A stretch of 36,767 nt of DNA from a virus (IMGVR_UViG_3300032246_000570:1-36767); one strand, 5' to 3'; shown: positions 1 through 36,767, numbered from the stretch's first letter. Numbers and translations: made by a program. Notes: generated by a model not told the origin, from the sequence alone.

Positions 1-123
1 CCAAGGTCAGACGATCCGTAGTTACGCCCAGCGGAAAGCTGTGCTAAGGCTTGGTTGAATTGCGGACCAGCGTTTTGATTTTGCATTCCGCCCCCACCAG
101 CAGTTAATGCTTGGATTTGGGAG
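1..123. repeat. Left copy of 123-bp terminal direct repeat
   Basis: Bases 1-123 are identical to 36645-36767. The reading frame on the minus strand runs through either copy without interruption, so this is the overlap left when a circular molecule, or a circularly permuted one, is assembled as a line. A true short terminal repeat of the packaged DNA is the alternative, but lying inside a coding frame argues against it. Confidence 0.95.
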
Positions 124-407
124 GCAAGAGAGTTGCGGGTGCTTTCGTCACTAAGTTGCTTGTCGTACTTCTGTTGAAGGTTGTTAATCTTTATGTTGTT
201 TGATTTATTTACGGCCTCGGCATAGCTTGTCTGAGATTGTCCAATTAAATCCCTCCTTCTTCTGTCTGTTTGGTCTTGAAGACTTCCTTGACCAGTTCTC
301 AACCCATTCGAGTTAATAGGAAATTTGTCATCTATTTCTCTTGGAACAATGTCACCCTTTTCGTTGACATCATAAACAGTAGTTTTTGTAATTGCAAAAT
401 TTGGCAT
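1..407 (-). CDS. 5' part of 510-aa internal virion (ejection-type) protein, split by the window ends
   Basis: This is the N-terminal 135 codons of a gene whose remainder lies at 35519-36644. The start codon at 407-405 sits one base after the stop of the preceding gene (409-411). I translated across the junction and the frame continues exactly into the right-hand segment (position 86 equals 36730), giving 510 residues. The N-terminus is MPNFAITKTTVYDVNEKGD, followed by a charged Gln/Asp/Lys/Arg-rich stretch that looks helical and a GGGG turn. An apparent ATG at 36730 is only an internal Met (residue 108). No family is certain. Its position after the nozzle and two small proteins matches the T7 gp15/gp16 ejection proteins, so an internal core or ejection role is inferred. 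Confidence 0.85.
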   Translation of the reverse strand, partial: MPNFAITKTTVYDVNEKGDIVPREIDDKFPINSNGLRTGQGSLQDQTDRRRRDLIGQSQTSYAEAVNKSNNIKINNLQQKYDKQLSDESTRNSLASQIQALTAGGGGMQNQNAGPQFNQALAQLSAGRNYGSSDL

Positions 408-408
408 A

Positions 409-894
409 TTATTTAGTTCCCACTGTTAATTCTGGATTGCCAATATTCGTGCCAATCGTTCCATAGAAATCAACTGGTCCTGGCTGACGGTTAAACGCCA
501 CGTTCTGCTCGACTGAGCCGTAAGGCGATGTGCCATAAAGACGCTCGAACTGGCGGGTCATCTGATCGCCTAATCCGCGATTCAGGGCGTACGCTTGTGG
601 GCTTTGTTCGTAAGACCTACGCAAGTTTTCTAGCGTTCTTTGAGGTCCATATTGACGCTCCAATTGCATCCCAGCCTGAACTCCTGCCTGTTGGTCTAGG
701 GCTGATAATTGACGCTCCAGCGCGCGCTGTTGGGGCATATACTGAATACGAAGCTTGTTTTCCATCTCTGCCAATTCTGGAGACTTTTCAAGATATGTTT
801 CAATATTCTTTTTATATGCCTCTGCATTGGCCTGCGCTACCGCTGCTGGGTCGGGCGGAGGAGGCGGTGATGGAATAGAAGGCGATCCACCCAC
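409..894 (-). CDS. Putative internal virion protein, 161 aa
   Basis: The protein begins with a proline-rich leader (residues 4-16, repeated PPPPPDP) followed by a long Gln/Glu/Arg-rich region that should be helical (about residues 20-110). The tail is Gly/Asn/Pro-rich. It lies four bases after the 122-aa gene and one base before the 510-aa gene, all in the same late operon, so it should be a virion component. The order resembles T7 gp13-gp14-gp15, where gp14 is a small ejection protein. I do not recognise the family, and the role is inferred from length, composition and position only. Confidence 0.75.
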   Translation of the reverse strand: MGGSPSIPSPPPPPDPAAVAQANAEAYKKNIETYLEKSPELAEMENKLRIQYMPQQRALERQLSALDQQAGVQAGMQLERQYGPQRTLENLRRSYEQSPQAYALNRGLGDQMTRQFERLYGTSPYGSVEQNVAFNRQPGPVDFYGTIGTNIGNPELTVGTK

Positions 895-898
895 GGTG

Positions 899-1267
899 TT
901 AAACCCTAGCCTTTCGCATAAATGTCATATAGTCGTAACTCCTTGGTTTACCAGAACGATTAAAGGTGATCCGCTTGCGAGGACCAAAACGCTCCCAAAG
1001 GAGCAACAGCAAGCATCGTAAGGATTTAGCACCTTTTGAGGAGATAGTCAAATCGACAAACACATTCTCGCCTTCTTCGCTATGCACATAATGGTCAGCC
1101 TTTTGCCCATCCTTTATGCACCTAGCTAAAGCCACCCCAGCAATCCCATCATTATCCTTAACAATACCAACCATGCCCTGTTTCTCAAACCAGCCAAACC
1201 ACTCAGCCAAGTTTGGCAACATGGCTTCTGGAACTCCGCTTTGCTCGATATACTCAACAGCCGTCAT
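899..1267 (-). CDS. Small virion-associated protein, GNAT-like (gp13 position), 122 aa
   Basis: The start codon overlaps the nozzle stop as ATGA. The sequence has the rough layout of a small GNAT-like fold: a central strand pair (GIVKDNDGIAGVALARC, then VHSEEGENVFVDLTIS), a helix with an all-leucine run (CLLLLLWERFG), and a final strand. T7 gp13, at the equivalent place after gp12, is also a small acetyltransferase-like internal protein required for assembly. No acetyl-CoA binding loop of the classical Q/RxxGxG/A type is visible, so enzymatic activity is doubtful. I read it as a structural or assembly derivative. Confidence 0.7.
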   Translation of the reverse strand: MTAVEYIEQSGVPEAMLPNLAEWFGWFEKQGMVGIVKDNDGIAGVALARCIKDGQKADHYVHSEEGENVFVDLTISSKGAKSLRCLLLLLWERFGPRKRITFNRSGKPRSYDYMTFMRKARV

Positions 1268-3189
1268 ATACTTTTCTGTATCTCAATTGTATCTGGATTG
1301 GCAGCAGCCGTGATTTGACGTATAGCCATCTTGTTTGCTGCCGACTGAATCTTGACATTCAACAACCGCCACTTTTCGTACTTGCGTAGATCGCTTGCCA
1401 GCTTCTTCTTGACTGAAGTTGGCAGAACGGCTGGAAGTGTAAATTCAAGCGTCAATGCAGAACTTGAAATGTTTAGGTTTGGCTGAACATCTATATCTCC
1501 AACATCTGAATCGCGCTGGATTGATATTGTAGTATCCGTAGAAAATGAATCATCAAATATAACCTCAAAATGACTTCCATACTTAAACGAGAATGGATCG
1601 CCAAAATTAAAGTCTTTAGTGCGGACATAAGATTCGTAGTCAAATACACCAGTTGAAGTAGTTGTAGTAGTTCCAGTGGTTGTCGTATAAACACCAAAAT
1701 CTCTATAATCAGATGTCGTAACTTGCGCTAAAACTTTATACCCGCTGTACATTGTAATCTGTCCAGTTGTCAATTTCATCATCAATCTCAAGCCTTGGTC
1801 TTGAAAATTACTTAATGCAAACTGCATTACATTCGGAGTCCATGTTCCCTCAAATGCTCCTAGCGTAGTATTGTATACAATGATTGTGTCGTTAAAATCA
1901 TTCGCTCCAGTTGGTATTGCAAGAAAATATCTGTTGTCGTAAAAGTGTGCTGTAGATATTCCAATTTTAGCAACATTGATTTCTTGAATAACGTCTTTGA
2001 TTAACTCTGATAGAGGAAGTCCAATAGATGTAAAATCGTCTGCCGCAGAACGCACAAGCGATCTAATTCCATCGTCTGAAAGAAAGAATATGTCGCTATT
2101 TACCTGTACGGCAGTTGCCTCTGCAACGCAACCAGTATTATTTGAAATTAACTGAACAGTCCAATCGGCTGCAGTGGTTGCATCTGGTGGTATTGTTACT
2201 TGAAATATGCGCCTCTTTTTGAAGACAATAATTCGGTTTTGATAGTATTGGACAATTGCCGTAATCTCATCGCCGTCATCTGCGTTCACAACAATGCTGT
2301 TTGTAGAATCCCAAACAGTAGCATCAAGTATGTCTGATGCGTAAAGCGTATTTCTATTTGTTGAAGATCCAACTCCAAAGAGTCGGTTTCCAGTATTTAT
2401 CAAAAGCCTTAAATTTAGTGGAGGAGGACTAACTGTGGCTGTGGCTGTTGCCCCATTCCCATCGCCAATAATTGTTACCGTTGGCGCGCTTGAGTAGCCT
2501 GATCCGCCAGTAACAACTGTAACTCCAGTAACAGCACCGCCAGCAACAGTTGTGATTAGCGTTGGGAATGTTCCTCCCCAATCTGGTCCTGTTACAATTG
2601 CTGTTGCGCTGGTATAACCACTTCCTGCGGTTGTAACTGTTATTGCCCTAACCTTGCCACCTTGCCTTGCCGCAATTCCAGTTCCACCCGTGGATGCTCC
2701 GTCAAAAAAGTAAAGAGGACCATCTGCATCGGCCAGATACATCTTGTCATTAAATTGAGCCATGCTGACTTTAACATCATAAGCCGTCGAAAATCCGTCA
2801 GCCCATTGTTGATTTTCGTTGTTCCAGGTGCGAGTTGCTCCAGTAAGATTATTCCATATTTCATCGGCTGGGCGAAGTGTTGCGGTTCCATTTGAATCAA
2901 TTGTGTAAAGCCTGCCTTGCGTAACCGCTATAAGTCTTTCTGATTGCGATGTGTCGTAATACCGCATCCCACCAACTGAACCCTCTTGGCTTGTTGCAGT
3001 CGTGCTAAAGCTTGTTACGCCTTTGCGTGTCTCAAGACTACCCTTTGGAGACAGGGTCATATTGACCAGTTGTTGAACTTGATTATTTGCTAATAGGTCT
3101 GATTGCAAGCCGCTGGCTTGACCGCCCGCAAAACTGCGGACTCCATCAAACGCCAAAAGATCGTCTAGGTTGTCCGAATAGTACGGCAC
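1264..3189 (-). CDS. Tail nozzle / tail tube protein B-like, 641 aa
   Basis: This is probably the distal tail tube or nozzle. The N-terminus has the pattern of podoviral gp12-like nozzles: an opening segment, LVNMTLSPKGSLETRKG near residues 41-57, then repeated beta blades with motifs such as RLIAVTQGRLY and MYLADADGPLYFF. The C-terminal half continues in beta-rich blades (RIIVFKKRRIFQV, IFFLSDDGIRSLV, NRYFLAIP). A Gly/Val/Thr repeat pair is inserted at residues 177-254. The gene lies directly downstream of the putative adaptor (3200-3898), which is the gp11-gp12 order of T7-like phages. Family assignment comes from this pattern and order, not from a search. Confidence 0.8.
   Translation of the reverse strand: MPYYSDNLDDLLAFDGVRSFAGGQASGLQSDLLANNQVQQLVNMTLSPKGSLETRKGVTSFSTTATSQEGSVGGMRYYDTSQSERLIAVTQGRLYTIDSNGTATLRPADEIWNNLTGATRTWNNENQQWADGFSTAYDVKVSMAQFNDKMYLADADGPLYFFDGASTGGTGIAARQGGKVRAITVTTAGSGYTSATAIVTGPDWGGTFPTLITTVAGGAVTGVTVVTGGSGYSSAPTVTIIGDGNGATATATVSPPPLNLRLLINTGNRLFGVGSSTNRNTLYASDILDATVWDSTNSIVVNADDGDEITAIVQYYQNRIIVFKKRRIFQVTIPPDATTAADWTVQLISNNTGCVAEATAVQVNSDIFFLSDDGIRSLVRSAADDFTSIGLPLSELIKDVIQEINVAKIGISTAHFYDNRYFLAIPTGANDFNDTIIVYNTTLGAFEGTWTPNVMQFALSNFQDQGLRLMMKLTTGQITMYSGYKVLAQVTTSDYRDFGVYTTTTGTTTTTSTGVFDYESYVRTKDFNFGDPFSFKYGSHFEVIFDDSFSTDTTISIQRDSDVGDIDVQPNLNISSSALTLEFTLPAVLPTSVKKKLASDLRKYEKWRLLNVKIQSAANKMAIRQITAAANPDTIEIQKSI
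2428..2661 (-). repeat. Tandem ~38-aa GSGYTSAPTV-type repeat inside the nozzle gene
   Basis: Residues 177-254 of the nozzle contain two related units. Each has the pattern GGxVxxxTVxTxGSGYxSAxxxVxG followed by a GATATATV-like strand. Such units are common in phage tail and fibre proteins and are usually beta-structured. They interrupt the run of propeller-like blades, so they probably form an exposed insertion. Confidence 0.75.
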
Positions 3190-3199
3190 AATGACTCCT

Positions 3200-3898
3200 T
3201 TAAGCCGAGAACATTTCTTCTATGGTTAGTTCGCCAAGGCTCTGTGGTGTGATCTGCTTGATGCCTCCAACTTGGCTCAACTCATAGTTAGCCATAGCTG
3301 CAAGATCGGTATTGGCAGTCTGCGTGATCGCTTGTGCCTTGGCATACTGCCGTTCACGCTCAAGTGCGTCAGCGTGAGTTAGTGCAAGAACCAAATGATG
3401 AACATGCGGCAAGCGAAGTTCGTCACCAAGAGCATCTGTTGATGGAGGAAAGTCAACGATGTAGTTAGTGCGAGTAATGCATTTTAACTTCTCAACAACC
3501 CTAAGTGGAATTGTTCCAGATGTGGCAAGCCTTGGGTATAGGTTTAGTTGCGCAACTCCATTGCTGTTACGACCTGTGAAATGGTAAGTATCTGGATCTC
3601 CAGTGCGCTCATCGGACAGCAAGCCTGGGTCTTGGCTGATGATTGTTGCTAGATCAATCGGGTCAACCTCTGCATCGTTGTAGGCTACCGAAAGAGGTGT
3701 TTCTACATTCGTGCCTAGCGTGATCTGCCTATTTGTGCCAACTGAGTATGTCGAGTTAGTTACAGTCTCGCGCCAAGGCGCAAAGTCCCATACACGCCGA
3801 TAAGCTAGGCTTGCGGCTTTCTGCAAGAAAGTAAGCGTGTCCGAGTCGGTCTTACCAACCTTCTCGCCAGCGTACTGAGCGATTTCGGTTAGGGTCAT
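3200..3898 (-). CDS. Head-to-tail adaptor / tail tube protein A-like, 232 aa
   Basis: The mostly helical N-terminus (MTLTEIAQYAGEKVGK, then a Leu/Ala-rich helix ending YRRVWDFAPWRE) resembles gp11-like adaptors that sit under the portal. These usually begin with a short helix, a SRYRVW-like motif and beta strands. The C-terminal half is again helical (LPHVHHLVLALTHADALERERQYAKAQ), as in this group. Its place just upstream of the nozzle gene supports the call. Its start overlaps the stop of the preceding small gene as ATGA. Confidence 0.75.
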   Translation of the reverse strand: MTLTEIAQYAGEKVGKTDSDTLTFLQKAASLAYRRVWDFAPWRETVTNSTYSVGTNRQITLGTNVETPLSVAYNDAEVDPIDLATIISQDPGLLSDERTGDPDTYHFTGRNSNGVAQLNLYPRLATSGTIPLRVVEKLKCITRTNYIVDFPPSTDALGDELRLPHVHHLVLALTHADALERERQYAKAQAITQTANTDLAAMANYELSQVGGIKQITPQSLGELTIEEMFSA

Positions 3899-4134
3899 TT
3901 AAGAATATCTGGCCAGACTGCTTTAATTTCTTCTGGCGTGTTTCCAGCAATCTCGATCTTAGTAACATCACGCAAGGCTTGTTTTTTTGATGCAATCTCA
4001 GCTTGCTTCTCTATATTGGCAGTCTCAACGGCTTTCATAAATTCAATATCAAGCATTTCAAGAATTTTTACTCTAGCTCCGCGCCACTTATTTTTCCAAA
4101 TTGCTTTAGCTTTGTCAGGGTTTACAATAATCAT
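3895..4134 (-). CDS. Putative tail assembly chaperone-like protein, 79 aa
   Basis: I place the start at MIIVNPDK (4134) because that ATG overlaps the preceding stop as ATGA; an in-frame ATG at 4149 would lie inside the upstream gene. The pattern is W..KWR.AR...L...D followed, after a helix, by KKQALRDV. This resembles the small chaperones encoded beside tail-fibre genes, which often carry R..RD..L...D and YRQALRD motifs. It follows the fibre gene and a 63-aa partner, which suits a role in folding or attaching the fibres. The assignment is by motif only. Confidence 0.6.
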   Translation of the reverse strand: MIIVNPDKAKAIWKNKWRGARVKILEMLDIEFMKAVETANIEKQAEIASKKQALRDVTKIEIAGNTPEEIKAVWPDILK

Positions 4135-4322
4135 TCTTGGTACTCCCATGCGTTGCGGAATGTGCGGTCAGAAGGAATTTCTGATACATCCACAATTTTA
4201 TACGCAACACCAGCAGGCACATCTTTAACTGCAAGTTCTTCAATTGTTCCATTCCAATTTGGAGACGGAACAACCACGCAAACTCCACCATCATTGTTAG
4301 GATATATAATTCTTTTATTCAT
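4131..4322 (-). CDS. Conserved-looking small tail-fibre-associated protein, 63 aa
   Basis: The start at 4322 is one base after the fibre stop; an earlier in-frame ATG at 4334 lies inside the fibre gene. The C-terminal segment (DVPAGVAYKIVDVSEIPSDR, then TFRNAWEYQE) is of a type often seen in small proteins beside tail fibres and their chaperones. I do not know its biochemical role. The stop overlaps the next gene as ATGA, so the pair is translationally coupled. Confidence 0.65.
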   Translation of the reverse strand: MNKRIIYPNNDGGVCVVVPSPNWNGTIEELAVKDVPAGVAYKIVDVSEIPSDRTFRNAWEYQE

Positions 4323-4323
4323 A

Positions 4324-5748
4324 TTATGATCCAAAAATTGTTACGCAAGCTGTTGATAAGTCTTGAACAAATGAAGCACCAGAAGAATCATTTGTAGCTT
4401 GAAGTCTTATCAATGCTGTTGTCTGTGTAAAATTTGTGCTAGGCCCCCATGAACCCATAAACCCATCAGTAGCCGTGTCGGCTCCATGTGTTGCAAATGC
4501 GTAATTTGCATTAGCAAGTGGAGAAGAAAAAACTACACTATAATCACCAACTCCGTTATCTGTTATGGAACTAACATTAAAATCATCTCTAATTGCCACA
4601 GTTCCAACTCCATTAAAATTAACCCAAGCTTTTGATGTTCTGTTGGCTACGTTGTCTGCTTCGGTTGAGCTTGTTGATAATTTTGCGTATGTAATTGATC
4701 CATCTGCTGGAGTTGAAGAAGCAGAAGTCCAGCTAGGAGCAGCCCCTGCGCCATTGCTTGTTAGAACCTGACCGCTAGTTCCGTAGTTAGCACCACCAAT
4801 TCCAATTTGACCCGCATTCAAAATGCGAAGGCGTTCACTAACAGTTCCTTGAGTATCATTTCTGAAAAACAAATAGTCACCATTCCCCTCATAGCCAACA
4901 TCCCATCCTGTTAATTTGCTGAAATCTCCACGGAATTTTATTCCTGCTGCAGTATTATTTTGGGAAGAAACTTGTATGTAATTATTTGGAGTGTCAGTAT
5001 CGCCTACTTCCAACAATTGAGTTGGCGATGTTGTGCTAATGCCAACTCCAGTTGCATTAGCGCGAATACGCTCTTGGGTTCCTGACGTGCATATTGCTAC
5101 AGCAGCAGCATCACTTAAAATATTTGCTATTCCAGATTTATGCCCAATCCTTAATTGATTTGTAGTTCCGTCAGAAAATGTGGCAGAATAATTTATTGAA
5201 GCGTTTGTTACGGCTCCAGAAACAACCAATTTTGATCCTACTCCAAATGTAGATGGAGAAGTGCTTCCGATGCCAACGTTTCCGCTGGCATCCTTGTAAA
5301 TCTGCCCACTGCCGACATTTATTGTGTTGGTGGATGCTGTGATTGCTCCAAGGAATGTTGGTGTAGTGCTATTTAGCGTAGCAATTGTTCCAGTAGTGCT
5401 ATTAAGCGCAGCAATCGTCCCATTCGTAATTGTAGCACCAGTGCTAAGTGTGTAATTTCCAGTTGCGCTTGTGTATCGTAAATTCGTTGCATTTACATTT
5501 GTATATGTACTTAATGTGAGCGCATCTTCAAACAATTCGTTTACAGTTACAGACCTTGGTGCATCGGCTGCGGTAAGGTCAGAATCAGCAATCAAAAGCT
5601 TGTCCAGACTTCCAACCGAAGTCATGGCAGTTTGATCGGTAATTAACGCCTGGTAAATGTCTGTCCCATCAATTAGGTTATGCAGGGCTGCGGCTGTAAC
5701 CGTTCCGTTGGTTGCAAATGTCTGCGAGCGATTGAATTTGATTGCCAT
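4324..5748 (-). CDS. Tail fibre / appendage protein, 474 aa
   Basis: The protein is a beta-rich, Ser/Thr/Gly/Ala/Asn-rich fibre. After a short N-terminal segment (MAIKFNRSQTFATNGTVTAA) it has repeated TGTIAxLNSTT-like units near residues 110-135. A collagen-poor shaft with GIGSTSP and GVGISTTSP motifs follows; such motifs are typical of phage fibre shafts. The C-terminus (about 365-474) contains KAWVNFNGVGTVAIRDDFNV and later TDNGVGDYSVVFS, a frequent fibre-tip module. It has a one-base gap to the repeat-rich fibre upstream. It probably contacts the host surface; the receptor cannot be inferred. Confidence 0.8.
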   Translation of the reverse strand: MAIKFNRSQTFATNGTVTAAALHNLIDGTDIYQALITDQTAMTSVGSLDKLLIADSDLTAADAPRSVTVNELFEDALTLSTYTNVNATNLRYTSATGNYTLSTGATITNGTIAALNSTTGTIATLNSTTPTFLGAITASTNTINVGSGQIYKDASGNVGIGSTSPSTFGVGSKLVVSGAVTNASINYSATFSDGTTNQLRIGHKSGIANILSDAAAVAICTSGTQERIRANATGVGISTTSPTQLLEVGDTDTPNNYIQVSSQNNTAAGIKFRGDFSKLTGWDVGYEGNGDYLFFRNDTQGTVSERLRILNAGQIGIGGANYGTSGQVLTSNGAGAAPSWTSASSTPADGSITYAKLSTSSTEADNVANRTSKAWVNFNGVGTVAIRDDFNVSSITDNGVGDYSVVFSSPLANANYAFATHGADTATDGFMGSWGPSTNFTQTTALIRLQATNDSSGASFVQDLSTACVTIFGS

Positions 5749-5749
5749 A

Positions 5750-6709
5750 TTAAGTTACCACCCTTATTGCTGTTGCGTAAATTGTGCCAGCAGGAATTGT
5801 TCCATGTGAAATTGTATCTGTATTAAGAATTGTGTATCTAACAACATTTGCGCCTTCAACCCTAAATTGGCTCATCATTCTTGCTCCTGTGGCGGGAACT
5901 CCAGCAGTACCAGAACTTGAACTAAGTGAAGTAAGTCCACCAAAAACAATATCACCAATCGCTGCGCCAGAAACTGTAAATGTTCCAGTTGTTATATTTG
6001 ATCCACTTGTTATTGAGTCAAGGTCTTGAAGTGTTGCGCCACTAAATGAGGTAGAACCAGTATTAAGTGAAGTTAATCCCCCAGTAGATCCAGTAATTCT
6101 AGCTGTACCAAATGTGGCAGAAGCAATCGTTGATACGTTTACCGACTCAGTGCCAATCGTAGCAGTACCAGTAGAGGCAGTAAAGCTAGTTCCAAATGTT
6201 GCTGGGCCAGATGCAAATAGCGTTCCAATCGTGGATGTGCCAGTTGACGCTGTAATATTTGACCCAAAAGTAATAGCACCAAGTTGAAGTGGAATTGTGG
6301 CAGTTGAAATAGTGGCTGTTGAAATTGTCGCTGTTCCAATGGTAGCCGTTCCAGTAGTTGCAGATATGCTAGAGCTAAATGTCGCTGCACCAGTAACTCC
6401 CAGGCTTGAAGATAGGGTTACTGCTCCAGTAACGCCAAGGCTTGAGGATAGAGTGGCTGCACCTGTTACGCCCAAGCTGGATGATAGCGTAACTGCGCTA
6501 GTAACAGCCAAGCTAGAAGATAATGTAGTCGCGCCTGCAACATTAAACGTGCCTGTTGACCTAACCCCAGCCGTAGATAGCTGTAACGCGCTAGACGTAT
6601 TGTCTCCATCAGTAATAGCCTGCAACGTACCGTCTATACCACCCAAGCCATCAGTCTTTAGAAGCTGCGGATAGCTTGTGGCGATATTTTGTGTACCAAG
6701 TGTAGGCAT
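5750..6709 (-). CDS. Repeat-rich tail fibre shaft protein, 319 aa
   Basis: After a short anchor-like N-terminus (MPTLGTQNIATSYPQLLKTD), residues 56-115 hold five 12-residue repeats of the form GVTGAxTLSSSL. Residues about 122-140 are built of ATIST-like pentads, and the rest is Ser/Thr/Gly/Ala-rich with alternating hydrophobic residues. This is typical of trimeric beta-helical or needle shafts. The C-terminus (RMMSQFRVEGANVVRYTILN to the end) is less repetitive and may be a trimerising tip. SD TAGGAGA precedes the start. It is followed immediately by the second fibre gene. Confidence 0.8.
   Translation of the reverse strand: MPTLGTQNIATSYPQLLKTDGLGGIDGTLQAITDGDNTSSALQLSTAGVRSTGTFNVAGATTLSSSLAVTSAVTLSSSLGVTGAATLSSSLGVTGAVTLSSSLGVTGAATFSSSISATTGTATIGTATISTATISTATIPLQLGAITFGSNITASTGTSTIGTLFASGPATFGTSFTASTGTATIGTESVNVSTIASATFGTARITGSTGGLTSLNTGSTSFSGATLQDLDSITSGSNITTGTFTVSGAAIGDIVFGGLTSLSSSSGTAGVPATGARMMSQFRVEGANVVRYTILNTDTISHGTIPAGTIYATAIRVVT
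6365..6544 (-). repeat. Five 36-bp (12-aa) coding repeats in fibre gene
   Basis: Five consecutive 12-codon units encode NVAGATTLSSSL, AVTSAVTLSSSL, GVTGAATLSSSL, GVTGAVTLSSSL and GVTGAATFSSSI. The DNA copies are similar but not identical, so they arose by duplication and then drifted. Copy number is free to change by slippage or recombination, which would alter shaft length. Confidence 0.85.
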
Positions 6710-6717
6710 TTAGTCTC

Positions 6718-6948
6718 CTAGTTAGAAATTCTGTTTTTAATTATATCCCAGGCCATTGAGCATATTAGACCAACAACACCTGCAATAGCCAGAGCCTTCG
6801 TCCGAAGATGTTCCAGAGAAGACACTCTATTTACCACATCTGCGTAGTTTGACAAGCTGGTTTCAACCATTTTATACAGAGATAGTTGCCTTTCCTCCAT
6901 CCTTGCCAATCTTTCCCGCAAGTCGCCAATTTGATCGTCGGTTCCCAT
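6718..6948 (-). CDS. Small coiled-coil membrane protein (holin or hemolysin XhlA-like), 76 aa
   Basis: Residues 1-45 are charged and heptad-like (MGTDDQIGDLRERLARMEER and following), suggesting a coiled coil. Residues 51-68 (KALAIAGVVGLICSMAWDII) are a clear single membrane segment with a short basic tail. This layout is seen in XhlA-like and other small phage lysis or virion membrane proteins. It sits among tail-appendage genes, away from the holin-like gene at 14471-14641. A second holin, an antiholin or a tail-membrane protein are all possible. Confidence 0.65.
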   Translation of the reverse strand: MGTDDQIGDLRERLARMEERQLSLYKMVETSLSNYADVVNRVSSLEHLRTKALAIAGVVGLICSMAWDIIKNRISN

Positions 6949-6951
6949 AAA

Positions 6952-7695
6952 TTACTGCCATTCTGCGGTAAGTGCGATTGATTGACCCGATCCAATTATA
7001 TAACTCCATCCAGTTGAAGGAATAAATGAAGAGCTTCCACCATTTGTGCTTGTTGCTCTTGCGGCTGGTAATGTACCACTTCCGTCACAATCCAATGCCC
7101 ATTGATTTGCAACAAGATTATTCCAACTTAATGAAAATGCCCCTTCTTCAAAGCTATTTGCCCATAGCGTATTTGAGCCTTTGTTAATAACACCACTAGA
7201 ACCACCAAATTGAAAATTAAAGTTAATTGCATCAGTTGCAATCGAACCATTCAGAATTGTAAGCGTTGGCGACCATCCAGATGTCGGTATATAGCTTGCG
7301 TTTGTTGATGAATTTGTTGCTACTGTTGTGTAATTCCAAACATCACCCTCTCCGTCATAAGATACATATATTAAAGTCCAAGAGCTATACGGAGTTCCAA
7401 GTTGATTACTTCCAGCTCCGCCAGAATCTTTTATTGTTGAATTAGGGCTTAATAATATCCTTCCATCATCATTAAACGGAACACCTGCTTTTGTATATGC
7501 ATATCCGCTTAAAACCCAATCTGATAAAATAGTTGTTCCAGTTCCAATTCTTATATAAGTTCCATTGTCGAATGTTCCAAGATTGGTTATGGCTACGTTT
7601 GATGTTGCAGATACTTGCAATCCGCTAGGCGCGGCTCCGCCACTCTTAATCTTCCTTGAGTTCTGAATCCCAAGTCCTAAAGATAATCTTGGCAT
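6952..7695 (-). CDS. Virion appendage protein with MPRLSLGLG N-terminus, 247 aa
   Basis: The first about 20 residues (MPRLSLGLGIQNSRKIKSGG) match the neighbouring 160-aa protein closely, and the beta-rich Gly/Ser/Thr/Asn-rich remainder is diverged. Both also share a PTSGWS motif: IPTSGWSPTL near 137 here, IPTSGWSQSI near the C-terminus of the neighbour. The two look like products of a duplication. The common N-terminus may be a virion-attachment tag and the variable body a receptor-facing or decoration module. The sequence gives no enzymatic motif. It lies in the fibre cluster of the late operon. Confidence 0.7.
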   Translation of the reverse strand: MPRLSLGLGIQNSRKIKSGGAAPSGLQVSATSNVAITNLGTFDNGTYIRIGTGTTILSDWVLSGYAYTKAGVPFNDDGRILLSPNSTIKDSGGAGSNQLGTPYSSWTLIYVSYDGEGDVWNYTTVATNSSTNASYIPTSGWSPTLTILNGSIATDAINFNFQFGGSSGVINKGSNTLWANSFEEGAFSLSWNNLVANQWALDCDGSGTLPAARATSTNGGSSSFIPSTGWSYIIGSGQSIALTAEWQ

Positions 7696-7699
7696 AAAA

Positions 7700-8182
7700 T
7701 TAAGCGGAGGTTATGGTTATGGATTGCGACCAGCCAGATGTAGGAATTATTGTTTCATCTGTGGATGAATTATTGCTTGGATTTGTAAATTGAAAATCAT
7801 CTGTATCGCCTGAAAGACCATAAACTTTTCCAGCCCTCCAAAATGTTTCAGATGTAAGTGGATTGAAAAATGTTGCTGTAAATGTTGTATTTGGTGGAAT
7901 TAAAATATATCCGTATGGTGCAGTTGGATAATCGGCATCCCCATATCCAGCTTCTTTTAAGTAAACCAAACCAGTGGACACAAACATTTTATCGCTAATA
8001 AGAGATCCAGCGACTCTTGTTATTATTGAAGTAACTTTCGTATATGTTCCAGTTGGAACAACGCTATTATTTCCAGATATATTAACTGCGTTTGTGGTGG
8101 CTACAACAAGAGGTCCTGCTGATGTGCCACTCTTAACCTTACTAACGGCTTGTACGCCCAATCCTAGAGATAGTCTTGGCAT
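7700..8182 (-). CDS. Virion appendage protein with MPRLSLGLG N-terminus, 160 aa (paralogue)
   Basis: I chose the start at 8182 because from there the protein begins MPRLSLGLGVQAVSKVKSG, aligning with its 247-aa neighbour; an in-frame ATG five codons upstream (8197) is less likely. The body is beta-rich with a GYGDADYPTAPYGYILIPPN stretch and ends SGWSQSITITSA. It is shorter than its partner. No catalytic motif is visible. A hairpin at 8200-8229 lies just upstream in the transcript. Confidence 0.7.
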   Translation of the reverse strand: MPRLSLGLGVQAVSKVKSGTSAGPLVVATTNAVNISGNNSVVPTGTYTKVTSIITRVAGSLISDKMFVSTGLVYLKEAGYGDADYPTAPYGYILIPPNTTFTATFFNPLTSETFWRAGKVYGLSGDTDDFQFTNPSNNSSTDETIIPTSGWSQSITITSA

Positions 8183-8199
8183 ATAATTACAATGCAATC

Positions 8200-8229
8200 A
8201 CTCGCCAAGGGATAGAACCTTTAGCGAGT
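8200..8229 (-). other. Intercistronic RNA hairpin in late operon
   Basis: ACTCGC (8200-8205) pairs with GCGAGT (8224-8229), and AAGG (8207-8210) pairs with CCTT (8218-8221), with a small internal loop between. It occupies one of the few real gaps in the late operon, between the 79-aa gene and the appendage genes. No T-run follows on the minus strand, so it is not a standard terminator. An attenuator or mRNA-processing or stability element is possible. Confidence 0.5.
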
Positions 8230-8244
8230 TGACTGCTGATACAA

Positions 8245-8484
8245 TTAACCAGCTATGTAGCCGATCACCTTGCCAGTTCCAGCCGTGTAGCTGTCAAACT
8301 CGCCATAGATGATGTTGCCAGAGCCAATCGTAACGCCTGTCAGGGTACCATCATATTTACCGCTAATCGCGCTAAATGTGGTATCGGAAAGCATTTGGAT
8401 CGCCCAGTAGCCACCAGTAGCTGTTCCTTGCGTCCCTACGGAAAATCCGTATTGAGCTTGGAATTTATCTAATGCGCGTGACAT
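8245..8484 (-). CDS. Small head/tail structural protein, 79 aa
   Basis: The protein is short and Gly/Thr/Ser-rich (TQGTATGGYWAIQ, GTLTGVTIGSGNIIYGEFDSY) with alternating hydrophobics that predict beta structure. Its start overlaps the preceding stop as TAATG. It lies a few genes downstream of the capsid gene, so it is probably a minor head, decoration or connector-associated protein. I do not recognise the family. A hairpin lies just downstream of its stop. Confidence 0.65.
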   Translation of the reverse strand: MSRALDKFQAQYGFSVGTQGTATGGYWAIQMLSDTTFSAISGKYDGTLTGVTIGSGNIIYGEFDSYTAGTGKVIGYIAG

Positions 8485-8684
8485 TAGGGTGATGTAAACA
8501 ACGGGATCTTATAGTTCGTTCCGTTAACAGTAATGGTCAAGCCATTCGCTGTTGCGGCAGCAGAACCAAATGTTCCAGTTGTAGCAATGGTTGTGATGTC
8601 CCAAACCACGGATTGGTTAGAGCTATCAAATTTAATAGCTTTACCCTTGGCCTTCCGTGGGCTTCTTGCAAATTCATTCGCCAT
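8484..8684 (-). CDS. Small structural protein, 66 aa
   Basis: A basic N-terminus (MANEFARSPRKAKGKAIKFD) is followed by beta-like strands (SVVWDITTIAT, GLTITVNGTNYKIPLF). The SD AAGGAG lies inside the end of the upstream gene, and the two genes overlap by eleven bases. The stop overlaps the next start as TAATG, so the three small genes are tightly coupled. Probably a minor virion protein; function unknown. Confidence 0.65.
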   Translation of the reverse strand: MANEFARSPRKAKGKAIKFDSSNQSVVWDITTIATTGTFGSAAATANGLTITVNGTNYKIPLFTSP

Positions 8685-8964
8685 ATTTTTTTCTCCTTAA
8701 AGCCGCACGTTTGATGCTATCTGGCGTGAACTGGCTTTTGAATCTACTGCCAAGCTTTTGTTCCTGGCGGTGGTACCCCTTCATTAAGTTTGTTTGATTT
8801 ACCCCAAGCGGATTGTCGAGGGGTTCGCCAACCCCCACTAGGGATAATCTTTGCGGGACGGTGAATCGCTTAAGGTAACGAGGGACAGAATCCCTTTCGG
8901 CCACAGCCTTTTCCAGTTCGACAACTTTTCCATTTCTGGAGTCTTCGTACTGGTAAACAGGCAT
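8674..8964 (-). CDS. FmdB-like small protein without zinc ligands, 96 aa
   Basis: The opening MPVYQYEDSRNGKVVELEKA and the later RYLKRFTVPQRLSL follow the outline of FmdB-type small regulatory proteins (MPxYxYxC..CG...E..., then a strand with R and P). This protein has no cysteine at all, so the zinc ribbon is lost or the resemblance is superficial. The rest is basic (GSRFKSQFTPDSIKRAALRR). It sits between two small structural genes in the late operon. Function unknown; a minor virion or connector role is equally possible. Confidence 0.6.
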   Translation of the reverse strand: MPVYQYEDSRNGKVVELEKAVAERDSVPRYLKRFTVPQRLSLVGVGEPLDNPLGVNQTNLMKGYHRQEQKLGSRFKSQFTPDSIKRAALRRKKYGE

Positions 8965-8965
8965 A

Positions 8966-9337
8966 TTAGCTATAGTTCTTCTTATCCGATTCCTCGGCCA
9001 GCTTCATCATCTTTTCCTCTTCGGACATTGAGTTTTCACCTTCGGCCATGTCTTCCGACTTGTCCTTGGATTCACTCTCGCTCATGGCGTGCTCCACATT
9101 AACGTGGGCAATGCCATTCTCGATCATGTCAATTGTTCCAGAGAGTTCTACAGAATCACCTACTTCTGGAGATACGTTTTCAGTTCCATCGTTCATTTCG
9201 AACTTGGAAACTGGGAGCATCACCATTCCAGCTTTCGCCATTTTTTTCATAGGTTTTTCAGATGAGGAAGTGGCTGGGGAGGTTTTATCCTCCCCAGCTT
9301 TCCGAGGTCCCATACCAATAACTAGCATGGTTCCCAT
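8966..9337 (-). CDS. Acidic Ser/Glu/Met-rich protein downstream of capsid, 123 aa
   Basis: The N-terminus has a short basic region, the middle (about 48-80) is beta-like (GDSVELSGTIDMIENGIAHV), and the last 40 residues are extremely Glu/Ser/Met/Lys-rich. The central segment could be a small beta domain. The acidic tail suggests a head-assembly helper or a decoration protein with a disordered tail. It follows the capsid gene by seven bases. I do not recognise the family. Confidence 0.65.
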   Translation of the reverse strand: MGTMLVIGMGPRKAGEDKTSPATSSSEKPMKKMAKAGMVMLPVSKFEMNDGTENVSPEVGDSVELSGTIDMIENGIAHVNVEHAMSESESKDKSEDMAEGENSMSEEEKMMKLAEESDKKNYS

Positions 9338-9344
9338 TTAATTA

Positions 9345-10373
9345 TTAGCTGTAGTTGGACTTCGCAACGATGACTCGGAAGAACCGAGGATCGAGTTGCT
9401 TGGCCGCGTAGAACGTCTTGAACGACGCAACGATGCGCTGTCCATAAGGATCGCTCTTGTCAGCAGCATCAAGGATCGTGACCTTCGGAGCGAAGGGCGA
9501 GCCAGAGGCTGCAATAGAGGACAAGCTAGGAACGCCGAACGCGCCACCACCGAGGAGGACGTTGGCATAGCCAGTGTTAACACCGACTGTTCCTACGCTG
9601 TTTTCAGCGATACCAGAGGCAGAGGTATTGAAGGTCTGAACGTTGGTCGAGGAAATGACCGACACGCCAAACAATTTGCCAATCTCACCCTTGAAAATTG
9701 CTTCAGGGTTAGAATAGCTCGACACCTTCAACCAATCATCATCCTGCTGCAAGTCACGGATAACGGCAGGGTGCGCGACAAGCGCGTAGCCGTCCTTGAT
9801 CTTAGGAGCGCGGGCGATAAACAGCGAAGTCGCACCATCGAGCAAGTCGGTGGAGGTCATTGCGCCGTTAGCAACTGAACCAGCAGCCCATGTCGTTCCG
9901 TTAGTCGTATTCTGAGCATAACGGTTGTACGATTTGGTGGCTACACCAGTTCCAGTGCTGGTCGAGGAATCCTGCACCAACGCGCGGTGACAGAGTGTGT
10001 CAGCGTGAAGGGCGGCATCTTCGCCGAGTTGTTTGGTGGCCTGTGCCAAGTGCGAGAACAATTCGGTTGCGAGTACGACATCGGTGAGGATGATCTTGCT
10101 TCCGTATTGGACAAGCGTGGCTTCCACTGAGGACAACGTGAGATCACGCTCGTCACCAGAGGAGGGAGTCGTTCCTTCCGACAAGGCAGAGATCGCAGTG
10201 ATGCTGGGATCGCCGAAGCGGAAGAACCGAATCGTTTTGTTTCCACCCGTTTTGGTCGGGTAGGGGGTTTTCATTGCGAATTGCTCCATCTGGAGCAATG
10301 GGATTGCGCGTTCCAGCAATGCTTTTGAGAAGTATGCCTGGAACTGCGCGCTGACTGAGCCAGTAGTTACCAT
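9345..10373 (-). CDS. Major capsid protein, N4-gp56-like (HK97 fold), 342 aa
   Basis: The sequence shows the hallmarks of the N4-gp56-type coat family. An N-terminal helix (FSKALLERAIPLLQMEQFA) is followed by a strand GGNKTIRFFRFGDP, then ALSEGTTPSSG and a QYGSKIILTDVV segment near residues 90-100. A long helix with LGEDAALHADTLCHRAL and a P-loop-like domain with YALVAHPAVIRDLQQDDDW follow. It is preceded by the scaffold gene and an AAGGA SD. It should be the most abundant virion protein. The length is within the normal range of this family (about 320-400 aa). Confidence 0.88.
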   Translation of the reverse strand: MVTTGSVSAQFQAYFSKALLERAIPLLQMEQFAMKTPYPTKTGGNKTIRFFRFGDPSITAISALSEGTTPSSGDERDLTLSSVEATLVQYGSKIILTDVVLATELFSHLAQATKQLGEDAALHADTLCHRALVQDSSTSTGTGVATKSYNRYAQNTTNGTTWAAGSVANGAMTSTDLLDGATSLFIARAPKIKDGYALVAHPAVIRDLQQDDDWLKVSSYSNPEAIFKGEIGKLFGVSVISSTNVQTFNTSASGIAENSVGTVGVNTGYANVLLGGGAFGVPSLSSIAASGSPFAPKVTILDAADKSDPYGQRIVASFKTFYAAKQLDPRFFRVIVAKSNYS

Positions 10374-10404
10374 ATAATTAAGTATCCTTGTTTGTTATGA
10401 CAAC

Positions 10405-11373
10405 TCAACCTCTGTCAACCTCGCTTGCCATTTTCATCAATTCACGTTCCTGCTCATCGAGCGTTAGTTCGTGAAAAGCTTTAGTCTTGGCAGGACCTTT
10501 GGGTTGACCTGACGCTGGAGTTGTCGCTTTTCTGAGTTGAGAAAGTTCTTTCTCATACTCTGCAACCTTTTTCGACAAATCGGAGGCGGACTCCGCTTGG
10601 AGCTTAACCTTGGCAATTCCAACCGCATCCTTGATACCCGCTGGGTAATTACGCAGGATTGCGTGGTTTTGCAACATTTCCGATACGGCTTTATACAATG
10701 TGCTAGACGAATCTTTTAGTTCAGGATTTGCTTCCACTTCTTCAAGCAAATTTTTATCCCAAGCAGACTTTAATTCCGTCTGAGTTTTTTGCTCAATCTC
10801 TTTCCTGTCCTCAACTTCGATGTCACTAGCTTTTTGTTCGGCAAGTTTTGCAAGATCGTCACGGCCTTCATCACGGTAGCTCTTTGCTGCTTCCCTGTAA
10901 TCTTCCGCGCTAAACTTGCGACTGCTCGCATTTGTCTCGCTTTGAGTAGTTTCTGAAGTCTTCCTTGCCCTTTCAGCCTCGATCTGCTCACGCTCTGCTT
11001 TGATTCTGGCTTTCTCTGCTCGGACATCTTCCCACTCTTTCTCAAGTCGCGACTTAGCCTTCTCGTAACGGGTAGGCTTCTTTTCGGAAGCCGACTCCGA
11101 CTTGTCTTCTGAAGATTGCGTTGTTAAAGAACTTTTATCTTCCTTGGATTTCTCCTTGGTAGACGAAACCTCATCCGAGGTTTCTGTTTGTTTTTCGGCT
11201 TTTTCTACAGGCGCGGGTTCCTGTTCGTTATCTCCGCTGGCCTTATCTAAAGCAGGTGTTTCTACTTTGGCTTTTTCGTCTTCCTTGGGAGTAGGACTAA
11301 AGTCCCTTCCCTCGTCAGCCGCTTGCGCCATCGCCAATACATCTGCTTCAGTCAGGTTATTCGAATCTGCCAT
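10405..11373 (-). CDS. Scaffold / capsid assembly protein, 322 aa
   Basis: The protein is strongly charged, with Glu, Lys and Ser dominating residues 20-100 and almost no aromatic residues there. It then has a long helical stretch (RYEKAKSRLEKEWEDVRAEK and onward) and a final helical segment (FHELTLDEQERELMKMASEV). A disordered acidic N-terminus plus coiled coil is typical of internal scaffolds. It lies immediately before the capsid gene, the usual place. The SD AAAGGG precedes the ATG. Confidence 0.8.
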   Translation of the reverse strand: MADSNNLTEADVLAMAQAADEGRDFSPTPKEDEKAKVETPALDKASGDNEQEPAPVEKAEKQTETSDEVSSTKEKSKEDKSSLTTQSSEDKSESASEKKPTRYEKAKSRLEKEWEDVRAEKARIKAEREQIEAERARKTSETTQSETNASSRKFSAEDYREAAKSYRDEGRDDLAKLAEQKASDIEVEDRKEIEQKTQTELKSAWDKNLLEEVEANPELKDSSSTLYKAVSEMLQNHAILRNYPAGIKDAVGIAKVKLQAESASDLSKKVAEYEKELSQLRKATTPASGQPKGPAKTKAFHELTLDEQERELMKMASEVDRG

Positions 11374-11420
11374 TTGACCCTTTCTTACACTTGTCGGCAG
11401 GGAGTCATTCTGCCTAAAGG

Positions 11421-11744
11421 TTAGTTGGCTATTGTTTCATCCGATCCGTCCTCATAGCCAAGAACGGCGGAGTTTAGTTTTTGGGATGCGAGCGATTCTA
11501 AGGTCGCTACACAACCACGGAAACCTTTAGCATACCCACAAGCATCCGCAAGTGCATCGGATTTCTTCATTACAGCAGAGCCATTCTGACGCAGGGTTAG
11601 GTTAAGCAAAATAAGACTAAGCCGCTTGCCAGTTTGGGTTGACAAGAATCCAGTCCACGCCTTCTCGTCCTCGTCTTCCCATTTTGGTTCGTTGACCCAT
11701 TCTTGATCTCTGATAAACGCCAATGCTGCTTTTAGTTTTCTCAT
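11421..11744 (-). CDS. Conserved-position hypothetical protein between portal and scaffold, 107 aa
   Basis: I set the start at 11744 because that ATG overlaps the methyltransferase stop as ATGA; an in-frame start at 11759 would overlap more. The protein is mostly helical with an FIRDQEWVNEPKWEDEDEKA region and a Leu-rich helix (RLSLILLNLTLRQNG), and it contains three cysteines or fewer. No known domain is recognised. Its place suggests a head morphogenesis role. Confidence 0.65.
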   Translation of the reverse strand: MRKLKAALAFIRDQEWVNEPKWEDEDEKAWTGFLSTQTGKRLSLILLNLTLRQNGSAVMKKSDALADACGYAKGFRGCVATLESLASQKLNSAVLGYEDGSDETIAN

Positions 11745-12271
11745 AGCTTTATTGCCCAAGAATCGCCCTGAAATAGGACTGCTTCTTTGTCCTTAAATAC
11801 CTCAACCAATGCCTGTTGCACAGCCTTAAAATTCCAGTCATGTCCAGCCATTATCCCGCCAGCCCGAAGCTTGGGCCTCCACCCATTTAAGTCTGCCAGC
11901 ACGCCTTCGTAGCGGTGATCTCCGTCTATGTAAACTAGGTCTAGTTCGCTATCCTTAAAGAATTGGAGCGCGTCTAGGCTTTTACCTCTGCTGTATAAAA
12001 CATTGCCAAGTGGGATTGTGCGTTCTTGGAATGCCTCAAAGACAAACTTCATCGGGCATTGCTGGCTTGCCCTATCGTTAATATCATATCCGTTTAGCCA
12101 AGGATCAACCGCCATAACCTCCTTGAAATGTTTAGCAATAACCACCGTACCTTCCCCGCTGTAAGACCCAATCTCAACCGCCTTATTATTCGCACCCGCC
12201 TCGTTCGCCCACTCACACAGTTTTGTTAAACCTTCCGCTTGGAAGGCATCACGCATTACTGGTACTTTCAA
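11741..12271 (-). CDS. Class I SAM-dependent methyltransferase (Methyltransf_24/CmcI-like), 176 aa
   Basis: The AdoMet-binding motif is AVEIGSYSGEGTVVIA (about residues 31-46). An acidic strand end (AVDPW, near 75), then DLVYIDGDHRYEGVLADL (near 111-128) and LRAGGIMAGHDW (near 136-147) follow. This set is typical of the small O-methyltransferase family with CmcI, where the DGDH motif binds a metal or substrate. It lies between portal and scaffold and overlaps both neighbours by ATGA. The substrate is unknown. A phage methyltransferase inside the head operon is unusual, and the gene may modify a virion or host component. Confidence 0.8.
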   Translation of the reverse strand: MKVPVMRDAFQAEGLTKLCEWANEAGANNKAVEIGSYSGEGTVVIAKHFKEVMAVDPWLNGYDINDRASQQCPMKFVFEAFQERTIPLGNVLYSRGKSLDALQFFKDSELDLVYIDGDHRYEGVLADLNGWRPKLRAGGIMAGHDWNFKAVQQALVEVFKDKEAVLFQGDSWAIKL

Positions 12272-14148
12272 CCCGCCATCGGTGCTGGTGCTTGGCCTTG
12301 CATCGCTTCAGGTGGCAGTTGTTGCCCCTGCTGTTGCACTTGAGCCTTGCCTGCATCACGAAGCTGTTTCTGGATAGCGCGGGATGTGTTTGGATCAACT
12401 TGCTCTAACGCCTGCAAGTGTTGTTGTAAATGTGCCATCAGAACTTGCATTGCGCTCTGATCGACCTGCTGTTGTCGCTGTTGAGCCGCTTGGTTAAACG
12501 CGAAGAGAACGGATATATGCGCTTTGTGATCATCGCTAGGCTTGATTGCGACTGGGAATCCAGTTGCAAGCATAGTCGCGATTTCAGTCGCTTGATCTTC
12601 AGCTTGATCGCCAGAGGCTGCATTCGGATCTTGGAAGAGTCTGCGGACCAGCGATGGATCGTCTTGTTCAAGCACTGACTTTACCAATTCTCCTTGGTTT
12701 ACGAAAGGATTATTTTGAAACATCTGCATCCGCGCAACCGACTTCTGCAACGCAAACTGGCGGTTAATAAAGTCCAATCCACCTTTTGGCTCAATCGAGT
12801 ACTCATCGTGGATACCTTCGGGTGGCATTGTTCCAGTCTCTTCGGCATACCGAAACATCAAGTCTTTCTTGTTGTACTGCGTATAAAGCGACCAGCACTG
12901 TTTGAAGAGATGGGCTAGACCCATTCGGAACATACGATTGCGTAAATCGCCAGAGGCTGCTGCCTGCGACTGCAACGCCTGAATTTCAGTTGCAGTCTTG
13001 CGATCCGACACTTGGAACTGCGAGCCAGCACCAAAGTCTGGATTGCCCATCCGCTGTTCGGAAAGCAGACGCTCTTCGAGCATCAGTTTCTGGAAGTCGA
13101 ATGGAGGTTGGCTGAACTGAACTGGCTTTAAGCCTTGTGGCAGAATCTGCCCAGGCTGCATCTTCAAGTTGGATGTGTTTAGCGAAATCGGATTCTGTGC
13201 TTCGAAAACTGGGCGGTTGGCAAGCTCCACATAGTCAGAGAGACTATTTTTTAATTTATTGAGGAGGTTCTCATTCGGGAGGAGGATCTCGGCCACACCT
13301 CGTGGACTATACCAACCGCCACCAGTAACTTCATAGGGGAAATCTACAAAAGGTGGCTCGCCATGACGATAGGGCAAAACAAATGGTTTGCGAACATCTT
13401 CAGTTACGACAAGCGGACTATACGTTTCGACCTTCCATCCTTCTTCAGAAGGTGTGTACATCTCCCAAAGAATGATGCGATCATTCTCAGCTTCTTGAGT
13501 AATTCCTTCGCGTCGATAAATCTCGTCTTGAATCTCACTTCGTAAGCCCACCGATTTTGATGGTTTACCCGAAATGGTTTTAATGAACTCGTCGTCCTGC
13601 TTGTAAAGCGGATTTGCCTTATAGGAATCGACGCTTGTCGATACGATGTGTACGATGAAATCTGCATCCTTAAACTCCTTTGTGTACGCTGGAACAATGA
13701 TGTGGAAAGGGTCAATGGCTTCAAAGTCAATGCGCTTCTTGTCCTCGTTCCAGATGATCTTGGCAACACCACGTCCGTAGAGGAGAATGTTGTCAATTAC
13801 GGAAACAATCTCTTTCTGGAAGTTTGTCTTCTCCCGCATATTGTAATCAAACCAACGCTCGGCTGATACGGTCAGCGGGGTCAACTGCTGGCGCATCGGG
13901 ACGAAGCTAGAAAGAATATCGTTACCGATTGCACTGTTGACGAAGCTGGGTTTCAGCTTCTCAATCGCTGTGTCAATTAGCTGAACGTGCAGGTCGGCGG
14001 CTGTAGGCCAAGGCTTGACCTTACGGCGTACACCAAAGTAGCGGGCTTGATAGAACAACCGCTGGCGGTTCTCCCAAGTCTCGCGCTGGTTGAGCGAGTC
14101 GATGATTCGAGAGTAGTATTCTGTTCTGCGACTATCTTTAGCGTTCAT
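12268..14148 (-). CDS. Portal protein, 626 aa
   Basis: The N-terminal helix (DSRRTEYYSRIIDSLNQRET) leads to AADLHVQLIDTAIEKLKPSF and SAERWFDYNMREK (about 55-105), a pattern of podoviral portals. Residues 260-300 contain YRHGEPPFVDFPYEVTGGGW and PRGVAEILLPNENLLNKLKN, the usual wing/stem signature. The C-terminal half ends in a Gln-rich helical barrel-like region (about 540-620). It lies downstream of terminase and a lysis block and upstream of scaffold and capsid. The length suits large podoviral portals. Confidence 0.85.
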   Translation of the reverse strand: MNAKDSRRTEYYSRIIDSLNQRETWENRQRLFYQARYFGVRRKVKPWPTAADLHVQLIDTAIEKLKPSFVNSAIGNDILSSFVPMRQQLTPLTVSAERWFDYNMREKTNFQKEIVSVIDNILLYGRGVAKIIWNEDKKRIDFEAIDPFHIIVPAYTKEFKDADFIVHIVSTSVDSYKANPLYKQDDEFIKTISGKPSKSVGLRSEIQDEIYRREGITQEAENDRIILWEMYTPSEEGWKVETYSPLVVTEDVRKPFVLPYRHGEPPFVDFPYEVTGGGWYSPRGVAEILLPNENLLNKLKNSLSDYVELANRPVFEAQNPISLNTSNLKMQPGQILPQGLKPVQFSQPPFDFQKLMLEERLLSEQRMGNPDFGAGSQFQVSDRKTATEIQALQSQAAASGDLRNRMFRMGLAHLFKQCWSLYTQYNKKDLMFRYAEETGTMPPEGIHDEYSIEPKGGLDFINRQFALQKSVARMQMFQNNPFVNQGELVKSVLEQDDPSLVRRLFQDPNAASGDQAEDQATEIATMLATGFPVAIKPSDDHKAHISVLFAFNQAAQQRQQQVDQSAMQVLMAHLQQHLQALEQVDPNTSRAIQKQLRDAGKAQVQQQGQQLPPEAMQGQAPAPMAG

Positions 14149-14357
14149 TTGTTACGCTCCACTTTAAGATCGTATGAAAGATCGTTGACTGCATTTAAGG
14201 CTTTCCTCGCCCACTCGCGAGTGCCAGGTGTACCACGACGAATTTCGTTATAGTTTTGATCTTTCATTAACTCTTCAACTATCCCCGTTGTGTGAGTCAC
14301 TGGTGTCGTTGTTGCGCAACCACCAAGACTCACCACGCAGATCACGCTCAATAGCAT
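14145..14357 (-). CDS. Small lipoprotein, o-spanin (Rz1)-like, 70 aa
   Basis: From the ATG at 14357 the protein begins MLLSVICVVSLGGCATTTP, a short hydrophobic signal ending in an LGGC lipobox, so Cys14 should be lipidated. A GTG 18 bases upstream would lengthen the signal to about 21 residues and is equally plausible. The mature part is helical and charged. It overlaps the 62-aa membrane protein in another frame and the portal gene as ATGA. The nested pair is the layout of two-component spanins, which join inner and outer membrane at lysis. A Gram-negative host would follow from this. Confidence 0.6.
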   Translation of the reverse strand: MLLSVICVVSLGGCATTTPVTHTTGIVEELMKDQNYNEIRRGTPGTREWARKALNAVNDLSYDLKVERNK

Positions 14358-14463
14358 CGCGGTTATGCTTCCACTCACCTTCGATGTTTTGTGTTCGCTT
14401 TTCTTTCCAACCTGGAATGATGCGAAACACGGCTGCGATGATCTCAAGGATTGCACGCAGCAC
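14275..14463 (-). CDS. Small membrane protein, i-spanin-like, 62 aa
   Basis: The GTG start at 14463 lies eight bases after the holin-like stop; no ATG is available and no SD is visible, so coupling to the upstream gene is likely. Residues 3-18 (RAILEIIAAVFRIIPG) are hydrophobic and probably a membrane segment, followed by a basic, charged tail ending SDSHNGDS. The downstream lipoprotein starts inside this gene. It is shorter than typical Rz proteins (over 100 aa), so the spanin call is tentative. Confidence 0.5.
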   Translation of the reverse strand: MLRAILEIIAAVFRIIPGWKEKRTQNIEGEWKHNRDAIERDLRGESWWLRNNDTSDSHNGDS

Positions 14464-14470
14464 AAATAAA

Positions 14471-14641
14471 TTATTTAATATTCAGCCCGACTGTCTTAAG
14501 GAAGTTTACGATCTTTTCCAAGAACGTGTCATCCGCTGGGGTCGGGGTAAGCTTGACAACAATACGCGCGGCAAGAACGATGCCACCGACAGCGGCTACG
14601 ATCTCTTGCCAATTTGAAGTAATCCAATTCCATATGTTCAT
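14471..14641 (-). CDS. Holin-like small membrane protein, 56 aa
   Basis: The protein begins MNIWNWITSNWQEIVAAVGG and has one membrane segment at about residues 12-29 (EIVAAVGGIVLAARIVVK). A charged, partly helical tail (DDTFLEKIVNFLKTVGLN) follows. This size and topology are common for phage holins. It begins five bases after the terminase stop and leads into the spanin-like genes, so these three form a lysis block. The lysozyme is about 20 kb away at the other end of the late operon. Confidence 0.65.
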   Translation of the reverse strand: MNIWNWITSNWQEIVAAVGGIVLAARIVVKLTPTPADDTFLEKIVNFLKTVGLNIK

Positions 14642-14646
14642 AGTGT

Positions 14647-16080
14647 TTATCCTCCTGCATCAAATCCAGACATGACGGGATCGTGGGAAACCATCATTTC
14701 CTGAAGTGACTTCCAAGTTGGACGTTCTATTTGGAAAGTCAAGTCCAAGCCTACATTAGCACCACTTACGCACAATGCCAATGCATCAGCCCTGTCGGGC
14801 GAGGCTATGCCTCTGGCACGCATTGAGTCTTTAGATTCCACGCCAAGCTTGCCTTTGCTGTTTGTTATGGTTCTCCTACAAGTCAATTGGGCAGTCAAGT
14901 CCTCGTCTTCTGGCAGTATAATCTCGGCATCCTCAATCTTTTTCGCCATCCCATACCACATTTCAGCCGATCTATTGGTGTAGGCATTGCCATCGTATGG
15001 GGAGCCACCGAAATTGACCCTATTAACAATCCAGCCAGACTCAGCCAAGGCATCGCACATAACCATGCCCATACCGCTTGCATCAGCGTAAATGTTGCTG
15101 GCTTCAAGTCCTGACTTCTTAAACTCGACTATAAACCTACCAACCGCTGCCATGGTGTCTTTCTCACGCCATGCGATCATGGGAAGGATCTTGTTACCAT
15201 CGCTTATGCAAATCACGTTCTGATCACCGCCAGCCGCAAAGTCAACGCCAGCTATCCTGACTCCCGGCCGGAACCTTGGTGGCGTGTTATAGCAGTTCTG
15301 GAGCTGGGCAAGGTTAATAACTAGGCTTTCTGCCCCTATGTCAACAAACTCTCCGTATATCATGGAGCGAGTCAGTGGGTGCTTTTCGCCGTAACGCTGG
15401 GTTATCTCGTCTATCTGCTCTTGGGTTATGTGGGGGCAGTCAAACGCCGTTACGGCATGCTTCTTCCACATGTTGGCTTCCTTGGTGAACGCTCGATAAA
15501 ACGCACCGCTAGTCCCGCCTGGGCTGGATGCAATTAGCAAGCGGGTTGGTTGGCAACGGCTGATGGCTTCGAATAGCGGATCGGATACGGTTTTGGCTTC
15601 GTCTACAACCATAAGCAAGGGAGCTGTTTTATGGTTCTCGGCATGCCAGCCTTCGGCTCTACCAGGATCGGTAGCTGAATAGCCTATGATACGGCTGGTA
15701 TTGCCGTTGGGGTGAAGGTAGCGGATTTCACCTGACGTAACTTCCCATCCTGACCCTATCCTAGCTACAAGTGATCGCAGGTTAGGCCAAAGTTGGCTTT
15801 CAACCTGTCTGAATACTCCTGCTGTTGTGACAGCTATGGATCGCTGGAATGTAAAACAATGCCATAACAAAGCTGAAGCTATTACTGTTGAAGTCTTTCC
15901 AGATCCGTTTGCTGCTCTAATAGCCACTCTAGCCTGTTGTGGCTCCAAATCTTTCAATACCTTTCGCTGCCAATCGTAAAGCTTTAGACCTAGAACATGT
16001 TGTGCAAATCCAACTGGTTTTGAGATTTCTGCAATAATCTCTTCTGGCGACTTTTGTTTGCTCTTAATAAGCTTTGCCAC
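14647..16080 (-). CDS. terL: Terminase large subunit, 477 aa
   Basis: The motor ATPase has the Walker A motif AANGSGKTS (about 57-65), a Walker B LLMVVDEA (about 155-162) and the coupling motif LLIASSPGG shortly after. The RNase H-like nuclease follows, with GVDFAAGGDQN (about 277-287), YADASGMGMV and, near the C-terminus, DRADALAL carrying the third acidic residue. The start is GTG at 16080 with AGAGGT just upstream; an ATG two bases earlier is out of frame. It lies after the small subunit gene. The packaging mode cannot be told from this alone. Confidence 0.93.
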   Translation of the reverse strand: MAKLIKSKQKSPEEIIAEISKPVGFAQHVLGLKLYDWQRKVLKDLEPQQARVAIRAANGSGKTSTVIASALLWHCFTFQRSIAVTTAGVFRQVESQLWPNLRSLVARIGSGWEVTSGEIRYLHPNGNTSRIIGYSATDPGRAEGWHAENHKTAPLLMVVDEAKTVSDPLFEAISRCQPTRLLIASSPGGTSGAFYRAFTKEANMWKKHAVTAFDCPHITQEQIDEITQRYGEKHPLTRSMIYGEFVDIGAESLVINLAQLQNCYNTPPRFRPGVRIAGVDFAAGGDQNVICISDGNKILPMIAWREKDTMAAVGRFIVEFKKSGLEASNIYADASGMGMVMCDALAESGWIVNRVNFGGSPYDGNAYTNRSAEMWYGMAKKIEDAEIILPEDEDLTAQLTCRRTITNSKGKLGVESKDSMRARGIASPDRADALALCVSGANVGLDLTFQIERPTWKSLQEMMVSHDPVMSGFDAGG

Positions 16081-16112
16081 ATAGACCTCTTTTTATTTTG
16101 TGTCGCAAACAC

Positions 16113-16823
16113 TTAGGGGGTATTAACATTTTTATCTGGGGGTTTGGGGAGGGCGGGAGGGGTGTCGTGTCCCTTCTGTAATCTCTTGCGTCTCATAGGT
16201 TTATGACGTTTTCTCTTAACTTCCTGATCCACTAAAACTTTTTCGGGGGTGTTTGTCGCACAATGATTATTGTCTTCACTTGGCTTTGAATGTTGAACAT
16301 CAATCACTTCCGCTTCAATTTGTCTAACTTCTTTCGGTTCAATCGTTTGCACGTTTTTAGAATTATATCCGGCAAGAAGTTGAGCCAAAGCCGGAGAGAG
16401 TCCATGCTGAACATCTTGCTTAACTTCAACTCTATTAGGTGCTTGCACATATCCGAACGATCTTTCCAACATCCATGCTTTGGCTTGCCATGATTTTTCT
16501 CCAGCATTGTTTATTGATTCTAAAAGGTTTACTTCGAGTTCGCGTCGAGCCTTTTTTATAGCAGACGCGAACGGAACATGCCTTTGAGTCCAACACCGGA
16601 GTGTATTCGGACTAATACCCATAATCTCTCCAGCTTTCTCCCACGTCAAACCTTTCCGGATATATTCACAAACCTTTTCCGTCACTTCCTTTGTCAATTT
16701 TGGAACGGTGTCCGGAGGCGGCCTTACCGGTGGCTCAATTAAACTTTTTTCGTCGTTTACTTTGCAAAACACCGTTTCGGGATCTGTATTGTTCAATTCA
16801 ATACCTTTTACGCCATCTTCCAT
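16113..16823 (-). CDS. terS: Terminase small subunit-like DNA-binding protein, 236 aa
   Basis: I place the start at the ATG of 16823 because GGAGG lies five bases upstream; an in-frame ATG at 16841 has no SD. A helix-turn-helix is visible in about residues 44-80 (EVTEKVCEYIRKGLTWEKAGEIMGISPNTLRCW with a recognition-like helix). A helical oligomerisation-like region follows (KKARRELEVNLLESINNAGE). The tail is basic and Pro/Lys/Arg-rich. It lies directly upstream of terL and is the first gene of the late operon. Confidence 0.8.
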   Translation of the reverse strand: MEDGVKGIELNNTDPETVFCKVNDEKSLIEPPVRPPPDTVPKLTKEVTEKVCEYIRKGLTWEKAGEIMGISPNTLRCWTQRHVPFASAIKKARRELEVNLLESINNAGEKSWQAKAWMLERSFGYVQAPNRVEVKQDVQHGLSPALAQLLAGYNSKNVQTIEPKEVRQIEAEVIDVQHSKPSEDNNHCATNTPEKVLVDQEVKRKRHKPMRRKRLQKGHDTPPALPKPPDKNVNTP

Positions 16824-17011
16824 AGTTCCTCCAGATGTCATGTTTTGAGCGTATATGCGTTTTTACGGAGAAATGACTCAAAAAAATCGTTCGAGGATGC
16901 CTCTAAAAATCGTTTTCGTGAGTTGGATTGATACTCCATACCCCTAAAAATAGCACACCGGAAGCCTAAAAAAAGCTTTACGGATTGAGCCTGAATAGGC
17001 AATCTTGACCT
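16824..17011. promoter_or_regulatory. Divergent intergenic region between late operon and amidoligase unit
   Basis: This stretch of about 190 bases separates two diverging genes and should hold promoters both ways. It is A/T-rich with a direct repeat of AAAAATCGTT (near 16885 and 16905) and a repeated CCTAAAAA(A/T)AGC (near 16945 and 16967). A possible plus promoter is TTGGAT (near 16922) with AAAAAT about 17 bases later. A bulged hairpin (GATTG..CCT / AGGCAATC, 16983-17004) lies just before the amidoligase start at 17012, which has no SD. Promoter calls here are weak. Confidence 0.4.
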
Positions 17012-18067
17012 ATGAAAAACACACAATCTGGAGCGGAAACTATCCCCGCCAAAGTGGATAGAGAAAGACTCATGAACGAGTTTTATAGAAAAATTCTTGT
17101 AGATCATAACCAAGCTTATGTATGGAAGCCGAAAGCGGTATCCGTAAGAAGCACATTTGCTACAGAAAACTTTACATGGGAGGAGCGTCAAGAGATTAGG
17201 GATGGAAGAAATGCTATCCGGCGTGCTAGGAGTTATGCGAAAGCAGAAAACAAAGTATCAGAAGACGTAAAAGATAAGTACATGAAAGCATTTAGCGGGA
17301 ACCTAGTTTCCGTTGAATTGGAATGTGTGTTCCATAAAGATTACTCCGTGCCAACGGAAAAGGATCTTGGAATGTTGACAGAGGTTGTCGGAGATGGATC
17401 GGTTAGATATGAAGATCAATCCGGAGAAGAGGGTTCCGGTGCGGAAGTTAAAGTAACGATGAGAAGTGAGAATCCGGTGAGATTGAAAAGCATTGTGGAT
17501 AAGATTAACGCTATGGGCGGTGAAGTTAATACCACATGCGGAATGCATGTTCACCTCGATCAGCGTGGGGTATCTAAAGTAACAGCGACCAAGAGAGCGA
17601 AACGACTTGTGAAAGCTCTTCCGGCTCTAATGAAGTTAGTTCCTGCATCACGATTGGAGAATAGATTCTGCCAAAAAAACTCCTATATTCCCAAACAAGG
17701 AACTTATCGGTTTAGCTCTGACCGATATATGATGATAAATTACCTTTCAGCATATCGGAAGCATAGGACGATAGAGGTGAGACTCCACGGAGGCACGTTG
17801 GATTTTTGGAAAGTTTTGGGGTGGATCAAGCTTTGCCAATTCATCCAAAACTCTTCAGAGGTAGATAAGATAGCAAAAGAGTTTCTTAGTCCATACGCAT
17901 ATTTTGGAATCGAAGAGCTTATCCGGATGGAGACTCTTCCGGATTCAATCCGGCTCTATGTGTGGAGACGTTTTCGGCAGTTTCATGCCGTATATGCGAA
18001 TGCCTTTAGAAATAAGCTTGTTCAGGAAAACAAAATCCATTTAACGGATGGAATGGCAGTAAGTTAA
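17012..18067 (+). CDS. Amidoligase (Amidoligase_2-type, glutamine-synthetase fold), 351 aa
   Basis: This family uses ATP to join a carboxylate to an amine or ammonia. I see the metal/ATP-binding set in order: VSVELECVF (E102, E104), VGDGSVRYE with GAEVKV (D128, E145), CGMHVHLD (H179, H181), ENRF (R218), YMMINYLSAYR (N243) and TIEVRLHGGT (E255, R257, H259, T262). Residues 1-90 are an extra charged, helical N-terminal region. The stop TGA two codons before the ATG fixes the start; no SD is present. It is on the strand opposite to its neighbours and heads a unit with a class II glutamine amidotransferase 19 bases downstream. Its substrate is unknown. Confidence 0.85.
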   Translation: MKNTQSGAETIPAKVDRERLMNEFYRKILVDHNQAYVWKPKAVSVRSTFATENFTWEERQEIRDGRNAIRRARSYAKAENKVSEDVKDKYMKAFSGNLVSVELECVFHKDYSVPTEKDLGMLTEVVGDGSVRYEDQSGEEGSGAEVKVTMRSENPVRLKSIVDKINAMGGEVNTTCGMHVHLDQRGVSKVTATKRAKRLVKALPALMKLVPASRLENRFCQKNSYIPKQGTYRFSSDRYMMINYLSAYRKHRTIEVRLHGGTLDFWKVLGWIKLCQFIQNSSEVDKIAKEFLSPYAYFGIEELIRMETLPDSIRLYVWRRFRQFHAVYANAFRNKLVQENKIHLTDGMAVS

Positions 18068-18086
18068 AAAGAAAGGAAAAGACAAT

Positions 18087-19121
18087 ATGTGCAAATTATT
18101 AGGATTCTCGGTGTCGGAAAAAGTTAGTGAAGGTAAATTATCGGAGATTATTCAAACGTGTCGCGATCTTCTCAAAGATCAAAAAGACGGCTTTGGATAT
18201 GCTCTATCCGGTGGAGATATTAAAGGGATAACATCCCTACGTCTCACAACCGGATCGCTCCTCGGATACAATTATCCGGAGGCCGGCGAGTGGGAAAACT
18301 TGGCAGACCAACCTTATGAGGCAAAGGGTAAGTTATCTCCATGCACTGGAGGGATCTTCCATGGCAGAATCTCCACCAATTCGCTAGGAGTGGAGAACAC
18401 CCACCCCTTTGTGAATGATGATCTTGCCTTGACTCATAATGGGATAGTGGATTACTCCGGAAAGAAGAGAGCCAAAAAAGGAGTGTGTGATAGTGAAGAC
18501 TTGTTTAACACATTCACGATAGGCAAGGGGTGGAAGGAGTTATCCAAGTATTACTCCGGATATGCGGGGATTCTTATTCTTCGTTCCGGAGGAGCCTTGA
18601 CGATATATCGGGATAGCACACCTAACCTTCATATTTGCCTAGTCTCCGGAGGGATTGTTGTTGGGACGACACTCCATGATGTGACAAAGCTTGCGAGCCT
18701 TTTTGATAAGGTTCCAAACGCTCCATGGATGCTCAAGCCGGACTTCGCCACGACGATCCAAGATGGGAAGATCATAGAAAAAGAATCAGTCAAACCTATG
18801 CCTTCTCGTTCTTTTGGCTCCAAGGATTCAAAATCTCTTGGATCTTCCGGATATTACTCCGGATACTCCGGATATGGGAGTTATTTAAAAACAAAGGAGA
18901 AGGAACTATTCCCTGACTATGAGGTAGCGTCCGGAGTGGATGCAAACTCGGAAGCTTGGGAAGATGGATACCAAGCCGGATACGATGATGGATTGAAGGG
19001 ATACACTCACACTATCCTTTCAGCGGATAGGAATTACAAAGCCGGATACAATGAGGGATACGAGGACGGAAAGTTAGAGAAGAACGCTCCTAGCGTTGCC
19101 TCCGGTGAGGTTTGTCTATGA
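18087..19121 (+). CDS. Class II glutamine amidotransferase with Gly/Tyr-rich tail, 344 aa
   Basis: The protein begins MCKLLG, so removal of Met exposes the nucleophilic Cys2 expected of an N-terminal-nucleophile glutaminase. Supporting residues are DGFGYAL (34-40), HGRISTNSL with THPF (R94, 92-108), THNGI (N118, G119 for the oxyanion hole) and CDSEDLF (D138). This domain releases ammonia from glutamine. Residues about 254-266 are a SGYYSGYSGYGSY run, and 291-328 hold repeated GYxxGYxDG units, both outside the usual fold. SD AAAGGA precedes the ATG. The stop overlaps the next gene as ATGA. Ammonia delivery to the amidoligase is inferred from adjacency. Confidence 0.85.
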   Translation: MCKLLGFSVSEKVSEGKLSEIIQTCRDLLKDQKDGFGYALSGGDIKGITSLRLTTGSLLGYNYPEAGEWENLADQPYEAKGKLSPCTGGIFHGRISTNSLGVENTHPFVNDDLALTHNGIVDYSGKKRAKKGVCDSEDLFNTFTIGKGWKELSKYYSGYAGILILRSGGALTIYRDSTPNLHICLVSGGIVVGTTLHDVTKLASLFDKVPNAPWMLKPDFATTIQDGKIIEKESVKPMPSRSFGSKDSKSLGSSGYYSGYSGYGSYLKTKEKELFPDYEVASGVDANSEAWEDGYQAGYDDGLKGYTHTILSADRNYKAGYNEGYEDGKLEKNAPSVASGEVCL

Positions 19122-19261
19122 ATAAGATATATTATGTAGTGGACGACAACCTAGAGCTAGTCTGCTCGGGCTTTACTTCCAGTAAAGACGCATATCGGTG
19201 GATCATAAAAAACGGCGGTGAATGGAAACCTTGGTTCATAGGATCGGAGGATGTGAAATGA
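19118..19261 (+). CDS. Small hypothetical protein of the amidoligase unit, 47 aa
   Basis: The ATG overlaps the amidotransferase stop (ATGA), and its own stop overlaps the next ATG in the same way. The sequence MNKIYYVVDDNLELVCSGF, then DAYRWIIKNGGEWKPWFIG, has a strand-helix-strand look with several aromatics. It resembles small phage accessory proteins but no family is recognised. Coupling suggests co-expression with the enzyme pair. Confidence 0.65.
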   Translation: MNKIYYVVDDNLELVCSGFTSSKDAYRWIIKNGGEWKPWFIGSEDVK

Positions 19262-19344
19262 GTCTTCCATTCGTCTTTGTCCATGGACTATCACTCGGAG
19301 CCGTTCTAGTCGTCATAGTTTGGGTATTTTTTAATAAAAGATAG
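19258..19344 (+). CDS. Tiny single-pass membrane protein, 28 aa
   Basis: The product is a hydrophobic peptide: MSLPFVFVHG, then LSLGAVLVVIVWVFFNKR. Residues 3-25 can span a membrane, with a basic NKR end, so the C-terminus is probably cytoplasmic. It is joined to the upstream gene by an ATGA overlap. It is below the size most gene finders report, so a real protein is likely but not certain. A role in placing the enzymes at the membrane is speculation. Confidence 0.5.
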   Translation: MSLPFVFVHGLSLGAVLVVIVWVFFNKR

Positions 19345-19355
19345 TCCAACCTTGT

Positions 19356-19378
19356 CTCCCCCTTTAGCATGGGGGGAG
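19356..19378 (+). other. GC-rich hairpin between small genes of the amidoligase unit
   Basis: CTCCCCC (19356-19362) pairs with GGGGGAG (19372-19378) around an eight-base loop, and CCTT/AAGG flanks can extend it. A smaller ACCC-GATA-GGGT hairpin follows near 19390. No T-run follows, so it is not a clear terminator. It divides the unit into amidoligase-to-28-aa and 75-aa-to-57-aa parts and may stabilise or attenuate the transcript. Confidence 0.5.
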
Positions 19379-19438
19379 CAAAGGTTTGACCCGATAGGGT
19401 TTGCCTAAAAGAAATAGAAAAGAAAAGGAGACACACAC

Positions 19439-19666
19439 ATGAGTGCATTGTATGGAGTAATAAGAGGAGCTAAAGGAATGGCCACCAGATGCGGACATCG
19501 CACGCTAGAAACTGATTCAGCGTGCTGGAATGGAGCGGTAAGAGTTAGGTTGGAAAACGACAAGGAGACCGGATCGACAACCTATCTTGTCGAATTGGTT
19601 CCTTGGCATGGAGTCGGAGAACATAAGTTCCTAGCTCAAGGAACTATGGGAGGTGAAAGGAAATGA
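19439..19666 (+). CDS. Small hypothetical protein, 75 aa
   Basis: A strong SD (AAGGAG nine bases upstream) supports the start. The protein has a basic Gly-rich N-terminus (MSALYGVIRGAKGMATRCGH) and then beta-like segments (GAVRVRLENDK, TTYLVELVPWHGVGEHKFLA). It contains two cysteines (C18, C29). No catalytic pattern is clear. Its stop overlaps the next ATG (ATGA). It could be a small partner, or an unrelated accessory protein of the host-takeover kind. Confidence 0.7.
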   Translation: MSALYGVIRGAKGMATRCGHRTLETDSACWNGAVRVRLENDKETGSTTYLVELVPWHGVGEHKFLAQGTMGGERK

Positions 19667-19836
19667 GCCGAAAAGCGACAAGTAAACTTCTTGAAATGAT
19701 AGAATGTGGCATCCTTGACAAAGACCAAGTTATTTTAGCATGCTTAAACTACATGAGTGAGGATGATGTTGCAGACATGGCTCATTGTAACGAATTTATT
19801 GAGGAAGAGGAGCAAGAGGAATCGGAAGAGGAATAA
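19663..19836 (+). CDS. Small acidic protein, 57 aa
   Basis: The ATG overlaps the upstream stop. Residues 1-45 look helical (MSRKATSKLLEMIECGILDK, then VILACLNYMSEDDVADMAHC). The last ten or so are nearly all Glu, with three cysteines in total. Acidic-tailed small phage proteins are often DNA mimics or inhibitors, but nothing here proves that. A terminator hairpin begins 17 bases after the stop, so this is the last gene of the plus unit. Confidence 0.65.
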   Translation: MSRKATSKLLEMIECGILDKDQVILACLNYMSEDDVADMAHCNEFIEEEEQEESEEE

Positions 19837-19853
19837 TCTGGAGCCGATCAAAC

Positions 19854-19890
19854 AACCGGAGGAGGTTCCATCCCTTCTCCGGTTTATTTT
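19854..19890 (+). terminator. Rho-independent terminator of the amidoligase unit
   Basis: AACCGGAG (19854-19861) pairs perfectly with CTCCGGTT (19877-19884) around a 15-base loop, and is followed by TATTTTTG. It lies just after the last plus-strand gene, where the plus unit must stop before meeting the converging minus unit. Confidence 0.7.
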
Positions 19891-19900
19891 TGCCTATGTG

Positions 19901-19939
19901 GATATTTCACATGTATTGATATTTCACATGTGTGAAATA
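19901..19939. promoter_or_regulatory. Palindromic operator-like site with direct repeat
   Basis: TATTTCACA (19920-19928) is inverted as TGTGAAATA (19931-19939) across two bases, a perfect nine-base half-site pair. The half-site is also present once more in the same orientation: GATATTTCACATGT occurs at 19901-19914 and again at 19918-19931. This is the form of a binding site for a dimeric regulator, possibly of the host. No ORF in the gap uses it, and it lies between two terminators. Confidence 0.5.
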
Positions 19940-19977
19940 ATTTTTCAGGATTTTTTTTAACCCTATATTTGTAAGCC

Positions 19978-19998
19978 AAAAGCCCCCTATAAGGGGGC
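19978..19998 (-). terminator. Rho-independent terminator of the short minus unit
   Basis: GCCCCCT (19982-19988) pairs perfectly with AGGGGGC (19992-19998) around a three-base loop. Read on the minus strand, TTTT follows. It lies 42 bases after the last minus gene (20040), so it should end that unit and oppose the plus terminator at 19854. Confidence 0.7.
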
Positions 19999-20039
19999 GA
20001 TCAAGAATTATTTTGGTTTGATTTTGAATTTTTTGTTTT

Positions 20040-20210
20040 CTATTTACCTATAAAACAGCAACAAGCCCTGTTACCAAGAGGTCTGTTAATGATGGTTTTA
20101 TTGGCCTCTTTAGCCTTATTTCTGCTATCCCCTATTTGGTTTGCCTTATCGACGCGTTCTAGTGGCATTTCTGATCGATTGCGTGGCATCCTAGAGCCTT
20201 TATTTTTCAT
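20040..20210 (-). CDS. Small basic protein, 56 aa
   Basis: The ATG at 20210 overlaps the stop of the 111-aa gene as ATGA, and the frame stays open to a TAG at 20042-20040. The protein is Lys/Arg/Asn-rich (MKNKGSRMPRNRSEMPLERV) and ends in a CCCF cluster. It could bind nucleic acid by charge, but no fold is recognised. A plus-strand frame over the same bases reads as low-complexity and was not called. Confidence 0.55.
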   Translation of the reverse strand: MKNKGSRMPRNRSEMPLERVDKANQIGDSRNKAKEANKTIINRPLGNRACCCFIGK

Positions 20211-20542
20211 TCAATATCCTCCGTTGGGCATTCATCATGCAGTTCCTTCAAGTTCTTCTGATGTCTGGCAAAGAACGATGCTAGCCTGTCCATGGCCTCT
20301 GTAATATCCTTCCATTCTGCCTCAAATACCTCATAGGAACAGTTATTGTTCATATCATCCACCAACTGACCAAATATCCTTACAACGGCGTGTAGCTGTG
20401 CATTCTCTAGGCTTAATAGATGTATAAACCTACAAGCCCTTCTATAACGCTCCTTATCAGCATTCATTTGCGTGTCGATTGTACCACACCATTCCCCAAT
20501 AGGTAGCCACACTGCCTCGCCCTGCCAGCCTTTTTCTTTCAT
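20207..20542 (-). CDS. Hypothetical protein, first gene of a short minus unit, 111 aa
   Basis: The sequence is Trp-rich at the start (MKEKGWQGEAVWLPIGEW) and then mostly helical with conserved-looking Arg/Asp (RYRRACRFIHLLSLENAQLH, WKDITEAMDRLASFFARHQ). No enzymatic motif is visible. The transcript leader carries a hairpin (20561-20606) and an upstream -10 box (20618-20623), so the gene seems to be expressed from its own promoter. Its coding frame is coupled to the 56-aa gene. Confidence 0.65.
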   Translation of the reverse strand: MKEKGWQGEAVWLPIGEWCGTIDTQMNADKERYRRACRFIHLLSLENAQLHAVVRIFGQLVDDMNNNCSYEVFEAEWKDITEAMDRLASFFARHQKNLKELHDECPTEDIE

Positions 20543-20560
20543 TTCCGAAGAAACACTACG

Positions 20561-20606
20561 CAGGAAGTCAGGGGACAGGCATGCAATAAGCCTGTACCCC
20601 TTCCTG
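20561..20606 (-). other. Large imperfect hairpin in the 5' leader of the 111-aa gene
   Basis: ACAGGC pairs with GCCTGT around a nine-base loop, extended by GGGG/CCCC and CAGGAA/TTCCTG with a small bulge and an unpaired stretch between. It starts within about five bases of the predicted transcript start, so it would cap the RNA with a stem. 5' stems of this kind can protect mRNA or hold a binding site. Confidence 0.5.
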
Positions 20607-20617
20607 CTTCGTGATGT

Positions 20618-20623
20618 ATTATA
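20618..20623 (-). promoter_or_regulatory. Consensus -10 box (TATAAT) for the short minus unit
   Basis: A perfect TATAAT on the minus strand lies in a very A/T-rich stretch (TATATATATAG just upstream), predicting a transcript start near 20611. No good -35 hexamer sits 16-18 bases upstream (ATGACA is 20 bases away), so strength is uncertain or an activator is used. Confidence 0.45.
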
Positions 20624-20700
20624 TGTTCTATATATATAGGGTCTGTCATAGTGTAGTTGTCAGTAATTTTTCAGCTAGTCAGCTAATTGTGGCAGTATAA

Positions 20701-21714
20701 TCAAAACTCTGCTTGGTTGGCAGTGTATAAACCATTCTCAACCAATATCTTGCCAGCACTGACAAGCCTCTTAATGTACCTATAAACCGTCCTGTCCGAC
20801 ACTTCAAACTTGCCTGACATAGTTCTGACCAAATCATTAGCCACCCAATCCTTACTTCCCATCTCTCTCAATAGCCTTGTGTCATCAACGCTCTTGTGTG
20901 CCCCAGGCTTCTTTAGCTTGTCAGGATTGAGTGCGTAGTTGGCCTTAAACATTGGATAGTTCCACTGGACAACAAAGCTGTCAATTGGGGCAAAGTTACG
21001 CAACGTCACCTCGCAGGTGAAGGTGCGCTCATCCTCTTCATGGGCGGTCAAAACGACCAAGGAATCGGGGTTACGCGCAAAAACACCTGACCCACTAAAC
21101 CTATCAATCGACTCGCTACCACTTTTATTACCCTTACTGAAGTGATGCGACAGGATGACAGATAGGTTGTGCCGTGTTGCCAGCATCTCAAACTCGTTCA
21201 TAAGCTGTGCCATGTCTCCGGCGTTGTTCTCATCCCTATCACCCATCAGCATATAGTTTGGGTCTAGGATGATCGCTTGGTAGCCCTTGTCTCGGATGTG
21301 TTCCTCGATGATTGGCCGTATAAGGGTTAGGTCTGCGGCATGGCCTCGTAACGTCCAAGTCGACATGTCACCCACTTGATCATGCACGCCCTTGGCTCTT
21401 GCAACGTCGAACAACCTACCTCGGAACGACCATTCCTGAATCTCGAAGTTAATAAATAGAACGCGAGACTTGGCACACTTTACACCCCACCATGGGGTTC
21501 CGGTGTGCAGGCTGATAGCTAGGTCAATAAGGCTCCATGACTTGTACGCCTTGCTACCACCACCAAGCAGAAGCTTCCCGCCCTGATGAAGCAATCCATC
21601 CATAAGCACGTTTGGCTCTTTAATGTTTTCAGACATTAACTCGGCGTAAGTCTTGATTGGTGGGATTGTACTTGGCTCTTGTTTAACTCCCAAAGCTACT
21701 GCTGGCTCTATCAT
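20701..21714 (-). CDS. RecA-fold helicase-like ATPase (RepA/AAA_25-type), 337 aa
   Basis: The P-loop is of the variant kind GGGSKAYKSW (about 51-60). Further conserved parts are VLFINFEIQ (Glu91, catalytic-type), AIILDPNYML (Walker B, D151) and SVILSHHFSKGN (H190, H191, sensor). These suit RepA-like hexameric helicases of phages and plasmids. The C-terminal 70 residues look like a winged helix (FEVSDRTVYRYIKRLVSAGK). It follows the primase gene with an ATGA overlap, so the two probably form the replication initiation or priming pair. It is the last gene of the early operon. Confidence 0.85.
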   Translation of the reverse strand: MIEPAVALGVKQEPSTIPPIKTYAELMSENIKEPNVLMDGLLHQGGKLLLGGGSKAYKSWSLIDLAISLHTGTPWWGVKCAKSRVLFINFEIQEWSFRGRLFDVARAKGVHDQVGDMSTWTLRGHAADLTLIRPIIEEHIRDKGYQAIILDPNYMLMGDRDENNAGDMAQLMNEFEMLATRHNLSVILSHHFSKGNKSGSESIDRFSGSGVFARNPDSLVVLTAHEEDERTFTCEVTLRNFAPIDSFVVQWNYPMFKANYALNPDKLKKPGAHKSVDDTRLLREMGSKDWVANDLVRTMSGKFEVSDRTVYRYIKRLVSAGKILVENGLYTANQAEF

Positions 21715-22640
21715 TTACCCTCCTTGCAGAACCACAAAAGGCTCTGTGTTTTGTCGTTTCTTTTAGCACCAGGAATCCTTACTGGTTGGCTTGGTTTGAA
21801 AGTTGCAGGGTCGCATCCCAACGGAACAAGGAAAGCTTTTAATTGCTCCAACCACTCATTCTTTTGCGGCATCTCAAACCAGCCGTGGAGGCTTTTGCCT
21901 CCTGTGTCAACCACTGCGTAAAGCTTCATTCTGAATAGATCACGCATAAGTTGGAATACCGCGCCAATCTCTGGCTTGGTAAGTACGTCCGATTCGACTA
22001 CCAAATAAATCCTATGCTCAACTGTATCGTTCGACCTGCTGATCGTGCCCTGCTTGTACGTTGCGCCAGTCGTGAATTGCCCTATCGGAGCATCCAGTTT
22101 CTTCCAGTCCAAAGCTGATCGAAAGTTCTGCGGATGCCTTCCGCTGTCCTTAACATCACCAATCCAAATGTTGTCGGCGATGTTGAACAGCGACAGGAAT
22201 AAGTGATACTCGGTATCTGGATCTTCCAGCTTGACTGGACTCTCCTCAAACATATCGGCAGGATCCCAATTGTAATGAGTCAAGTATCGGCTCCTGTTAG
22301 ACTCTGCAATCGTCTTTAGTCTATCCAAAACATCTGCCTCCGGATCTTTCACTAAACGAATTGGAGCAGACGACCCAACCGACATAATGTTAATAGGACG
22401 ATATAATGGATCGTTAAATATTAACTTACGAAGTTTCCGGTTAGCCTCATCGCGATACGGAGCGCAACTGGTATGCCAGCAGAAGATCGTTGGTGCGCCA
22501 TCTACGAACACAGTCGTATCCCTAACTCTCGTATGGCTGGTGTGCGCCGACTCACCTGGACACTTGCAAAGCCCATGGTTCTCGGACTGCCAATCAACCA
22601 TCCCAACTATGCTTTCCGCATGACGTTGCTCTGAACTCAT
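21711..22640 (-). CDS. AEP-type DNA primase with N-terminal zinc finger, 309 aa
   Basis: I prefer the ATG at 22640; an in-frame TTG at 22649 is possible. Near the start lies a zinc-binding pattern CKCPGES then FCWHTSC (about residues 25-59). The catalytic-type motifs of archaeo-eukaryotic primases follow: RIYLVVESD (about 211-219), AVVDTGGKSLHGWF (about 246-259, the SxH-type motif), and GCDPATFKPSQPVRIPGAKR near the end. It is paired with the helicase-like ATPase. No polymerase is present, so priming for the host replisome is inferred. Confidence 0.8.
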   Translation of the reverse strand: MSSEQRHAESIVGMVDWQSENHGLCKCPGESAHTSHTRVRDTTVFVDGAPTIFCWHTSCAPYRDEANRKLRKLIFNDPLYRPINIMSVGSSAPIRLVKDPEADVLDRLKTIAESNRSRYLTHYNWDPADMFEESPVKLEDPDTEYHLFLSLFNIADNIWIGDVKDSGRHPQNFRSALDWKKLDAPIGQFTTGATYKQGTISRSNDTVEHRIYLVVESDVLTKPEIGAVFQLMRDLFRMKLYAVVDTGGKSLHGWFEMPQKNEWLEQLKAFLVPLGCDPATFKPSQPVRIPGAKRNDKTQSLLWFCKEGK

Positions 22641-22728
22641 AAAAATCAAACCGGCTTTGTTTCAAGTGGCCGACACACAATGAGGAGCCAGACACAGGAT
22701 CTCCCTGTGTACCATACGCCGGATTCGG

Positions 22729-22878
22729 TTAGTCTTTCTTTTTGAAGTTATTTAACTGCTCTTCCATTTGGGCGATTACTTCCTGCATCTTCATTTGATG
22801 CTGTTCACCCCTATCATAAATCTCCCTAGCCCTATTTATGTTTTCCTCGAACTTTTGTATCAATTCTTGTTTTGTCAT
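22729..22878 (-). CDS. Small coiled-coil protein, 49 aa
   Basis: The ATG overlaps the glycosyltransferase stop (ATGA), and the frame is open for 49 codons. The sequence is charged and heptad-like throughout (MTKQELIQKFEENINRAREI, then KMQEVIAQMEEQLNNFKKKD), so it should be one long helix. No function can be inferred. About 90 bases without a gene follow before the primase, with a short hairpin (ACACAG/CTGTGT near 22692-22710). Confidence 0.65.
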   Translation of the reverse strand: MTKQELIQKFEENINRAREIYDRGEQHQMKMQEVIAQMEEQLNNFKKKD

Positions 22879-23996
22879 TTGGTGTCTCCTTGTTCAAAAT
22901 CTAGGTCAATTGCCTTCTTCGATGCAAGCACAATATCTTCGGCTTTAATGTTGCGTAAGGCATTGCACCACATCTGCGTCTTTGGAGTCTTGTTCGTCGC
23001 ATCCTTGCACTTTGCTTGTGGCAAGCCAGCGTGAGGCCGACAAGGTGCGTGTGGGCAAACGTCAGGCTTGAACACAGATACGTTCTTAGGATAGTAAGTC
23101 ATGCGGTCAGCAGGATCATACGAACCCCACAACGACACACACGGCGTATCCAGCCCAGCAGCCATGTGGTTGACTGAGCTATCTGGAGCCACAACAAAGT
23201 CAGCGTTGGCCACGACTGGGAACAGCGATCTGATCGCTTTCGTCGTGTTAAACAAATCAATGACGCGAGGATGATCGACATGGAAATTGTTGCTGTTGTC
23301 CAACCCGATGATTACTGCGTGATGTTCTGGATAAGCCTCCAACAATGCCAGCACCGCATCCTGCCCCATCTTCGGCGGGTAGGTGCGAGTTGGTCCACTC
23401 GAAGAAACATGATAGGCAAAATACTTTTCAGGCAACGGCCACCTACCCAAAGCCTTCAGCTCTTCATGGTCAGGCTCAATCAGGTGCAAGATCGGCTTAC
23501 AATACTTAGCCATCGTCTTCTCATCCCATACACCCATCCACTCGTAAATGCGCTTGTAGCAGTTGCCAGGACCAGTCCCAAGCTTTGTATCCCCAACCTG
23601 ACCGCTAAATAGATCGTCCGTGGGCAGGTGACTATCGTAGCTATCCCACGCCTCAAGCGTGCAAGGCAGCGGATATAACTTTGCACCCAGCCCAGCGTAA
23701 AGAGGCAGGTTGCGAGCAGGCGCATAAACATCCACCACTCCACCCGACTCCTGTACAAAGTAGTTTACGAATGCTGTTGCAATGATTGCATCCCCAATCG
23801 CACCAGCCCGATATACGGCTGTCGCACCACCAGCCGACCTACCTTTGTAGTAAGGCTTAATCTTATGTGGGCATGGAATAGAGTCAGTCCAGATCCCTCC
23901 AGTAAGTTCATCTGGGAGAACGTAGGTATTGCGAACGTGAAGCAGGTTGTCGTCAACCTTGTGCATTGAGTTTGTGTTATTGGTCCATAGTTTCAT
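22875..23996 (-). CDS. GT9-like glycosyltransferase (heptosyltransferase fold), 373 aa
   Basis: The start at 23996 (MKLWTNN) is preceded by GAGG and overlaps the upstream stop as ATGA; a longer frame to 24110 would run through another gene. The GT-B type motif VYRAGAIGDAIIATAFVNY (near 60-78) is the GT9 N-terminal signature. The second domain has FAYHVSSSGPTRTYPPK and FVVAPDSSVNHMAAGLDTP, matching the GT9 sugar-nucleotide site. A Cys/His-rich C-terminal part (CPHAPCRPH and two further Cys) is unusual. It may modify LPS of the host or a phage component. Confidence 0.82.
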   Translation of the reverse strand: MKLWTNNTNSMHKVDDNLLHVRNTYVLPDELTGGIWTDSIPCPHKIKPYYKGRSAGGATAVYRAGAIGDAIIATAFVNYFVQESGGVVDVYAPARNLPLYAGLGAKLYPLPCTLEAWDSYDSHLPTDDLFSGQVGDTKLGTGPGNCYKRIYEWMGVWDEKTMAKYCKPILHLIEPDHEELKALGRWPLPEKYFAYHVSSSGPTRTYPPKMGQDAVLALLEAYPEHHAVIIGLDNSNNFHVDHPRVIDLFNTTKAIRSLFPVVANADFVVAPDSSVNHMAAGLDTPCVSLWGSYDPADRMTYYPKNVSVFKPDVCPHAPCRPHAGLPQAKCKDATNKTPKTQMWCNALRNIKAEDIVLASKKAIDLDFEQGDTK

Positions 23997-24127
23997 TTTG
24001 ATTTTTCCTCTATAATAAAGAACACAGCAAGAATTGCTGTGACTATTGTGATAACCGCAATGGCAACAAGAAGTTTTCCTATTGCCAATCCTGCTCCGAC
24101 AATGATCCAATCCAGAAGTACGCTCAT
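23993..24127 (-). CDS. Small membrane protein, 44 aa
   Basis: The protein is hydrophobic over residues 5-38 (DWIIVGAGLAIGKLL, then VAIAVITIVTAILAVFFII) with a charged EEKSK end, suggesting one long or two short membrane helices. Its stop overlaps the glycosyltransferase start as ATGA, and its start lies six bases after the methyltransferase stop. It may anchor a neighbouring enzyme at the membrane. The family is not recognised. Confidence 0.65.
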   Translation of the reverse strand: MSVLLDWIIVGAGLAIGKLLVAIAVITIVTAILAVFFIIEEKSK

Positions 24128-24133
24128 TTCGCC

Positions 24134-25210
24134 CTACATTAAAAGCAAAGGCTGTGCCTCTGCAATCCTTTTCTTAATCAGCTTTATATATTCCGGATTA
24201 AGCTCGCAAAGGATTGCATTCCTACCATGCTCCACGGCTACCTGCGCAGTTGTCCCGCTACCACCGAATGGATCAAGAACAGTTCCACCAACTGGACATC
24301 CGGCCAGTATGCATGGTTCGATTAAATCCATTGGGTATGTTGCAAAATGTGCCTCCGGATACGATCTTGTGTTAATAGTCCAAACGCTTCTTTTATTCCT
24401 TTTGTCATATACGGCCTTACCACCAAAATCAGTTATTCCGCTTGGTGAAACATTTTTAGACACGCCTCTTGTTCGTCCTGCATAATTCGCATCCTCTTTA
24501 ATTGCTTCCGAATCAAAATAATAATTTGGCTTTTTGGTCATCAAGAAAATGTATTCGTGAGCCTTGGTGCATCTATCCCGAACCGATTCCGGCATTGGAT
24601 TGGGCTTGTGCCAGATAATGTCCTGACGCAAATACCATCCGTCTGCTTGTAGAGCGAATGCCACTCGCCAAGGTATGCCAACCAGATCCTTGTGCTTGAC
24701 ACTGCTTCCGGCAAAAGTTGATGCCATTCTGTTCTTGGCCAATCCGCTATCCACAAGAGTGCCTGTGTCTCCGTTCCTAGACGAATCCGGAGTTGCTTTG
24801 CCATCCCTGTAGGATGCGTATGAATCGCCAAGGTTAAGCCAAAGCGTGCCATCATCCTTCAACACACGATGCACCTCTCTGAACACTGCCACTATCTTTG
24901 CTGTGTATTGCTCCGGAGTTAGCTCAAGCCCGACCTGCTCATCCTTCCTGACTGCACCGCATCGCTTGCAAACATCTTTGTATATCCCATCCCCAACCGC
25001 TCCTTCAAGATTCCTGTGGCCTGTTTGCGTCTTATCCGACTGTTTGCTGTCCCGCTTATGAGAACATGCTGTATCGCCGCCAACCCAAATGCCTGTTCCG
25101 TAATCACGTAATCCCCAATACGGAGGACTTGTTACGCAACAATTAACTGATTGGTCTGGCAAAGTTTTTAACTGCTCAATGCAGTCGCCTTGTAGTATTT
25201 TTACGTTCAT
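24134..25210 (-). CDS. N4-cytosine/N6-adenine DNA methyltransferase, 358 aa
   Basis: The catalytic motif TSPPYWGLRDYG (SPPY at 28-31) is at the N-terminus and the AdoMet motif LDPFGGSGTTAQVA near residue 315, so the order is of the beta class. SPPY is more common in N4-cytosine enzymes but does not settle the base. A CxH..CxxC insert (C49, H51, C81, C84) may bind zinc. No partner restriction enzyme is visible, so it is an orphan that may protect phage DNA. Its start overlaps the preceding stop as ATGA. The target site is unknown. Confidence 0.88.
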   Translation of the reverse strand: MNVKILQGDCIEQLKTLPDQSVNCCVTSPPYWGLRDYGTGIWVGGDTACSHKRDSKQSDKTQTGHRNLEGAVGDGIYKDVCKRCGAVRKDEQVGLELTPEQYTAKIVAVFREVHRVLKDDGTLWLNLGDSYASYRDGKATPDSSRNGDTGTLVDSGLAKNRMASTFAGSSVKHKDLVGIPWRVAFALQADGWYLRQDIIWHKPNPMPESVRDRCTKAHEYIFLMTKKPNYYFDSEAIKEDANYAGRTRGVSKNVSPSGITDFGGKAVYDKRNKRSVWTINTRSYPEAHFATYPMDLIEPCILAGCPVGGTVLDPFGGSGTTAQVAVEHGRNAILCELNPEYIKLIKKRIAEAQPLLLM

Positions 25211-25395
25211 ACGCTCTGCATCTGGTAGGCGTGGTCAACCAGTTCTTTAATGCATTTGGAATACCCTTCCTCGGCACTGCTGTAACAAAATACTTCGGTT
25301 CTAAATCCACCAGCTTCAACCCAAATCTTCCATCTCCAGCTATGACTATCCCACTTTTTCTTCACTTGCATTGCCAACTCATCCCTGCTTTTCAT
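25207..25395 (-). CDS. Small hypothetical protein, 62 aa
   Basis: I use the ATG at 25395, ten bases after an AAGGAG SD; a TTG six bases upstream is in frame. The protein is Trp-rich (KKKWDSHSWRWKIWVEAGGF) with a compact beta-turn-helix look. It overlaps the end of the upstream gene by 17 bases and the methyltransferase start by ATGA. It is tightly coupled but not recognised. Confidence 0.6.
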   Translation of the reverse strand: MKSRDELAMQVKKKWDSHSWRWKIWVEAGGFRTEVFCYSSAEEGYSKCIKELVDHAYQMQSV

Positions 25396-25567
25396 CTTCA
25401 ATAATCTCCTTACAAATCAAAGCCGCTGCATCCACCATAGTAATTATCTGGATCATGTCGATGGCGTGGCCATGAGAAGCGCGATCCCTCTCTACTACAA
25501 GTTTTTCTCTGGCAGAGAGAAGGATGTCGCGCCCCCACTTGAGGCGAGCTTTTGCCTCTGTATCCAT
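25379..25567 (-). CDS. Small helical protein, 62 aa
   Basis: The ATG at 25567 overlaps the stop of the 58-aa gene as TAATG. The sequence MDTEAKARLKWGRDILLSAR, then DMIQIITMVDAAALICKEII, is helical with one buried-looking stretch. Another frame over the same bases is open but less protein-like. Function unknown; it may be a small regulatory or scaffolding protein of the early operon. Confidence 0.6.
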   Translation of the reverse strand: MDTEAKARLKWGRDILLSAREKLVVERDRASHGHAIDMIQIITMVDAAALICKEIIEDEKQG

Positions 25568-25743
25568 TACGATCCTGACCGCATCCGAAACTTGCGTGGC
25601 TTGCTCTTTCCTGCGGCAGATAGTGCGATGGCAACCATCTGCTTGTGTGAGCGTGGAACACCTCCAGCACCGCGAGCTTTGCCTTTCTTCTTATTATCCA
25701 TCGCCAATTCATGCATATTCTTCGATACGTCTTTGCCTAGCAT
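25567..25743 (-). CDS. Small basic protein with GKARGAGGVPRSHKQ motif, 58 aa
   Basis: An AAGGAG SD lies nine bases before the ATG. The protein is Lys/Arg/Gly-rich and carries the segment KGKARGAGGVPRSHKQMVAI followed by ALSAAGKSKPRK. Short phage proteins with a (K/R)-rich S(R/H)KQxxAIALSxAG pattern (DUF6496-like) are common, and this fits their outline. No biochemical role is known to me. A nucleic acid-binding role is plausible from charge. Confidence 0.65.
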   Translation of the reverse strand: MLGKDVSKNMHELAMDNKKKGKARGAGGVPRSHKQMVAIALSAAGKSKPRKFRMRSGS

Positions 25744-25745
25744 AT

Positions 25746-25973
25746 TTATTTCTCCTTGTTGTTGTAATAGGGATTAGGCACTGATGGTGCTTGTACCCCG
25801 AAGCTTGGATTTTCGCATCTGCGACAATCACGAATGTCAAAGTCAAGTATCTCTCCATTATTAAGCATGACTGTGAATATTTTGTTATGATCCATTCCAT
25901 AGTCGGTAACTAGAAATGCAAGCCCCTCGCCTTTTGGTGTCATCATCCATAGCTCAGGATTGAGTTGGATCAT
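25746..25973 (-). CDS. Small hypothetical protein, 75 aa
   Basis: The ATG overlaps the oxygenase stop (ATGA). The sequence has beta-like strands (GLAFLVTDYGMDHNKIFTVM, then GEILDFDIRDCRRCENPSFG) with a C-x-x-C (CRRC). The C-terminus is Pro/Tyr/Asn-rich. The shape recalls small beta-barrel cofactors, but no family is recognised. Coupling places it with the oxygenase. Confidence 0.65.
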   Translation of the reverse strand: MIQLNPELWMMTPKGEGLAFLVTDYGMDHNKIFTVMLNNGEILDFDIRDCRRCENPSFGVQAPSVPNPYYNNKEK

Positions 25974-26536
25974 CGCCAGCTAGGTCCAGTCAGCCAAGCC
26001 ACCAGCACCCAGCGCGTACCCCAGATGGGAGCACGCGCCCTGTGCTCAATGTAAGATGGGAACCAACAACCTGCTCCCTGCTCGCGGATAAACCTTGCGT
26101 TGTCTATATCGGCTTTGACTTGCAATCCTCCACCAAGGTATTCGTGTGGAGCAGATAGGTTGACTACTGCGGTAAGCTTGCGATCCGATCCAGTAAAAGT
26201 ATCCCAATGCCACCAGAACTGCTGTAGTGGATTATATTTTAGAATCTGCAGCTGTTGCATTCCAGTAATATCAAACCTCCAATGCTCTGCATTGATCGAC
26301 TCTGTAATCTCCCGCATAATTTTGTATATCCAATTATTATGGGTTCCATAAGGTATCCAGCATGAACTGCAACTTCTGGCGAATGACTTGCGAGTAGTTC
26401 CATCCTTCTTCATCACTGTTGCGCGCTTCATGCCGATCACTTCAGCGTCTTGTCGAAGCATCATGCACTGCCCTGGAGTCAGAACATAGCGATCTACGGA
26501 TGCGGTTAATACTTTTTGTTTGAATGTTTCGATCAT
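25970..26536 (-). CDS. Fe(II)/2-oxoglutarate-dependent dioxygenase (PKHD-type), 188 aa
   Basis: The double-stranded beta-helix core shows the iron triad: YNPLQQFWWHWD gives H110 and D112, then IEHRA gives H165. R175 in GTRWVLVAWL is in place to hold 2-oxoglutarate. LTAVVNLSAPHEYLGGGLQV (near 121-140) is typical of PKHD/P4H enzymes. Such proteins hydroxylate protein or small-molecule side chains; DNA-base oxidation would be another option. It sits in the early operon among glycosyltransferases and a DNA methyltransferase. Substrate unknown. Confidence 0.85.
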   Translation of the reverse strand: MIETFKQKVLTASVDRYVLTPGQCMMLRQDAEVIGMKRATVMKKDGTTRKSFARSCSSCWIPYGTHNNWIYKIMREITESINAEHWRFDITGMQQLQILKYNPLQQFWWHWDTFTGSDRKLTAVVNLSAPHEYLGGGLQVKADIDNARFIREQGAGCWFPSYIEHRARAPIWGTRWVLVAWLTGPSWR

Positions 26537-26676
26537 AGTATGTGCTCCTTTAAGTATTCAATTAACTTGGCCACAATAAAAATTCCAGCGCATACAATTG
26601 ATACCATGACTGCAAACAGGAATGCCAGCCAAGTAATAATCCAAACCATGTCTGCTATTGTCTCAAGCAATTGCAT
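26533..26676 (-). CDS. Small membrane protein, 47 aa
   Basis: I take the ATG at 26676 (nine bases after GGAGG); the ATG at 26682 or the one at 26649 are alternatives. The sequence MQLLETIADMVWIITWLAF, then LFAVMVSIVCAGIFIVAKLI, has one clear membrane helix and a charged end. It begins inside the upstream gene and its stop overlaps the oxygenase start (ATGA). Not recognised. Confidence 0.6.
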   Translation of the reverse strand: MQLLETIADMVWIITWLAFLFAVMVSIVCAGIFIVAKLIEYLKEHIL

Positions 26677-26980
26677 AATCATTGTCCTCCAATTTGCGTA
26701 ACAGAGTCCTATTGTCGATACTTATTCCTGAAGCCCTGCACCACCAGGCAACAGTACCGTTCTTAAAGTCCTTAAGTAAATTCTGCACCTCGTGCATATT
26801 CTTATATTCAAGAGCATCGTTGAGAGGTATGCCGTGATGATCTCGCACAATCTTCATGCCCTCCACCATCCCGCGCTTGCGCAACAACCGCAGGTCACGG
26901 ATCGCCTGCAACGCAACCTCGCCAGCCAACTGCTGAAGTCTTTCATCGTAGTCTCCCTTGGTTAAATGCGTTGATCTCAT
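26663..26980 (-). CDS. Hypothetical protein, 105 aa
   Basis: The protein is basic and mostly helical (ERLQQLAGEVALQAIRDLRL, then MHEVQNLLKDFKNGTVAWWC). The WWCRASG segment and the RKLEDNDYAIA tail are notable. A HTH-like or small structural role is possible, but no motif decides it. Its ATG overlaps the upstream stop as ATGA, and the downstream membrane gene starts within its last 20 bases. Confidence 0.6.
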   Translation of the reverse strand: MRSTHLTKGDYDERLQQLAGEVALQAIRDLRLLRKRGMVEGMKIVRDHHGIPLNDALEYKNMHEVQNLLKDFKNGTVAWWCRASGISIDNRTLLRKLEDNDYAIA

Positions 26981-27189
26981 TTGCGTTTGCGTTGTGCCTT
27001 ATGCCATTTCGCATAATCGTTCCATTCCTGACAAGCTAAATCTGCTTCTTCTTGTGAATCGAATAAATCAGTGAGCGGCGGAAATCCTTTTGGTGGCCTA
27101 GATCCCCACAGGCGAGGACCAATCACGTTGCCAGCCATCGTATGAAGTCGGAACTTTCCGCACTCCTCGACGACTTTAATCTCGGTCAT
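26977..27189 (-). CDS. Small hypothetical protein, 70 aa
   Basis: The ATG overlaps the glycosyltransferase stop. The first half is strand-like (IKVVEECGKFRLHTMAGNVI), followed by a Pro-rich loop (GSRPPKGFPPLT) and a helix ending KAQRKRK. The pattern of a strand pair, then an EEADLACQEWN helix, recalls small single-domain phage proteins with a DUF-type fold. Unknown function. Confidence 0.6.
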   Translation of the reverse strand: MTEIKVVEECGKFRLHTMAGNVIGPRLWGSRPPKGFPPLTDLFDSQEEADLACQEWNDYAKWHKAQRKRK

Positions 27190-27851
27190 CGTCCTAGCTC
27201 AACTAGCTTTGCATCGTCAGCTTTGATCTGCTCGGCAAGCTTAACCATATCATTCGATTGCCCAGCGTAGTGAATGCAGAATGCGTCCTTGTGCCGATCC
27301 AACCCAAAATGCGACTCAACGCTGGTCATACAGTTATAGGCTGGGTCAAGATTATCCAGAGGGACATTCCACAGATGAATCATTATGTTCATCCAGGTCT
27401 GCTCGGCAAAGTGGTTAGGCAACAATCCAAGCGGAGGCATTGACAATACGCCAACAGCTTTGGATGAGATTACAAACACGCCAGTGTTGACATAGAATCT
27501 TGGATCAATCCTTGCACCAAATGCACTGGCAAGCTTGCCCATCTCATATTTGCGATCCAAATAAGAACCTTCGTCGAATGCAGAAAACATTTCAACTTCA
27601 GCACCAATCTCATCACAGTCGTGTGCAATCAAAACATCGCAGTCAACAAACGTAATCTGTTCGTAGCCTTTTGTTGCCATGATGTTACCGATTGCGGATT
27701 TACTGTACTGCACTGGCTCGACCAAAGGTTTCTCCAATGCCATGAAATCAATCTTGTGACGCTTGCAGTAAGCCTCCATCCTCGGCTGCGTAAGCTCTAG
27801 GATTTTCTTCCAGTCATCACCGAACGCCTGCGTTACTAATCCCTTTTTCAT
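27186..27851 (-). CDS. GT-A glycosyltransferase (GT8-like), 221 aa
   Basis: The nucleotide-sugar/metal site is TFVDCDVLI (DxD at D70-D72). The acceptor-side motif is RFYVNTGVFVISS (near 118-130), followed by an acidic EQTWMNIM (E150) and HYAG (H194). These are the usual GT8-like elements. The length of about 220 aa suits a single-domain phage enzyme without membrane segments. Both starts and stops overlap neighbours by ATGA. Its substrate, a DNA base, a protein or a surface glycan, cannot be told. Confidence 0.8.
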   Translation of the reverse strand: MKKGLVTQAFGDDWKKILELTQPRMEAYCKRHKIDFMALEKPLVEPVQYSKSAIGNIMATKGYEQITFVDCDVLIAHDCDEIGAEVEMFSAFDEGSYLDRKYEMGKLASAFGARIDPRFYVNTGVFVISSKAVGVLSMPPLGLLPNHFAEQTWMNIMIHLWNVPLDNLDPAYNCMTSVESHFGLDRHKDAFCIHYAGQSNDMVKLAEQIKADDAKLVELGR

Positions 27852-28030
27852 TTGTCATTCCTATCGTAGTCTTCCCAAGTGATATGTTTACAACCCTCGA
27901 TTGCTTCTTCTCGCGTTGGGTAGGTGTCGAAGTGAGACCAATCCTCTTCTCTGCCTTCTCCAGCCTCGTCAATGTAAACAGCCCACTCTGGCTTTCCGTC
28001 TTCGTCAAATTCTTTTTTAAGCCATCTCAT
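27848..28030 (-). CDS. Small acidic protein, 60 aa
   Basis: The ATG overlaps the preceding stop as ATGA, and the stop overlaps the glycosyltransferase start in the same way. The protein is rich in Glu/Asp/Trp (KKEFDEDGKPEWAVYIDEAG, REEDWSHFDTYPTREEAIEG). Another open frame across the same bases is less convincing. It may be a small regulatory or DNA-mimic protein by charge; nothing more can be said. Confidence 0.6.
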   Translation of the reverse strand: MRWLKKEFDEDGKPEWAVYIDEAGEGREEDWSHFDTYPTREEAIEGCKHITWEDYDRNDK

Positions 28031-28323
28031 AGTCTTGGTACTTCCTTTCTTATTTGTGCTAACACGAACAGCGACCTTACCAGCGCACGCTCAAGATGGT
28101 CAATACTTGTTTCTCCGTTGGCATCTGGACAAGGCGTTGATTTGTGAAGTTGCATCTGCGCTGTTGCTAGGTGGCGAATCGCTCTGGCAATATGGTAATC
28201 GTGCGTAGGCCGATCCTTCTCCAGCCAATCTCCATAACCAGACTTATCCGATCCCTTGCCCATTACTCGCCATACAATCTCTTGCGCGGCGTTACCCATT
28301 TCTTGGATCGTCGGTGCTGTCAT
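28027..28323 (-). CDS. DUF5664-like (nucleotide hydrolase N-domain-like) protein, 98 aa
   Basis: The start at 28323 overlaps the exonuclease stop as ATGA; a longer frame to 28365 is out of keeping with the operon. The pattern YGDWLEKDRP, RAIRHLATAQMQLHKS and NGETSIDHLERALVRSLFVL, with spaced His and Asp, fits small all-helical phage proteins annotated as dATP/dGTP diphosphohydrolase N-terminal domain-like. That family is unproven here. It could influence nucleotide pools at replication. Confidence 0.6.
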   Translation of the reverse strand: MTAPTIQEMGNAAQEIVWRVMGKGSDKSGYGDWLEKDRPTHDYHIARAIRHLATAQMQLHKSTPCPDANGETSIDHLERALVRSLFVLAQIRKEVPRL

Positions 28324-29138
28324 AACTTCATGCCTGGAGGAGTATAATTCTTGACCCAAGCCCATACTTTCTGCATCGCACAGAAAGCTATTCCGGCTTG
28401 ATAAAGTTCATCATCATCCCAAGTTTTGGTAATCAATTTGCTTGCATCGTTTGACGCAAGAACAACCGAAACGCAATAGCATTTAGGATTTTCGCTTGCC
28501 GACCTGTAAGCCCACAATTGGGCAACATCAGTCTCAAAGAATGGCTCATAACGAGGATTGACCTTTCTATTTTTCAAGTCAATGATCGCATCTCCAATTC
28601 CTTTTAACTTTACATAGGCATCGCATCTTCCAGCGTAACCAGCACCGACCAAAGCTTTTTCGCACCAGTAGGTTTTCTCAACGTTTTTTTCTGCCCATTC
28701 TTTGAACGTCTTGATGTACGGAGCAAGTGTTTCATCTGTGGAAACAGCTCTTCCAAGGAGGATGTCCTCCATGCATTCGTGCATGAGGCTCCCATGCTCC
28801 GCAGCTTTCTTTGTTGACTCCCGCGAGTCTTTGACGACACGCTTTGCGTATTCTTCGAGCGTTTCATTTTCCTCCTTTGGCAATGTCAATGAAGACATGA
28901 TTGCCTGTTCAATTTTCCAGTTCGTAAGTTGAGGCTTATCCATAATGCCCAAGATTGAAGTAACGCTTGGATAAAGCCCCATCTTACGAGCATCAGCTAC
29001 AGTTGTATTCCGTTCGTTGCCATTCTTCCCAATGACAACGTGAGCAGACTCTCCTTCAGCCGTGTACCAATGCCCGCTATCTTGGGATAGAACCAAGCGG
29101 GATTGGGTAGGCTCTTTTGATGTGATTGTTAATGCCAT
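28320..29138 (-). CDS. PD-(D/E)XK exonuclease (RecB/Cas4-like), 272 aa
   Basis: The protein starts with a beta-rich region, then shows the nuclease elements: HGSLMHECMEDILLGR (H120 and nearby Glu), GYAGRCDAYVKL (D173) and AIIDLKNRK (D187, K189), then a QLWAYR helix (Q207, Y211). This order is the RecB-family core. Such phage nucleases degrade or process DNA ends in recombination or host DNA breakdown. It lies next to the SSB-like gene and an 80-aa partner, the usual recombination block. Confidence 0.85.
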   Translation of the reverse strand: MALTITSKEPTQSRLVLSQDSGHWYTAEGESAHVVIGKNGNERNTTVADARKMGLYPSVTSILGIMDKPQLTNWKIEQAIMSSLTLPKEENETLEEYAKRVVKDSRESTKKAAEHGSLMHECMEDILLGRAVSTDETLAPYIKTFKEWAEKNVEKTYWCEKALVGAGYAGRCDAYVKLKGIGDAIIDLKNRKVNPRYEPFFETDVAQLWAYRSASENPKCYCVSVVLASNDASKLITKTWDDDELYQAGIAFCAMQKVWAWVKNYTPPGMKL

Positions 29139-29381
29139 TTAATTTTCCCACTCCTCTCTTTCAAAATCAACTTCAAGTTCTCTTGCAAATTTCCAAGACA
29201 TTTTTGCTATAGCTTCAACTTTATTGATTGTTTCGTCAGAATAATCAGCATTTTCAAATAATTTTTGCCTTCCAGACAATGCGGATGCAAATATATGTAT
29301 CGCCGTATATTCTAGTTTTGTTAAACCAGGTTGAGTGTCGCTTGCAAATGCGTCTTGATCTACCCAATTTTTATTACTCAT
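29139..29381 (-). CDS. Small hypothetical protein beside exonuclease, 80 aa
   Basis: The ATG overlaps the SSB-like stop (TAATG), and the stop directly abuts the exonuclease start. The segment GLTKLEYTAIHIFASALSGR is the kind found in short phage proteins encoded with recombination genes. The C-terminus is acidic (FEREEWEN). It is probably an accessory to the nuclease. The family is not confirmed. Confidence 0.65.
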   Translation of the reverse strand: MSNKNWVDQDAFASDTQPGLTKLEYTAIHIFASALSGRQKLFENADYSDETINKVEAIAKMSWKFARELEVDFEREEWEN

Positions 29382-30022
29382 TAGAACGGCATTGCGTTGC
29401 CGTTTTCATCAAGCTCAACTTTTGAAGTCTTTGGCTTGCTTGAAGCGGAAGCAAACTCCTTGGATGCGCGAATCTTTTCCTGCAACCATTCTGGCATATC
29501 ACTAAACTGGCCACCTTCGCCCTGCTCAATCTCATAATAGAGTTGAGAGTTTGATGTGGTAGCTGGAGCAGTCATGCCCTTCGGTAACTTGGATGCTCCT
29601 GCAATAGCACAATAGTTACGTCCCTGCTGGCTGGTCTTGTGGATCAGCGTGAGCATAGCTGGCTTACCCAATAGGTTCTTTAGGCTGAATGCTTGCAATT
29701 CTTTCTGCGTGAAAGTTTGACCTCTCCACTGCTCAAGAAGTTTGCGAAGGCTGGCTTTCTCACCAAGGCTTCTGGTTTGCTCAATGGAAACAACCATGGG
29801 CTTGCTAACCTTGGTACGTTTTCCATTCTCCTCAACCTCGAACTCATCGGTCTGATCTGGCAACTCAAATGTTAGGCGAACTTTTGGAGTCCACTTTTCT
29901 TGGTTGTCCCAGTTTGTCTTCTGGTGGCCTAGATCGACCAAGCTATAAAGAACGCCAACAGTTGCTCCGGCTTCGGGCAACTTGCGTTCTGATTTCTGCG
30001 ATTCACTTAGGGTTAGTGCCAT
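29381..30022 (-). CDS. SSB-like / recombination-associated protein, 213 aa
   Basis: The core (about 20-150) is beta-rich with an OB-fold-like spread (VRLTFELPDQTDEFEVEENG, PAMLTLIHKTS). The last residues VELDENGNAMPF are an acidic tip ending in Phe, the type that in SSBs binds partners. A mixed Ser/Thr/Lys linker precedes it. It lies between the resolvase and the exonuclease, so single-strand DNA binding in repair or replication is inferred. AAAGGAG precedes the start. Confidence 0.65.
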   Translation of the reverse strand: MALTLSESQKSERKLPEAGATVGVLYSLVDLGHQKTNWDNQEKWTPKVRLTFELPDQTDEFEVEENGKRTKVSKPMVVSIEQTRSLGEKASLRKLLEQWRGQTFTQKELQAFSLKNLLGKPAMLTLIHKTSQQGRNYCAIAGASKLPKGMTAPATTSNSQLYYEIEQGEGGQFSDMPEWLQEKIRASKEFASASSKPKTSKVELDENGNAMPF

Positions 30023-30035
30023 TGTAGTATCTCCT

Positions 30036-30497
30036 TTATTTGTTTGGGTTTATTGGTTGTATGTATGTGGGGTTAAGTTGGTCTGGACTATGCACCCAAA
30101 AGCCTGCCCCGACTGATGTATGGGTTGGCTTGCTTTGTGCATATTCAATCTTCACATTTGCTGGTGCGATCTGTCTAGCTAATTCGCAAACATCATCAGC
30201 AGTTAAAACAACCAACCATTCTTTGCGTCCATTACGCCGAAAGAATACGGCTGGAATCTTGCCTTCCGGACAATCCTTCTTTGCCTGTACCATCCATTCC
30301 TCCGGCTTCAATGCCTCGCAACGCTTGCCCTCTATGTGGAAAGGAAAGTTCTCGCAAACAACATCCCCGCTACCGCCTTCAGGATTGCCCGCGTATTGCT
30401 GTGTGCGCCTAGCTTTCTGCCAGCCCTGCTCTCGCAAGTAGCTTGCCAACTCACGCTCGCCAGCCGCACCCTTTGCCCTGCTGTTTATTTTTCCCAT
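30036..30497 (-). CDS. Holliday junction resolvase-like PD-(D/E)XK nuclease, 153 aa
   Basis: The motif set is GERELASYLREQGW (E14), then RTQQYAGNPEGGSGDVVCEN (D45) and FPFHIEGKRC (E56, K58). This is the archaeal/phage Hjc-type arrangement, E...D...ExK, with a basic N-terminus. The enzyme would resolve branched DNA before packaging. The start at 30497 lies inside the end of the upstream small gene (13-base overlap). The C-terminal 30 residues are Pro/Asn/Thr-rich and dispensable-looking. Confidence 0.82.
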   Translation of the reverse strand: MGKINSRAKGAAGERELASYLREQGWQKARRTQQYAGNPEGGSGDVVCENFPFHIEGKRCEALKPEEWMVQAKKDCPEGKIPAVFFRRNGRKEWLVVLTADDVCELARQIAPANVKIEYAQSKPTHTSVGAGFWVHSPDQLNPTYIQPINPNK

Positions 30498-30721
30498 GTG
30501 ACGCTCATTGTTAGGTCAGTTGTCTCATCTCCGTCAACATGAAAATGAGCGGGTCCGTTTTTGGAGCATTCATCCATGAACTCATTCATGGCTTTATTCG
30601 AGATAGTAAACGATCTGCTTTTTGACTCCATGCATAGGGAGCCAAAAATAATTGAGAAAAACTGCTTTTGAAACTTCCAGCCAAGCTCGCTGATTTGTAT
30701 AGATGCTGGATTCTTTTTCAT
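30485..30721 (-). CDS. Small hypothetical protein, 78 aa
   Basis: The protein starts MKKNPASIQISELGWKFQKQ with a hydrophobic FFSIIFGSLC stretch and then a helix (NKAMNEFMDECSKNG). The C-terminal part HFHVDGDETTDLTMSVTWEK is beta-like. It overlaps the resolvase start by 13 bases. No SD is clear and the family is not recognised. About 55 gene-free bases separate it from the next upstream gene. Confidence 0.6.
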   Translation of the reverse strand: MKKNPASIQISELGWKFQKQFFSIIFGSLCMESKSRSFTISNKAMNEFMDECSKNGPAHFHVDGDETTDLTMSVTWEK

Positions 30722-30776
30722 CCAGCTATGGCTAGGGATTCAGCCAATATCGGTCAATAACAAAAATAACTATTAT

Positions 30777-30956
30777 TTAGTTCTTGTAATACTTATTAGC
30801 CTCACTAATAGTCTTATTAAATTGTCTCATCATTTCAAAAACAGTAAGATTTTCTTTAATATGCGGATGTTTATTGAGCCAGTCCATTGCCTCATCAAAA
30901 GACTCAACATCACGCATAGCATCCTCGAATATCTGCCAAGCTTCTGAATCGTTCAT
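30777..30956 (-). CDS. Small helical protein, 59 aa
   Basis: I use the ATG at 30956 because it overlaps the upstream stop as ATGA; a longer frame to 31043 would run deep into the nuclease gene. The protein is acidic and helical (MNDSEAWQIFEDAMRDVES, then FEMMRQFNKTISEANKYYKN). Nothing in it is diagnostic. It is the second gene of the early operon. Confidence 0.6.
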   Translation of the reverse strand: MNDSEAWQIFEDAMRDVESFDEAMDWLNKHPHIKENLTVFEMMRQFNKTISEANKYYKN

Positions 30957-31342
30957 AGATTCTGAAATACACGCCAGCTTTGCCCTGTTGATGGGCATAG
31001 AAGCGTTGTAACACTCTTGCATCTTGCAATTGGTAGCAACCAAAAAACGTCATCATTCATTGCCCAGCACGCCACATAATCCACGCCTGTAATCAATTTC
31101 TTGGGTGAATTGTAACCAGATCCACAAGATGTTGTGAACCTATATCTGGTTCTACCAGGTTCCATATTCTGTGCTGTTTTAACTTGAATGCGGAAAAACT
31201 TTCCATCTTTTTCAGCCACTAAATCGTATCCGGAAAAGTCCTCCATTGGAGTAAGCACATTGTAGCCACATCTTAAAAGCGAACTCATCACTCTTGACAC
31301 TCCGACTGCTCCAATTTGGCGTGGGGACAGCTTAATTTTCAT
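30953..31342 (-). CDS. PDDEXK_11-like endonuclease, 129 aa, first gene of early operon
   Basis: The pattern is a helix (GVSRVMSSLLRCGYNVLTP), then FSGYDLVAEKDGKFFRIQVK (D40; Q53, K55). The final part folds as strands (YVACWAMNDDVFWLLPI). This fits the small restriction-fold family that also includes group I intron-linked and HNH-free phage nucleases. It is the first gene of the long minus operon, facing a plus-strand gene over a shared 37-base gap, so it could act early against host DNA. Catalytic identity is by motif only. Confidence 0.75.
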   Translation of the reverse strand: MKIKLSPRQIGAVGVSRVMSSLLRCGYNVLTPMEDFSGYDLVAEKDGKFFRIQVKTAQNMEPGRTRYRFTTSCGSGYNSPKKLITGVDYVACWAMNDDVFWLLPIARCKSVTTLLCPSTGQSWRVFQNL

Positions 31343-31344
31343 GC

Positions 31345-31373
31345 TTGACGTACATTGGTTTGTGCTAGATACT
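31345..31373 (+). promoter_or_regulatory. Sigma-70-type promoter of the secreted protein gene (leaderless)
   Basis: TTGACG (31345-31350) is followed after 17 bases by GATACT (31368-31373). With the normal six- or seven-base spacing, transcription should start at about 31380, exactly at the A of the ATG. No SD lies upstream. The promoter is inside the short gap facing the early operon start. Confidence 0.55.
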
Positions 31374-31379
31374 TTTTAC

Positions 31380-31742
31380 ATGAAAACAACACAAATATTA
31401 TTAAGTCTCATTATCGCAACGTCCACAATCAACGCCCAAGAAGCTCTCGATGCCATTGACGCTGTCACTGGTGGTGTTTATGAGGGTAGCGGAGCCTTCG
31501 CTCGCGCTGGCAATGTTGCAGTTGGCTCTGGAGGAGCAATTATCCAAGCAGGAACAACCTTTTTCACACCTACAGGCGTTATTCAGCAAGCCGGATGCTC
31601 TTATCTTACGGCTCATGGCACAACTGTAAGGGCTGGCGAGTCATTCATTTCAAATAAATCCACTGTTGTTTATGTTGATGGCGTGTTTGCTGGTACGCGT
31701 CCAGCGGTTGTTGCTGGATGTACTACTCTCAAGGCAAAATAA
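31380..31742 (+). CDS. Small secreted repeat protein, 120 aa
   Basis: The N-terminus MKTTQILLSLIIATSTINAQ is a good Sec signal with a likely cut after Asn-Ala (residue 19). The mature part is Gly/Ala/Val/Thr-rich and built of AGxxxxxxGxxIQAGTTFF-like turns (about 35-105), suggesting a solenoid or beta-helix. It has two cysteines (C73, C114). It is the only plus-strand gene here, placed so that its stop is three bases from the late lysozyme stop. No SD is visible. It may be exported to the host envelope during infection; family unknown. Confidence 0.7.
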   Translation: MKTTQILLSLIIATSTINAQEALDAIDAVTGGVYEGSGAFARAGNVAVGSGGAIIQAGTTFFTPTGVIQQAGCSYLTAHGTTVRAGESFISNKSTVVYVDGVFAGTRPAVVAGCTTLKAK

Positions 31743-31745
31743 TTT

Positions 31746-32453
31746 TCAACCACCAAACAAAGAGAATCTATTGTTAATCCTGTTTTGTAATCCATTCAGG
31801 AATTTCTTCCTGTCTGGATTTTGTGTTGCCATCCGTAACTCATCGTTCCATTGTGCTTTGCTTGTTTCAAGCATTAGGCTTTTTGGATCAACCTTGTTAA
31901 TCGCACCAATAGTTTGCGGTCCAATAGCACCATCAACCTTTACTGGAACGCCAAGATTGTTTAACGCTTGTTGCATGTACTTTGTTGCACCGCCCACGCC
32001 ACGATTAAATGCAAGATCCTGCGCGAATGGACGGATTGCATCTGGAAGTTTTTGTGTAAATGGTGCGGTGTATTGAACAACATATTCGGCCGCGGCTTGA
32101 TCTCTTTTGCTTGGAGATAATGAGGATATTGCTTTGAATGCATCCGGATGATATTTGTCGTTAATTCCAGCTACTTCATAATTTCCACCCATATCTCCGG
32201 ATGGCAACTTATAGACAGCAAGATTTCCATTTTTATCTCGTCTTCCCTCAAAATCCACTGTCTTCATGGCAGCTGAAATGAGCGGATCAAGCTCTGCCGG
32301 TGTTGCTGGTATTGCTTCTTTCATTTTTTGTAGCATTTCATTTTTAGGAGTTTCAATTTCGCGCCTTATGGAAGTATCCATGACATCTCTTTCAATCTTT
32401 TTTGGTAGAAAGTTTGATTGCCTTTCAGCTCCATATACTTGAAACGATGCCAT
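31746..32453 (-). CDS. GH108-type lysozyme with peptidoglycan-binding domain, 235 aa
   Basis: After a 60-residue Lys/Glu-rich leader, the muramidase-like core has VDFEGRRDKNG (E69 as catalytic acid), then SGDMGGNYEVAGIN (near 85-98). The C-terminal domain (about 145-200) reads DLAFNRGVGGATKYMQQALN and VDGAIGPQTIGAI, the PG_binding_3 pattern. It is the last gene of the late operon, right after the ejection proteins. It may be a lysis enzyme or a virion-carried one that cuts the wall during entry. No signal peptide is seen. Confidence 0.82.
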   Translation of the reverse strand: MASFQVYGAERQSNFLPKKIERDVMDTSIRREIETPKNEMLQKMKEAIPATPAELDPLISAAMKTVDFEGRRDKNGNLAVYKLPSGDMGGNYEVAGINDKYHPDAFKAISSLSPSKRDQAAAEYVVQYTAPFTQKLPDAIRPFAQDLAFNRGVGGATKYMQQALNNLGVPVKVDGAIGPQTIGAINKVDPKSLMLETSKAQWNDELRMATQNPDRKKFLNGLQNRINNRFSLFGG

Positions 32454-32454
32454 A

Positions 32455-34590
32455 TTATTTTCCAGCCTGTTTCTTTAACTCTTCAGCAAATTTCGCCATT
32501 TCGGAGTCTTCGTTATCTAGTGCAAGTTGCTCAAGGTTGTTTATTGCGGCTGGAACACCCTGAGTGGGGACTTCAATATTCTTTGCAAGCCAATGGACAA
32601 ATTTAGGGCTTGTAAATAATTTTGATGCACCACTGCTTATCATGATTGTTGAAATAATTCCAGAAGCAAAACCAAACTTTCCAGCAGCAATAGATCCCAT
32701 GACTCCAAACATTGTTGCCGGAGGAACCATTGTTTGTGTTGTTCCAGATGGATTTGCTAGCACGCCCCTTTGTTCACTTATTGTATTGATGATTCCGGCA
32801 ATATTGTCCATATCACGCCTGAATTGACCACCGAACCTGCTAAATAGCTTATTCTTGGCATCCACGTTCATGTTCTGCCAATTCCTGTAAAACGTGGTTG
32901 TATCAAATACCTGTCCAGCCACATCCTGCTGTCCTGCCGGAGCCTTGCCCATTCTAGCAATAAAAGCACCAACAACCTCTTTTTGATCTTCTTTTGGAAC
33001 GCTGTTTAGGATTGCTCCAATTTTAGTACCGCCAGCCCTAATTTCGCTAAATGCGTCCTTATATGCTCCTTCTGGATTCTTTTGCTGAATAATTGAATTG
33101 ATTCTAGCCACTCTTTCGTGATACGCGCGATTGTATGCATTGGCTCGAAGGAATGCATTGTACGCGCTCTTGCCCTCATTCATTGCGGCTTGCTTCATAT
33201 CTTCTGAAATTGCACCAAATAAGCCTTGTATTTGTGCTTCTTCAGGATTTGGAGCTAAAGAAACTCTGTCTAATTGCTGTCCAATATCAGTGCGTAAATT
33301 TTTGAGAACTGAAAATGTTGTCTTGCCATTGCTTTTCTTGAGTTGGGCATCGTATCTTTCCCTGAAATCACGCATGATTGGCTTGTTTAGTAATTCCGAT
33401 CCAGTCAATTCTTCCATGCCTGGCTTTTGCTTGCCAAACTCATCAAGGAATTTAACTGTATTATCTGAACTTATTGGTTTCTGCTGTGGAATAAGATTTT
33501 CAAGATTTGAATAAAGTCTTTCGTTTGTTACTTTTGCTCTTGCTGATAATCCACCTTGTAATCCAGCAAGTTTTCCACCACCAGGAAGCTCAAGCGGTGC
33601 AGAAGGAGCCTCAAATCCACGTTGCATTGCTCGCCCTGCTGTACTTGGCTCTGTCGCTTTAGAGATAGACTTTCTTATTTCTTCAACTTTTGACCCAACA
33701 GCCTTTTGCTGTGCCTCGCCAAACTTTTTATATTCAGTTGAGGATAAAGGTATTTTCTCAATAGCCCTTTCGACATATTGTGGTAATCCAGCCCTTGTTG
33801 CCTGTCCGTATGAAATTGGAACACCTGCCTCTGCAAATCTTGCTATATTTCCAGCAACTTCCTGCGGAGCCTTGCCTCCGGCCAAGGCGTATCTCAATCC
33901 CTTTGCACCAACTCCAACTGCCGAAGGACCAAGAGATCCAGCGATTTCAGCCAAAGCTTGCTGTCCCTTTCCACCTCCAGCCTCTGCAACTCCAGCCCCA
34001 GCCCCTGCACCAAGTATGGTTGGAGCAATTTGAGCCATTGGTTCAGCAGCTAGTATATTCCCGACTGTTCTTACTGCTGGAATTGCAGACTTTGCCATCA
34101 TTTGACCAGCAGCTATTGGCGTAGCCATTCCAGAAACAGCCTCAATCCCTCGTTCTGCTATGCGCTCCTGCGGGGTTACTGGCTTTGGCAGTCCCATCGC
34201 ATTTTTAACATTATCAAGAAAATCAGTAAATGAAACTGCCTTACCTGCTCCCGCCTTATCAGCGTAAGCGTTGTATGCCTGAAGAGCTAAATCAGTAAGG
34301 TTTCCTGCCAATGCTCCGGCGGCCGCACCTGGAACTGCTCCAACACCACCAACCAAAGCTCCAATCCCAGCACCAACTGCACCACCAACTGTGGTTGGGT
34401 TGATTGCGGCTCGTTCTGCAAGCTGGACTTGTCGCAATGCATTTTCTCCAGCCCCTTGCGTTTCAGATTCACGCTGTATTTGTTGCGCCCGATCCCTTGC
34501 CTCTTGAATGGATGATGTAATTACGTTTTCCGGAGTTCCATCCGGAAAACTTGTAATTCCGAGTACGTCGTCCCTTACGTTAATAGCCAT
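32455..34590 (-). CDS. Large internal virion / DNA ejection protein, 711 aa
   Basis: The first 100 residues are charged, then a Gly/Ala-rich hydrophobic region (PTTVGGAVGAGIGALVGGVG and APTILGAGAGAGVAEAGGGK) could insert into a membrane. The central part is helical, Lys/Gln/Glu-rich (about 290-560), and a second hydrophobic run (FGVMGSIAAGKFGFASGIIS) is near 650. This long mixture suits proteins that leave the head ahead of DNA and form a conduit across the envelope. It is one base after the 305-aa gene and one before the lysozyme. Confidence 0.7.
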   Translation of the reverse strand: MAINVRDDVLGITSFPDGTPENVITSSIQEARDRAQQIQRESETQGAGENALRQVQLAERAAINPTTVGGAVGAGIGALVGGVGAVPGAAAGALAGNLTDLALQAYNAYADKAGAGKAVSFTDFLDNVKNAMGLPKPVTPQERIAERGIEAVSGMATPIAAGQMMAKSAIPAVRTVGNILAAEPMAQIAPTILGAGAGAGVAEAGGGKGQQALAEIAGSLGPSAVGVGAKGLRYALAGGKAPQEVAGNIARFAEAGVPISYGQATRAGLPQYVERAIEKIPLSSTEYKKFGEAQQKAVGSKVEEIRKSISKATEPSTAGRAMQRGFEAPSAPLELPGGGKLAGLQGGLSARAKVTNERLYSNLENLIPQQKPISSDNTVKFLDEFGKQKPGMEELTGSELLNKPIMRDFRERYDAQLKKSNGKTTFSVLKNLRTDIGQQLDRVSLAPNPEEAQIQGLFGAISEDMKQAAMNEGKSAYNAFLRANAYNRAYHERVARINSIIQQKNPEGAYKDAFSEIRAGGTKIGAILNSVPKEDQKEVVGAFIARMGKAPAGQQDVAGQVFDTTTFYRNWQNMNVDAKNKLFSRFGGQFRRDMDNIAGIINTISEQRGVLANPSGTTQTMVPPATMFGVMGSIAAGKFGFASGIISTIMISSGASKLFTSPKFVHWLAKNIEVPTQGVPAAINNLEQLALDNEDSEMAKFAEELKKQAGK

Positions 34591-35507
34591 TACTTAACCG
34601 GCACTAACTTGCCGTTTTGGAATATGTAATTTACTTGTTGTGATGTCTGTTGCTGTGCTTGTTGTGGCTGTGCTTGCTGGATTGATCCCATACCAAGTGA
34701 TGCTGATTGATCCTCGTATGGATTAGATATATTTACCTTTCTTCCAGAAATTCTTGTGTATTGCTCAAGCCTATCCTGCAAGTCTTTTTTATATCCAGCT
34801 ATCGCTGCTTTTGCTGTTTCATTTCTTGTCAATAGACCTGTTGGGATAAGATATTTTTGAGCTGCTGCCACTTCGCCTTCCCTTGCGACAGACGAAGGAT
34901 CAGCAACCTTGGCGTAAGCAATTGCCATCTGGTATGGAATTTGTCCAAGCTGTGCAGATCCCTTTGGATCAACCAATTCAAAGGTTCCATACTTATCAAT
35001 TGTTTTATCAAATTGATCTGCATAACGCAGTCCAGCCGCAACATTGCTTTCAAATGAAAGATCGGCTGCGGATAGTTCCTTTGCCTTTGTTTTTAATCCT
35101 TGCTCTGCCGAGTCAGCAATCCCCTGAAAAATTCTTTTCCTAGTTGGATCTGTTTCTGCATCGGCAACATTTCTCAATCCCTGCACGTTGTTTACAGCAT
35201 TTCCAAGAAGCTGTTCCATTACGCTACCAGGAGTTCCAGTTGGAACCTGAAAATCTGTTCCAGGTATCTTTTGATACCCAACATTCTCGCCTAAAATTCT
35301 TTGCCCAACAGACTGAGCAACAGGAGAGGCACTAGGATCGTAAGCCTGTCTAGCAGCCGCCTCGCTTTGGGCAGTTTTCATTCTCATCGCTGCTTCTGGA
35401 TCGACCTCCATTTGGTATTTCTGAATTGAAAGATCAGTAAGCCTCTGGCGTAATTCACGCTCTTTCTTTGCTTCTGGACCTTCAAAATTAAAATTAAATC
35501 CCCCCAT
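34590..35507 (-). CDS. Internal virion protein, 305 aa
   Basis: The protein opens with a long helical charged stretch (KKERELRQRLTDLSIQKYQM) and then an Ala/Gln-rich region (about 35-190). The last 40 residues are Gln-rich (AQPQQAQQQTSQQ) and end VNYIFQNGKLVPVK. It lies between the 510-aa and 711-aa genes with a one-base junction, so it is part of the ejection set. No enzymatic pattern is visible. Confidence 0.7.
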   Translation of the reverse strand: MGGFNFNFEGPEAKKERELRQRLTDLSIQKYQMEVDPEAAMRMKTAQSEAAARQAYDPSASPVAQSVGQRILGENVGYQKIPGTDFQVPTGTPGSVMEQLLGNAVNNVQGLRNVADAETDPTRKRIFQGIADSAEQGLKTKAKELSAADLSFESNVAAGLRYADQFDKTIDKYGTFELVDPKGSAQLGQIPYQMAIAYAKVADPSSVAREGEVAAAQKYLIPTGLLTRNETAKAAIAGYKKDLQDRLEQYTRISGRKVNISNPYEDQSASLGMGSIQQAQPQQAQQQTSQQVNYIFQNGKLVPVK

Positions 35508-35518
35508 ATATTTTACTC

Positions 35519-36767
35519 CTATCTGCTGAATGAGAACGAAGGCAACAGCGATCCAACACCGCCAACAATTTGTGCGAATTGTTGCGCTCCGGATGGCTGG
35601 CTTGCAATTGCCCCAACCTGCGCGCCGTAGGTGCTGGCTTGGTAATTGGACTGCGATCTATATAGATCATTAAATGCTTGAGTAAGAGCAACAGGAATAT
35701 TGGGATTGGTTGTCTGATAGAAGTTAGCAGCCGTTGACGGCTGTTGATTAAACCCACCAGGCAATGCCTGATTGGCTTGAATGTAGCTCTGCATCGCACC
35801 CTGCTGTTGGCCTGTTCTTGCTTGAGAAAGGTTGTAGATGGAAGGTCCTCCAGCAACAAATCCAGAAGCTGCACCAAGCCTATTCTGACGTAATGCGTCA
35901 CGGAACGCTATATCAGCTTTGAGCGCGTCACCAGTTGACTGACCAGATCCAAGGAAGCTTTGTGCTGCTCCGTAGCGTGCCAACTTGCGTTGCTCGCCAG
36001 CAGCACCAATCTGTGCGGCTTCTTGCACTGCTGGTCCAAGACCAAAAATGTTTCCGCGCGCTGTCTGCGCGCCACGAATAGCTTGTTCGTATCCGCGAAG
36101 TTCTTCCGCGCCAATGGTAGACCCAAGACGTAATTGATTAAGTGCCTCGTCCTCAATTGTTTTACGCAATTTCTCTGTTTGCGGAGTTGTAGTAGTTCCA
36201 ACTGGCTGAGTGGCCATCTGACGATATTGCTGGCCAAGGGCAACCGATGTTTTGTATGATTCAGGATCAATCTGGCGCAGTTGTTGTGTCGCGCGCTCTT
36301 CTGGCAATTGAACGAATGATCGAAATGACGTAATCTCCTTTAAGCCTTCGGGGCTATTGGTTTTTATTGGCGTGAAATTCTTTTGCATATTCTGCGCGTT
36401 TGTTACTGCGCTTGTTACGCTATTTAGGTCATTTCTAAGTTGCTTTATGAATGCTTCGGAAGCTGTACGTCTAGGATCTTTAGCTGGTAAATCAGCAAGA
36501 AGTTTATTCGCCGTAGCGAGCCGTTCATTGATTCCAGCAATCTGAGTATTGCCACGATCAATTACGCTGTTTAAGCGGGATAGTTTTGAGTTGTTGTAAT
36601 CATCAACAATTTGCTGATCTGAGACTTGGAAATTAAGTTTTGACCCAAGGTCAGACGATCCGTAGTTACGCCCAGCGGAAAGCTGTGCTAAGGCTTGGTT
36701 GAATTGCGGACCAGCGTTTTGATTTTGCATTCCGCCCCCACCAGCAGTTAATGCTTGGATTTGGGAG
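35519..36767 (-). CDS. 3' part of 510-aa internal virion (ejection-type) protein
   Basis: This is the C-terminal part of the protein whose first 135 codons are at 1-407; positions 36645-36767 duplicate 1-123. It is Gln/Ala/Arg-rich and mostly helical (about 110-380 of the whole), with a low-complexity Gly/Ala/Gln region in the last 150 residues and a hydrophobic end (QIVGGVGSLLPSFSFS). It stops 11 bases before the 305-aa gene. No start should be taken at 36730, an internal Met. The role is inferred from position among the ejection genes. Confidence 0.85.
   Translation of the reverse strand, partial: SQIQALTAGGGGMQNQNAGPQFNQALAQLSAGRNYGSSDLGSKLNFQVSDQQIVDDYNNSKLSRLNSVIDRGNTQIAGINERLATANKLLADLPAKDPRRTASEAFIKQLRNDLNSVTSAVTNAQNMQKNFTPIKTNSPEGLKEITSFRSFVQLPEERATQQLRQIDPESYKTSVALGQQYRQMATQPVGTTTTPQTEKLRKTIEDEALNQLRLGSTIGAEELRGYEQAIRGAQTARGNIFGLGPAVQEAAQIGAAGEQRKLARYGAAQSFLGSGQSTGDALKADIAFRDALRQNRLGAASGFVAGGPSIYNLSQARTGQQQGAMQSYIQANQALPGGFNQQPSTAANFYQTTNPNIPVALTQAFNDLYRSQSNYQASTYGAQVGAIASQPSGAQQFAQIVGGVGSLLPSFSFSR
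36645..36767. repeat. Right copy of 123-bp terminal direct repeat
   Basis: Identical to 1-123. When one copy is removed the molecule closes into a circle of 36,644 bp and the 510-aa reading frame becomes whole, which is strong internal support for a complete genome. Confidence 0.95.

Follow-up and report, generated by a model that had tools for sequence, protein, structure and literature searches.

The freshwater phage IMGVR_UViG_3300032246_000570 carries, antisense to its other recognised genes, a gene pair that encodes an amidoligase of the Amidoligase_2 family and a class-II glutamine amidotransferase (GATase). Judging from sequence, this pair probably forms a two-subunit, glutamine-fed unit for carboxylate amidation (or amide ligation) that is carried as accessory cargo and alters a host component. 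It occupies the interval between the genes for the terminase small subunit (TerS) and the primase. Cargo in this antisense accessory hotspot is interchangeable, and the loci L057-L126 have equivalent intervals. Greater novelty lies in a structured RNA element that recurs within these hotspots; the enzyme pair is not unprecedented and is a diverged example of an already known kind of phage pair.

Organization of the antisense cassette

The window, by which we mean the whole stretch of 36,767 nucleotides that was analysed, ends in a 123-bp direct terminal repeat (positions 1-123 and 36645-36767), which indicates a complete genome of about 36.6 kb. The phage belongs to an uncultured freshwater group. 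Its nearest named relatives by large terminase subunit (TerL) are Akkermansia phages (39%); neither TerL nor the portal protein points to a host, and a scan of bacterial genomes with the GATase returned only partial matches at 27-28%, again with no host. The genes recognised outside the cassette, encoding the terminase, portal, major head protein, primase/helicase, exonuclease, RusA and endolysin, all lie on the minus strand.

The cassette (17012-19836) runs on the plus strand, between the TerS gene and a 111-aa ORF (gp111) that adjoins the primase/helicase gene (Table 1). It comprises six ORFs of 351, 344, 47, 28, 75 and 57 aa. The amidoligase and GATase genes are placed head to tail with 19 nt between them, and ATGA overlaps join the GATase to the 47-aa ORF, the 47-aa to the 28-aa ORF and the 75-aa to the 57-aa ORF. 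ORF calls, these overlaps and a 12-pair hairpin with a T run thus reproduced the six ORFs, the spacing and the terminator described in an earlier note on this DNA. Upstream of the amidoligase start, a block on the plus strand (16930-17011, CATACCCC..AAAATAGCACACCGGA) is kept in close relatives and may be the promoter of the antisense unit. Elsewhere in the genome, a short minus-strand ORF between the portal and head genes (11741-12271) matches only part of the DNA methyltransferase family phrog_2675.

Table 1. Features of the cassette and its borders in the window.
Feature	Position	Strand	Evidence
Amidoligase_2, 351 aa	17012..18067	+	Pfam PF12224, phrog_2443, invariant residues, dN/dS
Class-II GATase, 344 aa	18087..19121	+	Sub-threshold GATase_6, relatives, GlmS alignment, hhalign, invariant residues
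47-aa ORF, hotspot family	19118..19261	+	Same-family ORFs in 20 other loci
28-aa ORF, probable single-membrane-helix peptide	19258..19344	+	43-93% identity in close relatives
Structured intercistronic RNA, two alternative covarying folds	19344..19412	+	No Rfam match; covariance model
75-aa ORF, hotspot cargo	19439..19666	+	Copies also without enzyme pair
57-aa acidic ORF	19663..19836	+	No tblastn match in 18 relatives
Intrinsic-terminator-like hairpin, end of antisense unit	19854..19884	+	12 pairs and T run
TerS, one hotspot border	16113..16841	-	phrog_4102, E=2e-20
Conserved 111-aa ORF (gp111), other hotspot border	20207..20542	-	Adjoins primase/helicase gene

An Amidoligase_2 enzyme and a diverged class-II GATase

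The first enzyme matches the Pfam family Amidoligase_2 (PF12224) at E=5.9e-13, with 49.7 bits against a curated cut-off of 22, and phrog_2443 at E=1.9e-16. When it was compared with amidoligases of Arthrobacter, Porphyromonas and Bacillus phages (21-24% identity), nine residues, D128, S130, H179, H181, R214, N243, E255, R257 and H259, proved invariant in the four divergent phage families, as expected for the acidic/His/Arg active site of a glutamine-synthetase-like fold. Close relatives also share an unvarying ExE pair (E102/E104), which MAFFT left unaligned to the distant enzymes. A PDB sequence search returned nothing for this protein and its AlphaFold model was poor (pLDDT 57, pTM 0.34). 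We regard the Amidoligase_2 assignment as firm, which predicts a carboxylate-amine/ammonia ligase of the glutamine-synthetase fold.

The product of the second gene had been called an N-terminal-Cys glutaminase. Its own match to the Pfam family GATase_6 lies under the curated cut-off of 27 (E=0.06, 13.8 bits), as does that of relatives at about 50% identity, which reach E=5e-5 and 23.7 bits. The assignment draws on these relatives and on several further comparisons: hhalign related the window GATase family to the annotated GATases of Arthrobacter phages (E=9.4e-5, probability 59%); the active-site stretch of GlmS, with its catalytic Arg and Asn-Gly, aligns with the protein at profile positions 88-128; and C2, directly after the initiator Met, is invariant in 12 relatives together with R94, N118-G119 and D135. 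A PDB sequence search gave weak matches to GlmS only, the AlphaFold model was poor (pLDDT 49), and tblastn found no match among 50,697 phage records. The C-terminus consists of a low-complexity linker followed by a predicted helical GYxxGYxxG tail. All together, these comparisons support a class-II (N-terminal Cys) glutamine amidotransferase that is more diverged than its amidoligase partner.

dN/dS was 0.09-0.13 for the amidoligase and 0.05-0.10 for the GATase, a combined range of 0.05-0.13 that indicates strong purifying selection on both.

The two enzymes form a mobile two-gene unit

Scanning 2.9 million viral contigs with the GATase yielded 18 relatives, and all 18 have an amidoligase 16-23 nt upstream, which bears out the coupling of the two enzymes that had been proposed from the window. 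The reciprocal, alignment-based scan with the amidoligase yielded 19 relatives, the sole one without a visible GATase being L023, where the contig edge falls inside the amidoligase gene. In 14 of the 18 GATase relatives the genome layout is that of the window and the cassette sits at the equivalent place. The other four (L015-L018, of which L015 and L016 are near-identical in the pair region) carry the pair at 46-51% identity and have no other gene in common with the window in their available flanks, hence the two-gene unit is the mobile core of the cassette. Directly 5' of the amidoligase in L016 (3134-3730, plus strand), and similarly in L018, lies an ORF with a weak, partial likeness to ATP-dependent DNA ligases (E=0.013).

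It would also be conceivable that amidoligase and GATase are neighbours without a joint function, the GATase acting for example as a stand-alone glutaminase. Indeed, some Amidoligase_2 genes of other phages have no annotated GATase nearby: the more distant Porphyromonas and Bacillus phage enzymes have none within 5 kb, so a GATase is not a general requirement of the family and the pairing is a trait of some lineages. Moreover, in L019 (3933-5447) the amidoligase is 71% and the GATase 92% identical to the window, pointing to recombination between the two genes and showing that they can recombine apart. Against this, adjacency and order never vary, either among the close relatives or in the unrelated phage groups, and we consider independent functions very improbable.

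The pair is one cargo of an antisense accessory hotspot

From a TerL search with 189 relatives, of which 80 were kept, we obtained 54 complete TerS-gp111 intervals; in the window this interval spans 16842-20206. The pair is present in six of the 54 and absent from the other 48, which hold other ORFs, mostly antisense: GP88, DUF7227, DUF7222, an ArdC-type antirestriction protein and many small ORFs of no known family. HNH and weak GIY-YIG endonuclease matches also occur in pair-less intervals, on the strand opposite to the antisense cargo. The ArdC-type alternative cargo, an ArdcN domain with a zincin metallopeptidase, is found in L088 (3696-4652, minus strand).

Every contig with TerL identity of at least 92% has the cassette, suggesting a stable trait of that clade rather than transient cargo; the contigs retrieved at 85-88% lack it, and it is present again in L011-L014 (TerL 84% and 78-79% where seen).

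The small ORFs behave differently from the enzymes. The 47-aa family has members in 20 other loci; 19 of these loci, some of them near-duplicates, lack the pair. The 75-aa ORF has 74% identical copies in five loci that all lack the pair (L068, L072, L073, L074 and L107) and is replaced by other ORFs in L009-L011. Since both families are also found where the pair is missing, the small ORFs do not belong to the enzyme unit. The 28-aa ORF is kept in close relatives (43-93% identity), and peptides that resemble it, by eye and not by score, were seen in eight loci, including hotspots without the pair; for the 57-aa ORF, tblastn in 18 relatives gave no match. The view of the six ORFs as a single unit was thus not supported. 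The accessory role suggested in the earlier note was upheld, as the pair shares its antisense hotspot with other cargo that includes the ArdC antirestriction gene.

Related phage cassettes and the possible function of the pair

The earlier note also implied that the pair is rare, which is contradicted by both annotation and literature. In the Arthrobacter phages Ottawa (gp65-66) and Edmundo (gp97-98), an annotated amidoligase is followed by an adjacent annotated GATase, as in the window. These amidoligases are about 29-30% identical to that of the window over part of their length and the GATases are related by profile comparison only; unlike the window pair, they have other flanking genes and lie in no antisense hotspot. 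Amidoligase(s) and a GATase are also found together in cassettes of LUZ24-like (UFV-P2, tf), RIO-1/PSA-HP1-like and phiEco32-like podoviruses (PMC3890496, which gives a gene table, and PMC5498523). These cassettes are larger and additionally contain a PF14395 COOH-NH2 ligase, an ATP-grasp protein and a gamma-glutamyl cyclotransferase, whereas that of the window has two enzymes only; a PHROGs search with the cassette proteins and a further 30 proteins of the window matched none of the three additional families. Finally, the OM43 phages MEP401 and MEP402 and more than 30 metagenomic genomes are reported to have an amidoligase (PF12224) and a GATase (PF13522) as auxiliary genes, a likeness at the level of families (PMC10580990). 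The cited literature on these phage cassettes contained no biochemical characterisation or substrate.

How the pair may act can be proposed from the enzyme families. The N-terminal Cys of the GATase would free ammonia from glutamine, and the amidoligase, with its glutamine-synthetase-like fold, would use ATP to activate a carboxylate; the activated carboxylate would then be joined to the GATase-derived ammonia or, less likely, to another amine. We infer both the transfer of ammonia between the two subunits and the biological role. The target would most likely be something of the host, whether the cell envelope, a protein or a metabolite, that is modified for the benefit of the phage, possibly through superinfection exclusion or counter-defence. 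A host-interaction role is plausible because the pair sits among interchangeable cargo that includes an antirestriction gene. Neither enzyme matched the PADLOC defence models.

More specifically, the pair could amidate the peptidoglycan, at free carboxylates of the stem peptides, or a different polymer of the envelope, and thereby block adsorption or lysis by competing phages. For similar phage cassettes with both families, among them phiEco32-like and RIO-1-like ones, gene content has led to proposals of cell-wall modification or superinfection exclusion (PMC5498523, PMC10580990, PMC11318856), two of the published cell-wall proposals citing Iyer et al. 2009. By analogy this is a possible role here, but one that we hold tentatively and think somewhat improbable, as the larger window proteins have no PHROGs match to a second COOH-NH2 ligase, an ATP-grasp protein or a gamma-glutamyl cyclotransferase. 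We find it rather unlikely that an amidated metabolite is the product of the pair, or that its target is a nucleotide or DNA base. The phage does encode DNA methyltransferases and a 2OG-Fe(II) oxygenase, and amidoligases with the glutamine-synthetase fold are general carboxylate-amine ligases; the methyltransferase and oxygenase genes are nevertheless far from the cassette, genes of known hypermodification pathways were not recognised, and the unrelated pair-bearing phages lack any other window gene in their available flanks. The broader reading, of a glutamine-fed amidation unit directed at a host component, is the one that we prefer.

A structured RNA element marks the hotspot

A 69-nt element located between the ORFs of 28 and 75 aa is conserved even where the downstream ORF changes. 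No Rfam covariance model matched it at a permissive E-value in the window and three relatives. With a covariance model built from eight copies and seeded from this locus, all 60 sense-strand matches in loci with complete intervals fell inside the interval and on the strand of the cargo. Of 45 loci without the pair that were searched, 43 had a match at E<1e-3. There are one to three copies per hotspot. The element often starts within 5 nt of the upstream stop codon, and an accessory gene of varying identity usually starts 18-64 nt 3' of it. The unrelated phages L016-L018 have the pair but lack the element, which is thus a feature of the hotspot and not of the enzymes.

Two folds were compared on an independent MAFFT alignment of 39 copies. 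In the first, one long hairpin, 98.6% of the cells were paired and nine pairs showed changes on both sides; in the second, two successive hairpins, the corresponding values were 93.8% and 13 pairs, with some pairs having unpaired cells in many sequences. Controls slid along the alignment reached 40-65% pairing. The folds are mutually exclusive apart from a common apical helix, which contributes seven both-sided pairs to each; outside it, the both-sided changes mostly track one split between two sequence types and so reflect few evolutionary events. The long hairpin is clearly favoured energetically in the window copy, and the two folds are nearly equal in the L120 copy (-25.5 and -25.2 kcal/mol).

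Several known types of element were considered and set aside. The element has no T run, unlike an intrinsic terminator; its outer motifs are inverted relative to the integron attC consensus; and it resembles the type I-C CRISPR repeat in the hairpin alone, its outer helix having no counterpart. No sigma-70 promoter-like or terminator-like site was found at 19344-19412, where there may still be a phage-specific promoter.

The closest parallel may be the PeSL of T4-type phages, which combines an early promoter with an intrinsic terminator stem-loop. In both cases a structured element recurs between accessory genes that can be exchanged, within a variable part of the phage genome; the present element differs in having two alternative covarying folds and neither a recognised promoter nor a U-tract terminator. 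In the sources searched, a limited test, the hotspot with its RNA element was not described. There is in our judgement an even chance that this is an apparently undescribed, probably two-state regulatory RNA that precedes unrelated hotspot genes, among them those of the enzyme pair, and controls them or helps to exchange them.

Cassettes with an amidoligase and a GATase are found repeatedly among unrelated phages, and the two-gene version offers a simple construct for finding the amidated target. The hotspot in turn provides a set of genes for phage-host interaction that can replace one another, many without an assigned function, marked by a common RNA element that can serve as a searchable handle for more such accessory genes. 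If the element is a real switch, it would represent a new type of phage gene-control RNA.
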